64,000 nt of DNA, taken from Candidatus Pyrohabitans jungbluthii (GTDB lineage Archaea; Hydrothermarchaeota; Hydrothermarchaeia; Hydrothermarchaeales; BMS3B). Below the pieces are notes generated by a model. That model did no database searches. It saw nothing but the letters and a program-made list of their open reading frames with translations, and was not told the DNA's origin. Positions within the stretch are counted from its first letter, which is position 1, and each line of letters starts with the position of its first letter. The stretch is taken from the NCBI GenBank assembly GCA_002010065.2, contig MTMD02000008.1, positions 124,001 through 188,000 on the forward strand, in the 5' to 3' direction. The translations under genes were made by a program, and so were the position numbers. Shown piece by piece: positions 1 to 64,000 of the stretch.

Positions 1-2
1 CG

Positions 3-518
3 GCAACGTATAAAGATACTATAGAATTATATAAAGGGATAGGTATAGCCTCGCCACGACTGCGGAGCGCAGAGAGCTTAGACGTTTTTGATCCGCGCAG
101 CCTTGCAGAGATTGCAGAGCGCAGGATAACTTTCTACCAAGTAATGGAAATGAGCGAAGGTGATTCTATCGCCAGGGAGCTTGTTCAAGGCTATCCCGTC
201 ACCTTTGAGCTGGGCTACCCTGCGCTGAGGCGGGCGTATGAGAGCTCTGGGGACCTGCGACGCGCCACTGTGGAGTGCTTCCTCTCTATACTTTCAGCGG
301 TACCAGATTCCCTGATAATAAAGAAGGCTGGCAAGCGCATAGCAGAAGATGTTTCAAAGCGCGCTCGCCGCGTACTTGAGGAGGGAGTTACAGAGCGAGC
401 GCTGGAAGAGCTGGACGAATACCTGCGCAGCGAGGGAAATTTGCTAAACCCGGGCACAACAGCCGACCTAGTTGCAGCGTCGCTATTTGTTGGGCTTATC
501 AGCGGGATTAGACCATAG
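3..518 (+). CDS. Triphosphoribosyl-dephospho-CoA synthase (CitG)-like protein, C-terminal part; frame is open to the left window edge
   Basis: ORF 144..518 extends upstream without a stop to nt 3; C-terminal NLLNPGTTADLVAASLFVGLI is typical of the CitG/MdcB family. Confidence 0.65.
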   Translation, partial: ATYKDTIELYKGIGIASPRLRSAESLDVFDPRSLAEIAERRITFYQVMEMSEGDSIARELVQGYPVTFELGYPALRRAYESSGDLRRATVECFLSILSAVPDSLIIKKAGKRIAEDVSKRARRVLEEGVTERALEELDEYLRSEGNLLNPGTTADLVAASLFVGLISGIRP

Positions 519-526
519 GTGATGGC

Positions 527-1120
527 ATGCTTAGCGAGCTTGGATTTAAAAAGGGCAGCGTGGTGGAATGTATAGTTACGACATACAACAGCGACGGCTC
601 GCCAAACGCGGCGCCCATGGGGGTTTACACGCTGGGCGACGCCGAGGTGGTGCTAAAGCTGCATAGAGGCAGCGACACCCTCGCAAACATCTCCCGCGAG
701 GGGTGTGCGGTGCTGAATATTACCTACGATGCGCTGCTTTTTCTCAAGTCGGCGCTTTTAAAGTACTCGCCGGAGGTTAGCCATAGCGAGGTTTCGCGTT
801 CGAAGCTCAACGCACCTTATTTAAAAGCCGCCCATGCGTATGCAGCAATAGAGGCAAAGGCTGTGAAGAGCTATTCGCTCAGTGATTCTCTTGGCGAAAG
901 CCACATTAGCGTTTTGAAGGGCATGGTAAAAGAGGTCAAGGTGCTCAAGCCTTTCCCGCAGGCGCCCTGTCGTGGCTTCTTCGCTGCTGTGGAGCTGGCG
1001 ATAGACCTCAGCAGGGGGAAGAGGGAAAGGGAAGAGCAGCTTAAGAGAATAATGCGTCGCACCCTGCCAGCGCGAGAATATAGAGAAATAGAAGAATTTT
1101 TGAGGAGTCTAAACATTTAG
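527..1120 (+). CDS. DUF447-family flavin-reductase-like protein
   Basis: VVECIVTTYNSDGSPNAAPMGVYTL...LHRGSDTLANI; adjacent to CitG-like gene. Confidence 0.7.
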   Translation: MLSELGFKKGSVVECIVTTYNSDGSPNAAPMGVYTLGDAEVVLKLHRGSDTLANISREGCAVLNITYDALLFLKSALLKYSPEVSHSEVSRSKLNAPYLKAAHAYAAIEAKAVKSYSLSDSLGESHISVLKGMVKEVKVLKPFPQAPCRGFFAAVELAIDLSRGKREREEQLKRIMRRTLPAREYREIEEFLRSLNI

Positions 1121-1678
1121 CTGCGCAGCCTCAGGCAAGCGGTACTCCCACTGCGCTCGAGAGCCGCGCCTCTGCAGCACACCTGACTCATAGAACCTGG
1201 CGAGGTAGGTGGAGAGGCTGCTGAGCTTTATCCTCTCACCGAAGAGTATCTCATACTCCTCCTGTATATCCTGGGAGCGAACCCATTCGCCGGCGTGATT
1301 GTGCCTGAGCAGAAGCAGGAGCTTCTCCTTCTGCGTCATCTTCTCTATGTCATACCTGCCCAGCCAGTTCTCAGCAGCGGGAGCAAAGTCTTCGGTGATT
1401 TCCAGCTCCTCCACACCATACACATAGCTTAGAAAGTCCAGCACCTTCTCCAGAGCAACGCGGTGGCTGAGCTTTTTAAACTCCCTCTCTACCTCCTTGT
1501 CCTCACTCTTCGCCGAAACCTTTATCCCCACGAACCTCTCAGTGCGAAAGATGTAATTGAGGTGCTCTTTAATCTTTTCTTTTGCCTCGCTGTATTCTAA
1601 CCCCTCCAGCTTGAGGCGTGAAGTACCACTGCTCTCCCGTGTCTCCAGAATTATTTCAAGGTACTCCATCTTCACCAT
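1109..1678 (-). CDS. Hypothetical protein with C-terminal winged-helix-like region
   Basis: 189-aa ORF; C-terminus (TQKEKLLLLLRHNHAGEWVRSQDIQEEY...LSSLSTYLARFYESGVLQRRG) reads like a wHTH. Confidence 0.55.
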   Translation of the reverse strand: MVKMEYLEIILETRESSGTSRLKLEGLEYSEAKEKIKEHLNYIFRTERFVGIKVSAKSEDKEVEREFKKLSHRVALEKVLDFLSYVYGVEELEITEDFAPAAENWLGRYDIEKMTQKEKLLLLLRHNHAGEWVRSQDIQEEYEILFGERIKLSSLSTYLARFYESGVLQRRGSRAQWEYRLPEAAQLNV

Positions 1679-1825
1679 CTATTCACATTCACAGAAGTTA
1701 ACATTATTCAGTGAATACCTGCATATATAAAGCTTGTGCATATCCTTTAAATATGAGCAATGGCAACAGATATTAGCGACATTAATAAGACAGAATATAT
1801 CTACAGCTATTTTTGTTGAATGATG

Positions 1826-1857
1826 TTTCGAAAATTAAATCGAAAGATTTATATATG
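1826..1857 (+). promoter_or_regulatory. ftsZ promoter: TATA box preceded by TTTCGA-N8-TCGAAA inverted repeat
   Basis: TTTCGAAAATTAAATCGAAA directly followed by GATTTATATATGT. Confidence 0.5.
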
Positions 1858-1907
1858 TATACTGTGAATGAGTGAATACTAATGAATACCTGGGGGGTAA
1901 GAAAAAG

Positions 1908-3083
1908 ATGAGAAACCTCGTACAAAAAGCGAAGGAAAATACCGAAAAGATGCAGCCGATAGGAGATGCTCTTGATAAGGAGATAGGTGAAGCCAAGATC
2001 GTCGTCGTTGGATGCGGCGGCGCTGGGAACAACACAATAAATCGCCTTGCGCACATAGGTATCAATGGCGCCCAGCTGATTGCAATAAATACCGACAAGC
2101 AGCACCTCGCCGTTATAAAGGCGGACAAAAAGGTGCTTATAGGCTATGAGATCACCAAGGGCTTGGGCGCTGGCGGCTATCCTGAGATTGGGGAGCAGGC
2201 AGCCATCGAAGCCAAGCCTGCGCTGAAGGACCTCCTCGACGGCGCCGACCTAGTTTTCGTCACCGGTGGTTTGGGCGGCGGCACTGGCACAGGCTCACTT
2301 CCAGTCGTAGCGGAGGTCGCCAAGGACATTGGCGCAGTCGTCGTGGGCGCTGTGACCATGCCTTTCAAGATAGAGCGCGCGCGCATCGGCAAGGCAAAGC
2401 AGGCGTTGGTGAAGCTGCGCAACAACGCTGACAGCGTGGTTGTGATAGACAACAACAAGCTTCTCAGCTATGTGCCTGACCTGCCCATGAACGACGCCTT
2501 CGCCGTCGCCGATGAGGTTCTCGCAAGAATGGTGAAAGGCATCACCGAGACAATTTCCATGCCCAGCCTCGTAAACCTTGACTTCGCTGACGTCCGCGCT
2601 GTTATGCGCGAGGGCTCAAAGAATGGCATCGCAATGATTGGCCTGGGCGAGAGCGACACCCGCAATCGCGCAGAGGAGGCGGTGCTCCACGCCCTGGAGA
2701 ACCCGCTGCTCGAGGTGGACTACCGCGGTGCCACAGGTGCACTGGTGCACATTACCGGCGGCGAAGACCTGACCCTCGCGGAAGCCACAAAGATAGGCGA
2801 GATTGCCACAAGCTACCTGCGCGAGGATTCCAACGTCATCTGGGGCGCCCGCATTGACCCCGAGTTCAACGGCATGGTCCAGGTCATGGTTATCATGACC
2901 GGTGTGCACTCACCTGACATAATGGGGCCTGAGGGAAGCGATATTCAGATACCCAAGCGAGTGGAGATGTCCCGGTTTACCCGCCCAAAACAGCCCAGAA
3001 TCCCCACTCGCCCAGAGATGAACAGCACGCAGCGCGAAGTGCCAGCGATGATCGCCAATCTGGGGATAGACTACATCTTCTAA
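1908..3083 (+). CDS. ftsZ: Cell division protein FtsZ
   Basis: KIVVVGCGGAGNNTINRL, FVTGGLGGGTGTGSLPVVAEVAK tubulin/FtsZ GTPase motifs; ATG at 1908 has GGGGGGT RBS (longer GTG start at 1872 possible). Confidence 0.95.
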   Translation: MRNLVQKAKENTEKMQPIGDALDKEIGEAKIVVVGCGGAGNNTINRLAHIGINGAQLIAINTDKQHLAVIKADKKVLIGYEITKGLGAGGYPEIGEQAAIEAKPALKDLLDGADLVFVTGGLGGGTGTGSLPVVAEVAKDIGAVVVGAVTMPFKIERARIGKAKQALVKLRNNADSVVVIDNNKLLSYVPDLPMNDAFAVADEVLARMVKGITETISMPSLVNLDFADVRAVMREGSKNGIAMIGLGESDTRNRAEEAVLHALENPLLEVDYRGATGALVHITGGEDLTLAEATKIGEIATSYLREDSNVIWGARIDPEFNGMVQVMVIMTGVHSPDIMGPEGSDIQIPKRVEMSRFTRPKQPRIPTRPEMNSTQREVPAMIANLGIDYIF

Positions 3084-3104
3084 TCCCCTCCCCTTTTTTG
3101 GGGG

Positions 3105-3299
3105 GTGGCAAAAGTGTCTGAGGTTTGTGTTTCCCACAATGTTGGTGGTTTTGAACTGGGCTCAGAGCAGCGTTATCCCTCGAGGACATATTCTCTGCTC
3201 TGCCTCTCTGAAAATCGGGATATCTCCAACTATGTTCTCATACCCATCGAAGGCGCAGGCTTCGTTGTGATAAAACATGAAATTGATGTGGAGGAGTAG
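3105..3299 (+). CDS. Small hypothetical protein downstream of ftsZ
   Basis: 64-aa ORF, 3 nt before the next ORF, co-oriented. Confidence 0.5.
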   Translation: MAKVSEVCVSHNVGGFELGSEQRYPSRTYSLLCLSENRDISNYVLIPIEGAGFVVIKHEIDVEE

Positions 3300-3302
3300 G
3301 TT

Positions 3303-3782
3303 ATGATAAGTCAGGAATTTTTCAAAGAGGTGGCTGGAAACGTCGTAACCAAAGACGACTTTCTTATGCTCAATGTTGAGTTCATCGAAAGCAGCGATCT
3401 GGATTATCTACCAAAGGTTGTAGACAGGCTGCTTGAGATGAAGGGCATATCTACAGCACTGGTTTACGGTATCAAGGGGGGGATGGTTTACCTCGTAGGT
3501 AAGAGCAGAAAGAGAGTCAACCTGACAGCTATGATAAAGCGCGCCTTCCCGGAGCTCGGCAAAGTTAAGGAGGTCAACGGGTACACCTTGGCAATGATCC
3601 CCTTGGGAATGCTGGGATACTTCCACAGTCAAGAGAAAATCCTTCATGTTATTGATGAGCTGATGAACGAGGCTCTCGCAGGTGGGACAGCAACACGAGG
3701 TTTTGGCACAGTCTTTGAAAGAATTGCCGACATAAAGAATCTGATAAGCTTGCCTACCAGAAAGCAGGAGGTTGTATGGTAA
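3303..3782 (+). CDS. Hypothetical protein, weak resemblance to a DHHA1-type domain
   Basis: ALVYGIKGGMVYLVGKSRKRVNLTAMIKRAFPELG...GGTATRGFG; no DHH catalytic half. Confidence 0.5.
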   Translation: MISQEFFKEVAGNVVTKDDFLMLNVEFIESSDLDYLPKVVDRLLEMKGISTALVYGIKGGMVYLVGKSRKRVNLTAMIKRAFPELGKVKEVNGYTLAMIPLGMLGYFHSQEKILHVIDELMNEALAGGTATRGFGTVFERIADIKNLISLPTRKQEVVW

Positions 3783-4021
3783 TGGGGGTGATGCGTGTGA
3801 AGAAGTTCGGAAACGTCTCGCACAAGGTGAATGTGATTCTGAGCGTTTTTAAAGAGGGAGAGAAGCTCAACGGCAAGCAGATTGTAGAGAGAGTTCGCGA
3901 AAAGGGGTACAAAATTACAGACTCCCATCTGAAAATGTTCATATACTACAACATGCTGCACAAGCACCTGAAGAAAGAGGAGATAAACGGCGTCAACTAC
4001 TACTACCCGATAAATAGATAA
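3776..4021 (+). CDS. Small winged-helix-like protein
   Basis: 81 aa, overlaps preceding ORF by 7 nt; FGNVSHKVNVILSVFKEGEKLNGKQIVERVREKGYKITDSHLKMFIYYNML. Confidence 0.5.
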   Translation: MVMGVMRVKKFGNVSHKVNVILSVFKEGEKLNGKQIVERVREKGYKITDSHLKMFIYYNMLHKHLKKEEINGVNYYYPINR

Positions 4022-4077
4022 GCTTCTCCCTCTTTTTGGTTTTTGTCTCGTTTTTGGAATATGCTATGGTATTTGTT

Positions 4078-4110
4078 CTGCTGGCAATATACTCTTTTAA
4101 CAGCCAGCAG
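4078..4110. repeat. Perfect 8-bp inverted repeat CTGCTGGC-N17-GCCAGCAG abutting the duplicated module
   Basis: Read directly; right arm ends at 4110, one base before homology with the 63.8 kb copy begins. Confidence 0.6.
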
Positions 4111-4164
4111 GGGTTCGGGATAGTCAAGAAAAGTGGCTTTTGACTTCTGTTTTTGGTTTCATTG
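4111..4164 (+). pseudogene. Relic of the 3' end of a methyltransferase gene (paralogue of the gene at 63743..64000)
   Basis: GF.IVK then, after a 1-nt frameshift, WLLTSVFGFIVAEK*; matches GFRVVKEEWLLTSVFRFIIAEK* of the intact gene. Confidence 0.75.
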
Positions 4165-4187
4165 TTGCAGAAAAATGAGTAAATTAT

Positions 4188-4228
4188 CCAGGAATTTGAC
4201 AGTTTGTAAAGCATAAAATATATGTGTC
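4188..4228 (+). repeat. 41-bp repeat, 37/41 identical to the reverse complement of 63693..63733; probable promoter/operator
   Basis: CCAGGAATTTGACAGTTTGTAAAGCATAAAATATATGTGTC vs CCAGAAGTTTGACAGTTTGTAAAGCACAAAATATATGTATC. Confidence 0.9.
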
Positions 4229-4289
4229 ATGCCAAAAAAGAAAATAACAGGACGATTGAATGAAAATTGTGAAGCTCTGAGGTGAAGGT

Positions 4290-4634
4290 ATGCTTGAAAC
4301 AATTACTGATGGAAAAATAGAAGAGATAACAGTTGAAGAGGCGATAAATATGATCAAGAGTGGGGATGCTGTGCTGCTTGACGTCCGCACCCCCGAGGAA
4401 TACTACGCCGAACATGTGGAAAGAGCGAAATGGATCCCCCTGGACGAACTTCCCGAAAGGCTGGAGGAGCTGGACAGGGAGAAAGCAATCCTTGCTTGCT
4501 TCTGCAGGAGCGGATATCGGAGCTCCCATGCCTGCCACATACTTCAGAAGAATGGGTTTAAGAAACTCTACAATGTCCGCGGGGGTATTATCGCATGGAA
4601 GGAGGCGGGATTTAAGACCGTATCCGGGCCATAG
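4290..4634 (+). CDS. Rhodanese-domain protein
   Basis: LLDVRTPEEYYAEHVERAKWIPLDEL; active-site loop CRSGYRS; RBS GAGGTGAAGGT. Confidence 0.9.
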   Translation: MLETITDGKIEEITVEEAINMIKSGDAVLLDVRTPEEYYAEHVERAKWIPLDELPERLEELDREKAILACFCRSGYRSSHACHILQKNGFKKLYNVRGGIIAWKEAGFKTVSGP

Positions 4635-4880
4635 GGGTTCTAGATTTATTATCCTGTAACGCAGTAAGTATTTAGAGTTTAGAAAGAGGTATTTTGCAGT
4701 CACGCTTGCGCTGATACTTGCTGTGAAATTTATTCGGATAGTGTATTCTCTGGCCACCGATTCGTCTTCATAACATTTTCGCGTTGCAAAGAGTAAGGAA
4801 TAAATATTAAACCGCCAATAATGTGTAAGTAAAGTCCGTTTTATTGATGTGAGGAGGTGTATGGGCGGATGAGGGATAAA

Positions 4881-6941
4881 ATGGAACAGCAGCATAGTGA
4901 ACACAATCAGCATAGCCAGCACGCTCAGCATACCCACGAGCATCACATAGAGGAGTTCAAGAAGAAATTCTGGGTCTGCCTTATACTCACTGTTCCTATC
5001 CTGCTTCTCTCTGAAATGATTCAGATGTGGTTTGGTTTTCGCATAGAAATACCATACCAGAAGGTGATTTTATTCATCTTGTCGTCAGCGGTTTATTTCT
5101 ATGGTGGCTCGCCATTCCTGAAGGGAAGTATTAAAGAGATAAAAGCAAGGCAGCCGGGGATGATGACCCTCATAAGCACCGCCATCTCCGTTGCCTTCTT
5201 CTACTCCTCTGCAACCGTCTTTTTTATAGCCGGAAAGGACTTCTTCTGGGAGTTAGCGACGCTTATAGATGTCATGCTTTTCGGGCACTGGATAGAGGCA
5301 AAGAGCATCCTCGGTGCCTCGAGAGCGCTAGAAGAGCTTGTTAAGATAATGCCCACTGTGGCTCACCTTGTGAAGGGCAGTGCCATTGAAGACGTGCCAG
5401 TCTCACAGCTCAAGGCTGGCGATGTTGTGCTGGTTCGCCCCGGTGAGAAGATTCCTGCAGACGGTGTTGTGGTTGAGGGCGAGTCCTATGTGAATGAAGC
5501 CCTGCTTACGGGGGAGTCCAAACCGGTGCACAAAAAGCCTGGGGAGAAGGTAATAGGAGGGGCGATAAACACAGAGGGTGCGCTGAAGGTAAAGATAGAG
5601 CGAACAGGCGAGGAGACCTACCTGGCACAGGTTATAGCGCTGGTGAAACAGGCACAGGAAAGCAGGTCGCGTACGCAAGACCTGGCAAACAGAGCCGCAG
5701 CTTTCCTGTTTTATGTCGCTCTCACTGTGGGAATAGTAACCTACGCGGTATGGTATCTTCTGGGGATGCCCGAATTTGCTCTTGAAAGGGCGGTTACTGT
5801 GCTGGTTATCGCATGTCCTCATGCCCTCGGTCTGGCGATACCCCTGGTGGTTGCCATCTCAACCTCGATAACCGCAAAGAGCGGCATTCTTATTAGAGAT
5901 AGGCGTGCCTTTGAAGCGGCGAAGGATCTCAATGCAGTGGTTTTCGACAAGACGGGCACGCTAACAGAAGGTAAATTCGGCGTCAGCGACGTTATTGCGC
6001 TTATTCCCGAAGATGAGCTTTTAAAACTCACAGCCAGCGTTGAGCGCAACTCTGAGCACATAATAGCAAAGGCAATAGTGGAGTATGCGGAGCACAATGG
6101 CGTAGATATACCCGAGCCAGAGGAATTCAAGGCTATACCTGGGAAAGGCGCCTACGGGAAGGTGGCAGGAAAAGAGGTGTACGTGGCGAGCCCCAACCTG
6201 CTGAAGGAGATGAAGATTGAAGTTAATGACGAGAGAATAAAGGAACTTCAGGAGCAGGGCAAAACTGTCGTCTTTACCCTAGTTGATGGGAAGCTTGCCG
6301 GCGCTTTTGCCCTCGCGGACAGGATAAGGGAAGAGTCTTACGAAGCGGTTAAAAAGCTGAAGGAGCTTGGGGTTAAGGTTTACATGCTTACCGGCGATGC
6401 CGAAGAAGTAGCCAGGTGGGTTTCGAGGGAGCTTGGTATAGACGACTACTTCGCCCAGGTTCTGCCCCACGAGAAGGCTGAGAAAATTAAGCTTCTGAAG
6501 GAGAAGGGGTACCGCGTAGCCATGGTTGGCGACGGCATAAACGATGCCCCTGCCCTGGTTACGGCAGACGTTGGCATCGCCATAGGCGCGGGCACCGATG
6601 TTGCCATTGAGAGTGCGGACATCATCCTCGTGAGGAATGACCCCAGGGATGTGCCAAAGGTTATAGACCTTTCAGGAAAGACCTATGGGAAAATGGTCCA
6701 GAATCTGTGGTGGGCCGCAGGCTACAACATCTTCGCCATACCTCTCGCCGCCGGCGTTCTGTACAGCTATGGCATAGTTGTTAGCCCAGCAATTGGTGCT
6801 CTGCTAATGTCCCTGAGCACAGTGATAGTGGCGATGAACAGCCAGACATTGAGGAAGTACGAGCCGAAAGGAGTAGAGTTTGAGGAGAAGGTGCCTGAGG
6901 TGGAGCATGAGGAGCACAAAGAGCACATGCACCACCACTGA
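4881..6941 (+). CDS. copB: Heavy-metal P1B-type ATPase, CopB-like (CPH motif), His-rich N- and C-termini
   Basis: VLVIACPHALGLAIPLV, DKTGTLTEG, MVGDGINDAPAL; His-rich start and HEEHKEHMHHH end; upstream starts to 4857 possible. Confidence 0.92.
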   Translation: MEQQHSEHNQHSQHAQHTHEHHIEEFKKKFWVCLILTVPILLLSEMIQMWFGFRIEIPYQKVILFILSSAVYFYGGSPFLKGSIKEIKARQPGMMTLISTAISVAFFYSSATVFFIAGKDFFWELATLIDVMLFGHWIEAKSILGASRALEELVKIMPTVAHLVKGSAIEDVPVSQLKAGDVVLVRPGEKIPADGVVVEGESYVNEALLTGESKPVHKKPGEKVIGGAINTEGALKVKIERTGEETYLAQVIALVKQAQESRSRTQDLANRAAAFLFYVALTVGIVTYAVWYLLGMPEFALERAVTVLVIACPHALGLAIPLVVAISTSITAKSGILIRDRRAFEAAKDLNAVVFDKTGTLTEGKFGVSDVIALIPEDELLKLTASVERNSEHIIAKAIVEYAEHNGVDIPEPEEFKAIPGKGAYGKVAGKEVYVASPNLLKEMKIEVNDERIKELQEQGKTVVFTLVDGKLAGAFALADRIREESYEAVKKLKELGVKVYMLTGDAEEVARWVSRELGIDDYFAQVLPHEKAEKIKLLKEKGYRVAMVGDGINDAPALVTADVGIAIGAGTDVAIESADIILVRNDPRDVPKVIDLSGKTYGKMVQNLWWAAGYNIFAIPLAAGVLYSYGIVVSPAIGALLMSLSTVIVAMNSQTLRKYEPKGVEFEEKVPEVEHEEHKEHMHHH

Positions 6942-6998
6942 CCTAACTCTTAGCACTTTTCGACATCTTTATAAGCCTCCGATACCTACACTTTTACA

Positions 6999-8030
6999 AT
7001 GGGAGTTCAACTTGGCGACCTGGTGGCGGCGAGGGAGATAAGTTTTGATGAGCTCGCGGGCAAGCGCATAGCCATAGATGCCTTCAACACCCTCTACCAG
7101 TTCCTATCAATCATCCGCCAGCCAACCGGCGAACCCCTGCGCGACTCTCAGGGCAGGGTGACAAGCCACCTCTCAGGCATACTCTACCGTAACGCGAATC
7201 TTATTGAGTTTGGCGTTTTGCCCGTGTACGTGTTTGACGGCGAGCCGCCCAAGCTGAAATCCAAGGTAATTAAAGAGAGAAACCAGCTGAGAGAGCAGGC
7301 TAAACGGGAATGGGAGCGCGCGCTGAAGGAGGAGCGCTACGAAGAGGCGTGGAGTAAGGCTGTGCAGTCTGCGAAGCTCACCGATGCAATGCTCAGCGAT
7401 GCCAAACGCTTGCTCACGCTGCTCGGCATACCATACGTTGAGGCTCCCGCTGAGGGCGAGGCTCAGGCTGCGTACATGGCAAAGCGCGGCGATGTTTTTG
7501 CCGCAGGCAGCCAGGACTACGACTCCCTGCTCTTTGGTTCGCCCCGCCTTGTACGCAACCTCACCATCTCTGGCAAGCGGAAGCTTCCGAGAAAGAAAGC
7601 GTACGTTGATGTGAAGCCTGAGATTATAACCTTGGACGAGGTGCTTCGCAGCCTTGGTGTGAGCCGGGAGCAGTTAATAGACATCGCAATACTCATAGGC
7701 ACAGATTACAACCCCGGTGGAGTCGAAGGCATAGGCCCCAAGAAGGCGTATGCGCTTATTAAAGAGCACGGTAGCGCTGAGCGTGCCCTAGAGGCGAAGG
7801 GGATAGAGGTAGACTTCGACGTGACTGAGATAAGAGAACTTTTCCTAAACCACAAAACCACTGACGATTATAAGCTAGAGTGGCACCCACCTGATAAAGA
7901 GGGTGTGGTCGCCTTTTTATGCGGGGAGAGGGACTTCTCCCGTGAGCGCGTAGAAAAGGCGCTGGAAAAGATGGAGAAGGCTTTAAAGGTCACCCGAGCG
8001 CAGCGCAGCCTGGATTCGTGGTTTAAATAA
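6999..8030 (+). CDS. fen: Flap endonuclease 1
   Basis: MGVQLGDLVAAREISFDELAGKRIAIDAFNTLYQFL; C-terminal PIP-box-like QRSLDSWF. Confidence 0.96.
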   Translation: MGVQLGDLVAAREISFDELAGKRIAIDAFNTLYQFLSIIRQPTGEPLRDSQGRVTSHLSGILYRNANLIEFGVLPVYVFDGEPPKLKSKVIKERNQLREQAKREWERALKEERYEEAWSKAVQSAKLTDAMLSDAKRLLTLLGIPYVEAPAEGEAQAAYMAKRGDVFAAGSQDYDSLLFGSPRLVRNLTISGKRKLPRKKAYVDVKPEIITLDEVLRSLGVSREQLIDIAILIGTDYNPGGVEGIGPKKAYALIKEHGSAERALEAKGIEVDFDVTEIRELFLNHKTTDDYKLEWHPPDKEGVVAFLCGERDFSRERVEKALEKMEKALKVTRAQRSLDSWFK

Positions 8031-8382
8031 GTTCATGAACGCACAGTACACCTGTGACCTTTCCTCCCTTGCCCCATACAAGCAGGTGTCGCACGCCACT
8101 TATCGCCATGACCTTCATCGCATTTTCCAGTTCGTCGTCTTCATTAATCTGCAGACAGGGGTTTCTTCCCATTACTTCGCAAGGAGTCATCATCTGGTAC
8201 GCTTTTACTTTTGATGTGTCGTTGCCGGAGGCGCGCCATGCGATAATGTCGCTGTCGGTAATTAAGCCAACTATCTCCCCCTTTTCCTTTATAACAACTA
8301 TATCCGAGCGGTTCTTTTTCATTGTCTCAACAACTTCCTCAAAACTCGCTTCGGGGCTCACCTCTGGCAAATCTGTGCGCAT
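8023..8382 (-). CDS. CBS-domain-pair protein
   Basis: DIVVIKEKGEIVGLITDSDII...GVRHLLVWGKGGKVTGVLCVHELI. Confidence 0.85.
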   Translation of the reverse strand: MRTDLPEVSPEASFEEVVETMKKNRSDIVVIKEKGEIVGLITDSDIIAWRASGNDTSKVKAYQMMTPCEVMGRNPCLQINEDDELENAMKVMAISGVRHLLVWGKGGKVTGVLCVHELI

Positions 8383-8404
8383 ATTATCTTTAACCGTTGC
8401 TATT

Positions 8405-8776
8405 TTAATACCCCCTCCTGCCTATTTCACCCCTCAAGCTTCGGAAATCTCTGAATGGTAGCACCCTTCCGGCGCTCATCCCCAGCTTTCTCCAGTGGAC
8501 TATATGGTTTATCTCAGACTTAAGCCAGATAAGGCGTTCCTTCTCGCTTTTCCTGTCCAGCTTCCCCTCCTCCTTCTCTGTATAGAAGTCTTCAAAGGCT
8601 TTCAGATACTCCTTAAGCTCATTATCGTCGGGGTACTTATTCGTCAACTTCTCAAGCTCCTCCTTCACCCCTTTTATGGCTTCGTCGTACCCCTCCTCCT
8701 CATCGATAAACATACCAAAGGCTTCGTCGAGCTTGTTTGCAATCTCCTCCAAAGTGTATGCACTTGCCTTTACCAT
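8405..8776 (-). CDS. Small hypothetical acidic helical protein
   Basis: Internal ATG at 8776 (MVKASAYTLEEIANKLDEAF...); upstream part of the ORF is antisense to 8880..9392. Confidence 0.6.
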   Translation of the reverse strand: MVKASAYTLEEIANKLDEAFGMFIDEEEGYDEAIKGVKEELEKLTNKYPDDNELKEYLKAFEDFYTEKEEGKLDRKSEKERLIWLKSEINHIVHWRKLGMSAGRVLPFRDFRSLRGEIGRRGY

Positions 8777-8879
8777 TTTCCCACCTGTGTAACTCTTGGC
8801 ATGATGGCTTATTAATATTTCTATGACAGTTATAAAAAAATTAAAAGACGGTAGAAAGATTGTTGAATATTGAAGGGTA

Positions 8880-9392
8880 ATGAAGTGCAAGGGTTGCGGC
8901 GCGGAGTTAAAAGACGACTGGGCTTTTTGCCCACATTGTGGAAGCAAAAACGCGCCCTCCCAACTGCGACACTTAGACGATGCCTTAAATGTTTTTGAAC
9001 AGAGCATCAAGAACATATTCAGCGATGTTGCAAACTTCCCCTTTGGCAAGGGATTTATTGTGGAGATATCCCGGGGTGAGGGTGAACCAAAGGTTTCCAT
9101 AAAGGATTTTGACGACATTTCTGAGGTTTTTAAGAGCAGAAACAGGGTAAATCCACGCGATCCGGAGGTAGTTGAGCCAGAGGTAACGATTGAGCGCAAT
9201 GGGCGATTGATAAAAGTAAGCCTGCCAGGCGTTGAGAATAACGACGACATAGTTGTCAGAAAGCTTGAAAATTCCATAGAAGTACGAGCAAAAGCAGGCA
9301 AAAAGAAGTATTTTACTGTTATACCCGTGAAATATAAAAAGATAGCTGCGAAGATGTTCTCGCAGAATATGCTTGAAATAAAACTCAGATAA
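8880..9392 (+). CDS. Zinc-ribbon protein with C-terminal HSP20/CS-like beta-sandwich
   Basis: MKCKGCGAELKDDWAFCPHCGSK; IKVSLPGVENNDDIVVRKLENSIEVRAKAGKKKYF...NMLEIKL. Confidence 0.7.
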   Translation: MKCKGCGAELKDDWAFCPHCGSKNAPSQLRHLDDALNVFEQSIKNIFSDVANFPFGKGFIVEISRGEGEPKVSIKDFDDISEVFKSRNRVNPRDPEVVEPEVTIERNGRLIKVSLPGVENNDDIVVRKLENSIEVRAKAGKKKYFTVIPVKYKKIAAKMFSQNMLEIKLR

Positions 9393-9462
9393 CATCGCCA
9401 TTTCTGACCTGTATAAATTCTTTTACCATGTTATGGCTTCATATGCTCAGTGCTACACCTGT

Positions 9463-9555
9463 GGGGGCATGGTGTAGCGGCTATCATAGCGGGCTCCAGA
9501 CGACACCTAAGGCGGGAGATACCCGCCGACCTGGGTTCGAGTCCCAGTGCCCCCA
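9463..9555 (+). tRNA. trnW: tRNA-Trp(CCA) with a 21-nt intron at 9500..9520 (position 37/38)
   Basis: Acceptor GGGGGCA/TGCCCCC; T-arm CTGGG TTCGAGT CCCAG; anticodon stem GCGGG/CCCGC; loop CTCCAGA after splicing; bulge-helix-bulge with bulges AGA (9498-9500) and ATA (9519-9521) and 4-bp helix CTCC/GGAG. Confidence 0.9.
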
Positions 9556-9566
9556 CTCTTCTTTCT

Positions 9567-10436
9567 CTAAAAGGCTTCAAAAGTATTATTTCCTCCCGAA
9601 CCAACAACACTGGAATTAACCACACTCGCCGTCAAAATCCTGTCCACTACCCCATTGCCGTCCTCGTCTACCTCTACCGCCGTGCCATTTACCCGTATGA
9701 ACTTGTCTATTATCCCATCGTTGTTTTCGTCCTTGAGAGTTATCATTACCCCCTCCAGAATGTAGGTTACACCTGTCAGGTTGCCAGCCTCATAGTGCTC
9801 CTGATATTCAGAGATTTCGCCAGCCAAAGGGATGTACCTTCTTAACTCCGGTATAGAAGTAATCTCGCTGCCCTTAATTTCAGGGGGTAAAAGGAATTTC
9901 TCCAGCTTTGCGTTGACATAGCTTGGGGTGAGGTTCCACCTCCAGGCTAGCGAATAATTGGAGGTTAACGTAGAGGTTTCATTCTTAGAAGGTGCTTCTG
10001 AAAAAGGAGTAATACGCTTTCTGAAAAGCTCTCCATCGCGCCATATTTCGACTATACCCGCTGCAAGGTCATAGATGCCAATCACATCCACAAAGGTGTC
10101 GCTGTCATTGATGTCTATAAACTCCGCCAGAAGCATTCCATCGCTGCTCTCAAATACCCCCCGGTAACCACCATCGTAAGTTTGAGAAATTCCTTTAAAT
10201 TCAGCAATGCGGGACCTGTCTCTTGTGGCTATAGATATATTCTCAAAGCCTGTGCCACTCATGGGTTCTTGGAATAAGATGTAGATATCTGCGGCGTTCC
10301 CATATGTATCGATGATAATATAGTCAAAGTCGGGTCTGCTTGTATTTTCCTCTGCAACCTCTGGTGTCTTAAACATATAAATCGCAGCGATTATAAAAAA
10401 AGCAGCCACTATGGCTATTGCAGGGCGCATTTTCAT
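9567..10436 (-). CDS. Hypothetical membrane-anchored exported protein with EF-hand-like Asp-rich loops
   Basis: MKMRPAIAIVAAFFIIAAIYMF signal anchor; DENNDGIIDKF and DEDGNGVVDRI near the C-terminus. Confidence 0.65.
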   Translation of the reverse strand: MKMRPAIAIVAAFFIIAAIYMFKTPEVAEENTSRPDFDYIIIDTYGNAADIYILFQEPMSGTGFENISIATRDRSRIAEFKGISQTYDGGYRGVFESSDGMLLAEFIDINDSDTFVDVIGIYDLAAGIVEIWRDGELFRKRITPFSEAPSKNETSTLTSNYSLAWRWNLTPSYVNAKLEKFLLPPEIKGSEITSIPELRRYIPLAGEISEYQEHYEAGNLTGVTYILEGVMITLKDENNDGIIDKFIRVNGTAVEVDEDGNGVVDRILTASVVNSSVVGSGGNNTFEAF

Positions 10437-10495
10437 GTGTCCTTCTTCAAGGCCAAAATTTAAATACTTTTTCTGCAAACACTACTACAGATGGG

Positions 10496-10969
10496 GGAAT
10501 AGAAATAAAAGTGCTCATGTGTACCGATGGCTCGAGGTTTGCGGAAGAAGCGATAGAGCAGGCTGGCTACCTCCTGAAGCACATCAATCCCGAGGTTACT
10601 ATCCTCCGCGTTATACCCAATTTCGAGGAGGAGTACAGGGAGTACAACGAATACTTCGAGGTTTTCAGGGACGACATTCACAGGCTTAGAAAGCTTGGAA
10701 CACCTAAGGCTGTGACCAGGTCGCTTGAGGCAGGTGTGAAGATTCTGGAGAAGTATGGGATAAAGGCAAACACAAAGGTGCGCAAAGGCAGAGCCGCCGA
10801 CGAAATAATAAAAGAGATAGAAGAGGGCGACTATAACCTGGTTGTCCTCGCCTCCTACGGCAAGGGTATAAGCAAGTTCATGCTGGGCAGCGTCTCTCGA
10901 GAGGTGGTCCACCGCTCTGAGATACCTGTGCTTGTGATTAAAAGTAAAGAAGGCAGGACGATGTTTTAG
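10496..10969 (+). CDS. Universal stress protein (UspA) family
   Basis: KVLMCTDGSRFAEEAIEQA...LVVLASYGKGISKFMLGSVSREVVHRSEIPVLVIK; start approximate. Confidence 0.85.
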   Translation, partial: GIEIKVLMCTDGSRFAEEAIEQAGYLLKHINPEVTILRVIPNFEEEYREYNEYFEVFRDDIHRLRKLGTPKAVTRSLEAGVKILEKYGIKANTKVRKGRAADEIIKEIEEGDYNLVVLASYGKGISKFMLGSVSREVVHRSEIPVLVIKSKEGRTMF

Positions 10970-11371
10970 GTGATGGCGATGAAGGAGCTTGCGCAGCTAA
11001 AAGCTGAAGACATTATGCTTCCTGCCGAGAAGGTGATAACAGTTTCGCCGGAAGATAAGGTTGCACTGGCAGACCTCATAATGACGCGCTCAAGCGTGGG
11101 CAGTCTGCCCGTGGTCGAAGGTGAGAAGATACTGGGCATACTCACGCAGCGCGATATAATGCTTGCGAAAACCTTTCAAGTAGGCGGCCTACCTGTGCGC
11201 GACCTCATGACCAAGCGTTTGATAGTTGTTAGCAGAGATGCGCCCCTCAAAGAGGTTCTCCGCCTGATGATAGAAAACAAAATAGAGCGCCTGCCTGTGG
11301 TAGAAGATGGAAAATTCCTCGGGCTTATTGTCCATGGAAGAATACTCAAGGAGCTTTACCGCCGCCTTTAA
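10970..11371 (+). CDS. CBS-domain-pair protein
   Basis: Two CBS repeats (SVGSLPVVEGEKILGILTQRDIM; IERLPVVEDGKFLGLIVHGRIL). Confidence 0.88.
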   Translation: MMAMKELAQLKAEDIMLPAEKVITVSPEDKVALADLIMTRSSVGSLPVVEGEKILGILTQRDIMLAKTFQVGGLPVRDLMTKRLIVVSRDAPLKEVLRLMIENKIERLPVVEDGKFLGLIVHGRILKELYRRL

Positions 11372-11640
11372 GGCGCTGCTCTTGCGGTATAAACTATGTT
11401 CTTTAAGATTACTATGTCCCCCACAGCCTTTACCGCCATATAGGGCACATTTACCCCTTTAGCTTTATCTACTCCCACCCTCTTCCAGAAGCTCTCCTCC
11501 ACATTGCTCACAAGTATGCCGAGCACCTTGCCTGTCTCCGGGTCGATAACTACATCTTCAACAGTCCCCACATGTGCCCCATCTTCGGTGAAAACTTCCT
11601 TACCAGTGATTTCACTCAACCTCGAAACCAAGGGAACCAC
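11368..11640 (-). CDS. PRC-barrel domain protein
   Basis: LSEITGKEVFTEDGAHVGTVEDVVIDPETGKVLGILVSN. Confidence 0.85.
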   Translation of the reverse strand: MVPLVSRLSEITGKEVFTEDGAHVGTVEDVVIDPETGKVLGILVSNVEESFWKRVGVDKAKGVNVPYMAVKAVGDIVILKNIVYTARAAP

Positions 11641-11720
11641 CTCATCAACATGTAAATGGTAGATATGAGACGATGCATATATAAAGCTAATGATGTGTAG
11701 TTTAATAAAAAGTTTGGGGC

Positions 11721-12812
11721 ATGGTTATGAAGGACAACTACAAAATGGGTAACATTTTGGGAATTCCCTTGGAGCTACATGTATCCTTTCTCCTCCTTCT
11801 CCTCTTTTTCTTCATATACAGCGCCCTCACCCTTAATCCGGGACCATTTATCTACATAGTGATGCTATTCGCCACCGTTACCCTGCACGAGTTGAGTCAT
11901 TCGCTGGTAGCGCGGCGCTACGGAATTAAAATCACAAAAATAACCCTCCTCCCCTTTGGCGGAATCGCATCGATGGAGGAGATACCAAAAGATCCAAAGA
12001 AGGAGTTTGCCATAGCCATCGCAGGCCCTGGATTTAATTTCATCGTGGGGGCTCTGAGCCTCGTTGCTATCGCAGCCTTTAGCGATGTGAGCAGGATTTT
12101 CCCTTTCTTTGAGTTCAAAATGGAGAGCCTCATCGACCTGCTGCTGGTGTTCTTCAAGGTGAACCTCCTTCTTGGCGCCTTTAACCTCTTCATCCCAGCG
12201 CTGCCAATGGATGGCGGGCGGGTCTTCCGCTCCCTCTTAGCCTTCAAGCTGGGATTTCCCGCAGCCACAGAAATTGCCACCGGCATAGCGAAGCTCATAG
12301 CGATTTTCATGGCTCTCACTGGCGTGCTCCTCCCCAACCTCTGGCTGATTTTCATCGCCTTCTTTGTGTACATCGGCGCAACGCAAGAAGGCGAGGTGTC
12401 GCGAATAAACTTCATGCTCGCGGGCTTAAAGGTTAAAGACCTGATGAGCACAAAGGTCGTGACTGTTAACAAGGACATAACCCTGGAGGAATTCGCTGAC
12501 ATCCTCTTTGAGAAGAAGCACATGGGCTACCCCGTGGTGGAGGGAAATAGGCTCGTGGGGATAATTACCTTCAGCGACCTGTCGCGGGTGCCTAGAGAGG
12601 AGTGGAGCATAAAGCGCGTTGGCGATGTCATGACGAAGAGGCTTATAACCATAGGTCAAGACGAAGATGCCTTTGAGGCTTTTATTCGCATGGCACGTGC
12701 CGGCGTTGGCAGGCTTCTTGTAGTGGAGGGCGAGAGGCTGGTGGGAATTATCTCTAGGACAGACTTACTGCGCACCCTTGAAATAATGCGCCTCATGAGG
12801 TTTCAGAGATGA
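11721..12812 (+). CDS. Site-2-protease-family (M50) membrane metalloprotease with C-terminal CBS pair
   Basis: TLHELSHSLVARRYG (HExxH-like), PALPMDGGRVF; two CBS repeats. Confidence 0.92.
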   Translation: MVMKDNYKMGNILGIPLELHVSFLLLLLFFFIYSALTLNPGPFIYIVMLFATVTLHELSHSLVARRYGIKITKITLLPFGGIASMEEIPKDPKKEFAIAIAGPGFNFIVGALSLVAIAAFSDVSRIFPFFEFKMESLIDLLLVFFKVNLLLGAFNLFIPALPMDGGRVFRSLLAFKLGFPAATEIATGIAKLIAIFMALTGVLLPNLWLIFIAFFVYIGATQEGEVSRINFMLAGLKVKDLMSTKVVTVNKDITLEEFADILFEKKHMGYPVVEGNRLVGIITFSDLSRVPREEWSIKRVGDVMTKRLITIGQDEDAFEAFIRMARAGVGRLLVVEGERLVGIISRTDLLRTLEIMRLMRFQR

Positions 12813-14254
12813 AGGTGCTCACAGCGAAGGAGTTGAAAATCCTGGATATAAACAGCGCCTGGTTGGGCGTGCCGGCGGAAGAGCTAATGGAGAATGCCGG
12901 CAGAGCGGTGGCAGAGGAGCTGGCGAAGAGGGTAGAAGTTAAGGATAAGCGCGTACTGGTGCTCTGCGGCACGGGCAACAATGGTGGCGATGGTTTAGTG
13001 ACCGCGCGCTACCTTGCTCAAAAGGGCGCTAAGGTAGTGGTGATGCTCCTCGGTGAACCTAAAAGCAGAGAGGCTAAGCAGAAGCTGGCGATGGTTAAGA
13101 AGCTTGGAGTTAGGGTGAAACGTCTGAAAAAGCAAAGCTTTGACGCCGAGATAATCGTGGATGCCCTGCTTGGCACTGGAATAAAAGGCGAGGTCCGCGA
13201 GCCCTACCGCAGCGTAATAGAGGAGGTAAATAAAAGCGATGCCTTTAAGGTTTCTGTGGACATGCCTTCAGGGCTTAACGAAGCCGGCGAGGGCTACTGT
13301 GTCACCCCAGACCTTGTGGTCACCTTCCATGCGCTGAAGCCGGGCTTGGAACGCTTTAACACAGTCGTGAGGGACATAGGGATACCTGATAAAGCCGCCA
13401 CCCACGTAGGCGCCGGAGATGTGGTGGTCAACCTCCCGGAGAGGAGAAGGGAAGCTCACAAGGGCGACTACGGGCAAGTGTTAATCATCGGAGGTGGCTC
13501 TGAGTATCACGGCGCCCCTCTGCTGAGCGCACTGGCGGCGCTTAATGCCGGAGCCGACCTAGTTTACCTTGCAGTGCCAGAACTCAATTTTGAGGTTTCG
13601 CGCAGCTTCATGCCAGATTTTATAATCAAACCATACAGGGGCGAGTATTTCTCTATGGAAGCTATTCCAGTGATTGAAGAACTTCTTGCGCGGGCTACTT
13701 GTGTGCTCCTTGGCCCTGGGCTGGGAGTTAAAGAAGAAACAGTCAAAGCGGTGGTTGAGGTTCTGAAGCGTTGCTCAAAGCCCTGCGTTGTGGACGCGGA
13801 CGCGCTGAAGGCGCTAAGGGATGAGCTTCCCATCCAGGGGTCAGAACTTGTGCTCACACCCCATGCGGGCGAGTTTTACACCCTCACCGGTGAGCGTCTT
13901 CCTTCACAGCTTGAAGAGAAGGTCGAGGTGATGAGACGGTGGAGCAGGCAACTTGAAAGCGTCATCCTCCTTAAAGGGAGCGTGGACATAATCTCCTCGC
14001 CAAGGGGCAAAGTAAAGCTCAACGAAACAGGCAACCCGGGCATGACCGTTGGCGGCACCGGAGATGTTCTCTCTGGCTTAGTCGCTGGTTTAATAGCTCA
14101 AGGGCTAAGCGCCTACGACGCAGCCTGCTGCGCCGCATTTATAAATGGCTACGCTGGCGATATGCTTCTGGAAGAGAAGGGCTACGCTTTCACCGCAAGC
14201 GATTTGGCGGCGCAGATTCCCTACGCGATTAAGGATATTTTAGATTTCATTTAA
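12809..14254 (+). CDS. nnr: Bifunctional NAD(P)H-hydrate epimerase / ADP-dependent NAD(P)H-hydrate dehydratase
   Basis: VLCGTGNNGGDGLVTARYL, VDMPSGLNEAGEG, GNPGMTVGGTGDVLSGLVAGLIAQG. Confidence 0.93.
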   Translation: MKVLTAKELKILDINSAWLGVPAEELMENAGRAVAEELAKRVEVKDKRVLVLCGTGNNGGDGLVTARYLAQKGAKVVVMLLGEPKSREAKQKLAMVKKLGVRVKRLKKQSFDAEIIVDALLGTGIKGEVREPYRSVIEEVNKSDAFKVSVDMPSGLNEAGEGYCVTPDLVVTFHALKPGLERFNTVVRDIGIPDKAATHVGAGDVVVNLPERRREAHKGDYGQVLIIGGGSEYHGAPLLSALAALNAGADLVYLAVPELNFEVSRSFMPDFIIKPYRGEYFSMEAIPVIEELLARATCVLLGPGLGVKEETVKAVVEVLKRCSKPCVVDADALKALRDELPIQGSELVLTPHAGEFYTLTGERLPSQLEEKVEVMRRWSRQLESVILLKGSVDIISSPRGKVKLNETGNPGMTVGGTGDVLSGLVAGLIAQGLSAYDAACCAAFINGYAGDMLLEEKGYAFTASDLAAQIPYAIKDILDFI

Positions 14255-14302
14255 ATGGTTATCTATCCTCCCTGATAAGGTATTTATAAAGGAGGTATCT
14301 GT

Positions 14303-14842
14303 ATGACGGATGTGGTTATAGAGAATGTAGTTGCCTCAACCTCTCTGGGACAGAAATTTGACCTAGGGTTAATAACTGTCAATCTTGACCGCGTGGAGTA
14401 TGAGCCCGAGCAGTTCCCTGGACTTGTGTATCACCTCGACGAGCCCAAGGCTGCGGCGCTGATTTTTGGTTCTGGTAAGATTGTCTGTACGGGAGCGAAG
14501 AGCATTGAAGAGGCACACCTTGCCATAAAGAAGATAATTGAGAAGATAAGGGAGGCGGGGATAGAGATAAACTCCGAGCCTGAGGTTGTGATACAGAACG
14601 TTGTTGCGACTGCCAACCTGAATGCTGAGCTTAATCTTGATGCAATTGCAATAGCTCTTGACAATACTGAGTATGAGCCCGAGCAGTTCCCTGGCTTAGT
14701 GTACAGGATGCAGGACCCCAAGGTGGTGCTGCTTCTTTTCGGCTCAGGCAAAATTGTGTGCACTGGTGCAAAGAGTGTAGAAGATGCGAAGCGCGCCACT
14801 GAAAATGTAAAGGCTACTCTAAAAGAGCTGGGACTGCTGTAG
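14303..14842 (+). CDS. tbp: TATA-box-binding protein (TBP)
   Basis: Two direct repeats containing EYEPEQFPGLVYR/H...LIFGSGKIVCTGAKS. Confidence 0.97.
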   Translation: MTDVVIENVVASTSLGQKFDLGLITVNLDRVEYEPEQFPGLVYHLDEPKAAALIFGSGKIVCTGAKSIEEAHLAIKKIIEKIREAGIEINSEPEVVIQNVVATANLNAELNLDAIAIALDNTEYEPEQFPGLVYRMQDPKVVLLLFGSGKIVCTGAKSVEDAKRATENVKATLKELGLL

Positions 14843-14852
14843 GGGTTGTGGA

Positions 14853-15479
14853 ATGGAGTACGACTACGAAAAGCTCCTTGAAAAGGCATACGAGGAGCTT
14901 CCGGAGAAGGTAAAGGAGCATAAGCGCTTTGAAATACCTCAAATAGCCTCGATTGTCCAGGGAAAGATTACTGTAGTGCAGAACCTAGTTGAGGTAGCGA
15001 AGCTGATAAACCGCCCCCCTGAGATGCTGGTGAAGTATTTACTAAGGGAGCTGGGTACCGCAGGTAGTTTAGAGGGTCAGTACCTCATAATGAAGGGGCA
15101 GTTCCGCCAGCCCCAGATTCAGGAGAAGTTTGAAGCCTTCCTCGCCCAGTACGTCCTGTGCCCTGAGTGCGGTCGCCCTGACACGCGGATAATCAAAGAG
15201 GACAGGATTACCCTGCTCAAGTGCGAAGCCTGCGGCTCCAGGCACCCTCTGAGCGCTATTCGCACCGCATCTGTGCCAAAGCGCAGCACAAAGCCTGAGG
15301 TGGGTGAGGAAATTACAGTGCAGATTACCCAGACAGGAAAGCATGGCGACGGCGTTGCAAAGCTAGGGGAGTATATAATATACGTGAGTGGTGCCCGTGA
15401 GGGACAGAGGGTTAAGGCGAGAATCACAGGCGTGCAGGGCACGCGGATTTTTGCAACCGCCATAGAGGTACTCAGGTGA
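14853..15479 (+). CDS. eif2b: Translation initiation factor aIF2 subunit beta with C-terminal TRAM domain
   Basis: CPECGRPDTRIIKEDRITLLKCEACGSRHPL; C-terminal GEEITVQITQTGKHGDGVAKLGEYIIYV TRAM-like. Confidence 0.92.
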   Translation: MEYDYEKLLEKAYEELPEKVKEHKRFEIPQIASIVQGKITVVQNLVEVAKLINRPPEMLVKYLLRELGTAGSLEGQYLIMKGQFRQPQIQEKFEAFLAQYVLCPECGRPDTRIIKEDRITLLKCEACGSRHPLSAIRTASVPKRSTKPEVGEEITVQITQTGKHGDGVAKLGEYIIYVSGAREGQRVKARITGVQGTRIFATAIEVLR

Positions 15480-16175
15480 ATGTTAAAGGCTATTTTTTTT
15501 GATATAGACGACACCCTCTACGACAGCACCACTTTAGCAAGAATGGCGAGGCTCAACTCCATCCGCGCAATGATCGACGCCGGCTTGGAGGAGCGCGACG
15601 AGGAAAAGCTCTACTCTCTGCTGCAAAAGGTAATCGCGAAGTTCGGCTCAAACTACGGAAAGCACTACGACGAGCTTCTCAAGGAGCTTGGTATGGAGTG
15701 GAATCCCAAGATAGTTGCTGCAGGTGTCGTCGCCTACGAGCACACTAAATTCGGGTACCTCAAGCCCTTCCCGGGCGTTGTGCCAACACTCATTGAGCTG
15801 AGGCAGCATTACAAGCTGGGGGTTATATCCAACGGCTTGGCGGTGAAGCAGTGGGAGAAGCTGATAAACCTCGGCATACACCACTTCTTCGACGTTGTGG
15901 TGACAAGCGAAGAGGTGGGGTGCGAGAAGCCTGAGGTGGAGATATTCAAGCTGGCGATGGAAAAACTTGGGGTAAGCGCAAGAGAGTGCGTTATGGTGGG
16001 GGATCGTATAGAGACAGACATTCTCGGGGGTAAAGCCTCTGGTATGAAGACAGTGTGGGTGAGGAGGGGGAAGTACTCCAGGGTAGAGCCCAAAAGCGAA
16101 GAGGAAAAGCCAGACGCGGTGATTTCTGAGGTGGTGGAGCTTCCGGGCGTGCTCTCTAAGCTCAGTCCACAATAA
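15480..16175 (+). CDS. HAD-superfamily hydrolase
   Basis: MLKAIFFDIDDTLYDST...GVISNGLAVKQWEKL...MVGDRIETDILGGKASGMKTVWV. Confidence 0.9.
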   Translation: MLKAIFFDIDDTLYDSTTLARMARLNSIRAMIDAGLEERDEEKLYSLLQKVIAKFGSNYGKHYDELLKELGMEWNPKIVAAGVVAYEHTKFGYLKPFPGVVPTLIELRQHYKLGVISNGLAVKQWEKLINLGIHHFFDVVVTSEEVGCEKPEVEIFKLAMEKLGVSARECVMVGDRIETDILGGKASGMKTVWVRRGKYSRVEPKSEEEKPDAVISEVVELPGVLSKLSPQ

Positions 16176-16590
16176 CGCGCCCGTCCTTGAGGATGGTTAT
16201 CCTTATATCCTCCCTCACCACTCTGCCATTGAGCTTTCGCTTAGCCTCCCGCTCAATCTTCTCTATTAGCGAAAGGGTATTCTCCTTCACCTTGATTCCG
16301 CACTCTGTGGCGCAGGCGAATACCTTCTTGGGTACGTTGAATATGTCCTCCCCTCTACCAACCTCAATCATGAGGGGTGCGCCTATCTTGTTGAAAAGCT
16401 CTAAGGTGCGCGCCGCCTTCTGGATGTTCTTCCTCGCTCTACTCTCCGTGATGCTCACATTCGCTCGCGTAGTTCCCAGAATCTGGGCAACCTGGGCTTG
16501 AGTATATCCCTTGGCGCGCAGCTCCAGTATCTTCGCCTGGGTAGGGGTGAGAAAGGTTTCGAGTACCTCCTCATCTGTAAACGCCGGCAT
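16162..16590 (-). CDS. Tfx-family DNA-binding protein
   Basis: FLTPTQAKILELRAKGYTQAQVAQILGTTRANVSITESRARKNIQKAARTLE. Confidence 0.88.
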   Translation of the reverse strand: MPAFTDEEVLETFLTPTQAKILELRAKGYTQAQVAQILGTTRANVSITESRARKNIQKAARTLELFNKIGAPLMIEVGRGEDIFNVPKKVFACATECGIKVKENTLSLIEKIEREAKRKLNGRVVREDIRITILKDGRVIVD

Positions 16591-16674
16591 TTAACTACCC
16601 AATAGGCTTTAGGCTCTCAAAGACTTTTAAAGATTTCGATTCATGTTAGCCTCCGGAATTAAGAAGGTGGTAGC

Positions 16675-17475
16675 TTGCTGACAAAGCGGATAATCCCATG
16701 CTTAGATGTCAAAGATGGGCGCGTTGTTAAGGGTGTGCACTTTAAGAACCTGCGCGATGCTGGCTCGCCTGTGGAGCTGGCGCGCTTTTACGACGAGCAG
16801 GGTGCGGACGAGCTTGTGTTCCTTGACATAAGCGCCAGCCACGAGGGCAGGAAGACAATGATAGAAGTGGTTAAGGCTACCGCAGACCAAGTTTTTATCC
16901 CCCTTACTGTTGGTGGGGGAATAAGCGAAGTTGAAGATGTGCGCCGGATTTTAAAGGCTGGCGCCGATAAGACAGCGATTAACACCGCGGCGGTGAAAAA
17001 CCCAGAGCTTATTGCCAAAGCCGCGCGAAGGTTTGGCAGCCAGTGCATCGTCGCCGCGATAGATGCAAAGCGGGTTTACGAGGAGAGAGAGGATCGCTAT
17101 GTGGTTGATACCCCCGAGGGTAGGTGCTGGTTTGAAGTTTACATCTACGGCGGGCGCAAGGGCACAGGTAAAGATGCCATAGCCTGGGCAAAGGAGGTTG
17201 AAGCTCTAGGCGCAGGTGAAATTCTGCTCACCAGCATGGATGCCGACGGAACCAAGATGGGCTTCGACATCCCACTCACCCGCGCTGTTGCTGAAGAAAC
17301 GAGCGTACCGGTTATAGCAAGCGGCGGCGCGGGTAAGGTGGAGCACTTCTACGATGCCTTTGCCCATGGTAAGGCGGACGCCGCGCTTGCTGCGAGTGTA
17401 TTCCACTACGGCGAGTACACTGTGCAGGACATTAAGGCTTACCTCAAGGCTCGCGGGATAGAGGTGAGGCTTTGA
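16675..17475 (+). CDS. hisF: Imidazole glycerol phosphate synthase subunit HisF
   Basis: [42 protein letters not shown] start. Confidence 0.97.
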
Positions 17476-18371
17476 AGGAGCATGATGAGGAGCTTTCTGC
17501 CAGGGAGCTCAGGTTCGCTCTGGTATTCACCATGGCGATTTTTGTGGCTGAGGTGATTGGAGGCATAGTCTCTAATAGCCTCGCTTTGCTCAGCGACGCC
17601 TCGCATGTGTTCAGCGATGCCTTCGCCCTGCTTTTGAGCTTTCTTGCAATAAAGATAGCTGCACGTCCTCCCAGCCTAAGCCGAACCTTTGGTTATCACC
17701 GCGCTGAGGTGCTTGCTGCGCTGGCGAATGGTGTACTTCTATTGGTTATAGCCCTTGCCATCTTCCACGAGGCGTACCAGCGCTTTTTATCTCCACCTGA
17801 GATAAAGCTGAAGGAGATGATGGGTGTTGCCATCCTTGGCTTGGCTGCGAACCTCTTTGTTATGTTCCGTCTTCGGGAGCATGCCCACGAGGATATAAAT
17901 ATACGTGGCGCATTTCTGCACGTGGTGGGCGATACCCTAGGGAGTGTGGGCGTAATCGTCGGCGGGGCAGCGATTTACTTCACAGGCAATACCATCGCAG
18001 ACCCTATTGTGAGCGCATTTATCGCTGCTATAGTCGCTGTTGGGGCGATAAGACTAATAGCCGAATCCTCCCATATTCTGCTGGAGGGCACGCCAAAGCA
18101 CGTGGATGTGCTCTCCCTGAAGCGCTCCTTAGAGGGCATCGCTGGCGTGAAAGATGTGCATGACCTGCACGTGTGGGCGATATGCTCCCACATCAACGCC
18201 GCAAGCGCTCATATCGCCGTTGAAGACCAGATGATAAGCCAGCTTGAAGAAATTCAGCGCGAGGTTAATGAAAAATTTAAGGAGTATAAGATAAACCACA
18301 CCACTCTGCAGTTCGAGTGTCATGGCAGAGAGTGCAGCACCATTGATGTGCTGAAGGAGAGGATGGAATGA
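17472..18371 (+). CDS. Cation diffusion facilitator (CDF) family transporter
   Basis: [48 protein letters not shown]. Confidence 0.92.
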
Positions 18372-18970
18372 AGCCGCAGATTGCGATAGTGGATTATGGC
18401 ATGGGTAACCTACGGAGCGCATATCGCGGGTTAGAGCGTGGCGGGGCAAAGCCGGTGATTACAGACAAAAAAGAAGACCTTGAGGCAAGCGATGCGATTG
18501 TTTTACCCGGCGTGGGCGCCTTCGAGGATGCCATGGCAAACCTCTACCCGCTTCGCGAGGTTATTATAAAGGAGGCGGAGAAGAAGCCTATGCTTGGTAT
18601 CTGTCTGGGTTTGCAGCTTCTTTTCACCTGCAGCGAGGAGGGTGAAGGCAGAGGGCTGGATTTAATAAAGGGCAGGGTGGTGAGGCTTCCCAGGAATGTG
18701 AAGATACCCCACATGGGCTGGAATTCCCTGGAGATAAAGCGCGACTCAAGGCTGCTCGCAGGGATTAAGAGTGGGGACTACTTCTATTTTGTCCACTCTT
18801 ACTACGCCCAGCCTGAGGAAGAGGTAACCGTGGCGACGACAAGCTACGGTGTGGAGATACCTGCAATAGTAGAGAAGGGCAACGTATTTGCCACGCAGTT
18901 TCACCCGGAAAAGAGCGGAAAGCTGGGGTTAAAGCTGCTGAAGAATTTTGTGGGGATTGCTTCAGAATAG
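18368..18970 (+). CDS. hisH: Imidazole glycerol phosphate synthase subunit HisH
   Basis: IAIVDYGMGNLRSAYRGLERGG; LGICLGLQLLF; FATQFHPEKSG. Confidence 0.96.
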   Translation: MKPQIAIVDYGMGNLRSAYRGLERGGAKPVITDKKEDLEASDAIVLPGVGAFEDAMANLYPLREVIIKEAEKKPMLGICLGLQLLFTCSEEGEGRGLDLIKGRVVRLPRNVKIPHMGWNSLEIKRDSRLLAGIKSGDYFYFVHSYYAQPEEEVTVATTSYGVEIPAIVEKGNVFATQFHPEKSGKLGLKLLKNFVGIASE

Positions 18971-19015
18971 CACATCCCTCTGTATTTTATGGTTATTAAT
19001 AAAATATTATACATA

Positions 19016-19738
19016 TCAGGGCTTCTCTAACTTAAGCGCCTCTCTGAAATCAATCTTGCCCGTGTAGAGTGCCGAGCCGATAACCACACCGAAGGCGCCC
19101 AGGTCTCTAACATTCTTTATATCATCGAGGGAGGATATCCCACCCGAGACGATTACCTTTGCGGGGCTCGCGTTCACAACCTCTTTCACTGCATCCAAAT
19201 CTACTCCGCGCATTCGCCCTTCTACGTTGACGTTGGTGAATAGCATTTCGCTGGTATAACTAGCGAATTCCCTCGCCGCTTCTGACGCTCGGCGCTGCGT
19301 CTTCTCTCTCCACCCACGAATCACCACGTAGCCGTCTTTTGCGTCTAGGGCGACTATTATCCTCTCCCTGCCGTACTCCTCAGCCAGGGTGCGCAACACT
19401 CTGGGCTCTTCCAGCGCTGCCGTGCCTAAAATCACCTTCGCAGCGCCAAGCTCAAGAAAGCGCTTTGCCTCCTCCACGCTCCTTATACCCCCTCCGAACT
19501 GCACAGGTATGCTCAGCCTTGAGATAATCTCCTCCACCAGCGGGCGATTAATTCTGCTCCCCTCTATCGCCGCGTCCAAATCAACGAGGTGCAGCCGCCT
19601 TGCGCCCAGCTTCTGCCAGTGCTCGGCTACAGCGATTGGATCCTCGAGCTCTACCAGCTTCTTGCTCGGGTCGCCGCCCACCAGCTGGACGCAGCGCTTA
19701 CCCTTCAAATCCAGCGCCGGGATTACCAGGAAGCTCAT
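19016..19738 (-). CDS. hisA: Phosphoribosylformimino-AICAR ribotide isomerase HisA
   Basis: FLVIPALDLKGKRCVQLVGGDPSKK; VQFGGGIRSVEEA; VIVSGGISSLDDI. Confidence 0.95.
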   Translation of the reverse strand: MSFLVIPALDLKGKRCVQLVGGDPSKKLVELEDPIAVAEHWQKLGARRLHLVDLDAAIEGSRINRPLVEEIISRLSIPVQFGGGIRSVEEAKRFLELGAAKVILGTAALEEPRVLRTLAEEYGRERIIVALDAKDGYVVIRGWREKTQRRASEAAREFASYTSEMLFTNVNVEGRMRGVDLDAVKEVVNASPAKVIVSGGISSLDDIKNVRDLGAFGVVIGSALYTGKIDFREALKLEKP

Positions 19739-19775
19739 AAGCACCATTCCGTGTGACGAAGCGGGTGCGGCGCCC

Positions 19776-20636
19776 TTATTCTATAATCCTCTCAATGGGC
19801 AGAACCAGGATATCGCGAGCCCCAAGCTTCTTGGCCTTGTTTATAATCGAATAAACCTCCTTCTCATCCACCACTGAATTCACCGCATACATTGGCTCAG
19901 CTGCAGCCACCTCGGCTATCGTCGGGCCCGCCATTCCCGGCATTATCTTTTTGATCTCCTCCAGCGCCGCTTTGGGCACATTCATCATTATTAGCTTCTT
20001 TCGCCTGGCTGCGAGCACGCTTGAGAAGGCGGTTATAACCTCCTCCACTTTCTCATGCTTCGTCTTCACTGCCTCTTTGTTGCCTATAAGGTAAGCGGAA
20101 GTTTCAAGGATTGTCTCCACCTCGCGCAGCTTGTTCATCTTCAACGTTGTACCCGTGCTAACCAGGTCCACAATAAGCTCCGCTAAGCCTATGTGGGGTG
20201 CTATCTCGCATGCTCCAGAAACACGAACCACCTTAACATCGATGCCCCTCTCCTCGAAGAAGCGCCGCGTTATGTTGGGGAACTCTGTGGCCACACGCGA
20301 CCCCGGCTTTATATCCTCAACTCTATCTATGCCAGAGTTCTCAGGCGCAGCCACCACCAGGCGAGCTCTACCGAAATCTAAATTAAGGAGAAGCTCCACA
20401 TCGTAACTTGACTCTACCACAACGTCATAGCCTGTGATTCCAAGATCTGCAACGCCATCAAACACAAACTCGGATATATCGGCGGCGCGCACAAAGAGCA
20501 CCTGAATCTCAGGGTCGACGGTGCTTGCAAATAGGCGACGCTCTCCCATATTCAGCACTACCATGCCGGAGCTGCGCATAAGTTGCATCGCAGGCTCGTG
20601 CAGTCTTCCTTTGTTGGGAACGGCTATCTTTATCAT
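19776..20636 (-). CDS. hisG: ATP phosphoribosyltransferase, long form
   Basis: MIKIAVPNKGRLHEPAMQLMRSSG; VADLGITGYDVVVES; C-terminal regulatory-domain-like extension. Confidence 0.95.
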   Translation of the reverse strand: MIKIAVPNKGRLHEPAMQLMRSSGMVVLNMGERRLFASTVDPEIQVLFVRAADISEFVFDGVADLGITGYDVVVESSYDVELLLNLDFGRARLVVAAPENSGIDRVEDIKPGSRVATEFPNITRRFFEERGIDVKVVRVSGACEIAPHIGLAELIVDLVSTGTTLKMNKLREVETILETSAYLIGNKEAVKTKHEKVEEVITAFSSVLAARRKKLIMMNVPKAALEEIKKIMPGMAGPTIAEVAAAEPMYAVNSVVDEKEVYSIINKAKKLGARDILVLPIERIIE

Positions 20637-20658
20637 TTTCAAAACCTCGGGTGATGAT

Positions 20659-21990
20659 ATGGATGTGCTCATAAAAGACGGAATTGTCGTTACTATGGAT
20701 AAGGAGCGGCGGGTATTAAAAAACTTTTCTCTGGCAATTGAGGATGGGGCGATAGTTGAGATTGCCAAGGATATAAAAGGCGAAGCTGATTTTGTGATAC
20801 ACGCAAGGAACAAGATAGTGATGCCGGGGCTCATAAATACGCACACCCATGCGGCGATGACGCTGTTCAGGGGCAGCGCCGACGACCTGCCACTGATGCA
20901 GTGGCTTCAAGAAGAAATATGGCCAGTGGAAGCAAAGCTTGAGCCCAAGCATGTTTATGCAGGTTCTCTGCTCGCCTGCCTGGAGATGCTTAGCAGCGGG
21001 ATAACCTGCTTTAACGACATGTACTACTACCTGGAAGAGGTGGCGAGGAGCGTTGCCGAGTCAGGAATACGCGGTGTACTCTCCTATCCCCTCCTTGACA
21101 TCGCCGGTGAGGAGCAGGGGGAAAAGCTCCTAAGTGAGGCTGAGAAGGGGCTCAGGGATTACGGAAATAAAGATTCGCGAATAAAGGTGTTTCTTGGTCC
21201 CCACGCGCCCTACACCTGCTCCAAGGAGCTTCTGCTCAAGGCTAAAGAGCTGGCTGAGGAGTACAACACAGGGATACACATCCACGTCTCCGAGACCAAG
21301 GAGGAGGTGGAGAGCTTCATTAAGGATAAGGGGATGCGCCCCTTTGAGTACCTAGATGCAATAGGCTTCTTGGGCGATAACGTTCTTGCAGCGCATGCAG
21401 TGCATGTGAGCAGGGAGGAGATAGAGTTAATGAGGAAGCGCAGCGTGAAGGTTGCCCACAACCCTGTGAGCAACATGAAGCTCGCCGCAGGCATAGCCCC
21501 TGTGGCTGAGTATGCTAAGGCTGGAATCACCGTCTCCCTAGGCACCGACGGCGCGGCGAGCAACAACACCCTAGACTTATTCGAGGAGATGAAGACATGC
21601 GCTCTGCTTCAGAAGATCACCACCCGAGATGCGAGTGCGCTGCCCGCGCATGAGGTGCTTGAGTTTGCAACAATCAACGCTGCTCGAGCGCTTGGCCTGG
21701 ATAAAGAAATAGGCTCCCTCGAGGTGGGTAAGCGAGGCGATGTAATTATAGTAGACATGCAAAAGCCCCATCTCAAGCCCATGAGCAACCCTATTTCGCA
21801 CCTTGTGTACGCCGCCAGAGGCAGCGATGTTTCTACTGTGATAGTAGACGGCAAGGTGATAATGCACGAGGGGAGCTTCAGAACTCTAGACGTAGCAGAG
21901 GTTTGCAAATTCGCGGAGGAAGAGGCTTTTGATTTGTTTGAAAAGGCGGGCAAGGGGGACAGGTTATTCCGGGTTGAGGAAGTCCTTTAG
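20659..21990 (+). CDS. Amidohydrolase, S-adenosylhomocysteine/5'-methylthioadenosine deaminase family
   Basis: MPGLINTHTHAAMTLFRGSADDLPLMQWLQEEIWPVEAKL; SLGTDGAASNNTLDLFEEMKT. Confidence 0.92.
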   Translation: MDVLIKDGIVVTMDKERRVLKNFSLAIEDGAIVEIAKDIKGEADFVIHARNKIVMPGLINTHTHAAMTLFRGSADDLPLMQWLQEEIWPVEAKLEPKHVYAGSLLACLEMLSSGITCFNDMYYYLEEVARSVAESGIRGVLSYPLLDIAGEEQGEKLLSEAEKGLRDYGNKDSRIKVFLGPHAPYTCSKELLLKAKELAEEYNTGIHIHVSETKEEVESFIKDKGMRPFEYLDAIGFLGDNVLAAHAVHVSREEIELMRKRSVKVAHNPVSNMKLAAGIAPVAEYAKAGITVSLGTDGAASNNTLDLFEEMKTCALLQKITTRDASALPAHEVLEFATINAARALGLDKEIGSLEVGKRGDVIIVDMQKPHLKPMSNPISHLVYAARGSDVSTVIVDGKVIMHEGSFRTLDVAEVCKFAEEEAFDLFEKAGKGDRLFRVEEVL

Positions 21991-23064
21991 GCGCGCGATT
22001 GCGTGGTACTTCTCCTTTTTGCCGAGCTTTGCTTCTTCCAGCGCTTCTTTTAGCAAGGAGATGCTCCTGTCGTAGTTTTCCCTGTCTACCGGGTAAGGGA
22101 AGCCGTCTTTGCCACCGTGGGCAAAGGAGTACTTTACCGGGTCCTGCCAGTCGCATTCTGCGCCGAATAAGAGCTCTGAGAGCAGCGCTAGGGCACGCAG
22201 AGTCTTTGCCCCTAACCCGCGCAGCGCCACAAGCTCCTCATAGTTAGAGGGCTGAATCTCATATGCTTTAGCCAGCGCCTGCCAGCCTTTCTCCGAGATA
22301 TCTACCCTGAGCACAGCATGGCGAGCGGGCATGGCGAGGGTGCTCGAAGAGAAGTCCGCTAAGGTAAGCTGCCCTTTTAGATACTTTCTGAGCCGCAGGG
22401 GGTTGTCCTTTACCAGGTCGACGCTTGCCTTTCTCACCTCCTCGCTCTGCTTAGCCACGAGGTTGAGTACCTGCTGTTCCCGCCTCTCGCTAGCGATGCC
22501 GGAGTGGGGCTCACAGGTGAAGCTTTTAACGCCTTCGCTGAGCCAGTGGTAACGCCGTGCATAGCGCTCATGCATACCCTGCTGAACCACACACCACTCG
22601 CCGCGCTGGGTGAAGATAAAGGCGTGGTGGTAGAGCGTATAGCCGTCCTGCACGCACGCGTTGTCCACCTTTGCGCTCAGCCTGCTCGCCCTTATGAGCT
22701 CCTCTGCTCGCTGAGATGCTAAGCCGAGCGTCTCAGATAGCTGGGCTATCTCCTCCGGAGCCCTGCGCGAAGTTTTACCTTTCCCTCCAGCCAGGGCGAT
22801 GCCGTGCTCCTCAGGCGAGAGTGCGAGTTTTAGAGCCCCTGTCGTGGTGGTAGTAGTGCCCGAAGAGTGCCAGTCAAAGCCCAGGGCGCACGCGAAGGCC
22901 TGAAACCAGAAGGGCGACGCCAACCTGCGTAGAAGCTCCTCCTCACTGTACTCGAAGACTATATAGTCCACCACAGCGCGGCTCAGCTTTACCATCCGCT
23001 TGAACAGCCAGGGCGGTGCTTTGCCTGAGTGGAGTGGAAGCTCTGCTATGCCCGAGCGCTTCAT
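21964..23064 (-). CDS. DUF763-family protein
   Basis: GIAELPLHSGKAPPWLFKRMVKLSRAV...SPFWFQAFACALGFDWHSSG. Confidence 0.85.
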   Translation of the reverse strand: MKRSGIAELPLHSGKAPPWLFKRMVKLSRAVVDYIVFEYSEEELLRRLASPFWFQAFACALGFDWHSSGTTTTTTGALKLALSPEEHGIALAGGKGKTSRRAPEEIAQLSETLGLASQRAEELIRASRLSAKVDNACVQDGYTLYHHAFIFTQRGEWCVVQQGMHERYARRYHWLSEGVKSFTCEPHSGIASERREQQVLNLVAKQSEEVRKASVDLVKDNPLRLRKYLKGQLTLADFSSSTLAMPARHAVLRVDISEKGWQALAKAYEIQPSNYEELVALRGLGAKTLRALALLSELLFGAECDWQDPVKYSFAHGGKDGFPYPVDRENYDRSISLLKEALEEAKLGKKEKYHAIARLKDFLNPE

Positions 23065-23100
23065 AGTAGATAATAAAATCCTAACCAGTGAATTTGATGC

Positions 23101-23613
23101 CTACCACCTGTCGAGGTGCACCCTCTCCTCCATGTATTCTCCTTCTTCATGTGGGGCCTTTTGCTCGGCGGGTTTTCCTACTGTTATCATGCACTCCACA
23201 TTGTAGCCTTCTGGAATTCCCAAAAATTTCTTGACATACTCTTCCGCATCTCGCCCCTCATTTTCGCTGTCCCTTATCTGAATGAAGCAGGTGCCATATC
23301 CCAGGTCAGCTGCCTGGAGCATGATGTGAGCAGCGGCGATGCTAAGGTCCTCTATCCATCGCTTCGCCAGTTTCATGTCCGCTACAAGCACAATCACCAC
23401 TGGAGCTCCGGCAGCATGCGCAGCATATGGGGTAGCCTTGGAAAGCTTCTCCTTCAATTCAGGGTCCTTTACCACTACGAAATGCCACGGCTTAGCCCCC
23501 CAGGCTGAGGGAGCATACATCGCAGCCTCGAGAATCTTTTTCAAGTCTCCTTCTGGCACCTCCTCATTCCTATACTTCCTTATAGACCTCCTCCTACGCA
23601 TAGCTTCAAGCAT
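23101..23613 (-). CDS. Nitroreductase-family protein
   Basis: MLEAMRRRRSIRKYRNEEVPEGDLKKILEAAMYAPSAWGAKPWHFVVV. Confidence 0.9.
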   Translation of the reverse strand: MLEAMRRRRSIRKYRNEEVPEGDLKKILEAAMYAPSAWGAKPWHFVVVKDPELKEKLSKATPYAAHAAGAPVVIVLVADMKLAKRWIEDLSIAAAHIMLQAADLGYGTCFIQIRDSENEGRDAEEYVKKFLGIPEGYNVECMITVGKPAEQKAPHEEGEYMEERVHLDRW

Positions 23614-23761
23614 TGTTATCCCTCCTGCAATACATTGGAAGCCGGGACCATATATATCTTCTTGCACCCACAGCATAACGCCTGCTATAATAAAGTTTTA
23701 ATTTGTTATTATGAGTTCAACAGACGCGAACACATTAAAACGGAAGGAGGAGTGATGAAAG

Positions 23762-24133
23762 ATGTGCAAGAATGTGACACCACAGGAAGCATACAACATG
23801 ATTCAGAGGGATAAGAGCATTGAAATCCTCGATGTTAGAACCCCTCAGGAGTATTATAATGATGGACACATAAAGGGGGCGAAGCTAATCCCCATAAGCG
23901 AGCTCCAGTTCCGCCTGAGGGAGCTTAACCCAGCGAAGAAGTACCTGATATACTGCCGCACTGGTAACAGAAGTGCCCAGGTGTGCAGATTCCTCTCTCA
24001 GCTGGGGTTCAAGCACACCTACAACCAGATGGGCGGCATAGTGCAGTGGATCAGGTATGGGCTTCCCATCGAAGGGGGTATGCCATATCGCCGTACACCA
24101 GGGTTCTTTACGTTTAACCCATTTGGTCTCTGA
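23762..24133 (+). CDS. Rhodanese-domain protein
   Basis: EILDVRTPQEYYNDGHIKGAKLIPISEL; CRTGNRSAQVC. Confidence 0.92.
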   Translation: MCKNVTPQEAYNMIQRDKSIEILDVRTPQEYYNDGHIKGAKLIPISELQFRLRELNPAKKYLIYCRTGNRSAQVCRFLSQLGFKHTYNQMGGIVQWIRYGLPIEGGMPYRRTPGFFTFNPFGL

Positions 24134-24179
24134 AATTTTTTATACCCCCTCTACTTTATTTAATGGAGGAGGGTGACCA

Positions 24180-25328
24180 GTGAAAAACCTAAGAATACTT
24201 GCAGGAATCTTGACGGCGCTGTTGATAATATCCCTCGCCGCTGGTAACGCCTTCGCCGCTATGCCGGAGAAGGTAGCCCAAGCGGTTGCTGAAGGCGGCG
24301 TGGATATGAACCAGGAGCCAGGGTTCTTGGAAATCCCTGGTGCGCCCAAGGTTAACTTAGCCCTCGCCTTTCTGTGGGCAATCTGGGTAGGCTGGATATT
24401 CTCCACCGTCGGTGCCTTTGGCGGTGTGATGGCAGGCGTGGGACACCTCACTGTATTTGGGCTTGGAGACTACGCCTCAAGCTTTAAGAAGACCAACCCT
24501 ACGCTTAACAAGCTCATAACAGACAGCATACGCGTCTCCAACCAGTGGCTCGTTGGCTTCTCCGCCCTGATATCCACTATGAACTACTACAAAATGAGGC
24601 GTATCGTTGTGCCTTTAGGGCTAGCGCTTGGCAGCGGGGCTGTAATTGGGAGCCTAGCTACGCCCATCCTGACCGCTGGTAAGGTCTCCCTGAAGTCTTA
24701 TATCGGCTACTTCGGCTTATTCACCCTCTTCGTGGGCTTTGTGCTCCTCTACGAGAGCACCCCCAGGGCGCAGACTTCAAAAAAGAAGGCAGCGGAGGCA
24801 GCGAAGGCGTTCGAGGCGAAGGTGAGGGAGCTCAAAGAACAGGGAAGGCTGAAGGAGATAGAGAAAGAGGGCGTGCGCATGACAGAGACCAGCCCCACCA
24901 GGATGAGCTTTACCTTCTTTGGGCAGGAATTCAGCTTCAATCCCCTGTTCCCATTCTTCGGGGGGTTGGTGATTGGCTCCTTGGCTTCTCTCCTCGGCGT
25001 GGGTGGCGGCTTCCTGTATGTGCCATTCCTCACCAGCGTTGTTGGCTTACCCTACTTCATCGTGGCAGGAACCTCTGCGCTTACTGTGCTAATAGGCATG
25101 GTGGTGAGCATCTTCAGCTACATGGCTATAAAGGGCATTCCAGTGTACTGGGGGCTCATCGGCGTGGAGCTTCTCGGCGTGGCGATAGGTTCATACATAG
25201 GCCCAAAGACCTCCAAGTACTTCCCGGAGAGGTACCTGAAGATACTCTTCGCCATCCTTGCGTTCTATGTGGGCATAAGGTACCTCACCAAGGGATTCCT
25301 GGGTAGAAGCCTCCTCCCGCCCTACTGA
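24180..25328 (+). CDS. Sulfite/sulfonate exporter TauE/SafE family permease
   Basis: Multi-TM; GSLASLLGVGGGFLYVPFLTSVVGLP; GTG start with RBS. Confidence 0.88.
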   Translation: MKNLRILAGILTALLIISLAAGNAFAAMPEKVAQAVAEGGVDMNQEPGFLEIPGAPKVNLALAFLWAIWVGWIFSTVGAFGGVMAGVGHLTVFGLGDYASSFKKTNPTLNKLITDSIRVSNQWLVGFSALISTMNYYKMRRIVVPLGLALGSGAVIGSLATPILTAGKVSLKSYIGYFGLFTLFVGFVLLYESTPRAQTSKKKAAEAAKAFEAKVRELKEQGRLKEIEKEGVRMTETSPTRMSFTFFGQEFSFNPLFPFFGGLVIGSLASLLGVGGGFLYVPFLTSVVGLPYFIVAGTSALTVLIGMVVSIFSYMAIKGIPVYWGLIGVELLGVAIGSYIGPKTSKYFPERYLKILFAILAFYVGIRYLTKGFLGRSLLPPY

Positions 25329-25374
25329 GAGGGGTTTAGCCCCCTCTTTTTTCTGGTTACACTTTTTATATTTC

Positions 25375-25980
25375 ATGGTCTCTATGAGCTTTGAAACCAT
25401 ATTTTCCATCATGGATTCTCTGCTTCTGCCATTTTTTGGACTTTCAGCAAGTCCAGCGAAATCCTATCTCATAGGTGTACTCTTCCTCGCCCTTTTAGCC
25501 AATCTTATTGGAGAAGTTTTCACTGATATCATCTTCAGAAAGAACATGGAAGAGATAGCCAGACTTAAGGCAGAGGCAGACAAGCTGGGAGAGCTCGCGA
25601 TGCTCGCCCTTTCTGTAGATAACCTCCAGGCATACGAAGCGTGCAACCGCAGAGCCAACGAGAACTTCAGCAGGCTCTTCTACCTTTCCATAGCGACGTC
25701 CGCCGCTTACCTTTGGGCAGGGTTCCTCACCCTTGGCTGGCTTCAGTCCCGCTTCATGGGCAGAGTGGAGTTCCTGCTCCCGTTTACCCTCCCCGGCTTC
25801 CCCGGAAGCTTCGGCTATGCAGGAGCATTTATCCTTGCATATGCGCTGGTGTATGTACTCTTCAAGCTCGTAAAACCCTACTTCTGGAAGGTTCCAGAAA
25901 TTTCCCCAGAGGAAGTTGAAAATTCCATACTCAGCCCTGAGGAAATTAGAGAGATGATGGAGCGGTTAAAGAAGAGCTAA
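25375..25980 (+). CDS. Hypothetical membrane protein (TM-coiled coil-TM-TM); possibly DUF106/EMC3-like
   Basis: Topology read from sequence: N-terminal TM, charged helix, three hydrophobic segments. Confidence 0.5.
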   Translation: MVSMSFETIFSIMDSLLLPFFGLSASPAKSYLIGVLFLALLANLIGEVFTDIIFRKNMEEIARLKAEADKLGELAMLALSVDNLQAYEACNRRANENFSRLFYLSIATSAAYLWAGFLTLGWLQSRFMGRVEFLLPFTLPGFPGSFGYAGAFILAYALVYVLFKLVKPYFWKVPEISPEEVENSILSPEEIREMMERLKKS

Positions 25981-27095
25981 AGCAGGTTGTAAAGCGTATC
26001 CCTCTTCCTGGGCTCAAAGCCTGCATCGCGGATAAGCCTGCGAATCTCAGCTTCACTCATCATCTCGTTACTCGCGCCTGCGCTTCTTGATATATTCTCC
26101 TCCATCAGCGTGCCCCCGAAGTCGTTGGCGCCGAAGCCCAGCATTAGCTGCGCAAGCTTCCTTCCGAGCTTCACCCAGGACACCTGGATATTCCTGAAGT
26201 TGTCCAGATAGAGCCGGGATATCGCGTACACCTTTAGATCCTCCATGCCGGTTGCCCCGGGCTTGCTTGACCCCGAGGCGTATAGGGACGTGCGATAATG
26301 GATGAATGAGAGGGGCACAAACTCAGTAAAGCCCTGTGTTGAGTCCTGAATCTCGCGTATTATCCTGAGGTGCTCCACTTTATCGCTGGCGCTCTCCACG
26401 TGCCCGTAGAGCATCGTAGCGGTAGTGGGTATGCCGAGGCGATGCGCCTGGGTTATAACCTCCACCCATTCTTTGGTCTTGAGCTTCGCCGGGCAAATCT
26501 TGGCTCGAACCTCATCCACGAGGATCTCAGCCGCTGTGCCAGGCATTGAATCTAAGCCAGCCTCTTTCAGGGTTCTGAGGGTCTCCTTTATGCCTATCCC
26601 GCTCTTCTGCGCAGCATAGTAAACCTCCATGGGCGAGAAAGCATGGACGTGCACCTTGGCTGCGCTTTTAACCGCTTTGAGTATTGCTACGTAGTCCTCA
26701 AGGCTTGCCTCGGGATGAAGTCCGCCCTGGATACACACCTCGCTCGCACCTCTCGCCACCGCCTCCTTCGCGCGCTCAGCCACCTGCTCAGGGGTGAGAA
26801 GATAAGCCTCTGGTTCAGAGCTGCGCCTACGGAAGGCGCAGAAGGTACAGCTACCCACGCAGATGTTGGTAAAGTTGATGTTGCGATTTACAACGTAGGT
26901 TACGTAGGTCCCCGCACGCTGCTCGCGAAGCTTGTGCGCCACCATCCCTGCCAGGAACACAGCATCGCGGGGGGCATTAAATAGGTAAAGAGCCTCATCC
27001 TCAGTAATCCTCTCGCCTGCTAAGGCTTTTTCCAGTATCCTCAGCGCCTCTTCCTCCACATTGAAAAGCGAGGTAAGCGTGCTAGTCTCTAGCAT
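25977..27095 (-). CDS. cofH: FO synthase subunit 2 (CofH)
   Basis: NINFTNICVGSCTFCAFRR radical SAM CxxxCxxC; GGLHPEASLEDYVAILKAVK; TATMLYGHVE. Confidence 0.94.
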   Translation of the reverse strand: MLETSTLTSLFNVEEEALRILEKALAGERITEDEALYLFNAPRDAVFLAGMVAHKLREQRAGTYVTYVVNRNINFTNICVGSCTFCAFRRRSSEPEAYLLTPEQVAERAKEAVARGASEVCIQGGLHPEASLEDYVAILKAVKSAAKVHVHAFSPMEVYYAAQKSGIGIKETLRTLKEAGLDSMPGTAAEILVDEVRAKICPAKLKTKEWVEVITQAHRLGIPTTATMLYGHVESASDKVEHLRIIREIQDSTQGFTEFVPLSFIHYRTSLYASGSSKPGATGMEDLKVYAISRLYLDNFRNIQVSWVKLGRKLAQLMLGFGANDFGGTLMEENISRSAGASNEMMSEAEIRRLIRDAGFEPRKRDTLYNLL

Positions 27096-28152
27096 ACCCA
27101 TCCTCCGTGGCGTATTGCGAGATAACCTCACCAACCCTTTCTGAATACCACCCTTTTGCGATGTACTTCGGGTATATGGGCAGACGCTGCCTGAGCGTGA
27201 GACCAAGCTCTTCAACGAGAAGGCGCATCTCCTCCACCCTGGGCCAGGCATCCTCCGGGTTTATGTAATCCTTAGTCAGCGGAGAAATCCCGCCCAGGTC
27301 GCTTGCTCCATGCAGGAGGAATATGGCGTAGGTGCTGGGGTTGAGGTTGGGTGGAACCTGAATATCCAGCTCAGGGAAAAGCTCACTCGAGGCACGGACC
27401 ACCTTCAGCATTCTGAATAGGGAAGGCTCTCGCGAATGCTGCATGGGTGTGCCTTTCTTTGGCTTGAAGTTCTGTATTATAATCTCCTGGATGTGCCCGT
27501 ATTTATCGCTCAGTTTCTTGAGTTGCATTAGCGAGAAAGCAACCTCCTCACTGGTCTCGCCTATACCGATGAGCAAACCTGTGGTGAAGGGGATGCGAAG
27601 CTTGCCTGCAAGCTTAATCATGCGCAGCCTTGCCTCAGGGCGCTTTCCGGGGCTGTGCTCATGGGGCATTCCTCTTCCACAAAGCCTCTCACTGGCGTTC
27701 TCCAGCATTAAGCCCATGCTGGCATTGACCTCGCGCAGTGCTCGCATCTCAGCCTCGCCTATCACCCCTAGATTTGAGTGGGGAAGCAGCCCCAGTTCAA
27801 GCGAAGCCTCGCACAGGTGGTACAGATACTCAATAACGCTGGCGTAGCCCATCTTTGAAAGCGCCTTCTCTATCTCCGGGTAAACCTCTGGCTTCTCCCC
27901 AAAGGTGAAGAGCGCCTCCCTGCATCCCTTCGCTGCACCTGCCTTTAGAATCCTGAGCACCTCTTCCTCTCGCATAATGTAGGGCTTATCAGAGCGAAAG
28001 CCGCAGTAGGCGCAGGCATTGCGACACGCGTTGGTGAGAGGAATGAAAACATTCTTTGAGTAGGTCACCACTTTCGGGATTCTCGCAGGTTTAAGGGAAG
28101 CAAAGCTCGCTGCAGTGGCGTTGAGTATTCTCACCACTTCCTCTGCCTGCAT
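27082..28152 (-). CDS. cofG: FO synthase subunit 1 (CofG)
   Basis: FIPLTNACRNACAYCGFR; FTTGLLIGIGET. Confidence 0.93.
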   Translation of the reverse strand: MQAEEVVRILNATAASFASLKPARIPKVVTYSKNVFIPLTNACRNACAYCGFRSDKPYIMREEEVLRILKAGAAKGCREALFTFGEKPEVYPEIEKALSKMGYASVIEYLYHLCEASLELGLLPHSNLGVIGEAEMRALREVNASMGLMLENASERLCGRGMPHEHSPGKRPEARLRMIKLAGKLRIPFTTGLLIGIGETSEEVAFSLMQLKKLSDKYGHIQEIIIQNFKPKKGTPMQHSREPSLFRMLKVVRASSELFPELDIQVPPNLNPSTYAIFLLHGASDLGGISPLTKDYINPEDAWPRVEEMRLLVEELGLTLRQRLPIYPKYIAKGWYSERVGEVISQYATEDGYARD

Positions 28153-28221
28153 AGCACCGCCCTTTTGCCTAGCATGCGCAACCATACTTGTACTATTTGT
28201 CTTTCATTTTTGCTCTGGTTA

Positions 28222-28299
28222 ACTTTTGGGGATTGATAACACCCTTACACACAAAAATATTATAAATTTTCTTGCAAAAAATTTATAACCCCCCAAAGT
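28222..28299. promoter_or_regulatory. TFE-alpha promoter with nested inverted repeats
   Basis: Inner perfect 10-bp arms TTATAAATTT (28260-28269)/AAATTTATAA (28279-28288); outer arms ACTTTTGGGG (28222-28231)/CCCCAAAGT (28291-28299). Confidence 0.5.
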
Positions 28300-28309
28300 C
28301 ATATTAATT

Positions 28310-28861
28310 ATGTTTTTTCCCCGGAGGCGCAGGAGAGTGGATAACGGAAAATCTGTGCTCAGTGACCCAGAGGCCAAAAAGTTTCTTGTGGAGATCCTGG
28401 ATGAGGAAGGTCTGGACGTGGTTTACTCCCTTATCGACAGGCAGGCGACGGATGAGGAGATAGCAGAGGAGACGGGAATAAAGATAAACACTGTGCGCAG
28501 GGTGCTCTACAAACTCTACGACTACCGCCTTGCGTCTTATGTAAGAACCAAAGACTCCGAGATAGGGTGGTACATATACACCTGGAAGCTGGACCTGAAG
28601 AGGATATACGATCTCATCAAGCTCAGAAAGCAGCGCATACTGGATGAGCTTACCCGAGAGCTTGAGTCTATGCAGGACAAAGTTTTCTTCGCGTGCAAGA
28701 AGGACGAGAAGTACGTGCCCTTCGAAGAGGCCACTGAGTTAGGGTTCAAGTGCCCCGTTTGCGAAGGCGTGCTGGAGTACGTGGACGCCCAGGAGAGAAT
28801 ACAGCAGCTTCAGGAAGAAATTGAAAGGCTCCAGAAGGAGCTGAGTAATGGACACTACTGA
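28310..28861 (+). CDS. tfe: Transcription factor E subunit alpha (TFE)
   Basis: N-terminal wHTH (IDRQATDEEIAEETGIKINTVRRVLYKLYDYRLASYVR) and C-terminal zinc-binding pattern FFACKKD...GFKCPVCEGVLEY. Confidence 0.93.
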   Translation: MFFPRRRRRVDNGKSVLSDPEAKKFLVEILDEEGLDVVYSLIDRQATDEEIAEETGIKINTVRRVLYKLYDYRLASYVRTKDSEIGWYIYTWKLDLKRIYDLIKLRKQRILDELTRELESMQDKVFFACKKDEKYVPFEEATELGFKCPVCEGVLEYVDAQERIQQLQEEIERLQKELSNGHY

Positions 28862-29381
28862 GGCTATAGATCTTCTGCGCAGGTGTCGTGTACCAGAGAA
28901 TGTGATTGAACATAGCTTAGCTGTTTTTGAACTCGCAAGCGAGCTTGCTTCTCGTGCCAAGGTGCCTCTCGATGAAGAGCTTGTAAAGGTTGGCGCTCTT
29001 CTCCACGATATAGGCAGAGCGAGGACGCACAGTATTAAGCATGCGCTGGAGGGGGCAAAGCTTGCCAGAAGCCTCGGCTTGGACGAGAGGGTTGTTAGGA
29101 TAATCGAGCGCCACATCGGCGCTGGCTTGGCAAAGGAGGAGGCAGCTTCGCTTGGCTTGCCCCCCCGGGATTATATACCTCAAACTCCGGAGGAGAAGCT
29201 CGTGGCATATGCAGATAACCTCATCTTAGGCACAAGGAGGCTCAGCTTTGAGGAGAGTCTGGAGAGGTTTAAAAAAATTCTGGGCGAGGAGCACCCTTCA
29301 ATAAAGAGGATGATCAAGCTTCACAGGGAGGTTACCTCCTGGCTTGACCACCAGGGGAGCAAAAGTCAGAAAAAGTCTTAA
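28848..29381 (+). CDS. HD/HDIG-domain phosphohydrolase
   Basis: VIEHSLAVFELA...VGALLHDIGRARTHSIKHALEGA. Confidence 0.9.
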   Translation: MDTTEAIDLLRRCRVPENVIEHSLAVFELASELASRAKVPLDEELVKVGALLHDIGRARTHSIKHALEGAKLARSLGLDERVVRIIERHIGAGLAKEEAASLGLPPRDYIPQTPEEKLVAYADNLILGTRRLSFEESLERFKKILGEEHPSIKRMIKLHREVTSWLDHQGSKSQKKS

Positions 29382-30178
29382 CCTATGTAGCTCAGCCTCT
29401 CATCACCCTTCGCCGGTGCCTTGTACATCTCAGCGAGCTGCCTTGCATACTCCTCCATCTTTGCAAATTCCTTCTCCATGGCTTCAATCTGCTCGTCCAG
29501 CTCCTTTGTCGGGATTTCCATGCCCAGAAGCTTTGCGAGTGCCTTCACCGCAGCCTTGCTCGCCTTCGGGTCAGGATACATTCCCTGCGTCTCGGCGAGA
29601 AGACAAACGCTGCGGAAGCCGTTTTTCGCAGCGAGCGGTATCAGGATGCCGGCTAAACCAGTAGCTCCGAGGGTTCCCTTTGGAGCCTCAAGCAGAGGAA
29701 TTTCAGCCTTCTCAAGCATAGCTTTGGTTTCCTTATCCGCAACAACGCCATAGGTGCGGGGCTCTTCAATCTTCGCACCCGTGCCATAGCCGCCTAGTGT
29801 GTAGACCTCCTTAACACCCACCTCCTCACAAAAGTTTAAAATCGCGTGAGCCAGGTTGTAGTAGCTCTCGGGTGAGGTACCCTGATATATACCGGTGAGA
29901 ATATAAATCTCATTCTTCTCATCGTAGTATATCTCATCCTTATGCAGATCAACCAAGTTGTCATCCTCATAAACCACTCCCGGGAGAGCCACATTGGGAT
30001 ACAGGAAGTCCACAGAGTACAGGTTGGCTATTTTTTCAGCGCCAAGAGCGTCGATTACCTGCCTCCCTGCCATAAGTCCAACCTGTCCTACCCCAAGCAG
30101 CCCCTGAATGAACCTGCCGTGAGTCGCCTTCGGCTTCTTTATGAACTCAATTGTAGCTTTTCCCACTGTGAACCTCAT
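29378..30178 (-). CDS. PAC2-family proteasome assembly chaperone-like protein
   Basis: GLLGVGQVGLMAGRQVIDALGAEKIANLYS...TLGGYGTGAKIEEPRTYGV. Confidence 0.88.
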   Translation of the reverse strand: MRFTVGKATIEFIKKPKATHGRFIQGLLGVGQVGLMAGRQVIDALGAEKIANLYSVDFLYPNVALPGVVYEDDNLVDLHKDEIYYDEKNEIYILTGIYQGTSPESYYNLAHAILNFCEEVGVKEVYTLGGYGTGAKIEEPRTYGVVADKETKAMLEKAEIPLLEAPKGTLGATGLAGILIPLAAKNGFRSVCLLAETQGMYPDPKASKAAVKALAKLLGMEIPTKELDEQIEAMEKEFAKMEEYARQLAEMYKAPAKGDERLSYIG

Positions 30179-30219
30179 AAATTATAAGTTGTCTCCCAAT
30201 TGTATATAAAGGTATCTTG

Positions 30220-31113
30220 CTACGCCACGAGTCTGCAGAATGCACACCGCTGTGAAGTGGTGGGAAAACCACACACCTCGCACTCTATCGCTTCGCCTCT
30301 CTCTTCAGGAAGCGCAAACATGCTCCTGCGTTTCAGAAACTCCCTGTAGAAGTAGAGTTTTGTGCCCGGAGAGCGCTCCTCTATGCGGTTCAGTGCTTCC
30401 TTCATAGTTATACTGGTGGCACCCTCGGAGAAGGGACATTCCAGCTCATAGACATAGTCTATGCCCCTCGCAATCGCATAGGTTGCGGTCTCTCGCTCTG
30501 TGAGCAGGCAGAGCGGCTTCACCTTAGGCCTGAGCTTCGGATGCCACGCTTCTAAGCGCGGGGCCTGCCTAGCAAGAAGTTCAGTGTTCCAGCGCAGTAA
30601 GTTGGCGAGAAGCACGCTCGCTTCGTCGTCCAGATTGTGCCCCGTGGCGAGCACAGTGTAGCCTTCTTCGAGGGCAATACGGTTCATCTCATGGCGCTTT
30701 ACTATGCCGCAAACGCCGCACACGCTGCGCGTGCTTCGCCTCGCCAGCTTTGGGATGGTAACTCCATACTCCTCTCCCAGGTCAACCACGCGAAGCCTTG
30801 CTCCCCTCTGCTCAGCAAAGGCAAGAGCTTTGCGCTTTGAAAGCTCCGAGTAGTTCTCGCGTTTTATCCCGAGGTCTATGTATAACCCCTCCGCCTCATA
30901 GCCTAGCTCAAGCAGCACATCCCATAGGGCGAGGGAATCCTTGCCTCCAGACACTGCAACAAGCACGCGGTCTTTTTTGGAAAGCAAGCGATAGTCCTTT
31001 ATGGCGCGCTTTACCATCTGTTTAAAGCGCTCTATGAAGTGCTCCTCGCACAGAGCTAAGCGGTAGCTTCTCAGATGGATAATCGCCTGCTTCGAGCACT
31101 TGCTGCAGCGCAT
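30220..31113 (-). CDS. TtuA/Ncs6-family tRNA 2-thiolation protein (N-type PP-loop)
   Basis: MRCSKCSKQAIIHLRSYR zinc finger; VLVAVSGGKDSLALWDVL; CGVCGIVKR; ATGHNLDDEA. Confidence 0.92.
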   Translation of the reverse strand: MRCSKCSKQAIIHLRSYRLALCEEHFIERFKQMVKRAIKDYRLLSKKDRVLVAVSGGKDSLALWDVLLELGYEAEGLYIDLGIKRENYSELSKRKALAFAEQRGARLRVVDLGEEYGVTIPKLARRSTRSVCGVCGIVKRHEMNRIALEEGYTVLATGHNLDDEASVLLANLLRWNTELLARQAPRLEAWHPKLRPKVKPLCLLTERETATYAIARGIDYVYELECPFSEGATSITMKEALNRIEERSPGTKLYFYREFLKRRSMFALPEERGEAIECEVCGFPTTSQRCAFCRLVA

Positions 31114-31308
31114 TCAACCACCTGAAATAGCGGAGATTATCTCCAGCACTTCGCCTTCCTTAAGGCGGTAGTCCTCAGTGACAAGTTTATTACCCACTTT
31201 CGCGACCACACCTTCGAGGCTTAAGCCGAGCATCTGAATTGCCTGTTTAACACTTGTACCTGCCTCTACGGTAACCTCTCTGCCCCTATATCTCACCGTC
31301 GCCGTCAT
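31114..31308 (-). CDS. ThiS/MoaD-type ubiquitin-like protein (C-terminal GG)
   Basis: Ubiquitin-like fold pattern ending EVLEIISAISGG; adjacent to TtuA-like gene. Confidence 0.88.
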   Translation of the reverse strand: MTATVRYRGREVTVEAGTSVKQAIQMLGLSLEGVVAKVGNKLVTEDYRLKEGEVLEIISAISGG

Positions 31309-31387
31309 AGGGAAGAGTATCATGAAGAAAGGTAAAAATTTTTGGGTGATGTGAAGCGAAAAGTTTTTGTTATACCTTTTTAATATT

Positions 31388-31399
31388 ACTTAATTAAGT
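31388..31399. repeat. 12-bp perfect palindrome ACTTAATTAAGT in speD promoter region
   Basis: Read directly. Confidence 0.7.
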
Positions 31400-31409
31400 T
31401 AGTTCACCC

Positions 31410-31487
31410 ATGGTTACTCAGAATCAGCAGCAAAAATTCCTGGCAGCCAGAGATAACCGCCGATATTGCTTTTCCGTACACAATTAA
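31410..31487 (+). CDS. Candidate 25-aa upstream ORF in the speD leader (MVTQNQQQKFLAARDNRRYCFSVHN)
   Basis: ATG about 27 nt downstream of the TATA-like TTTTTAATATTA (possible leaderless start); TAA at 31485-31487. Confidence 0.3.
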   Translation: MVTQNQQQKFLAARDNRRYCFSVHN

Positions 31488-31520
31488 AATAAAGGCAGGT
31501 GAGAGAGATGGGTGATGAAG

Positions 31521-31862
31521 ATGACAGTCATAGGAAAGCATATTATAGCGGAACTCTACGGCGTGAAAAAGGAGCTGATTTCGTATGAGGATAAGGTGAG
31601 GGAGATTACAGAACGCGTCGTAGAGGAGGCAGGGCTGACAAAGATAGGCTCAGTGTACAAACAGTTTGAACCCTACGGTGTTACCGGCGTGGTGCTGATT
31701 TCAGAGTCCCACGTGTCGCTGCATACCTGGCCAGAGTATGAGACTGTCAACCTTGACATCTTCACCTGCGGCGACCCAAACAAGACAGAGAAAGCCTTCA
31801 AGCTATTCTTAGAGCAGTTTAAGCCCAAGTCATACAAGCACTATGTTCTAACAAGGGGATAA
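31521..31862 (+). CDS. speD: S-adenosylmethionine decarboxylase proenzyme
   Basis: VVLISESHVSLHTWPEYETVNLDIFTCGD (pyruvoyl cleavage-site region); alternative starts 31512/31515. Confidence 0.95.
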   Translation: MTVIGKHIIAELYGVKKELISYEDKVREITERVVEEAGLTKIGSVYKQFEPYGVTGVVLISESHVSLHTWPEYETVNLDIFTCGDPNKTEKAFKLFLEQFKPKSYKHYVLTRG

Positions 31863-31864
31863 CC

Positions 31865-32890
31865 TTGAGAAGTCGCACAGAGGTACAGCTACTTCAGAGG
31901 CTCAGTCGTGGCTCTGCCTCGGTGTGGGAGCTTCTGGATGCTCAGGATTCCTCGCTTAGAGAATTTTATGCCGCCCTCGAGGAGTTGAAGGAACGCAGGT
32001 TGATAGAGATAGCCAATGGTAAAGTCTCCCTCACGCGTGCAGGCTTGGAGCGGGCTTCTCAACTTAAGGCGAGGTTTTTTGATTTTAAGTGCAGTGCATG
32101 CGATGCAAAGGGGTATGTTATACCTCCCGATTTTGAGAAGGTTGCCAGAGCTTTTTATAAAATTGCAGAGCGCCGCCCTTTGCCAGTAGAGGACTACGAC
32201 CAGGGGTATATCTCGCCGGAGGATGTGCTTAAGCGTGTTGCCTTCATGTACGAGCGGGGCGACCTAGCAGCAAGCGAGATTCTTGTTATTGGCGACGACG
32301 ACCTGCTCAGCATAGCTGCCGCTTTAACTGGCTTACCCTCCCGCGTCTTAGCCATAGACATAGATGAGCGCCTGGTGAGCTTCATAAACAGCGTTGCAGA
32401 GGAGCATAATCTAAACCTGAAGGCGAGAAGTTACGATGTGCAGGAGCCCCTGAGCGAGGAGCTTGCCCGCAGCTTCGATGTCTTCGTCAGCGATCCCGTT
32501 GAGACCATTGAAGGCATAAAGTTATTCCTTTCGCGGGGCGCCGCCTCGCTGCGCGGCGAGGGAAGCGCCGCCTACTTCGGCTTAACCACACTGGAAGCCT
32601 CGAGGAAAAAGTGGTATGAGATACAGCGCATGCTGCACCGCATGGGTTTCGTGGTCACAGACATACGTCGCAGGTTTAGCGTGTACCCCTGCGAGGATAC
32701 CAACTTTTTCCGTTACCAGGATAAGCTTAGGATAGTGAAAAAGCTTCGCGTGCCTTGCGACTACCATTGGTTCAAGTCTGCGCTTTACAGAATAGAAGCC
32801 ATAAGAGAACCAGAGCCTCTGATTACGGGTAAAATCAAGCTGGGTGATAAATTTTACCACGACGAAGAGTGCTGGGCGACGCCTGAGTAG
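31865..32890 (+). CDS. bpsA: Branched-chain polyamine synthase BpsA-like aminopropyltransferase
   Basis: N-terminal wHTH, CSACDAKGYVIPP, VEDYDQGYISPEDVLKRVAFMYERGDLAASEILVIGDDDLLSIAAALTGLPSRVLAIDIDERL. Confidence 0.88.
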   Translation: MRSRTEVQLLQRLSRGSASVWELLDAQDSSLREFYAALEELKERRLIEIANGKVSLTRAGLERASQLKARFFDFKCSACDAKGYVIPPDFEKVARAFYKIAERRPLPVEDYDQGYISPEDVLKRVAFMYERGDLAASEILVIGDDDLLSIAAALTGLPSRVLAIDIDERLVSFINSVAEEHNLNLKARSYDVQEPLSEELARSFDVFVSDPVETIEGIKLFLSRGAASLRGEGSAAYFGLTTLEASRKKWYEIQRMLHRMGFVVTDIRRRFSVYPCEDTNFFRYQDKLRIVKKLRVPCDYHWFKSALYRIEAIREPEPLITGKIKLGDKFYHDEECWATPE

Positions 32891-32941
32891 GTAGGGATTT
32901 TATACTTCTTCTTTTCGACCTCACTTTTTAGCAGCATCACC

Positions 32942-34618
32942 TCATGGATGCGCGTAGTAAGCCACCACGCCCTCGCCAACCTCATCGACGCGCGCAAAGC
33001 CATAGCGCTCGAACTGCACAACATCGTCGCGCTTAACCTTAGCCAGCGAAGGCTCACCTACTCCGCTTTCTATGCGGTCAGGCTTTACCACCTTCACCGC
33101 TATATTTTCCTGCGCAGGCACCCAGTGGATAAGCGGCGCCTTCCTGCGCTTCGCTTCGTCTAACTCAAAGCTGTGGAAGCGCGCCTTCGCTTTTTCTTTG
33201 CCCTTCTCCACTATCTCTATGTTAAAACCTTCCATAAGGCGCATAAAGCTGCCCTCACGCAGCTTCTCGTAGTCGCTATGCGCAATAAAAACGCTCGCTA
33301 TGCCCTGCTCTGGCGTAAGCTCAAGTTTTCTACTTCCCCGCTCTGGATGATCAGGATGAAGCCTTACCTCCCGCGAGAACTCAGGCGCGCCCTCTATTAC
33401 CACCTCCACCGGCGAGGCAACGAAGAAGTAGCGGTTAGCTATGGGCTCGATAAGCTCGCGGTTGTACGCAAAGAGGTTCTTCCAGCTGAAGCTTATGTCG
33501 CTCTGCTTTACACCTACCTCCAGCATAGCCTTGCGTATGGCCTCGCTTCTGAAGCCCCGCCTCGCCAGAGCGCGCAGCGTGCCCAGAGAAGCGTCGTCCC
33601 AGCTGGCATATCTACCTGCCTCTATCCCCTCTTTAATCTTAGAGGTGCTCAGGGCCACGCCCTCTATCTTCAACCTGCCGTAATGGATGAACTCGGGCAT
33701 GCGCCAGCCAAAGAAGCGGTAGATGAACTCCTGCTTCCGGGTGTTCACTATGTGGTCCTTGCCGCGCAGCACGTGGGTAATGCCCAGAAGGTGGTCGTCT
33801 ATAGCGACGGAGAAGTTCATCAGCGGGTAAACGCGAGCTTTAACTCGTGGATGAGGCGTTTCTGAGATGCGCATAATGGGAAAGTCGCGCATCGCAGGAT
33901 CGCGAAGGTCCACGCCGGTTTTAAGCCTCAACACCGCCTCGCCCTCTTTATATTCTGTGAACATCCTCTCAAAGTCCTCTAAATTCTCCTTAACGCTCTT
34001 ACTGCGGTGCTCACACTCTTTCTTAGCCAGCTTAAGCTTCTGGAACTCCTCACTGGTGCACTCGCACACGTACGCATGCCCGGCTTCTATAAGCTTCCTG
34101 GCGTACTCGTAGTAAATCTCTAAACGGGAGCTCTGAACCACTACCTCATGCACCTCTACACCCAGCCAGCGTAAGTCTTCCTGTATCATCTCATAAGCAG
34201 GCGGGAAAACCCTCGCAGGGTCTGTGTCCTCTATGCGGAGAATCAGCTTCCCACCATAGCGCTTCACGTAGGCATCGTTGAGCACCGCTGCTCGAGCGTG
34301 CCCCAGGTGAAGAGGTCCGCTGGGGTTGGGGGCAAAGCGCATCACAACTTCCTTGCCAACGTTGGAAAGCTCCGGCAGCGCCTCCTTCTTCTCCTCTTTC
34401 TTTGCCTCGAAGGAGTAGCCTGCAATAGCTTGAGCAATCTCCTCCCTGCTGAGCGAATTCACCTGCGCCACAACCTTATCAACGAGGGGGAGAAGCTCCC
34501 TCACCTTGGCCCTAAGCTCCGGATTCTCTGCCAGCACCTTGCCGAGCACAGCTTTGGGATTAGCCTTTCCGTAGTCGAGAGCATTCTTCAATGCGTGCTT
34601 GCGTATAAGCTCCTCCAT
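32942..34618 (-). CDS. gltX: Glutamyl-tRNA synthetase (archaeal type)
   Basis: RFAPNPSGPLHLGHARAAVLNDAY (HIGH); LRIEDTDPARVFPPAYEMIQEDLRWLG. Confidence 0.96.
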   Translation of the reverse strand: MEELIRKHALKNALDYGKANPKAVLGKVLAENPELRAKVRELLPLVDKVVAQVNSLSREEIAQAIAGYSFEAKKEEKKEALPELSNVGKEVVMRFAPNPSGPLHLGHARAAVLNDAYVKRYGGKLILRIEDTDPARVFPPAYEMIQEDLRWLGVEVHEVVVQSSRLEIYYEYARKLIEAGHAYVCECTSEEFQKLKLAKKECEHRSKSVKENLEDFERMFTEYKEGEAVLRLKTGVDLRDPAMRDFPIMRISETPHPRVKARVYPLMNFSVAIDDHLLGITHVLRGKDHIVNTRKQEFIYRFFGWRMPEFIHYGRLKIEGVALSTSKIKEGIEAGRYASWDDASLGTLRALARRGFRSEAIRKAMLEVGVKQSDISFSWKNLFAYNRELIEPIANRYFFVASPVEVVIEGAPEFSREVRLHPDHPERGSRKLELTPEQGIASVFIAHSDYEKLREGSFMRLMEGFNIEIVEKGKEKAKARFHSFELDEAKRRKAPLIHWVPAQENIAVKVVKPDRIESGVGEPSLAKVKRDDVVQFERYGFARVDEVGEGVVAYYAHP

Positions 34619-34624
34619 GCCTTG

Positions 34625-35929
34625 CTATACCTCCATCCTCTGACCGTTTCTGAGCAGAAACACCTCGCGGTTAATCGCATAACCAAGCGTCTCCGCAAGC
34701 TCCGCGTAGATGGCAAGCATATCCAGGGTGCCGTGGGTGGGGATTATCTTCTCCGGCTGAAGCATTTTTAACAAATCGTAGTGGTCTTCACGGGAGGCAT
34801 GGCCAGAGACGTGCAGCCCCTTGAACAGCCTTGCTCCCTGCATTTTAAGCTTTGTCTCAAGGGAGTAGCGCTGTGCCACATTTATAGGATTGGGGATGAC
34901 GTCGGCGGAGAACACAACCTCGTCTCCAGCTTCAATACGGAACTCAAACTTCTGGTTGGCGATTTTTGTGAGCAGCGCGTCATGTTCGCCCTGGTGTCCT
35001 GTGATTATGAGGATGTAGCGCTGCTTATCCTTCGCGGCGCGCTTGAGCGCCTTCTTAATTGCATCCCTGCCTCCGTAGACATGTGCCTCCTTGGGGAGGG
35101 AGATTATCCCCTTCCGCTCAGCTATGCTCACATACTTTTCCATGCTCCTTCCCAGCAGGAGCGGCTCCCTGCCAAGCTTCTCTGCTATATCTAAGATGCT
35201 TTTAATCCGCGCAATATGTGAGGAGAAGGTGGTAACTATGAGCCCGCGCTCGGGGTTACTCTTGAGCAGCGTATCCTCGAGCAAGGTACGCGCCACCAGC
35301 TCAGAGGGCGTGCGCCCATCGTTGGCAACGCGGGTGGTTTCTATTATTAGCGCCTTGAGTCCTTCTTTGCCCAGCTCACGTATTCGCTGGTAGTCAGGCT
35401 TCTCCCCTATAACAGGAGTGTCGTCCAGCTTGAAATCGTTAAAGTAAGCGAGGCTGCCCTCAGGTGTGTGCACCACCAGGAAGACGGTATCCGGGATGCT
35501 GTGCGTGATCCGCACAAACTCTATGCTCAGCTTTGGCGCCACCTGTAGCACTTCCCCGGCCTCGAGCACATAGAGCGGATTTTTACGCTTGCCCCGAAGC
35601 TCCTGTTTCACCACCTCTATGGTGTAGGGCGTACCTATAATAGGCGCCATGGGAAACTTCTTGGCGAGGATTGAAACCGCGCCCAGGTGATCCAAGTGCC
35701 CATGGGTGAGCACTATCGCCTTAACCTCACCGAAGTCGTCCTGAACAGAGGGAATTATTCCACGAGAAGCAAGCTCCTCCGGTGGGAGCTTTGATATGTC
35801 CGTATCCTCATGGATTAAAACGCGGTCAAGACGGATGCCCATGTCTATTACAATTGCGTCGTCGCCATACTTGACGACAGTCATGTTTCTGCCTACTTCC
35901 TCGTAACCACCTACTGCAATAATCTCCAT
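34625..35929 (-). CDS. rnj: Ribonuclease J (metallo-beta-lactamase/beta-CASP)
   Basis: VLTHGHLDHLGAVSILAKK; GRDAIKKALKR; ASREDHYDLLKMLQPEKIIPTHG. Confidence 0.93.
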   Translation of the reverse strand: MEIIAVGGYEEVGRNMTVVKYGDDAIVIDMGIRLDRVLIHEDTDISKLPPEELASRGIIPSVQDDFGEVKAIVLTHGHLDHLGAVSILAKKFPMAPIIGTPYTIEVVKQELRGKRKNPLYVLEAGEVLQVAPKLSIEFVRITHSIPDTVFLVVHTPEGSLAYFNDFKLDDTPVIGEKPDYQRIRELGKEGLKALIIETTRVANDGRTPSELVARTLLEDTLLKSNPERGLIVTTFSSHIARIKSILDIAEKLGREPLLLGRSMEKYVSIAERKGIISLPKEAHVYGGRDAIKKALKRAAKDKQRYILIITGHQGEHDALLTKIANQKFEFRIEAGDEVVFSADVIPNPINVAQRYSLETKLKMQGARLFKGLHVSGHASREDHYDLLKMLQPEKIIPTHGTLDMLAIYAELAETLGYAINREVFLLRNGQRMEV

Positions 35930-35936
35930 AAAATCA

Positions 35937-37013
35937 TCACCTTAAGAACCCTCTCGCTGTGAGCCACTCCCGCGTTCTGCCCAGGATAACTACCCTCGCT
36001 TTAGAAAGCTCCTCAACGCTTTTTGAGCCGGTTAGGAAGGTAGCGACGCGAAGCTCGCGCTCCACCCTGCGAAGCGCATTTATTACAGCCTCACTGCCTT
36101 TAACAGCTTCTTTAAGCAGAGGTAGGGCGATGCCACACGCGCTTGCGCCCAGAGCAAGGGCTTTAGCCACGTCTATGCCGCTCCTCACTCCGCCTGTGGC
36201 AAACACAGGAATATCCACGGTTGAGACGCACTCCACGACGCTCACAGCCGTTGGTATTCCCCAGTCCCAGAAGGCTGAGCCAACGCTCGCGTTGTCTCTG
36301 TAGTGCTCCACCGCTGCGAAGCTTGTGCCGCCGAGCCCGCCCACGTCTATAGCAGTCGCACCAGTCTCCTCGATGAGCTTTGCCTCTTCCGCTGCTATCC
36401 CCGCGCCGGTTTCCTTAACTATTACAGGCACATCGAGGGCGTCTGAAATCTCGGCAATCTTCTCAAGCGCGCCCTCAAAGTTGGTATCACCCTCCTTCTG
36501 GGCAACCTCCTGCACTGCATTGAGGTGAAGCGCTAATGCGTCTGCTTCAATCATCTCAACCGCTCTCTCCGCCTCGCGCACAGTGTAGTCCTTGCAGAAC
36601 TGCACCACGCCAAGGTTGGCGATAAGAAAAACATCCGGCGCAGCCTTCCTCGCGATGCTGAAGGTTTCCACGAGGTTAGCGTCCTCTAGGGCGGCGCGCT
36701 GGCTTCCCACGCCCAGGGGTATATTAAGCTCTTGAGCAGCAATGGCGAGGTTCTCATTTATCCTCTTCGTCTCCTCGTGCCCGCCGGTCATGGCGGCAAT
36801 AAACACGGGCATGCCCACTTCTCTGCCCAGAAATTTTGTGCGCAGCCTAACCTTCTCCGCGTCCAGCTCTGGCAATGCGTTATGAATTAGCACAACATCC
36901 TCAAAACCGCTGCCTACCCTTGCCTCAACCTTCTCCCTAAGGCATATTTTAATGTGGTCGAGCTTTCTCCTGTCTGTGCTCACGGGTAATTTCCCCCTTT
37001 GATAACTGTGCAT
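35937..37013 (-). CDS. fni: Type 2 isopentenyl-diphosphate delta-isomerase
   Basis: RKLDHIKICLRE; MPVFIAAMTGGHEET; GVGSQRAALE; ATAIDVGGLGGTSFAAVE. Confidence 0.95.
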   Translation of the reverse strand: MHSYQRGKLPVSTDRRKLDHIKICLREKVEARVGSGFEDVVLIHNALPELDAEKVRLRTKFLGREVGMPVFIAAMTGGHEETKRINENLAIAAQELNIPLGVGSQRAALEDANLVETFSIARKAAPDVFLIANLGVVQFCKDYTVREAERAVEMIEADALALHLNAVQEVAQKEGDTNFEGALEKIAEISDALDVPVIVKETGAGIAAEEAKLIEETGATAIDVGGLGGTSFAAVEHYRDNASVGSAFWDWGIPTAVSVVECVSTVDIPVFATGGVRSGIDVAKALALGASACGIALPLLKEAVKGSEAVINALRRVERELRVATFLTGSKSVEELSKARVVILGRTREWLTARGFLR

Positions 37014-37762
37014 TTCACCGGCTCGCCTAATAAAGCTTTCTTGAGCCTTCCTTCGGTAAGGGCGTTGATTATTATGGAGTCGTACCCAAGACGCGCAAGA
37101 GCTATGAGCTCGCTAAGTTTGCCGCGCATGCCTCCAGTGGCGTCGTTGCCACTGGCTACAGCTTCCAGCACTTTCGTATAATTCTCCGGGTTAATTTCAG
37201 GTATAAGCTTAGCCCCTGGCTCTTCCGGGTTCCTATCGAAAACCCCATCCACGTCTGCAGCGAGCACTATTCGCTCAGGTTTAAACTCTTCCGCAAGCTT
37301 CGCCACAAGCTGATCACCCGAGAGGATGCACACCCCGCGTATGCTGTCGAGAACGACATCGCCGTAGAGCACCGGCGTAAGCCCCAGCTCAAGGAATCCT
37401 CTCACTGTGCTCAGGTTTATGCGCTTAACCCTTGTGTCTGCGCACTCCGCTATAGCTGAGGTTTGCATGCCTATGGCGTTGACTCCAGCTTCTATCAGCG
37501 CCTCGACCACCAGCAAGTTGAATCTCGCCATCGCCGCCCGGGTGAGCGCCACTCCACGGAGTTGCTCCTCGCTTACTATGCCTTCCGCAAGCTTGTACTC
37601 CACCGCCAGTGGGTGCCCGAAGCTTCCCCCGCCATGCACAACCACAAGCCTTGCTCTGCTCTCTTTTATCTCCTGCGCCACACGCCTCATTACCTCAGAA
37701 CGGAATGAGAACTTCCTTCGTTTGTCAGTGAGCAGGCTTCCTCCCAGCTTGAGTATAATCAT
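36980..37762 (-). CDS. ipk: Isopentenyl phosphate kinase
   Basis: MIILKLGGSLLTDKRRKFSFR; VVVHGGGSFGHPLAVEYKLAEG; TGGMRGKLSELIALA. Confidence 0.94.
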   Translation of the reverse strand: MIILKLGGSLLTDKRRKFSFRSEVMRRVAQEIKESRARLVVVHGGGSFGHPLAVEYKLAEGIVSEEQLRGVALTRAAMARFNLLVVEALIEAGVNAIGMQTSAIAECADTRVKRINLSTVRGFLELGLTPVLYGDVVLDSIRGVCILSGDQLVAKLAEEFKPERIVLAADVDGVFDRNPEEPGAKLIPEINPENYTKVLEAVASGNDATGGMRGKLSELIALARLGYDSIIINALTEGRLKKALLGEPVKCTVIKGGNYP

Positions 37763-38718
37763 CCTTCGCCACCCTCTACTCGCACACCCTCGAAAGTGAT
37801 GCTAGCCTGTAGCGCCTGGCTTTCTTTGCTAAGCGCTTCTAGCACGGAGTCGTATCTCTCTCTCGCAAAAGCGAGCATACACCCTCCACCACCCGCACCT
37901 GTGAGCTTGGCACCCTCTGCACCAGCGCCGCGGGCTATGTAAACCAGACGAGAGAGCTCAGGCGTGCTTACGCCGAGAGCTTCAAGCAAGCCGTGGTTTA
38001 TGTTCATTAGCTCGCCCAGATGGGAAATATCTCCCTTCTCCAAGCACCGTCTCGCCTCTCTGGTAACCTTGCCTATGTTCCTTATAACCGGGTCAACCAC
38101 CTCGGGCAAGCTTTCCTTCAGCCTGCGCACCTTGGCTACGAGAAGCTTGGTGGAGCGCTCTTTCTGCGTATTTCCTATAATAAGGGGAAGCTCTTCTCTA
38201 ACATCCAGCCTCTCTATGCCCTTGCTCGGAAGCACAAAGAGCAGGCCCCCATGCGTAGCAGCTGCGGTGTCTGTTGGCGAGGCAGAGCCCTGCACCTCCA
38301 GCTCCACTCGATGGGCAAGCGCCGCAAGCCTTGAGTTGCTCACATCTTTGCCAAGCAGCGTAAGCACAGCCTTGAGCGTGGCAACACTCACTGCAGCGCT
38401 GGAGCCAAGCCCGGAGGCGGGCGGAAGCTCGGAGCTTATCCTTAGCTCCAATCCGGTCTCTTCGCCTACCTCCTCGAAGGCTATGCTTACAGCGCGCTTC
38501 ACATACCTGAAGGCACCCTTTGTCTCGTGTAGGTCTTCAAAGGTAAAGCTCTTCCCGGTACCAATGGCGTCGGAATAAACCTTTATTACCTTCTCGTCCA
38601 GCCTCCTAACCCCTACTCTAACCCTTCTCTCAATCGCACCCACGAGGGCTGGCTCGCCGTAGACAACGGCATGCTCGCCAAAGAGTATCACTTTTCCCGG
38701 CGCAGAGACAGTGAGCAT
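37759..38718 (-). CDS. mvk: Mevalonate kinase
   Basis: SAPGKVILFGEHAVVYGEPALVGAI; LPPASGLGSSAAVSVATL; KLTGAGGGGCMLAF. Confidence 0.95.
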   Translation of the reverse strand: MLTVSAPGKVILFGEHAVVYGEPALVGAIERRVRVGVRRLDEKVIKVYSDAIGTGKSFTFEDLHETKGAFRYVKRAVSIAFEEVGEETGLELRISSELPPASGLGSSAAVSVATLKAVLTLLGKDVSNSRLAALAHRVELEVQGSASPTDTAAATHGGLLFVLPSKGIERLDVREELPLIIGNTQKERSTKLLVAKVRRLKESLPEVVDPVIRNIGKVTREARRCLEKGDISHLGELMNINHGLLEALGVSTPELSRLVYIARGAGAEGAKLTGAGGGGCMLAFARERYDSVLEALSKESQALQASITFEGVRVEGGEG

Positions 38719-38972
38719 ATTCTTACAATTGCGGCGGAGTTAAAAAAGGTTGTTGCGGAGGTGGGTTTGGTTAAGTGATAACTAGGGGTTTATATTAAGA
38801 AACAAAGATATCCACTATTGTTTGCTCCTCATGAAAAGAAGATTGACTATGTAATTATTCTTTCTCATCAATTTTTGTTATGTCTCTATCCGATAATAAA
38901 CTACAATAAATAGAAATTATGAAAAAATCAATAGATATTAAATTAAATTTTTAGATAATGTCTTTGTTTGAT

Positions 38973-39025
38973 TGAGATTAATCATGATTGGAAAAATTTT
39001 TTATATGGCACACTATTAATCTCAA
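38973..39025. promoter_or_regulatory. Promoter of the HNH gene bracketed by 11-bp perfect inverted repeat TTGAGATTAAT (38973-38983)/ATTAATCTCAA (39015-39025)
   Basis: TTTTTTATATGG TATA-like element lies between the arms; ATG at 39029. Confidence 0.65.
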
Positions 39026-39028
39026 ATA

Positions 39029-40612
39029 ATGGGCAGAAAGACCATACCAAAAGAATTACGTAGAAGACTGCTCGTCTATTGCGGTCATGAATGTTGTGTT
39101 TGCAATACGAGGATTGGCAGGAATCATATTCATCATATCAACGGCGATCCAAATGACAACAGGGAAGAGAATCTTATACCTCTATGTCCAAACTGTCATG
39201 CTCAAGCCCATAATGGAGTATTTGAAGAAAAAGAGCTTTTGATGTATAAAGAAGCTAAGATTAAAAAAGTCGGAATAAAAGAATTATTAGAAAAGAAGGA
39301 AATTCCTTCCAAAAAATTCGATGATATTTTCTCGATTAAGTTAGACGAAATAGTTAAATCTCTTGAAAAAGGTAATTATGATCCAGAATTAAATGATAAG
39401 ATCGACGAAGTAATAATGCTGTTAAAGGAACGTATAGAAAAGTGGGATGTTCCTTCAGTGAGATTTGGGACTAAAGAACTTTTCTTAAAGTTATACAAAT
39501 ATAGTGGAGATGGAAAAAGACTTACGAACCTTTATAATATTTATGAAGACTTATTCAGATTTGCGTATTTGCAAAGAAAGCATATATTAGGTAATATGAT
39601 CAACGTTTTTTATTCTATCTGGCTTGAAGCATGGCTTTTCGGATATGATGTAGAGAAAGCAGAAAAATGTTGCGATATCTTACTTAGATTAGGATTAGAT
39701 TTTATAGATAATGATTTATCAGTGGCAGAAGATTGCTTGAATATGATTGACAATGCAGCAGGGGATATGTTCGAACCAGAGATTTTAAGCAGAGAAATTT
39801 TATTTGCTGCAGCTGTTGGCGAAAGGAAAGACGAAAGTGAGGAAATGAAAAAATTCTTCGAAACTATTATCGATTATATTAAATGGAATGATGAATATGC
39901 ATGGGATGATGAGAACTACAGTTATTTGATAGATAGTCTAAGTTATGCGGAATCTATTCAAGACGAATATAATATCAATATTGAGAATATAAAAACAAAT
40001 TATCTGATGACTATAGCTAAGAATAACATGAATAAACGAATAGATGAGTATTTGGAATATCTTGTAAGTGGAGAATATGAAGACGAATTCCGAGAGTTTG
40101 AGGCAGAGTATCTGAGTAAACTCTTATTGGCGTACGAAAAAATTGATCCAAATATAGTAGATCATATAAATTCCAAAATTGAAAAGATCGGAGATCAGAA
40201 ATTAAAAAAGGAAATTGATATGATCATTGATCAACATAATCTTCTAAAGAAGTTTTTTAGAGGGTCTGAAATGATTGCTTCATTGAAGGAACTTATTAGA
40301 TTTTTGGAAAATACTTCAGACATTGATAATCTAGGAGTTGGTATAACTACTTATGGCCCTTCTTGGATAGTTTTCCATCAAAAACTTAATAAAAAAGACA
40401 AAGAGGAACTAAGAAAATTGGCAATAAAGTATGACATATACAACTCTGAATTTGAAATATCAGATAATGAAATTATGTTCGAGATGGACTTTCTTGTTTA
40501 TTTAGGAAATAATAAACATGATATGAGACGACTGATTCAATTTCTTAAAGATATTGATAAAAAATTTAAAGTTAAGAGTTTAGTTACGGGCATCGAATTT
40601 AGGTTCAAATAA
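39029..40612 (+). CDS. HNH endonuclease fused to a ~440-aa uncharacterised alpha-helical region
   Basis: CGHECCVCNTRIGRNHIHHINGDPNDNREENLIPLCPNCHAQAH; visibly AT-rich relative to flanks. Confidence 0.88.
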   Translation: MGRKTIPKELRRRLLVYCGHECCVCNTRIGRNHIHHINGDPNDNREENLIPLCPNCHAQAHNGVFEEKELLMYKEAKIKKVGIKELLEKKEIPSKKFDDIFSIKLDEIVKSLEKGNYDPELNDKIDEVIMLLKERIEKWDVPSVRFGTKELFLKLYKYSGDGKRLTNLYNIYEDLFRFAYLQRKHILGNMINVFYSIWLEAWLFGYDVEKAEKCCDILLRLGLDFIDNDLSVAEDCLNMIDNAAGDMFEPEILSREILFAAAVGERKDESEEMKKFFETIIDYIKWNDEYAWDDENYSYLIDSLSYAESIQDEYNINIENIKTNYLMTIAKNNMNKRIDEYLEYLVSGEYEDEFREFEAEYLSKLLLAYEKIDPNIVDHINSKIEKIGDQKLKKEIDMIIDQHNLLKKFFRGSEMIASLKELIRFLENTSDIDNLGVGITTYGPSWIVFHQKLNKKDKEELRKLAIKYDIYNSEFEISDNEIMFEMDFLVYLGNNKHDMRRLIQFLKDIDKKFKVKSLVTGIEFRFK

Positions 40613-40686
40613 CAAACCAAGATAGAAACTTTTTATGAGCTTTGTTAACTTGTATAATCAAACTTCACCACCAATAATCTCCACCC

Positions 40687-41088
40687 ATGTTAAAGCTCCT
40701 GCTCAGGGGCATGTACTATGTGGGCAAGAGTGCTGTGCTGGGAAGCTTTGAGAAGCTGGAGAACTACGAAAAACACCTTCTGGAGGAGGCTTTCAAGCGG
40801 GCGGAGTTCGTCTTCGTTGGCATTGTGGCAGACGATGAGGACAAGCGCCTGAAGGCAAAGATAAGGAAGCTTTCGAAACTTTTGGCAGCGCGCTACCCCG
40901 GGCGCTACGAGGTGGTGGAGGTTCGAGGAGAGTTCGCACCAGCGGTGGAGGATGAAGAGGTCCACACCCTGGTTGTGCCATCGCAGGAGCTTGCTCGAAG
41001 CATCAATGAGGCGAGGGAGAAACGCGGACTAAAGCGCCTTATGGTGGTGGAGGTGCCGCCGCCGGAGGTAGGGGAAACGGGAAATTAA
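40687..41088 (+). CDS. Pantetheine-phosphate adenylyltransferase/cytidylyltransferase-like protein lacking the HxGH motif
   Basis: LLEEAFKRAEFVFVGIVADDED...EEVHTLVVPSQELARSINEAREKRGLKRLMVVEV resembles archaeal CoaD; no GxFDxxHxGH. Confidence 0.45.
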   Translation: MLKLLLRGMYYVGKSAVLGSFEKLENYEKHLLEEAFKRAEFVFVGIVADDEDKRLKAKIRKLSKLLAARYPGRYEVVEVRGEFAPAVEDEEVHTLVVPSQELARSINEAREKRGLKRLMVVEVPPPEVGETGN

Positions 41089-41100
41089 AGTAAAGGTGAA

Positions 41101-41358
41101 ATGTCTGTAGGTCCAATTTCACAGTACTGGGATTCTATAAAACTGGGAGGAAGATCTGTCCATAAGGTGGCTATTGCTTTACTCATTATTGGAGCAATTT
41201 CTTTTCTGGGGTGGTATATTCAAAAAACGTCGCATGCTCCGTTAATTCCCGCTCAAATTAGGGGCTATCCCCCATGGTTCTATGCGGTTGTCATAAGCTG
41301 GCTTATTGTGATAACATATCTTATCTTTTTGGCTTTAACAAAAAAAATGCAAGGGTAA
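41101..41358 (+). CDS. Small two-TM membrane protein
   Basis: Two hydrophobic segments. Confidence 0.5.
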   Translation: MSVGPISQYWDSIKLGGRSVHKVAIALLIIGAISFLGWYIQKTSHAPLIPAQIRGYPPWFYAVVISWLIVITYLIFLALTKKMQG

Positions 41359-41391
41359 TATTACAGGGTGCATACAATCTTAAAGCTTTTC

Positions 41392-43086
41392 TCAGAAGAT
41401 ACTCTTCAAAAACTTTGCGAAGAGGGCAAGCATCCTCTTTATCTTCAGCCCCTGTGACCAGTCCAGCTCCCGGCGGTCTATCATCAGCCTTTCCCTCAGC
41501 TCGTAGAGGGAAGCCTTCACATGCTCCTCCCCCAGGGTGCCCTGCCTTCTATGCGTATCTACAAAGCGGATCATCTCCTTGGATATTGCTATTCTCTGCT
41601 CTATTTCCCTTAAGGTATCCTGGGGTATTAGTCCAGCGTTCGCCTTTATCTCGGCAAGCCTCAAAGCTGCATCGTAGGACAGGTTGACTATGTCATCTTT
41701 GCTCAGGTGACTTGTGCGGTAACTGAGAAAGTCCTTCCAGGTAAGTCCGCGGTCAAGCAGCGAGTAGTGGTCCATGAGCGTATGCGCATATTTAACAAAG
41801 CCATACGCCTCTGGATTCTCGTAGGCGATTGAACCCGGGTCGAGGAAGGGTGCGTAGGGCGAGATGAAGGGTAGAAGTCTCCCGCCGCGGTGCTCCTTCA
41901 CTAAACTTTCAGCCAGCTTTAAAGTGGTGTCTATGCTCTCCTTAGTCTGCCCTCCTAGACCAATCATAAAGTACAGGTCAAATTGCCTGCAACCTGCGTC
42001 GAAGGCTTGGGTGAGCATCTTCATTAGCGCGGCGTTAGAGTAATTCCTGCCTATGATTTCCCTAACCTTCTCGTCCCCAGACTCTGGGGACATCTCTATG
42101 GTGAAGTCGTCCACGCTCCTGCCCAGCTCTTTCATAAATCCTCGCGATGGCGGTGCAAAGAACTCGAATATCAGGGGAATGTCCACCTTCTCCTTTTTAA
42201 GAAGCTCAAGCACGCGCATGCCGTATTGCTCGCCGCCAATAGCTAAATCGCCAAGAATAAACGCCGGCGCCTTGAACTCCTGTATTTTGAGAATGTCCTT
42301 CACCACCATCTCGGGCTTGCGGAAGGCAACGCTATGGCGGTTGCAGACTCTCGCATACGCGTAAGCCGAGCCCCCACAGGCTATGCAGGCGCTCTCACAG
42401 CCTTTGCGGGTGAGCACCGCCATTATCGGCCTTTCCAGGAACTCGTAGAAGGGCAGGATATCCAAACTTCGCGTCCTCAGCATGCTTTTGAAAACATAGT
42501 CATAGTCGAGGGAGAACTCGTCTAAATTAGCGGGCACATAGCGGATGGGGTTTACCCTAACCCGGGAACCCTCACGGTAGCTCAAGTTTGGGACATCGCT
42601 GAGCTTCCCTTTACCCGAGATGGCATCCATGAGTTGCACAAATGGCTTTTCCGTTGAGTCTCCGCGGAGAACAAAATCCACCTCAGGCACATTAGTTAGA
42701 AGCTCTTCATGAAAGTAGCTCGAGGAGAGGCCACCCATTATCACGGGCACATCCTCGTGAATCTGTTTGCACAGCCTTGCCAGGTTTATCGCACCATGAA
42801 CATGTGGCATCCAGTGGAGGTCAATGCCAAAAGCCTTAGCTCGCATCTTTTTAATATACGCCTCTGGATCAAAGTTTGTGTCGCGGAGCATCCGCAGCGC
42901 CAGGTTAACTATTCTTACGCGGTACCCGTGCCTCTCCAGCGTCGAGGCTATAGACACGAAGCCTATAGGATACATCTCAAATACGGGTGTAGAAGGCACC
43001 AGGTCGTTTATCGGTCCCCAGAGGATGGGCCTCTCACGAAAGTCGAAGATGCTCGGCGGGTGAAGCAGAATAAGGTCAGCCTTCAT
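41392..43086 (-). CDS. B12-binding-domain radical SAM protein
   Basis: MKADLILLHPPSIFDFRERP; KGCESACIACGGSAYAYAR CxxxCxxC; GLGGQTKESIDTTLK. Confidence 0.88.
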   Translation of the reverse strand: MKADLILLHPPSIFDFRERPILWGPINDLVPSTPVFEMYPIGFVSIASTLERHGYRVRIVNLALRMLRDTNFDPEAYIKKMRAKAFGIDLHWMPHVHGAINLARLCKQIHEDVPVIMGGLSSSYFHEELLTNVPEVDFVLRGDSTEKPFVQLMDAISGKGKLSDVPNLSYREGSRVRVNPIRYVPANLDEFSLDYDYVFKSMLRTRSLDILPFYEFLERPIMAVLTRKGCESACIACGGSAYAYARVCNRHSVAFRKPEMVVKDILKIQEFKAPAFILGDLAIGGEQYGMRVLELLKKEKVDIPLIFEFFAPPSRGFMKELGRSVDDFTIEMSPESGDEKVREIIGRNYSNAALMKMLTQAFDAGCRQFDLYFMIGLGGQTKESIDTTLKLAESLVKEHRGGRLLPFISPYAPFLDPGSIAYENPEAYGFVKYAHTLMDHYSLLDRGLTWKDFLSYRTSHLSKDDIVNLSYDAALRLAEIKANAGLIPQDTLREIEQRIAISKEMIRFVDTHRRQGTLGEEHVKASLYELRERLMIDRRELDWSQGLKIKRMLALFAKFLKSIF

Positions 43087-43185
43087 GCTTAGCACCGCGA
43101 AGTTTTGGTTATGGCAACAAAGCTATCGTTGAGAAATTGGAAAGTGTTAGGGAGTATGCTAGGTTTTGTCAAAAATAGATAGATA

Positions 43186-43257
43186 TGGGCCTGCCGGGAA
43201 TTGAACCCGGGCCGCGGGGTCCGAAGCCCCGCAGTCTATCCACTAGCCTACAGGCCC
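43186..43257 (-). tRNA. trnR: tRNA-Arg(TCG)
   Basis: Acceptor GGGCCTG/CAGGCCC, anticodon arm CGGGG CTTCGGA CCCCG, T-arm CCGGG TTCAATT CCCGG on the minus strand. Confidence 0.92.
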
Positions 43258-43260
43258 CAT

Positions 43261-43536
43261 TTAGCAAAGGTCTTCGCGCAGCTCATCTGGAAGCATGTGG
43301 GGGATGTCGTCAATTATTGGATACCACCTGCCACATTCGAGGCACAGGAGCACCTCACCCTTTATGGGCTTGAGCTCGCCCGAACACTTCTTGCACCGCT
43401 CAATCTTGCACGCCTTTGCGTAAAAGCGCAGGTTGCAGCTCTCGCAGAGCAGGAAGTCTTCCTCCTTGCGGTACTCTACATCCCCCTTGCACATGGGGCA
43501 CGCGAGGATCTCAAGGAGTTCGCTGTTTATCGGCAT
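43261..43536 (-). CDS. Trm112-family zinc-ribbon-like protein with an extra inserted zinc ribbon
   Basis: LLEILACPMCKGDVEYRKEEDFLLCESC...CKKCSGELKPIKGEVLLCLECGRWYPIIDDIPHML. Confidence 0.75.
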   Translation of the reverse strand: MPINSELLEILACPMCKGDVEYRKEEDFLLCESCNLRFYAKACKIERCKKCSGELKPIKGEVLLCLECGRWYPIIDDIPHMLPDELREDLC

Positions 43537-44119
43537 TTAAAATCCTCCTTATCTCGTCTGCTTTTTTAATGTCTTCCAGGCTGTTAACATTTACAGCCAA
43601 TCTGATATTTTCTGTTATATAAATCTCCTCCTTGCCTTCGAGATTCCTACCATTCACCACGTTTACCCCTGTGGGCACTAAATTGCCCATCACCAGCGTG
43701 GGAGTTAGCCCATAGCGGCGAAACACGCTTATAGGTACCAGCACCGCGAGCGCAGGCGAATCTCTGCGCCGGTACTCGCTTGCCACCTCCTCAATTTCCT
43801 GCGCTCTCAGCAGCGGAAGGTCAGAAGCCACGAGGAGGGTTGCTCCAAGACCAAGCACTTCAACAGCGAAGCGCAGGTCGGCAACGTAGCCATGTCCGGG
43901 TGTGGTTACAACCTCGACGCCAGTGTTCTTCAAAAACTCTGCTGTTCGCGGAGTATACGCAGTTGTGGCAGCGAAAATACGCTCTATGCTCCTCGCTCCG
44001 CTGAGTGCGGCAAGTACATGTGCTACCAGAGGCTTGCCATTAAACTCCAGCAGGGGCTTCTCCACCTTCAGCTTTAACCTCGTGCCCCTGCCACCAGCCA
44101 TTATCAGAGCATCCATCAC
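43511..44119 (-). CDS. cobY: GTP:adenosylcobinamide-phosphate guanylyltransferase-type nucleotidyltransferase
   Basis: MDALIMAGGRGTRLKLKVEKPLLEFNGKPLVAHVL; overlaps cobS. Confidence 0.85.
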   Translation of the reverse strand: MMDALIMAGGRGTRLKLKVEKPLLEFNGKPLVAHVLAALSGARSIERIFAATTAYTPRTAEFLKNTGVEVVTTPGHGYVADLRFAVEVLGLGATLLVASDLPLLRAQEIEEVASEYRRRDSPALAVLVPISVFRRYGLTPTLVMGNLVPTGVNVVNGRNLEGKEEIYITENIRLAVNVNSLEDIKKADEIRRILNADKQRTP

Positions 44120-44844
44120 ACCAGCACCAGCATTGCAACAAGCCGCGAAATCTCGTTCACAGCCCCGAACACATCTCCTGAAATTCCGCCGAAGAGCCTG
44201 TGAGAAGCTTCAACGATGAAAAGCGTGACAGCTGCGACGAGAAGGAGCACAAGCAAAGCGCTCTCCCAGGCGATGGCAAGGAAGGGGAGGTAGACCAGGA
44301 GGCTGAGGAGCATTATCTTGTGGTTACCTCGAAGCACGGTCACGAAGGCGGAGCCCATACCTGAGTGGCTGCTCTGCCTGGCTGCGTAGCCTGCGAGCAC
44401 CATCGCAAACTTGGCTGAAGCCTCTCCCACCACCAGGATGGTAAACATGCCCTTGGCTTCGTATAGCGCCAGGTATGTCAAGAGAAGCACAAAGAAGCCT
44501 GCGCCGAAGGCAGCGACGCCATGGCTAATGTCGTGCATCGCCTTAAGGCGAGCTTCTCTGCTTCCGCGCACCATTGCGGCGTCTGCAATGTCAAGAAGAC
44601 CATCTAGGTGATGAAACCCCGTTAGAAGAAAAAGCACGAGGAGTGCCACACCTGCGGCGATGCTGCGGGGGAGAAAATAGAGCGATGCAAAGGCAACAGC
44701 ACTCGCAACGAGGGCAATCATCACACCCGCCACAGGGAAGAGCCACGCTGCCCGTGCTACTTCCTCATAGCTTTTAAAGCCCATCCTTACCGGAAGAATG
44801 GTCAGAAAACCCAGACACTTTCTGAGTTCCCTTAGAGGGTTCAT
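44116..44844 (-). CDS. cobS: Adenosylcobinamide-GDP ribazoletransferase
   Basis: FLTILPVRMG; FLLTGFHHLDGLLDIADAAMVRGSREARLKAMHD. Confidence 0.93.
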   Translation of the reverse strand: MNPLRELRKCLGFLTILPVRMGFKSYEEVARAAWLFPVAGVMIALVASAVAFASLYFLPRSIAAGVALLVLFLLTGFHHLDGLLDIADAAMVRGSREARLKAMHDISHGVAAFGAGFFVLLLTYLALYEAKGMFTILVVGEASAKFAMVLAGYAARQSSHSGMGSAFVTVLRGNHKIMLLSLLVYLPFLAIAWESALLVLLLVAAVTLFIVEASHRLFGGISGDVFGAVNEISRLVAMLVLV

Positions 44845-44868
44845 GAGATGTACTCTACGAAGGTGTAT

Positions 44869-45957
44869 TTAAGCCTGCTCCCTCTTTGGGAGCTTGACAT
44901 AGAAGATGCTCCCCCTGGGCGAGTTATCCTCAACCCATACCTCGCCACAATGGAGTTCCACTATGCGCTTGACTATAGCCAAGCCTATGCCGGTGCCCTT
45001 CACTCCAGCTTTGTCGAAGCGGGTAAACCTGGAAAAGATGCTCTCCTTGTACTCGTCGGGTATCCCTTCGCCCAAGTCTGCGATGCTTGTAATGCAGAAG
45101 CCGCCCTCCTCCCACACCCTCACGGTGATGGGACTCCCCTCGGGTGAATACTTTAGAGCGTTAGAAAGCAGGTTTGAAAAGGCCTCCTTTATAATCTCAT
45201 TCCCGATTATTCGCCCTTCTGAGTCCTTGATAAAGCTCACCTCTCTGCCTTCCATAAGAGGTGAATATTCCCTGAGGACCTTTTCCCAGAGCTCTGAGAG
45301 ACTTACTTCGCTCTTCTCCAGCGTCTCGATGCTTTCCAGCTTTGATAGCTCTTTAACATCCTCTATGAGTTTGATTATCTTGTTGAGATTCCTCTTCACA
45401 GCCTTGATGTACTCAAGAACCTCCTCATCCTTGCAGGAAGCCTCCATGAGTTCTGCAAAACTCATCGCAAGCCCTGCAGGATTCATCAAGTCGTGATGCA
45501 GGATGTCTATCAAAAGCTCCTTGAACTTGTTGCTCTTCTCAAGCTTTGCATTTGCCTCCCGTATTTCCTCCTCTAACCTGCGCTTCTCCTCCTCAAGGCG
45601 ATGCTTCTCAAGCGCGTCTTCTATCACCTTCTTTATCTTGGAAAAGCTGGATACCGACTTAACTATGTAGTCGGCGGCGCCTGATTTCATCGCTCTGGTG
45701 GCGATCTCCTCATCACCCTGCCCGGTGACCATTATCACAGGCAAGCGATGGCGATTGACAATCTCACCAAGTATCTCAAGACCATCCTCCCCGCGCAGGT
45801 TGTAGTCCAGAAGTATTATATCGAAGCCTTCCCTCTCAAGCAGGGCTCTTGCCTCATCCCAGCTGCCAGTTCCTCTTACCTCAGCATACCCTTTAAGAGC
45901 CCTGTTCACGAGTAATATATCGTCCTCATTGTCCTCTATATACAGAACCTTTATCAT
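44869..45957 (-). CDS. Receiver-histidine kinase hybrid
   Basis: N-terminal receiver (YIEDNEDDILLVNRAL...IILLDYNLRGEDGLEIL); H-box HHDLMNPAG; HATPase_c GTGIGLAIVKRIVELH. Confidence 0.92.
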   Translation of the reverse strand: MIKVLYIEDNEDDILLVNRALKGYAEVRGTGSWDEARALLEREGFDIILLDYNLRGEDGLEILGEIVNRHRLPVIMVTGQGDEEIATRAMKSGAADYIVKSVSSFSKIKKVIEDALEKHRLEEEKRRLEEEIREANAKLEKSNKFKELLIDILHHDLMNPAGLAMSFAELMEASCKDEEVLEYIKAVKRNLNKIIKLIEDVKELSKLESIETLEKSEVSLSELWEKVLREYSPLMEGREVSFIKDSEGRIIGNEIIKEAFSNLLSNALKYSPEGSPITVRVWEEGGFCITSIADLGEGIPDEYKESIFSRFTRFDKAGVKGTGIGLAIVKRIVELHCGEVWVEDNSPRGSIFYVKLPKREQA

Positions 45958-46398
45958 CTACTCCACGACCGGCGGCTGATTGGTAACTATCCAGTAGAGC
46001 TGGATATTTTTTATTGTTTCCATAAAGTCTTTAAAATTTATGGGCTTTACGATGTAGCTATTTGCCCCCAAGTCATAACAGGTTTCTATATCTATGTCGT
46101 TTTTTGATGTGGTAAGCATAACCACAGGAATTCTTCTGAGAACCTCTCTTGACTTTATGTACCTCAGCACCTCGATGCCGTCCACCTTTGGAAGCTTCAG
46201 GTCAAGAAGAATAAGCCCGGGGTGGGGGGCATCTCCCCTCTCCACACGCTTTAAGAACTCCAGCGCCTCCGCGCCGTCTCTTGCGACATGTATCTTATTC
46301 CCGAGGTTGTTCTTTTTGAAAGCCCGCAATGTGAGTTCAACATCATCTTGACTGTCTTCAACAAGCAGTATCTCTATCGCGCTGACCCTGTCCATCAT
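45958..46398 (-). CDS. Single-domain response regulator
   Basis: EILLVEDSQDDVELTLRAFKKNN...GLILLDLKLPKVDGIEVLRYIK...VVMLTTSKND...YIVKPINF. Confidence 0.92.
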   Translation of the reverse strand: MMDRVSAIEILLVEDSQDDVELTLRAFKKNNLGNKIHVARDGAEALEFLKRVERGDAPHPGLILLDLKLPKVDGIEVLRYIKSREVLRRIPVVMLTTSKNDIDIETCYDLGANSYIVKPINFKDFMETIKNIQLYWIVTNQPPVVE

Positions 46399-47909
46399 CG
46401 CTTCACCTCCTTGGGAAGGGTGAAATAGAAGGTAGATCCCTCCCCCGGTGTTGACTCCGCCCATATCTTTCCACCGTAGGTCTCGACGATCTTCTTAACC
46501 ATGGCGAGCCCCACGCCTGTTCCTTCGTACTCGTCCTCGCGGTGCAGTCTCTGAAATATATCAAATATTTTGTCGTGGTAGCGCATGTCAAATCCTATGC
46601 CATTGTCCTTCACATAGAATAGGTAGCGGTCGCCTTCATCGCGGTAACCGATCTCTATTTCCGGCACCTCCTTGTCGTTGTACTTTAGAGCGTTTGATAT
46701 AAGGTTGGTGAAAATCTGATAAATTCGCTGCTTCTCGGCGTTCTTTATCACAGGAAGCTTTTCGGCTATTTTTATTTTTGCATTCTTCTTGTTTATCTCG
46801 TAGCTGTTGTCCTCCAAGGCAAGAGCTACCACCTCTGCTACGTTCACATCTCCCCGTACCAAGTTTATCCTCCCTATCCTGGAGTACTCAAGGAGCTCAT
46901 CTATGAGCACACCCATCTTACGCGCGCTTGAGATTATCCTATCAAGGTAGTGCTTTGCATCACCATCCAGAGTGTCGCCGTAATCCTCGAGGAGCGCAGT
47001 GGAGAAGCCCTCGATGCTGCGCAGGGGAGCCTTGAGGTCGTGGCTGATGGAGTAAACAAAGCTTTCTATCGCCTCATTTTTGCGCTTGAAACTCTCGCTT
47101 AGGGACTTCCGGAGGTTGTTGAAGGCGGTTGCAAGCATGCCTATTTCATCGCGCGATTTCACGGATATATCCTCTACTTCCTCCCCCTTCTGAATCTCCT
47201 TTGCGCTTCCTTCCACCTCCTTAATCAGCTCCTTTAAGGGTGTGCTGACGATTTTTCTGCTGAGGTAATAAACCACAACTAGGATGGAGATGGTAAGAAG
47301 CTGAAGGGTAACAAGTATGTAAAAGAAGTTTCTTTTCATGGCCATTGCTATGTCCCCATAGGGCGCAACAACGCTAACACTCCCCCTCAGCTCACCTATT
47401 TGATAATCGGGATGACAGGATATGCACCTCTCGTTTGTGTATAGCGCTCTTAGATACCTGAAGTAGCGGGTTCCGTCCTCAGCGGTTACCACCGTGTAGT
47501 ACTCAGATGTGTTCTTCTGCTTGAACATCTCCATGACACGCTTTTCCAACTCATCCGGGGCGTTTGCAGGATTTACAGGCTCGAGAGAGGTCTGCTTGAG
47601 TTTATATCCAGTAACCTCGGTGAACTCCGAAGCAACGCGAGAAATCAGCTTATGGTCTTCAATCTGAATGAGAAGCTCGGAGATGGTGCGTGAGCGCTCA
47701 AGAATCTGCTCATCGAGGCTGCGCTTCTGATAGTTGAAAATTATTATGCTTCCAGCGGAGGAAATTCCAATAATCACTACTGTAAGTGCAAGAGCCAGCT
47801 TTGTTCCTATGCTGAGGTCTCTCAGATTCAAAGAGATGCCTCCGTTTATATAATTTTTTATACCGAAATACTGATTTATTGAAACAAATTTCACTTGTGC
47901 GGTCTCCAC
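46395..47909 (-). CDS. Sensor histidine kinase with CxxCH heme-site (DUF3365-like) sensor, HAMP, HisKA, HATPase
   Basis: TNERCISCHPDYQIGELRGSVSVVAPYGD; VYSISHDLKAPLRSIEGFS; GTGVGLAMVKKIVE; true start uncertain (internal TTG possible). Confidence 0.9.
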   Translation of the reverse strand: METAQVKFVSINQYFGIKNYINGGISLNLRDLSIGTKLALALTVVIIGISSAGSIIIFNYQKRSLDEQILERSRTISELLIQIEDHKLISRVASEFTEVTGYKLKQTSLEPVNPANAPDELEKRVMEMFKQKNTSEYYTVVTAEDGTRYFRYLRALYTNERCISCHPDYQIGELRGSVSVVAPYGDIAMAMKRNFFYILVTLQLLTISILVVVYYLSRKIVSTPLKELIKEVEGSAKEIQKGEEVEDISVKSRDEIGMLATAFNNLRKSLSESFKRKNEAIESFVYSISHDLKAPLRSIEGFSTALLEDYGDTLDGDAKHYLDRIISSARKMGVLIDELLEYSRIGRINLVRGDVNVAEVVALALEDNSYEINKKNAKIKIAEKLPVIKNAEKQRIYQIFTNLISNALKYNDKEVPEIEIGYRDEGDRYLFYVKDNGIGFDMRYHDKIFDIFQRLHREDEYEGTGVGLAMVKKIVETYGGKIWAESTPGEGSTFYFTLPKEVKR

Positions 47910-47979
47910 GCAGGAAGAGAAAATGGAATGCAGGATTTATTAAATAGCTGGGGAGAATACCACACCGGCAGGAAGTTGT

Positions 47980-48231
47980 CTAACCACCTGACACAGGAGG
48001 GAAGAAGGCAATCTCATCCTCGTCCTTAATTCCTTGCTCCGGCTGCGCCACTTCGTGATTCACAGAGACAAAATAATTTCTTCCCTCGAAGGCTTCGGTG
48101 AGCGCAGGAAAGCGCTGCTTCAGCGCCTCTATAACGTCGCTAACCTTTGCCCCTTCTTTAACCTCAAGCTCAACCTCTGCAACGCCAGCCTTCTCGCGGA
48201 ACCAGGCGAAGAGCTTCACCTTTACCATCGC
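47980..48231 (-). CDS. MoaD/SAMP-like ubiquitin-fold protein (C-terminal GG); longer starts to 48258 possible
   Basis: VKLFAWFREKAGVAEVELEVKEGAKVSDVIEAL...IAFFPPVSGG. Confidence 0.9.
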   Translation of the reverse strand, partial: AMVKVKLFAWFREKAGVAEVELEVKEGAKVSDVIEALKQRFPALTEAFEGRNYFVSVNHEVAQPEQGIKDEDEIAFFPPVSGG

Positions 48232-48254
48232 TTTCATAGCCCAGGTTAACGTTG

Positions 48255-51044
48255 TCAATCCCAGTACATCCTCGTTCGAGCGTATTCGCGCTCAGCCTTT
48301 AAAATCTCCCGGTAGAGTTCCTCCTCGTTTAACGCCCTGCTGAGCACGCGCTTGGCTGTTTCAGGTCCAACTCCACGCCCTGCCTGTGCAATTATTGCGC
48401 TCTTCCCGTAGGAAAGGAAGAGGTTCGCCGACAGCTGGAGCTTTTTTATCTCCTGCTTTTCCTCTTTGCTGAGCTTCTTCCCCTGCTTATAACTCCTGTA
48501 AAGACTACGCAGCCTTCTCGCATCTCCCTTGAGCACCGCTAACATGCGCGCCTGGCAGTGCTCACAGCGCAGGTCTTTTGGCAGCGAATTTATCTTGAAG
48601 CTCGCATGCCACGAGGCGCAGTAAAGGCAGAAGAGCTCAACCCTGCGCTCCCCTATGCGCCGCTTAAGCGCCTTAAGAATGAGCCTCTCGGCTCGCTCAG
48701 GCAGAACCACCTCGCCATAGCTGCGCAGCCCCATCTCGGCTATTGGCGAGGGCTCATCGCGACGCAGCACCTCCACCTCCAGCTTACCCTCGCGTACCCT
48801 GCGAATCACATCACACGCGCGCGGTATGTCCAGGTTGTCCTTGAATATCTCTTTCAGCGTCTCCCGGTGTATGAGCGAGCCCTCATACGCGCGTATCACT
48901 CTGCGAATGCCCGCACTGGTGTAGGTGTAGTCTTTCGCTATCGCCCCGAAGCGCTTGGCAACGTGCACAAACTTCCACTTGAAAAGAGAGGTTCTCTTCA
49001 AGCTCGTAGCGAGCAAGGGCTCAATGTGGTCTGGCTCAACCTGAAATAGCGAATAAATATCCTCCTCGCCTAAACGAGTGCCGGACTGAAGTATAATCCT
49101 GTACGCATCGCTTTGGAGCGCAACGCTCTGTCCAAGCTTTGAGGTTAAAAGCAGGGAGAACACCCTGCCAAGGGTTTCGTTCACCTTCATGCCAAAGGGC
49201 GCGTGAATAATCGCCAGCCCTCCCAGAAGCTCCACATAAATCTTGCTCTTCCCGGGTACAGGTATGCCTTTGCGCAGGTGACGCTTGACCTTACTTACAG
49301 CCTGCTTTCTCGTGTAATCATCACAGGGGTAAGAAGCGAGAGCTTCCTCTGCCTTGCTTTTCGCCTTATCGCGGAGTTCTGCCACCTCTTGTGCTACTTC
49401 ATAGGGCACAGGTATCTCCTCACCCACCCAGCTTGGCACGGCACCAGTGACCTCGCTTATGGGCTCAACAAGTATCTGCTCGCCATCTATAGCGACCACA
49501 CGCCAAGGTGAACCTTTGAAGATTATCCTGCTCCCCGGCTCTGCATAGTTAACCACGAAAGCTTCGTCGAGCACGCCCACGTTTTCCCTAGTAACGAGAT
49601 TCTTGACGAAGTAACGCTTCTCATCGGGTATGGTCGAGAGGTTGTTGTAGTAGTACTGCCGCGAGTTTCGCGTTGCCCCGAAGCGCTCTTCTTCCACCCA
49701 GAGAAGGCGAAGTTCGGCGAGCAGCGAAAGCGCCTCCTCCAGCTCCTCCTCTGTGAGCTCCGCAAAGGCAAAGCTCCTGCGCAGCAGAGCAAGCGCCTCT
49801 CGCTTCTCCACCCGCTTCCGCTCCAGAGCCAAACCAACCAGCTGGTGGGCAAGCACATCATAGGGCTTAAGATGGGGCTCTATCTCCTCCAGAAGCTCCT
49901 CCTTAGCTCGCCTCGCTATGGCGAGCGCTTCAAGGGTATCATCGGCGTCGGTGGTTATAATAACACCCTTAGAAGCCAAGCCCAAGCGGTGTCCACTCCT
50001 TCCCACGCGCTGGATGATGCGCGAAACCTGGCGCGGAGACTTGTACTGGATTACCAGGTCCACACTCCCAATATCGATGCCCAGCTCCAGAGAAGAGGTG
50101 CAGATGAGCGCTTTGAGCGCGCCCTTCTTAAACTCCTCCTCCGTGGTGATTCGCACCTCCTGAGAAAGCGATGAGTGGTGTATACCGACGCTCTCGCCTA
50201 TAATCTTAAATCTCGAAGCGAGAATCTCCGCCATTTCGCGGGTGTTCACAAAGATCAGCGCATGCCTGTGCTGTGCTATAAGCTCGCGCATCCTGCGCAG
50301 CCTTGTGGCGGCGGCTATGCCAGTGAAGAGGCGCTCCGCTATTTTGCGGTCCTCGCTTTTTGGCTTCGGATACTCCACGCGAATGTCCATCTCCTTAGCG
50401 GTGCTCACCCTCACTATCTCCACAGGCGCATGGTTGCAGAGGAAGCGCGCCATTCTCTCGGGGGAACCCACAGTGGCACTTATACCTATGCGCTGAAAAT
50501 CGTATTGCGCAAGCTCGCGCAGACGCTCAAGGGCAACGCTGAGCTGCGCACCCCGCTTGTTCTCCGCGAGCTCATGCACCTCGTCCACCACAACGTAGCG
50601 CACATTTCTCAGATGCCTCCGCATCACCGGCGCGGGTAGAATCGCCTGAAGCGTCTCTGGCGTAGTTATGAGCATCTCCGGCGGAGCCAGCGCCTGCTTC
50701 CGACGCTGATACTGGGAGGTATCGCCGTGGCGAACTGCGATGCGTATCCCCAGCTTCTCTCCCCACCACTCTAAGCGGGAGAGCAGGTCTCGATTAAGGG
50801 CACGCAGGGGTGTGATGTACAGCAACGAGATGCCTTTGCTTTTCGCCTCTTCCTCAGCCAATTTACTGAAAAGAGGGAGCATAGCTGCTTCTGTCTTGCC
50901 GATGCCTGTGGGAGCTATGAGAAGCACATGTCTGCGGCTGAGAATAACTGGAATAGCCGCCTCCTGAATAGGGGTGGGCTTCTTAAAACCCGACTCGCTT
51001 AGCACATTGCGCACTCGCTGAGATAAAAGGGAGAAGGACTTCAT
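48255..51044 (-). CDS. lhr: Lhr-type superfamily 2 DEAD/DEAH helicase
   Basis: PTPIQEAAIPVILSRRHVLLIAPTGIGKTEAAMLPL; VVDEVHEL; QRVGRSGHRLG; 929 aa. Confidence 0.92.
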   Translation of the reverse strand: MKSFSLLSQRVRNVLSESGFKKPTPIQEAAIPVILSRRHVLLIAPTGIGKTEAAMLPLFSKLAEEEAKSKGISLLYITPLRALNRDLLSRLEWWGEKLGIRIAVRHGDTSQYQRRKQALAPPEMLITTPETLQAILPAPVMRRHLRNVRYVVVDEVHELAENKRGAQLSVALERLRELAQYDFQRIGISATVGSPERMARFLCNHAPVEIVRVSTAKEMDIRVEYPKPKSEDRKIAERLFTGIAAATRLRRMRELIAQHRHALIFVNTREMAEILASRFKIIGESVGIHHSSLSQEVRITTEEEFKKGALKALICTSSLELGIDIGSVDLVIQYKSPRQVSRIIQRVGRSGHRLGLASKGVIITTDADDTLEALAIARRAKEELLEEIEPHLKPYDVLAHQLVGLALERKRVEKREALALLRRSFAFAELTEEELEEALSLLAELRLLWVEEERFGATRNSRQYYYNNLSTIPDEKRYFVKNLVTRENVGVLDEAFVVNYAEPGSRIIFKGSPWRVVAIDGEQILVEPISEVTGAVPSWVGEEIPVPYEVAQEVAELRDKAKSKAEEALASYPCDDYTRKQAVSKVKRHLRKGIPVPGKSKIYVELLGGLAIIHAPFGMKVNETLGRVFSLLLTSKLGQSVALQSDAYRIILQSGTRLGEEDIYSLFQVEPDHIEPLLATSLKRTSLFKWKFVHVAKRFGAIAKDYTYTSAGIRRVIRAYEGSLIHRETLKEIFKDNLDIPRACDVIRRVREGKLEVEVLRRDEPSPIAEMGLRSYGEVVLPERAERLILKALKRRIGERRVELFCLYCASWHASFKINSLPKDLRCEHCQARMLAVLKGDARRLRSLYRSYKQGKKLSKEEKQEIKKLQLSANLFLSYGKSAIIAQAGRGVGPETAKRVLSRALNEEELYREILKAEREYARTRMYWD

Positions 51045-51047
51045 AGG

Positions 51048-51815
51048 CTAGCTTTTCCTCTGAATGTGCAGCTCTATTGCTCGCTCCATTGTAAGCTCGC
51101 CTTTGGCAACTCTCTCCGCGAGGGCTCGTGAGATAGTTATGTTCCCGCTGCGCTGTCTGCTGTCTCGCTGTATGTTTTTAATCTCACCCAGCGTGGCCTT
51201 TATCTCCACCCTCTCCTTCAGTTTGCGTCCCTGCTTCAGGGCTATGTTTATCGCCGCGATGATATCACGAATCGATGGCTGGACGTCACCTCTGCCCAGC
51301 GAAGGCGTTGTAGCGTGCTCATTCACTATCTCAATATCAAAGCTGAAGCTCTCCTGCAGTACCTTGAGCAGACGAAGCCTGAATACCCCACCCCCGTTGC
51401 CCACCTTTATTCTCACCCTCTTGCAGGAGTATATACGCAGAATATCCTTAAGGGCTTTCTTCACCGCTTCAGGGGAGTTGAGCCGAGCCACATGCACAAC
51501 ACTCCCGTCGCCCACCACCGCTAAGCCCGGCTTCTCTCCGGGGTCGATGCCTATGATGAGTTCGTCGTAATGCTCCCTGAGCCCTTTGGAGAGGGAGTAC
51601 GCCTTCTCCACCGCTATGCCTACGCTCTTCTCGGTTGCGGCGACAACGCAGGGAAAGTCAACTCTCTCTGCTTCTGACTCGCTAGTAAGCACTACCTTAA
51701 CCTTCCCTGGAATCTCCTCTCTGAAGGTCAGGCTGTAAAATTCAAGCTTTTTTCGCTTCAGCTCCTTTGCAAAGAGGTAGTATAACCTGGGTATCTCAGT
51801 TAGCACCGCTATCAA
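51048..51815 (-). CDS. Uncharacterised protein with RuvC/RNase H-like fold signature
   Basis: LIIGIDPGEKPGLAVV; later acidic/His positions VNEHATTPSLG and SIRDIIAAINIALKQG. Confidence 0.6.
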   Translation of the reverse strand: MIAVLTEIPRLYYLFAKELKRKKLEFYSLTFREEIPGKVKVVLTSESEAERVDFPCVVAATEKSVGIAVEKAYSLSKGLREHYDELIIGIDPGEKPGLAVVGDGSVVHVARLNSPEAVKKALKDILRIYSCKRVRIKVGNGGGVFRLRLLKVLQESFSFDIEIVNEHATTPSLGRGDVQPSIRDIIAAINIALKQGRKLKERVEIKATLGEIKNIQRDSRQRSGNITISRALAERVAKGELTMERAIELHIQRKS

Positions 51816-51918
51816 GCGACAACCTCGATTACTGCCATAAATTTGACGTGTTAAAATTTAAATTGCCCTTGCAGGGGGATGGAAAACCTTTAAGTCCTGA
51901 TAAACCAAAGTTACTCTC

Positions 51919-52332
51919 ATGATACCCAAAGACGTGCTCAGGGCTTTTGATAATCTTTGCTACCCTGATAAACCCCTTGTGTGGGTGGCGACCTGCAGCG
52001 AAGACGAGCCCCACCTCGTACCCGTGTGCTTCGTAAAGGCGCTCAACGACGGCAGGCTGCTCATAGGCAACGTTTTTATAAAGCGGACAGAGCGCAACAT
52101 TGAGAGCAATCCTCGTGTTGCCGTGGGCGTAGCCTTCAAGCGCGAAGGCTGGGACGGCTACCTGCTCAAGGGCAGAGCAGAGGTTCTGAGAGAGGGTGAG
52201 TCCTTTGAAAGCTTCAAGCGTGAGGTGCTGGACAGGAGCGGCGGCAAACGAGAGTTAAGCTCTGCGCTTCTCGTAGACGTGGAGGAGGTTTATTCACTGG
52301 CGCCGAAAAAGGGGAAGAAAAGGGTGGTTTAG
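51919..52332 (+). CDS. Pyridoxamine 5'-phosphate oxidase-family protein
   Basis: VWVATCSEDEPHLVPVCFVKALNDGRLLIGNVFIKRTERNIESNPRVAV. Confidence 0.85.
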   Translation: MIPKDVLRAFDNLCYPDKPLVWVATCSEDEPHLVPVCFVKALNDGRLLIGNVFIKRTERNIESNPRVAVGVAFKREGWDGYLLKGRAEVLREGESFESFKREVLDRSGGKRELSSALLVDVEEVYSLAPKKGKKRVV

Positions 52333-53240
52333 AGCCTCAGCTTCTCGCTGTAGTGGTGCCCCTCCGGGTGCACCTCCTCAATAATCTCGCAATAGAATAT
52401 GTCCTTCTCGGTAAGGGGCTTCGAGAGGTAGCCCAAGTCGAGCATCACAGGCACAAAACGCATTGTAGCTTTGATGTACTCCCGGGGTAAAGCCGCGCAG
52501 TACCGCGGAGATAGTTTCATCGCCGCGAGTGCGAAATCGCTGTCCACGAAGCCAAGTACTGAGGCCGCTACCTCAGCCGCTTTTCTCGGGCGGTTGATTA
52601 TGAGGTTGCTCGCCTCTTCGTGCACCTCAAGGAACACGCGCAGCGCCTTCGAGTCGAGAAAGTCTTCGCGCGCAATTATCCCGTAGCTGGGATTGAAGGG
52701 CCAGAGCCTCGCCGGCGGGAGGGCAATTCTAGCGCCCAGCTCGCGCTCAAGCAGTGCCGCGAGAGCAGGCGTGCCGATGGCTGCAGCTATTTCCTCAGCC
52801 TCCATCGCGAGGGGTATGAAGTCCGCCCACGGGTAGTTTATAACCTCGGTCTCTATGCTGTGCTCCCTGAGAAGGTGGCGCAGGATAATGTCATGGATTG
52901 AGCCTCTCGGGGGGGAGCCTATGCGCTTGCCCTCAAGCGAAGTAACGATATCCTCAACACTCTGCCCATCAACGCCTTTAGCTGTGCACAGGGCTGTGCC
53001 CTCCACGTGTCCCCCGGCAACGCATTTTATCTCTGCCCCCTGCGCTATGCCTATCATCACAGGGGGTAGGCCAATATAGCCAATGTCCACCTCGCCCCGC
53101 TCCAGCGCATCTACGATGGCAGGGCCGCCTCCGAAGAGTTTCCAGCTTGCGCTTACTCCTCGACTCTCAAGCATGCGCAGCCCGCGAATGATTAAGGCGG
53201 TATGGTAGACCGTAGAGAGGTGTCCAACTCTAATCCTCAT
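52329..53240 (-). CDS. SsuA/NMT1-like substrate-binding-protein fold, no evident signal peptide
   Basis: RVGHLSTVYHTALIIRGL...GGGPAIVDALERGEVDIGYIGLPPVMIGIAQGAEIKCVAGG. Confidence 0.82.
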   Translation of the reverse strand: MRIRVGHLSTVYHTALIIRGLRMLESRGVSASWKLFGGGPAIVDALERGEVDIGYIGLPPVMIGIAQGAEIKCVAGGHVEGTALCTAKGVDGQSVEDIVTSLEGKRIGSPPRGSIHDIILRHLLREHSIETEVINYPWADFIPLAMEAEEIAAAIGTPALAALLERELGARIALPPARLWPFNPSYGIIAREDFLDSKALRVFLEVHEEASNLIINRPRKAAEVAASVLGFVDSDFALAAMKLSPRYCAALPREYIKATMRFVPVMLDLGYLSKPLTEKDIFYCEIIEEVHPEGHHYSEKLRL

Positions 53241-54354
53241 CTCTCAGAAACCCCATCACATTTGCTTTGATATCCTCGGGCGATAGGGGGATGTTACTCA
53301 CGCGAGCGTTGCCAGGTTTTGTTACCACGTGCACAAAGCGCGGCGCATCGCCTCGGTGCATGGCTTCGACTACCTCTTCAGGCGTAGAGGCGCGGGAGGC
53401 ATTTTCTATGCCCATCGCCCTTGCAAGCATCGCCAGGTCGGCGCTTCGCATCGTCGCGGTTGGCTGGTTGCCTGTGCTGCCGTAGGCAGCGTTGTCCATT
53501 GCTAAGATGGTTAAATTCCGCGGCGCCATCTCAGACACCGTTGCTAGGCATCCTGCGTTCATGAGCAGGCTCCCGTCGCCATCTATAACCACAACCTCCT
53601 TTCGCGTACCCAGAGCTATGCCAAGCCCAATGGATGTCGCCATGCCCATACTACCAAGCATGTAGAAGTTTGAGCGCTGGTGGAGCACGTGGTACAGCTC
53701 CTTGCTGGGCACGCCCAAGTTGCTCACCACCACCTTACCGCGGAGCTCCTCTCTTATACCGGCGAGAATCTCAAAGCGCGTGTGCTTCGCGGTAGCTTCT
53801 TTGCCCTCAAAGCTTCTCCTAGCTACAGTTCTGTCTTCACCCTCCCAGCGAGGCATCTCAAAGTCGCTGCCCTCCCATACCTTAGGGCTGAGCAGCGCCG
53901 CAGCAATGCGACTCTCCTCGAAGGCGATGGAGGCAGCCTCAGCTATTTTTGGTATGTCCTCCCTCTCCTGAACCTCAACAAAATCTATCTCCAGCGCTTT
54001 AAGCAGCCTGGGTACAAACATACCCATTGGCTTCTGGGCCACTATAGCCTCTTTGTAAACCCCCCGCCAGCTTATCAAGATAAAAAGGGGAAGCTCATAC
54101 AGCTTGGTGAGCGATGCTAGGGCATTGATCATGTTCCCTATGCCGGAGGTTTGCACCAGCATCACGGGCTTCTCCCCGGCGAGCGCAGCGCCTGCGGCTA
54201 TGCCTACACCTTCTTCCTCACGGGTAAGAGGTACATGCCTGAATTCTCTGGCAATGAGATAATGCAGCGCTTTAACCTTATCACAGGGCAGCGTCAAAGC
54301 GAGGCTTGCACCAGTGTCTTTTAAAAGCGCGACCACATCTTCCTCTGGACTCAT
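53230..54354 (-). CDS. comDE: Sulfopyruvate decarboxylase, fused alpha/beta subunits (ComDE)
   Basis: TPP-enzyme motifs LTREEEGVGIAAGAALAGEKPVMLVQTSGIGNMINALASL and VVIDGDGSLLMNAGCLATVSEM. Confidence 0.9.
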   Translation of the reverse strand: MSPEEDVVALLKDTGASLALTLPCDKVKALHYLIAREFRHVPLTREEEGVGIAAGAALAGEKPVMLVQTSGIGNMINALASLTKLYELPLFILISWRGVYKEAIVAQKPMGMFVPRLLKALEIDFVEVQEREDIPKIAEAASIAFEESRIAAALLSPKVWEGSDFEMPRWEGEDRTVARRSFEGKEATAKHTRFEILAGIREELRGKVVVSNLGVPSKELYHVLHQRSNFYMLGSMGMATSIGLGIALGTRKEVVVIDGDGSLLMNAGCLATVSEMAPRNLTILAMDNAAYGSTGNQPTATMRSADLAMLARAMGIENASRASTPEEVVEAMHRGDAPRFVHVVTKPGNARVSNIPLSPEDIKANVMGFLRDED

Positions 54355-55607
54355 AGCTCAAGCTCCTTAAGTTCGCGATCGCTCGCATTTTTGCTGAGAG
54401 TATAGTCTTCCTTTAATCTGTGAAGCTTTTTATCCTTTCGCAGCCTTGCGCTTCCGCCGCCGGTAATGTTGAGTAGCACCCTCTCGTGCCTACGAATGCT
54501 TCCATTTTCAACTGCCTGCAAAAGTGCTGCCACTGCCACGCTGGCAGCAGGGAGAATATCTATCCCCTCCAGCCTTGCAAAAAGTGCCTTGGCGCGCTTT
54601 GCCTCGCTGTTCTTAACCCCGTACATCTCTCCCCGCGTGGCCACAAGCGCGTCGTAAACCCCACCTGCTATGCCATAGGGAGGGTAGCGGTTTGAGAGCA
54701 CCCGCGCGTAGATCAGGTCGAGCACATTCTCAGCCTGCGGAATGTCCTCCTCAGGCACAATCTCCCGCCTGCCGGCACGCCATGCGCTGTACATAGGTGC
54801 AACAGGGAGATTCTGGGCCAGGTGAAGCCTGGGCAAAGCTTTACCAAAGCGGCCATCCTCGCGAAGGCGGAGCGCCGCCTCGTAAGTTGCTATCGCACCC
54901 GTACCGCTTCCCACCGCTTGGAAGTAGTGCTGTGGCATGCACCCCATTTCAAACACTGCATCGAGCAGAACTGTAGCCAAGCCATCTCTGCGAGCTATAT
55001 TCCTAGCACCACCCTCATAGGTAAAGCCCTTTATTCTGGAAAGTCGCTGGGCTATTGCGATGCTGTCCGAGTAGTCGCCGTCGGTAATCATGACCGTCTT
55101 CACATACCTCCTGTCATAGCGTGGAAGAAAAACTCCGCACAGGCATTTCCTAGGCACGAGGAGTACCACCGGGAAGCGCTCCTGCGAGGCTGCAGCTGCG
55201 AAGGCTTTTGCGGTATTGCCTGCAGAGGCTACGACCAGCTTGGTGACACCGTTCTCCTGTGCATAGCGTATAGTTACCGCAGCTTCAAGCTCCTTGAATG
55301 TGCAGGTCTCCATGCTTACCCCTCGCTCTGGCCAGTAGCCGTTGAAGGTGATGTAGAGGTTTTTAAGCCCAAGTTCTTCCGCTAGACCCTCGCTTTTATA
55401 GGTTACCGGTTTCTCGCTGTAGCTTGAAGGCTCGTTTACAGGCAGCCAGTCGATGAAGCGCCATATCCCGGGGAGGTCCCTGAGAGTCAACTTTTTCTCT
55501 GGATAGATGCTTCTTGTTAATCCTTTGTGGTTAGGGCAGACGAAATTAAATGAAACATTCTTCCTAACCTCTCCCCCTTCGAGGCAAAGCAGATGAAACT
55601 TCTCCAT
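54351..55607 (-). CDS. Cysteate synthase (threonine-synthase-like PLP enzyme)
   Basis: FTFKELEAAVTIRYAQENGVTKLVVASAGNTAKAFAAAASQ; TLRDLPGIWRFIDWLPV; 4-nt overlap with comDE. Confidence 0.87.
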   Translation of the reverse strand: MEKFHLLCLEGGEVRKNVSFNFVCPNHKGLTRSIYPEKKLTLRDLPGIWRFIDWLPVNEPSSYSEKPVTYKSEGLAEELGLKNLYITFNGYWPERGVSMETCTFKELEAAVTIRYAQENGVTKLVVASAGNTAKAFAAAASQERFPVVLLVPRKCLCGVFLPRYDRRYVKTVMITDGDYSDSIAIAQRLSRIKGFTYEGGARNIARRDGLATVLLDAVFEMGCMPQHYFQAVGSGTGAIATYEAALRLREDGRFGKALPRLHLAQNLPVAPMYSAWRAGRREIVPEEDIPQAENVLDLIYARVLSNRYPPYGIAGGVYDALVATRGEMYGVKNSEAKRAKALFARLEGIDILPAASVAVAALLQAVENGSIRRHERVLLNITGGGSARLRKDKKLHRLKEDYTLSKNASDRELKELEL

Positions 55608-55656
55608 GAAGATACCTCAGGGGTTAGGAAAAAATCCTACCATGGATAGTATAATT

Positions 55657-55701
55657 TGAAAATCATCCAAAAAATTATAGCACTTTAAAAGATGATTTTC
55701 A
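55657..55701. repeat. 11-bp perfect inverted repeat TGAAAATCATC-N23-GATGATTTTCA
   Basis: Read directly, between cysteate synthase and heme-sensor kinase. Confidence 0.75.
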
Positions 55702-55820
55702 CCTGTCAACTTCATGGAGATGGTGGGGAAGAAGAGACGGGACTATAAGGGTAATGCCAGAGAAATTTGAGGCATATATTTAAATAGAACAAAGAGATAC
55801 TATTATATAGGAACGCTTTC

Positions 55821-57956
55821 TTGGATGTGGTGGGGATTAATGTCCTTGGAAAATTAAAACTTGGAACTAAGTTCCTTCTTGTTGTCGGAACTGTTGTAGC
55901 TGTGGTTATCTCATCTTTTTTTGTCTGGGAATACAAAGAACTGGAAAAACACATAATAAGTGGGGTAGAGAAGCAGGCTGAGATAGCCTTCGAGCAGATC
56001 GTTATAACCCGCCAGTGGAGTGCAGATTACGGAGGGGTATACGTTGAGAAAAGGGCAGGTGTGGAGTCCAACCCCTACCTCCGTGAAATCGGGATTAACC
56101 CAGATATAATTGATATTGAAGGAAAAAAATACACCTTAAAGAATCCTGCCCTCATGACAAGGGAAATCTCAAGTTATGCTGAGGCAAAGGGAATTCATCA
56201 ATTCCATATCACCAGCCTCAAGCTTATCAATCCCAACAATGCCCCGGATGAGTTTGAAAGGCAGGCGCTTGAAAAATTTGAAAATGGAATAAAAAGCGTT
56301 TCTCAGATAACAATTAAAAAAGGCACTCCAGTCTTCCAGTACATGGCACCTATTTATGTAGAGGAGGCGTGCCTGAAATGCCACGGGCATCTGGGGTATA
56401 ACGTGGGGGACATTGCAGGGGGCATAAGCGTCTTTGTGCCCATGCAGGAGGCGTATCTGGCTATTCAAAATACAAAAAGAAATCTCTTCTTTCTTGCAGC
56501 AGCAATAATACTCGTTTTAGAAGCAAGCCTCTATTTGTCAATAAAAAAGATGGTAACGAAGCCCTTAGAAAAACTTACCAGAGGTGCTGAAGAAATTGGA
56601 AAAAGCAATCTGGACTACAGGCTTGAGATAGAGAGCAGCGACGAAATAGGCAGACTTGCTGGAGCTTTTAACGATATGAGTTCAAAATTGAAGAAGTCCC
56701 ATGAGGATATAAAGCATAAAGCCGAGCAAATTGCTCTGATGCGGGACATCGACAAAGCTATACTCTCCACAATGCGCATAGATAAGATGGTCCCTGCGAT
56801 TCTCGGGAAAATAAACAGTGTAATATCCTGCGACTATGCTCATGTAGCCATTCTTGATGAAAAAAATAGAGACTTCTATGTTATTGGCTCTTCTGCGGAA
56901 AATAAGGCCTCTATTAGTTGCTTCAAGATACCATTTGAGCAGGCTTCTCAGTGTCCTGTTTTGAGAGATAAAAAACCCATGATTTGCGGGGATATAACCC
57001 AAGAAAACCCCTGCAGCGCATGCATCTTCAATTTGAAAATTGTGGAGGAAGGGGCTCGTTCTACATTAATTGTACCACTTCTCGCAGGGGAGCGGGTATT
57101 AGGTCTCCTTCATCTTGGAAGCCTCACCAACGACGCATTCAATGAGGAGCACATGGCAATAGCGCAGGAACTCGCAAACCAGCTTGCAGTCGCTCTTGAG
57201 AATGCAAGACTGATAGAAGAACTTAACAATGCTTATAAGAAGCTTGAAGAAAACTATCTCGATTTAAAAGAGATAGACAGGGTAAAAAACGACATCATCG
57301 CAAACGTTTCTCACGAGCTTAGAACGCCATTAACCATTGTGAAGGGTTTTATTGAAATTGCGATGGAAGAAGAGGATAAAGAGGAGAGAAATGAACTCCT
57401 TTCAATGTGCAGGAAGGCACTATTCAAGCAAAATAGAATTATAGACGACCTGATAAATGTATCGGAGTTCGAGAAAAAGGAATACAAAATAAAATTCGAA
57501 AATGTTGATTTAGAGCATGTTATCCACATTGCCAAAGAAGAGATTAAATCTTACGCACTTGAAAAGGATATTACCATAAAAACGTCTGTAGAAGAGAGCC
57601 TGCCTGATATAAAGGCAGATTTCGAGGCCTTGAAGCATGCAATTACTAATTTACTTGACAACGCAATAAAATTCAACAGGAAGGGCGGAGAGGTTGTCAT
57701 AGAAGCACGGCGAAAAGACAATGCGATTGAAGTATGCATTGCAGATACAGGTATTGGTATTCCCAAAGACAAAATACCTAAGCTGTTCACACCTCTATAC
57801 CAGATCAATGCCACCACTACTCGAAAATTCGGCGGCACTGGCATGGGCCTGGCGGTTGTCAAGAGAATTATTGAAGCCCACGGTGGAAAAGTATGGGTGG
57901 AAAGTGAGGAAGGTAAAGGAAGCAGATTTTGTTTTACCCTACCTATTCAAAGATAA
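55821..57956 (+). CDS. Sensor histidine kinase: CxxCH (DUF3365-like) sensor, HAMP, GAF, HisKA, HATPase
   Basis: [64 protein letters not shown]. Confidence 0.92.
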
Positions 57957-58155
57957 TTTAGATTCTGAACCAGAAATTAAGCCCATAGGAGTATCTGATA
58001 AAATGATTATTCTTTCTTTCCGATATTATTAGATAAAAGGAGATTATTTTCATGTCGCTGGTAAATACCCAGACAACAAGGGAAGGATTGTTATTCTTTG
58101 GCCCCATCTGTATTTATTCACAAAACATAAGCGTGGATGTTCCGTAGCCGGATGG

Positions 58156-59157
58156 ATGCTGATAATGCGCTCCAAGCAGGATGCCGAGGTTATCTTCATT
58201 ACTAATGAAGCTGCCATGCCTGGTGAGATGTTGCTAATGATACTCAATTTCATTACTCTGGCTTTCTCAATAGTCGTGCTAGCATACGCCAGCGACTACT
58301 TCACGGAGGGTGCGGCAAAAATTGCGCGAAGACTTGGTGTCTCAAAGTTCATCATCGGCGCAGTGGTGGTTGGATTTGGCACCTCTTCGCCCGAGCTTTT
58401 CACATCTGTTTATGCGTCGCTCTCGGGCACTGGCGGCATCGCCATAGGAAATGTGATTGGCTCAAATATCGCCAACATCGGCCTTATTCTAGGTTTAGCA
58501 GCGTTCATCAGGGCAGCGATTATAAGGAAGGATGTAGAGTTCAGAAACAGTATCGCCTGCCTTCTACTCACTGTTATGGCGAGCGTGCTGATTCTACAGG
58601 GCTATGTGATCTCACTCCTGGACGGCATCCTCCTACTTGTAGCATTTACCTTTTATATCGTATACTCAATCAAAAATCCGGCCAACTCCACCTATGCTCC
58701 AGACGTAACTGAAGATGCAAAAGGGGCGGGGGTTCACGTGGTGTTTGGGCTTGCAGGGGTTTTGATAGGAAGTGTGTTGCTTGTAAACTCCGCCGTAGCC
58801 ATTGCCCACACTCTCGGCATACCTGAGTCGGTCATCGGGCTAACTCTGGTTGCCTTCGGCACAAGTGTGCCTGAGCTTGCGGTGTCTTTAGTAGCGGCAA
58901 AGAAGGGCTACTTTACCATGGTGCTTGGAAATGTGGTGGGCAGCAATATATTCAACATCCTGCTTGTGCTAGGCGCTGCCGCAGTTGCTAACCCCATTTT
59001 TGTTGATGATGCAATAGCTTTCAGGAGCACCCCAATGATGCTGATAGTTACTGCCTTAATGTTACTATTTATGAGAACCGGATGGAAGATTACGAGGGTG
59101 GAGGGATTGGTACTCCTCCTCTCCTACGGCGTGTTTCTGTGGGTGAGTTTCAGCTGA
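58156..59157 (+). CDS. CaCA-family Na+/Ca2+ exchanger (YrbG-like)
   Basis: GAVVVGFGTSSPELFTSVYASLSGTGGIAIGNVIGSNIANIGLILG; LVAFGTSVPELAVSL...GNVVGSNIFNILLVLG; start may be near 58216. Confidence 0.92.
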   Translation: MLIMRSKQDAEVIFITNEAAMPGEMLLMILNFITLAFSIVVLAYASDYFTEGAAKIARRLGVSKFIIGAVVVGFGTSSPELFTSVYASLSGTGGIAIGNVIGSNIANIGLILGLAAFIRAAIIRKDVEFRNSIACLLLTVMASVLILQGYVISLLDGILLLVAFTFYIVYSIKNPANSTYAPDVTEDAKGAGVHVVFGLAGVLIGSVLLVNSAVAIAHTLGIPESVIGLTLVAFGTSVPELAVSLVAAKKGYFTMVLGNVVGSNIFNILLVLGAAAVANPIFVDDAIAFRSTPMMLIVTALMLLFMRTGWKITRVEGLVLLLSYGVFLWVSFS

Positions 59158-59171
59158 CTAACAGTGACAAC

Positions 59172-59425
59172 TTAACTATTTATCCTTTTTAACAACCTCT
59201 CTACAACGCTAAGGAACTCTTCTCTGTCAAAATGCAGACCTCCCAGCCGTTAGGCTCTGGCATCATAACGTCCAGCAGTATTACGTCTGGGATCTCCGAT
59301 TTAAGCTTCTCCAAGCACTCTGCCCCGCTCTCCGCCTCAGCGACGCTGTGCCCGACCATCTCCAGCATCCTCCTGGCCACAAACCTCACCCCGGGCTCAT
59401 CATCCACCAGCAGTATCCTCGCCAT
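59172..59425 (-). pseudogene. Response regulator receiver domain with internal deletion and frameshift
   Basis: [34 protein letters not shown]...VILLDVMMPEPNGWEVC then frame jumps to FDREEFLSVVERLLKRINS* (final receiver helix) in another frame. Confidence 0.75.
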
Positions 59426-61283
59426 TCTTCTCCCTCCAGATGGGCAGGGTGAAGCAGAAGGTCGAGCCCTTACCAAGCTCGCTCTCCACCGTTACCCTTC
59501 CTCCGTGCGCCTCTACCACCTCCTTCACTATGGCAAGCCCCATGCCTGCGCCGCCGTAGCGCCTCGTGGGAGAGCTGTCCACCTGGTAGAAGCGCTCGAA
59601 GATCTTATCCAGCCTGTCTTCGGGTATGCCTATGCCGGTGTCGCTCACGCAAACTTTTATCATACCATGCTCCTTCTCCGCCCGGATGTTGATTCTCCCT
59701 CCCTCTCTGTTGAACTTAATGGCATTATTTAGCAGGTTGCGCACTACCAGCTTGAGTTGCTCCCTATCCGCTCTAACCTTTGGAAGGTCCTCAGCCAGAC
59801 TAATCTCCATCGTAAGCTTGGCTTTAACCAGCATGGGCTTGAACTCGTCGCTCACCTGCTTTATCAGCTCGGCCACGTCCACCGGCTCGAGCTTGAGCCT
59901 TCTCTCGCCCTTTCTTATCTTAGCTGCCTCTATCAGGTTCTCCACAATGAAATTCTGGCGGGTAAGCGCATCTTCCGCCATCTTCAGAAGCCTATTCCTC
60001 TCCTCCGGGTCTTTCTCCTGCCTCGCCAGCTCTATTGCGCCCCTGGCAATGGTTAATGGTGTTCGGAGCTCATGGCTCACGTTGGCTATAATGTTGCCCT
60101 TCAGCTCGTCCAAGCTTTTGAGCTCCTGATAGGCTCGCCGGAGCTCCTCATACGCCCTCCTCAGCTCCTCATAAAGCCTGGCGTGCTCCACAGCCACAGA
60201 AGTAAGCGTCGCCAGAAGCACAAGCGTTCTGATGTGCTCCTCTGTGAACCTCATTTTTCTGCGGTTCGCCACGTACAGCACGCCCAGGGGCTCACCCTTC
60301 CCGGACATGAAGGGTACAGCTAGGAAGGAGACTAGTCCTTCCTTCCTGACGGCGTCGTAGGGAGGGTTTACTAGGCGCGGGTCGGTGAAGAAATCCTCCA
60401 CAACCACTGGCTTCCTTTCCTTCACCACCAGCCAGCCGAGTCCTGTCCCTCTCTCAAGCTCTATGTTCTCCAGCTCTCGGGTGCGCGTGCCCACAAGGGT
60501 GTGGTGACGAATCACATCTCCCTCCACAAAGCCAAAGAAGGCCACGTCCGCCTGGGTTAATTCCCTCGCCTTGCTCACAATAAACTTGAGCAGGGACGAA
60601 AGCTCGTGCCTCTCAATTATGTTTCTTTGGATCTCAACAACCACCTCAAGCTCCTCAATTGAGCGCCTCAGCCTATCCTCCAGCCGCTTGCGCTCTGTTA
60701 TTTCGCGGGCGATACTGAGGATCGCAGGTGAACCCTCGTACTCAATGAGCCTGCTGCTTATTTCAACGGGTATTCGAGACCCATCCCGCCTAAGGTAAGC
60801 TGTCTCGAAGGAGAGCCTAGTCCGCCGGTCCAGCTCCGTGAGCCGCTCCCGCGCTAAGGTAGCATACTCAGGAGCCTCTATGTCTGCCATTTTCATCTGC
60901 AAAAGCTCATCTCGGCTGTAGTCAAGCAACTCGCATGCGGTGAGATTAACCTCCAGGAAATGCCCCTCAAAGTCATGAATGAAGATGGCATCAGCCGCGT
61001 TGTCGAAAAGGATTCTGAACTTCCTCTCGGACTCCTGTTTCCTGCTCACCAGGTAGGCGAAGGCTGTCGAAAGTACAGGCGCAAGGAGAATCAGAATGTG
61101 GAAGAAGGGGATAAACAGTGGCTCCGTCTCTGTGAGGTGGACGAAAAGCTCGCTGAAGCCTGCCTTCTCTTTGTACTCATAAGAAAGATACGAGAGGAGC
61201 ATCACCCAGCCGCTCGCACCTATGGCAATGCTCAGCTTCCGAGATTTTATGGTTAGGGTCAGTTTTTTCAGAAATTTTAGCAT
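59400..61283 (-). CDS. Sensor histidine kinase: TM, PAS, GAF, HisKA, HATPase
   Basis: [64 protein letters not shown]. Confidence 0.92.
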
Positions 61284-61554
61284 CACATTTCCCTCACAGG
61301 CTGTGTCCCCCTGAAGCATGTGATTTTTTGAGCATATATAAATATCTTACTTAAAAATTTAACTTCAGTGTCTAAGCATAACATATATTCTCCCATCAGC
61401 TGTAAATATGGTACCCTCAAGTGATACATCACAACACTCTGTCTACCCTATCTGAATCCTTAAAGGATGAAATTAAAAATTTTAAGGAACTAATGTAAGG
61501 CAAAAAGCGCTATATTTAAGTAGTAGCGGTGTACTATATTGATTGGGGAGCATG

Positions 61555-62868
61555 AAACGCTGGATTTCAATGCGGGAGTATGTATTTGGGATTTTCCTTA
61601 TGAGCCTTGGGGTAGTATTGAACATCCTGTACTGGATGACTGAGCTTTTCATACGAAAGGAGACTCTCTACGGAGATTTCATGGAAGATCCGGTGGCTCA
61701 CACGTTGATCATCCTCTTCATACCCATAATGGTTGTAGTGGGCTACCAGTTCATGCAGGAGCGCAGGCTCAGGGCGCAGGTAGAGGAGGCGAGGCTTAAA
61801 GCTGAGCAGTCGCGGGAGAAGCTTCAGGAGTTCTTCAGAGAACTTGAAGGCATAATGCACACCGTACCCGCGGCGGTCATCACCACCGACGGCGAGGGGC
61901 TCATAAACTTCTTCAACCGCCGCGCCATGGAGTACCTCAAGAGGGGCGAGGGGGAAATTCTTGGCACTCCAATATGGGAATACTTCCAGGAACCAGAGGT
62001 GGAGGCCACGATACGGAAATTGCTCAGCGGCGAGCTTAAGGAAAAGATGGTGACCTTGGAGGCCACGCTCCACACCGGAAAGGCGGTGCAGCTCTCAATT
62101 TCGGCTGTTCCCGGAGGCGACAGGAAGGTGGAAGGCGTCGGCGTTGTCGCATCCTTGCTGGACATAACCAGGCTGAAGAAGCTTATGGAGGAGCTGGAGG
62201 AGACAAATCGCTATAAAAACCTTTTCCTGGACATACTTCGCCACGACCTGCTCAACCCTGCTGGCGTTATAGACAATTACATAGACCTCCTGCTAGAGGA
62301 CGCTAAGGAAGGCGAGAAGGAAGACCTCACCGCCATGAAGCGTGCTGTTAAGAAGATTTTAGACATAATTGAGGATGCCGCCAAGCTTGCTAAGCTGGAG
62401 AGAATCGAGCCGAAGTTCAAGGATATGGACCTTGACAGCGTAATCAGAGAGGTGATAGAGGATTTCAAGCCCCTGCTCAGGGAGGCAGGGATGGAGGTTG
62501 AGTACACCTCCAGGAGTGGCCTTTCCATAAAGGCGAGCCCTCTGCTCTACGATGTTTTTGCTAATCTTTTGAGCAACGCCATAAAGTACGCGAGGGACGG
62601 TAAGAAGGTGGTCATCGAGGTGGAAGACGATGGAAGTAACTACATCATTCGGGTTAAGGACTTCGGCGAGGGTGTGCCGGACGAGTTCAAGAAGGTTATA
62701 TTTGAGCGCTTCAAGCGCAAGGAGAAGCGCGGGGTAAAGGGCACAGGTCTGGGGCTTGCCATAGTCAAGAGGATAGTGGAGATGCACTCCGGCAAAGTGT
62801 GGGTGGAGGACAACTCCCCTAGGGGCGCAGTTTTTGTGGTTAAGCTGCCCAAGCGCAGGGAAGGCTAA
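61555..62868 (+). CDS. Sensor histidine kinase: 2 TM, PAS, HisKA (HDLLNP), HATPase
   Basis: VPAAVITTDGEGLINFFNRRAMEYL; LRHDLLNPAGVIDNYIDLL; GTGLGLAIVKRIVEMHSG; longer start at 61543 possible. Confidence 0.92.
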   Translation, partial: KRWISMREYVFGIFLMSLGVVLNILYWMTELFIRKETLYGDFMEDPVAHTLIILFIPIMVVVGYQFMQERRLRAQVEEARLKAEQSREKLQEFFRELEGIMHTVPAAVITTDGEGLINFFNRRAMEYLKRGEGEILGTPIWEYFQEPEVEATIRKLLSGELKEKMVTLEATLHTGKAVQLSISAVPGGDRKVEGVGVVASLLDITRLKKLMEELEETNRYKNLFLDILRHDLLNPAGVIDNYIDLLLEDAKEGEKEDLTAMKRAVKKILDIIEDAAKLAKLERIEPKFKDMDLDSVIREVIEDFKPLLREAGMEVEYTSRSGLSIKASPLLYDVFANLLSNAIKYARDGKKVVIEVEDDGSNYIIRVKDFGEGVPDEFKKVIFERFKRKEKRGVKGTGLGLAIVKRIVEMHSGKVWVEDNSPRGAVFVVKLPKRREG

Positions 62869-63015
62869 GCCTTCCAGTGCTCCCTCTCTTCATCCTATAT
62901 CAACGGGTATATTAAATTCCGGCATATTTTTCCCTTTGTTTTATCCTCTCCTTATATGCTTTCATTTTACAAATTAAAGATTAGAATAGAGGAGGGAGGA
63001 TTAGTTATTACAAAA

Positions 63016-63118
63016 GTTTAGAAACCTGCGTAACTCTTTAAAAAGGTGCTGGAGGAGGTCTGTGAAAACAGCCTCAGCAGACCCCCAGCACCCTAAACCT
63101 GCCTAGTAGCGCTGGCAG
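63016..63118 (+). ncRNA. Candidate structured RNA: GTTTAG/CTAAAC helix, 8-bp GGTGCTGG/CCAGCACC stem, GNRA-capped inner hairpin, 3' CTGCC/GGCAG hairpin
   Basis: Complementarity read directly in the convergent intergenic space; strand assumed from a TATA-like TTATATGC near 62953. Confidence 0.4.
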
Positions 63119-63134
63119 ACGATGCCGATAAGCT

Positions 63135-63563
63135 TCACTCTGCACTTACCTTTGCCTCATACTTTGAGGGACACTTTACAAGCAGCTTATTTGCTATGAG
63201 TGTATCCCCGCGGAGTGTGCCTATGGCAACGACGTCTATCTGCGAGTTGGGATCAAACTCCTTATCCAGCGGGAAGGTTGCGGGTATAACACCATAGTAG
63301 GCCACCTTTATGCTCGCCTTGCCGTCGGTGAGGGTGAAGTTCAGATTCTTGGGCACCCAGCTTACTGTGCCTTCAACCACATAACCCTGAACCTGGACCT
63401 GCTTGCCCTGGTAGCTCTGGGCGTTATTAACAACCTCGCTCACACTCTTGTAGGGGTTCACAAAGCTCTCGCTAGAAGTCGTGCTGAAGGCTATGCCAAC
63501 AAAAACCAGAACTACCGCAACACCCACAAGGTATTTGAGATTCTTTGCGGTCTTCTTATCCAT
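63135..63563 (-). CDS. ccmE: CcmE-like cytochrome c maturation OB-fold protein (CXXXY type)
   Basis: N-terminal TM anchor; GKQVQVQGYVVEGTVSWVPKNLNFTLTDGKASIKVAYYGVIPATF...LIANKLLVKCPSKYEAK. Confidence 0.82.
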   Translation of the reverse strand: MDKKTAKNLKYLVGVAVVLVFVGIAFSTTSSESFVNPYKSVSEVVNNAQSYQGKQVQVQGYVVEGTVSWVPKNLNFTLTDGKASIKVAYYGVIPATFPLDKEFDPNSQIDVVAIGTLRGDTLIANKLLVKCPSKYEAKVSAE

Positions 63564-63593
63564 ACCTTCACCTCAAAAATAAAAAAGGAAGAG

Positions 63594-63662
63594 CTACATG
63601 CAGCTCTTGTGGCACTTACAGGTTGTATATGCAGCTTTCTTCTCCCTCTTCACAATTCTCAT
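63594..63662 (-). CDS. Candidate 22-aa Cys-rich small protein MRIVKREKKAAYTTCKCHKSCM
   Basis: ATG preceded by GGTGA RBS-like sequence, TAG stop; lies between the promoter-like repeat and ccmE. Confidence 0.35.
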   Translation of the reverse strand: MRIVKREKKAAYTTCKCHKSCM

Positions 63663-63692
63663 AATAATCACCGAGTTATTTACTGTTCGGGC

Positions 63693-63733
63693 GATACATA
63701 TATTTTGTGCTTTACAAACTGTCAAACTTCTGG
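63693..63733 (-). repeat. Second copy of the 41-bp promoter-like repeat (see 4188..4228)
   Basis: 37/41 identity in inverted orientation. Confidence 0.9.
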
Positions 63734-63742
63734 ACACCTTAC

Positions 63743-64000
63743 TTATTTCTCCGCAATGATGAAACGAAAGACTGAAGTCAAAAGCCATTCCTCTTTGACT
63801 ACCCTGAACCCGGCTTTCCTTATGTTCTCAACCGTTCGTCTGTTTATCTCAGGTCCAAAGACCCTCGCTATTGGATTAAGCACGTCTAGAATCACTCCAC
63901 CAATTTCATTCTCACACCTCATGTGTTCCAGAAAGTAAACTCTACCCCCCGGTTTCAGCACCCTGTAGAGCTCTCTCAGACCTCTTATCGGATTCTCTAC
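63743..64000 (-). CDS. SAM-dependent class I methyltransferase, C-terminal part; runs off the right window edge
   Basis: VENPIRGLRELYRVLKPGGRVYFLEHMRCENE...NIRKAGFRVVKEEWLLTSVFRFIIAEK*. Confidence 0.8.
   Translation of the reverse strand, partial: VENPIRGLRELYRVLKPGGRVYFLEHMRCENEIGGVILDVLNPIARVFGPEINRRTVENIRKAGFRVVKEEWLLTSVFRFIIAEK

Follow-up and report, generated by a model that had tools for sequence, protein, structure and literature searches.

The window that we analysed, a 64-kb stretch of a 394,757-base contig from an archaeal genome of 1.99 Mb, contains an insert of 1,915 bp with a GC content of 30.2% (38758-40672), which lies between a mevalonate kinase gene (- strand) on its left and a gene that begins at 40687 (+ strand) on its right. 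Because the congeners show the site empty, the ends of the insert could be located with nearly single-base precision by a blastn comparison with the empty region of four of them, and the resulting limits are close to the 38760-40686 of the original prediction. In the alignment to the congeners, the insert stands in place of AT in the ancestral GTTGTTGCG[AT]AATAATCTCC, and the empty-site sequence that was defined from the four genomes is GTTGTTGCGATAATAATCTCC. Each of the four other genomes of the genus has the site empty, with the same flanking genes about 58 bp apart and the gene absent from between them; the site is occupied in one genome out of five. Neither terminal inverted repeats nor a target-site duplication were found at the insert ends, and the longer inverted repeats were dismissed as ordinary AT-rich matches. 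With an empty site in all four congeners and such precise ends, the insertion is best explained as a recent event that added precisely this one gene in the window species, repeated loss in its relatives being less likely. The horizontal acquisition that had been proposed for this gene is thus strongly supported by the four empty sites, the composition of the insert and its patchy distribution.

The abrupt shift to AT-rich sequence with a single 527-aa ORF, as described in the original prediction, was confirmed both by the ORF listing, in which the frame spans 39029-40612 (+) with the stop codon included, and by the GC minimum. The suggested sliding-window analysis showed that the insert is the lowest-GC stretch of the window (0.302 against a 64-kb mean of 0.509, sd 0.043, in 1,915-bp windows), and the codon-position composition was low as well, with a GC3 of 0.28 in the HNH-fusion gene, whereas its two neighbours have values of 0.60 and 0.69. 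A chance ORF was ruled out, since shuffling the insert 2,000 times gave no open run longer than 117 codons, against the 530 that were observed. A TATA-like box, TTTATATGG (39000-39008, +), can be read 22-29 bases ahead of the ATG, which suggests that the insert may bring its own archaeal promoter with a leaderless transcript and that the islet may be an autonomous expression unit. No structured RNA in the insert was matched in Rfam. Through the insertion, the gene on the right has also lost contact with its original upstream sequence, and a T-rich, TATA-like stretch at the insert end (40620-40686) may now serve that gene. Elsewhere in the window, the GC content drops to about 40% in another stretch (55401-57801), with a 711-aa sensor histidine-kinase-like ORF at 55821-57956 (+).

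The first 80 residues of the protein (39029-39268, +) form an HNH domain, which was delimited by the PADLOC and PHROG profiles and by the ligand positions. All of the ligands of the complete HNH motif and CxxC/CxxC zinc site that had been claimed are present, namely C22, C25, C53 and C56 for zinc and H35-H36, N48 and H57/H61 for the core, and this His-Asn-His core with zinc Cys pairs places the domain in the HNH endonuclease superfamily. Profile matches were essentially restricted to this part (PADLOC ZorE-type HNH, E 8.9e-8; PHROG HNH, 3.2e-10), and the Pfam HNH models matched below their cut-offs. On its own, the HNH part says little, because 23 of 394 archaeal genomes contain related domains, which occur in many kinds of ORF and in unrelated contexts. 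An archaeal 383-aa open frame (L055), which has an N-terminal HNH and, behind it, regions that read like those of restriction endonucleases, is another candidate for an HNH-fused nuclease. Homing endonucleases commonly carry HNH domains too, and a free-standing, selfish enzyme of the homing type would cut the empty site, have the insert copied in by repair and read the site with its C-terminus. A lone HNH gene in a precise insert between genes that are adjacent in all of the congeners fits this explanation, as do the weak matches of the HNH region to phage and homing HNH families (PADLOC, PHROGs); the occupation of a single genome out of five in the genus does not. HNH cores are also typical of McrA-type enzymes, and the HNH part weakly matches a 5-methylcytosine-specific enzyme in the PDB (E 0.32), which would be in line with a restriction-type nuclease, either modification-dependent (type IV-like) or nicking, whose C-terminus reads modified invader DNA, but no known modified-base reader was found using Pfam.

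Behind the HNH domain, residues 95-410 (39311-40258, +) were modelled as an acidic alpha-solenoid, which is conserved with the relatives L004 and L005 described below, and residues 411-527 (40259-40609, +) as an alpha/beta module, which was delimited by a profile match and alignment and for which the model confidence was low. The AlphaFold2 models, which rest on a four-sequence alignment, gave a long alpha-solenoid with block pLDDT values mostly between 70 and 95 for residues 95-410 and a poorly resolved alpha/beta module at about 419-513. The solenoid is a putative sensor or oligomerisation domain. For residues 95-527, no family match was obtained in Pfam, NCBIfam, PADLOC, PHROGs or the PDB sequences; DUF1955, Zw10_N and Maelstrom gave weak matches to the C-terminus that were below the cut-off. 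The Foldseek matches listed were all helical-repeat proteins of generic types (designed repeats, importins, armadillo and HEAT; best E 3.9e-3), and a comparison with viral proteins gave nothing beyond fragments of HNH domains and generic repeats. The earlier view that this region belongs to no recognised family therefore stands, with no sequence family matched and, by fold, generic solenoids only. The description of the ~440 residues as acidic and helical holds for residues 95-410 (pI 4.56) but not for the last ~117, which have a pI of 8.1 and an alpha/beta fold. Because the solenoid is strongly acidic, it appears to be unsuited to DNA recognition; this large domain is unlike a DNA-binding domain, which counts against a homing enzyme as well as against a restriction-type nuclease. 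No copy of the C-terminal domain was found in the phage, plasmid or viral collections, which also argues against homing.

Relatives were sought by a protein search of 61 genomes and then in the genome_contigs collection (84,980 species genomes) using two short peptide patterns. What is new here, judging from the sequence comparison, is that the C-terminal ~410 residues recur in two archaea in which DUF4062 replaces the HNH domain. These two, the only other archaea in which this region was found, are a genome of the same class as that of the window (L002/L005) and an Archaeoglobales MAG (L004). The window protein shares ~38% (38-39%) identity with both over ~410 residues, from about residue 105 to the C-terminus. 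In both relatives DUF4062 is well above the Pfam cut-off (E 7e-21 in L004 and 6e-22 in L002/L005) and an HNH domain is absent, while DUF4062 had no Pfam match in the window protein or elsewhere in its genome. The same ~410-residue domain is thus joined to HNH in the window and to DUF4062 in L004 and L005. Profile searches of ~1,200 archaeal genome slots, with some genomes counted twice, yielded no further full-length member. The exchange of the effector counts effectively as one event, because there are only three full or near-full members, of which two are close relatives (79% identical) and one, that of L005, is truncated at the end of its contig.

The 79% identity of L004 and L005, although the records place their genomes in different archaeal groups, suggests transfer. 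Between them dN/dS was 0.15, and the gene has therefore been kept under purifying selection in the DUF4062 relatives. Their DNA identity is lower in the DUF4062 part (73%) than in the C-terminal part (86%), and this uneven divergence could mean either that the effector part evolved faster or that it was exchanged separately. The Glu of a THIEY motif is kept in both, which makes it a candidate catalytic residue of DUF4062. The L004 gene forms an islet with a GC content of 32.6% against 43-47% in its neighbours; on one side there is what we take to be a myo-inositol-phosphate-synthase-like protein, and on the other an ORF that reads as an 8-oxoguanine glycosylase. Just upstream of the DUF4062 gene in L005 lies an ORF (L005:8768-9181) without a Pfam match, presumably transposase-like. 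Four weak genome matches were rejected after reading the ORFs, as they proved to be an acyl-CoA dehydrogenase (L008), the antisense of EF-2 (L011), a DNA ligase (L012) and a PhoU-like protein (L069).

The DUF4062-bearing copies bear directly on both nuclease-based explanations. DUF4062 was reported to be a TIR-like NADase in a preprint from May 2026 (PMC13174449). Because these copies also occupy unrelated sites, the spread appears to be independent of the HNH domain: with a non-nuclease domain, the C-terminal part spreads equally well into unrelated sites. The presence of these relatives at other sites and the acidic character of the solenoid make a homing endonuclease less likely, and we consider it an unlikely explanation for the insert. 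A restriction-type nuclease seems improbable, as elsewhere the C-terminus is joined to a domain of the NADase type, which does not require DNA as its target.

The terminal module also occurs apart from the solenoid. In another archaeal genome, two copies of it (~115 residues) lie in tandem in a separate protein of 250 aa (L044 5289-6041), which the module profile matched with E values of 8.9e-14 and 6.4e-10. This protein opens a tight gene run, the last gene of which encodes a PD-(D/E)XK-like protein (below the Pfam cut-off, E 7e-4). The run (L044:4763-8203) is AT-rich, consists of multiple genes and abuts a tRNA-Asn gene (8218-8292), and tRNA genes are usual integration sites; the adjoining ORF is presumably an IS200/IS605 TnpA-like gene. 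The L044 run may be another uncharacterised defence-type cassette, and it is a lead rather than proof.

A location of the homologues in defence islands is not supported, as the loci that were seen sit among housekeeping genes, with the exception of this tRNA-adjoining cassette. In the ORF lists, no defence genes were recognised beside L004 or L005 or beside the window gene, whose neighbours are mevalonate-pathway and other housekeeping ORFs. A solitary and patchy gene with no recognised defence neighbours could also be a toxin or regulator unrelated to viruses, for example one that triggers cell death under stress, or a decaying cargo gene without a present function. This explanation is doubtful, since the ORF and its active site are intact, the DUF4062 relatives have been under purifying selection (dN/dS as above) and the effector classes match those of antiviral systems.

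Considering all of these observations, the window protein is probably a one-protein immune effector that was gained by horizontal transfer. Its best reading, by analogy with reported systems, would be a defence or abortive-infection effector that consists of one protein and spreads horizontally, in which the solenoid acts as the sensor and DNA cutting by HNH is the output. The original prediction of a defence or selfish nuclease with a sensor region is supported indirectly and is shifted toward defence by the fusion of the C-terminal domain to DUF4062 elsewhere. An earlier survey described counter-invader proteins in which HNH, REase and TIR domains replace one another N-terminally while the rest stays constant (PMC8195603), and the reading as immunity follows from this analogy, because here too a constant C-terminus is combined with a changing effector. 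In the mechanism that we propose, the acidic solenoid and the terminal alpha/beta module would recognise a sign of infection, such as a protein of the virus or the state of a nucleic acid, and would keep the N-terminal effector inactive until then. Binding of the trigger would bring the HNH domains together or free them, and the activated domains could then cut either the invader's DNA or the cell's own, the latter as abortive infection. In L004 and L005, the same sensor would instead activate a TIR-like NADase. If this is true, one sensor domain would have two alternative outputs, and therefore a single trigger could be sought either by the loss of NAD or by DNA cleavage. The empty site would, in turn, show cleanly how an immune cassette of one gene moved alone, outside any defence island.

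Little has been described of the immune systems of uncultured archaea. In our analysis, the two-part protein is real, horizontally gained and undescribed, and it is most likely a single-gene immune effector. We regard it as an even chance that the protein represents a so far undescribed family of archaeal immune sensors consisting of one protein each, in which a new alpha-solenoid and alpha/beta module are combined with an HNH or a TIR-like NADase output and of which the terminal module is also present in other nuclease-bearing cassettes.

Outside its HNH part, the window protein matched none of the described defence families. ZorE of type II Zorya gave the best PADLOC profile match to the HNH region, but this match (E 8.9e-8) spans only ~55 residues and the C-terminus of the window protein differs; NCBIfam NF041791 scored 21.6 bits against a cut-off of 600, and no ZorA/ZorB-like ORFs were recognised among the window neighbours listed. 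The HNH core is likewise shared with IscB and free-standing homing HNH enzymes (NCBIfam IscB, E 2.4e-5; engineered IscB chain in the PDB, E 0.043), although the NCBIfam score of 23.6 is well short of the cut-off of 175 and covers the HNH part only, and no guide-RNA family was found at the insert in Rfam. A closer parallel in organisation is offered by the counter-invader proteins (TRADD-N, EAD/bDLD, STAND; PMC8195603), in which HNH, TIR and REase effectors are exchanged on a constant partner. They differ in that STAND NTPase, Death-like and TRADD-N domains were undetected in the window protein, and the surroundings of defence genes that characterise them were not seen in the ORF lists at the window, L004 or L005. 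The bacterial DUF4062 proteins named Swarozyc were reported to act in abortive antiphage defence by killing phage-infected cells, for which they need both the Glu of the active site and an auxiliary domain at the C-terminus through which the phage portal is sensed (PMC13174449). The proteins described here resemble them in being single, horizontally spread proteins with an N-terminal effector and a C-terminal auxiliary, putatively sensory, domain, and L004 and L005 share the N-terminal DUF4062 effector itself, whereas the window protein is archaeal and carries HNH in its place. The auxiliary domain of the Klebsiella pneumoniae Swarozyc was reported to be a winged helix-turn-helix, whereas an alpha-solenoid and alpha/beta module were modelled here; no winged-helix proteins were among the Foldseek matches listed. 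If our reading is true, the reported idea of DUF4062 and Swarozyc would be extended to archaea, with a different sensor.
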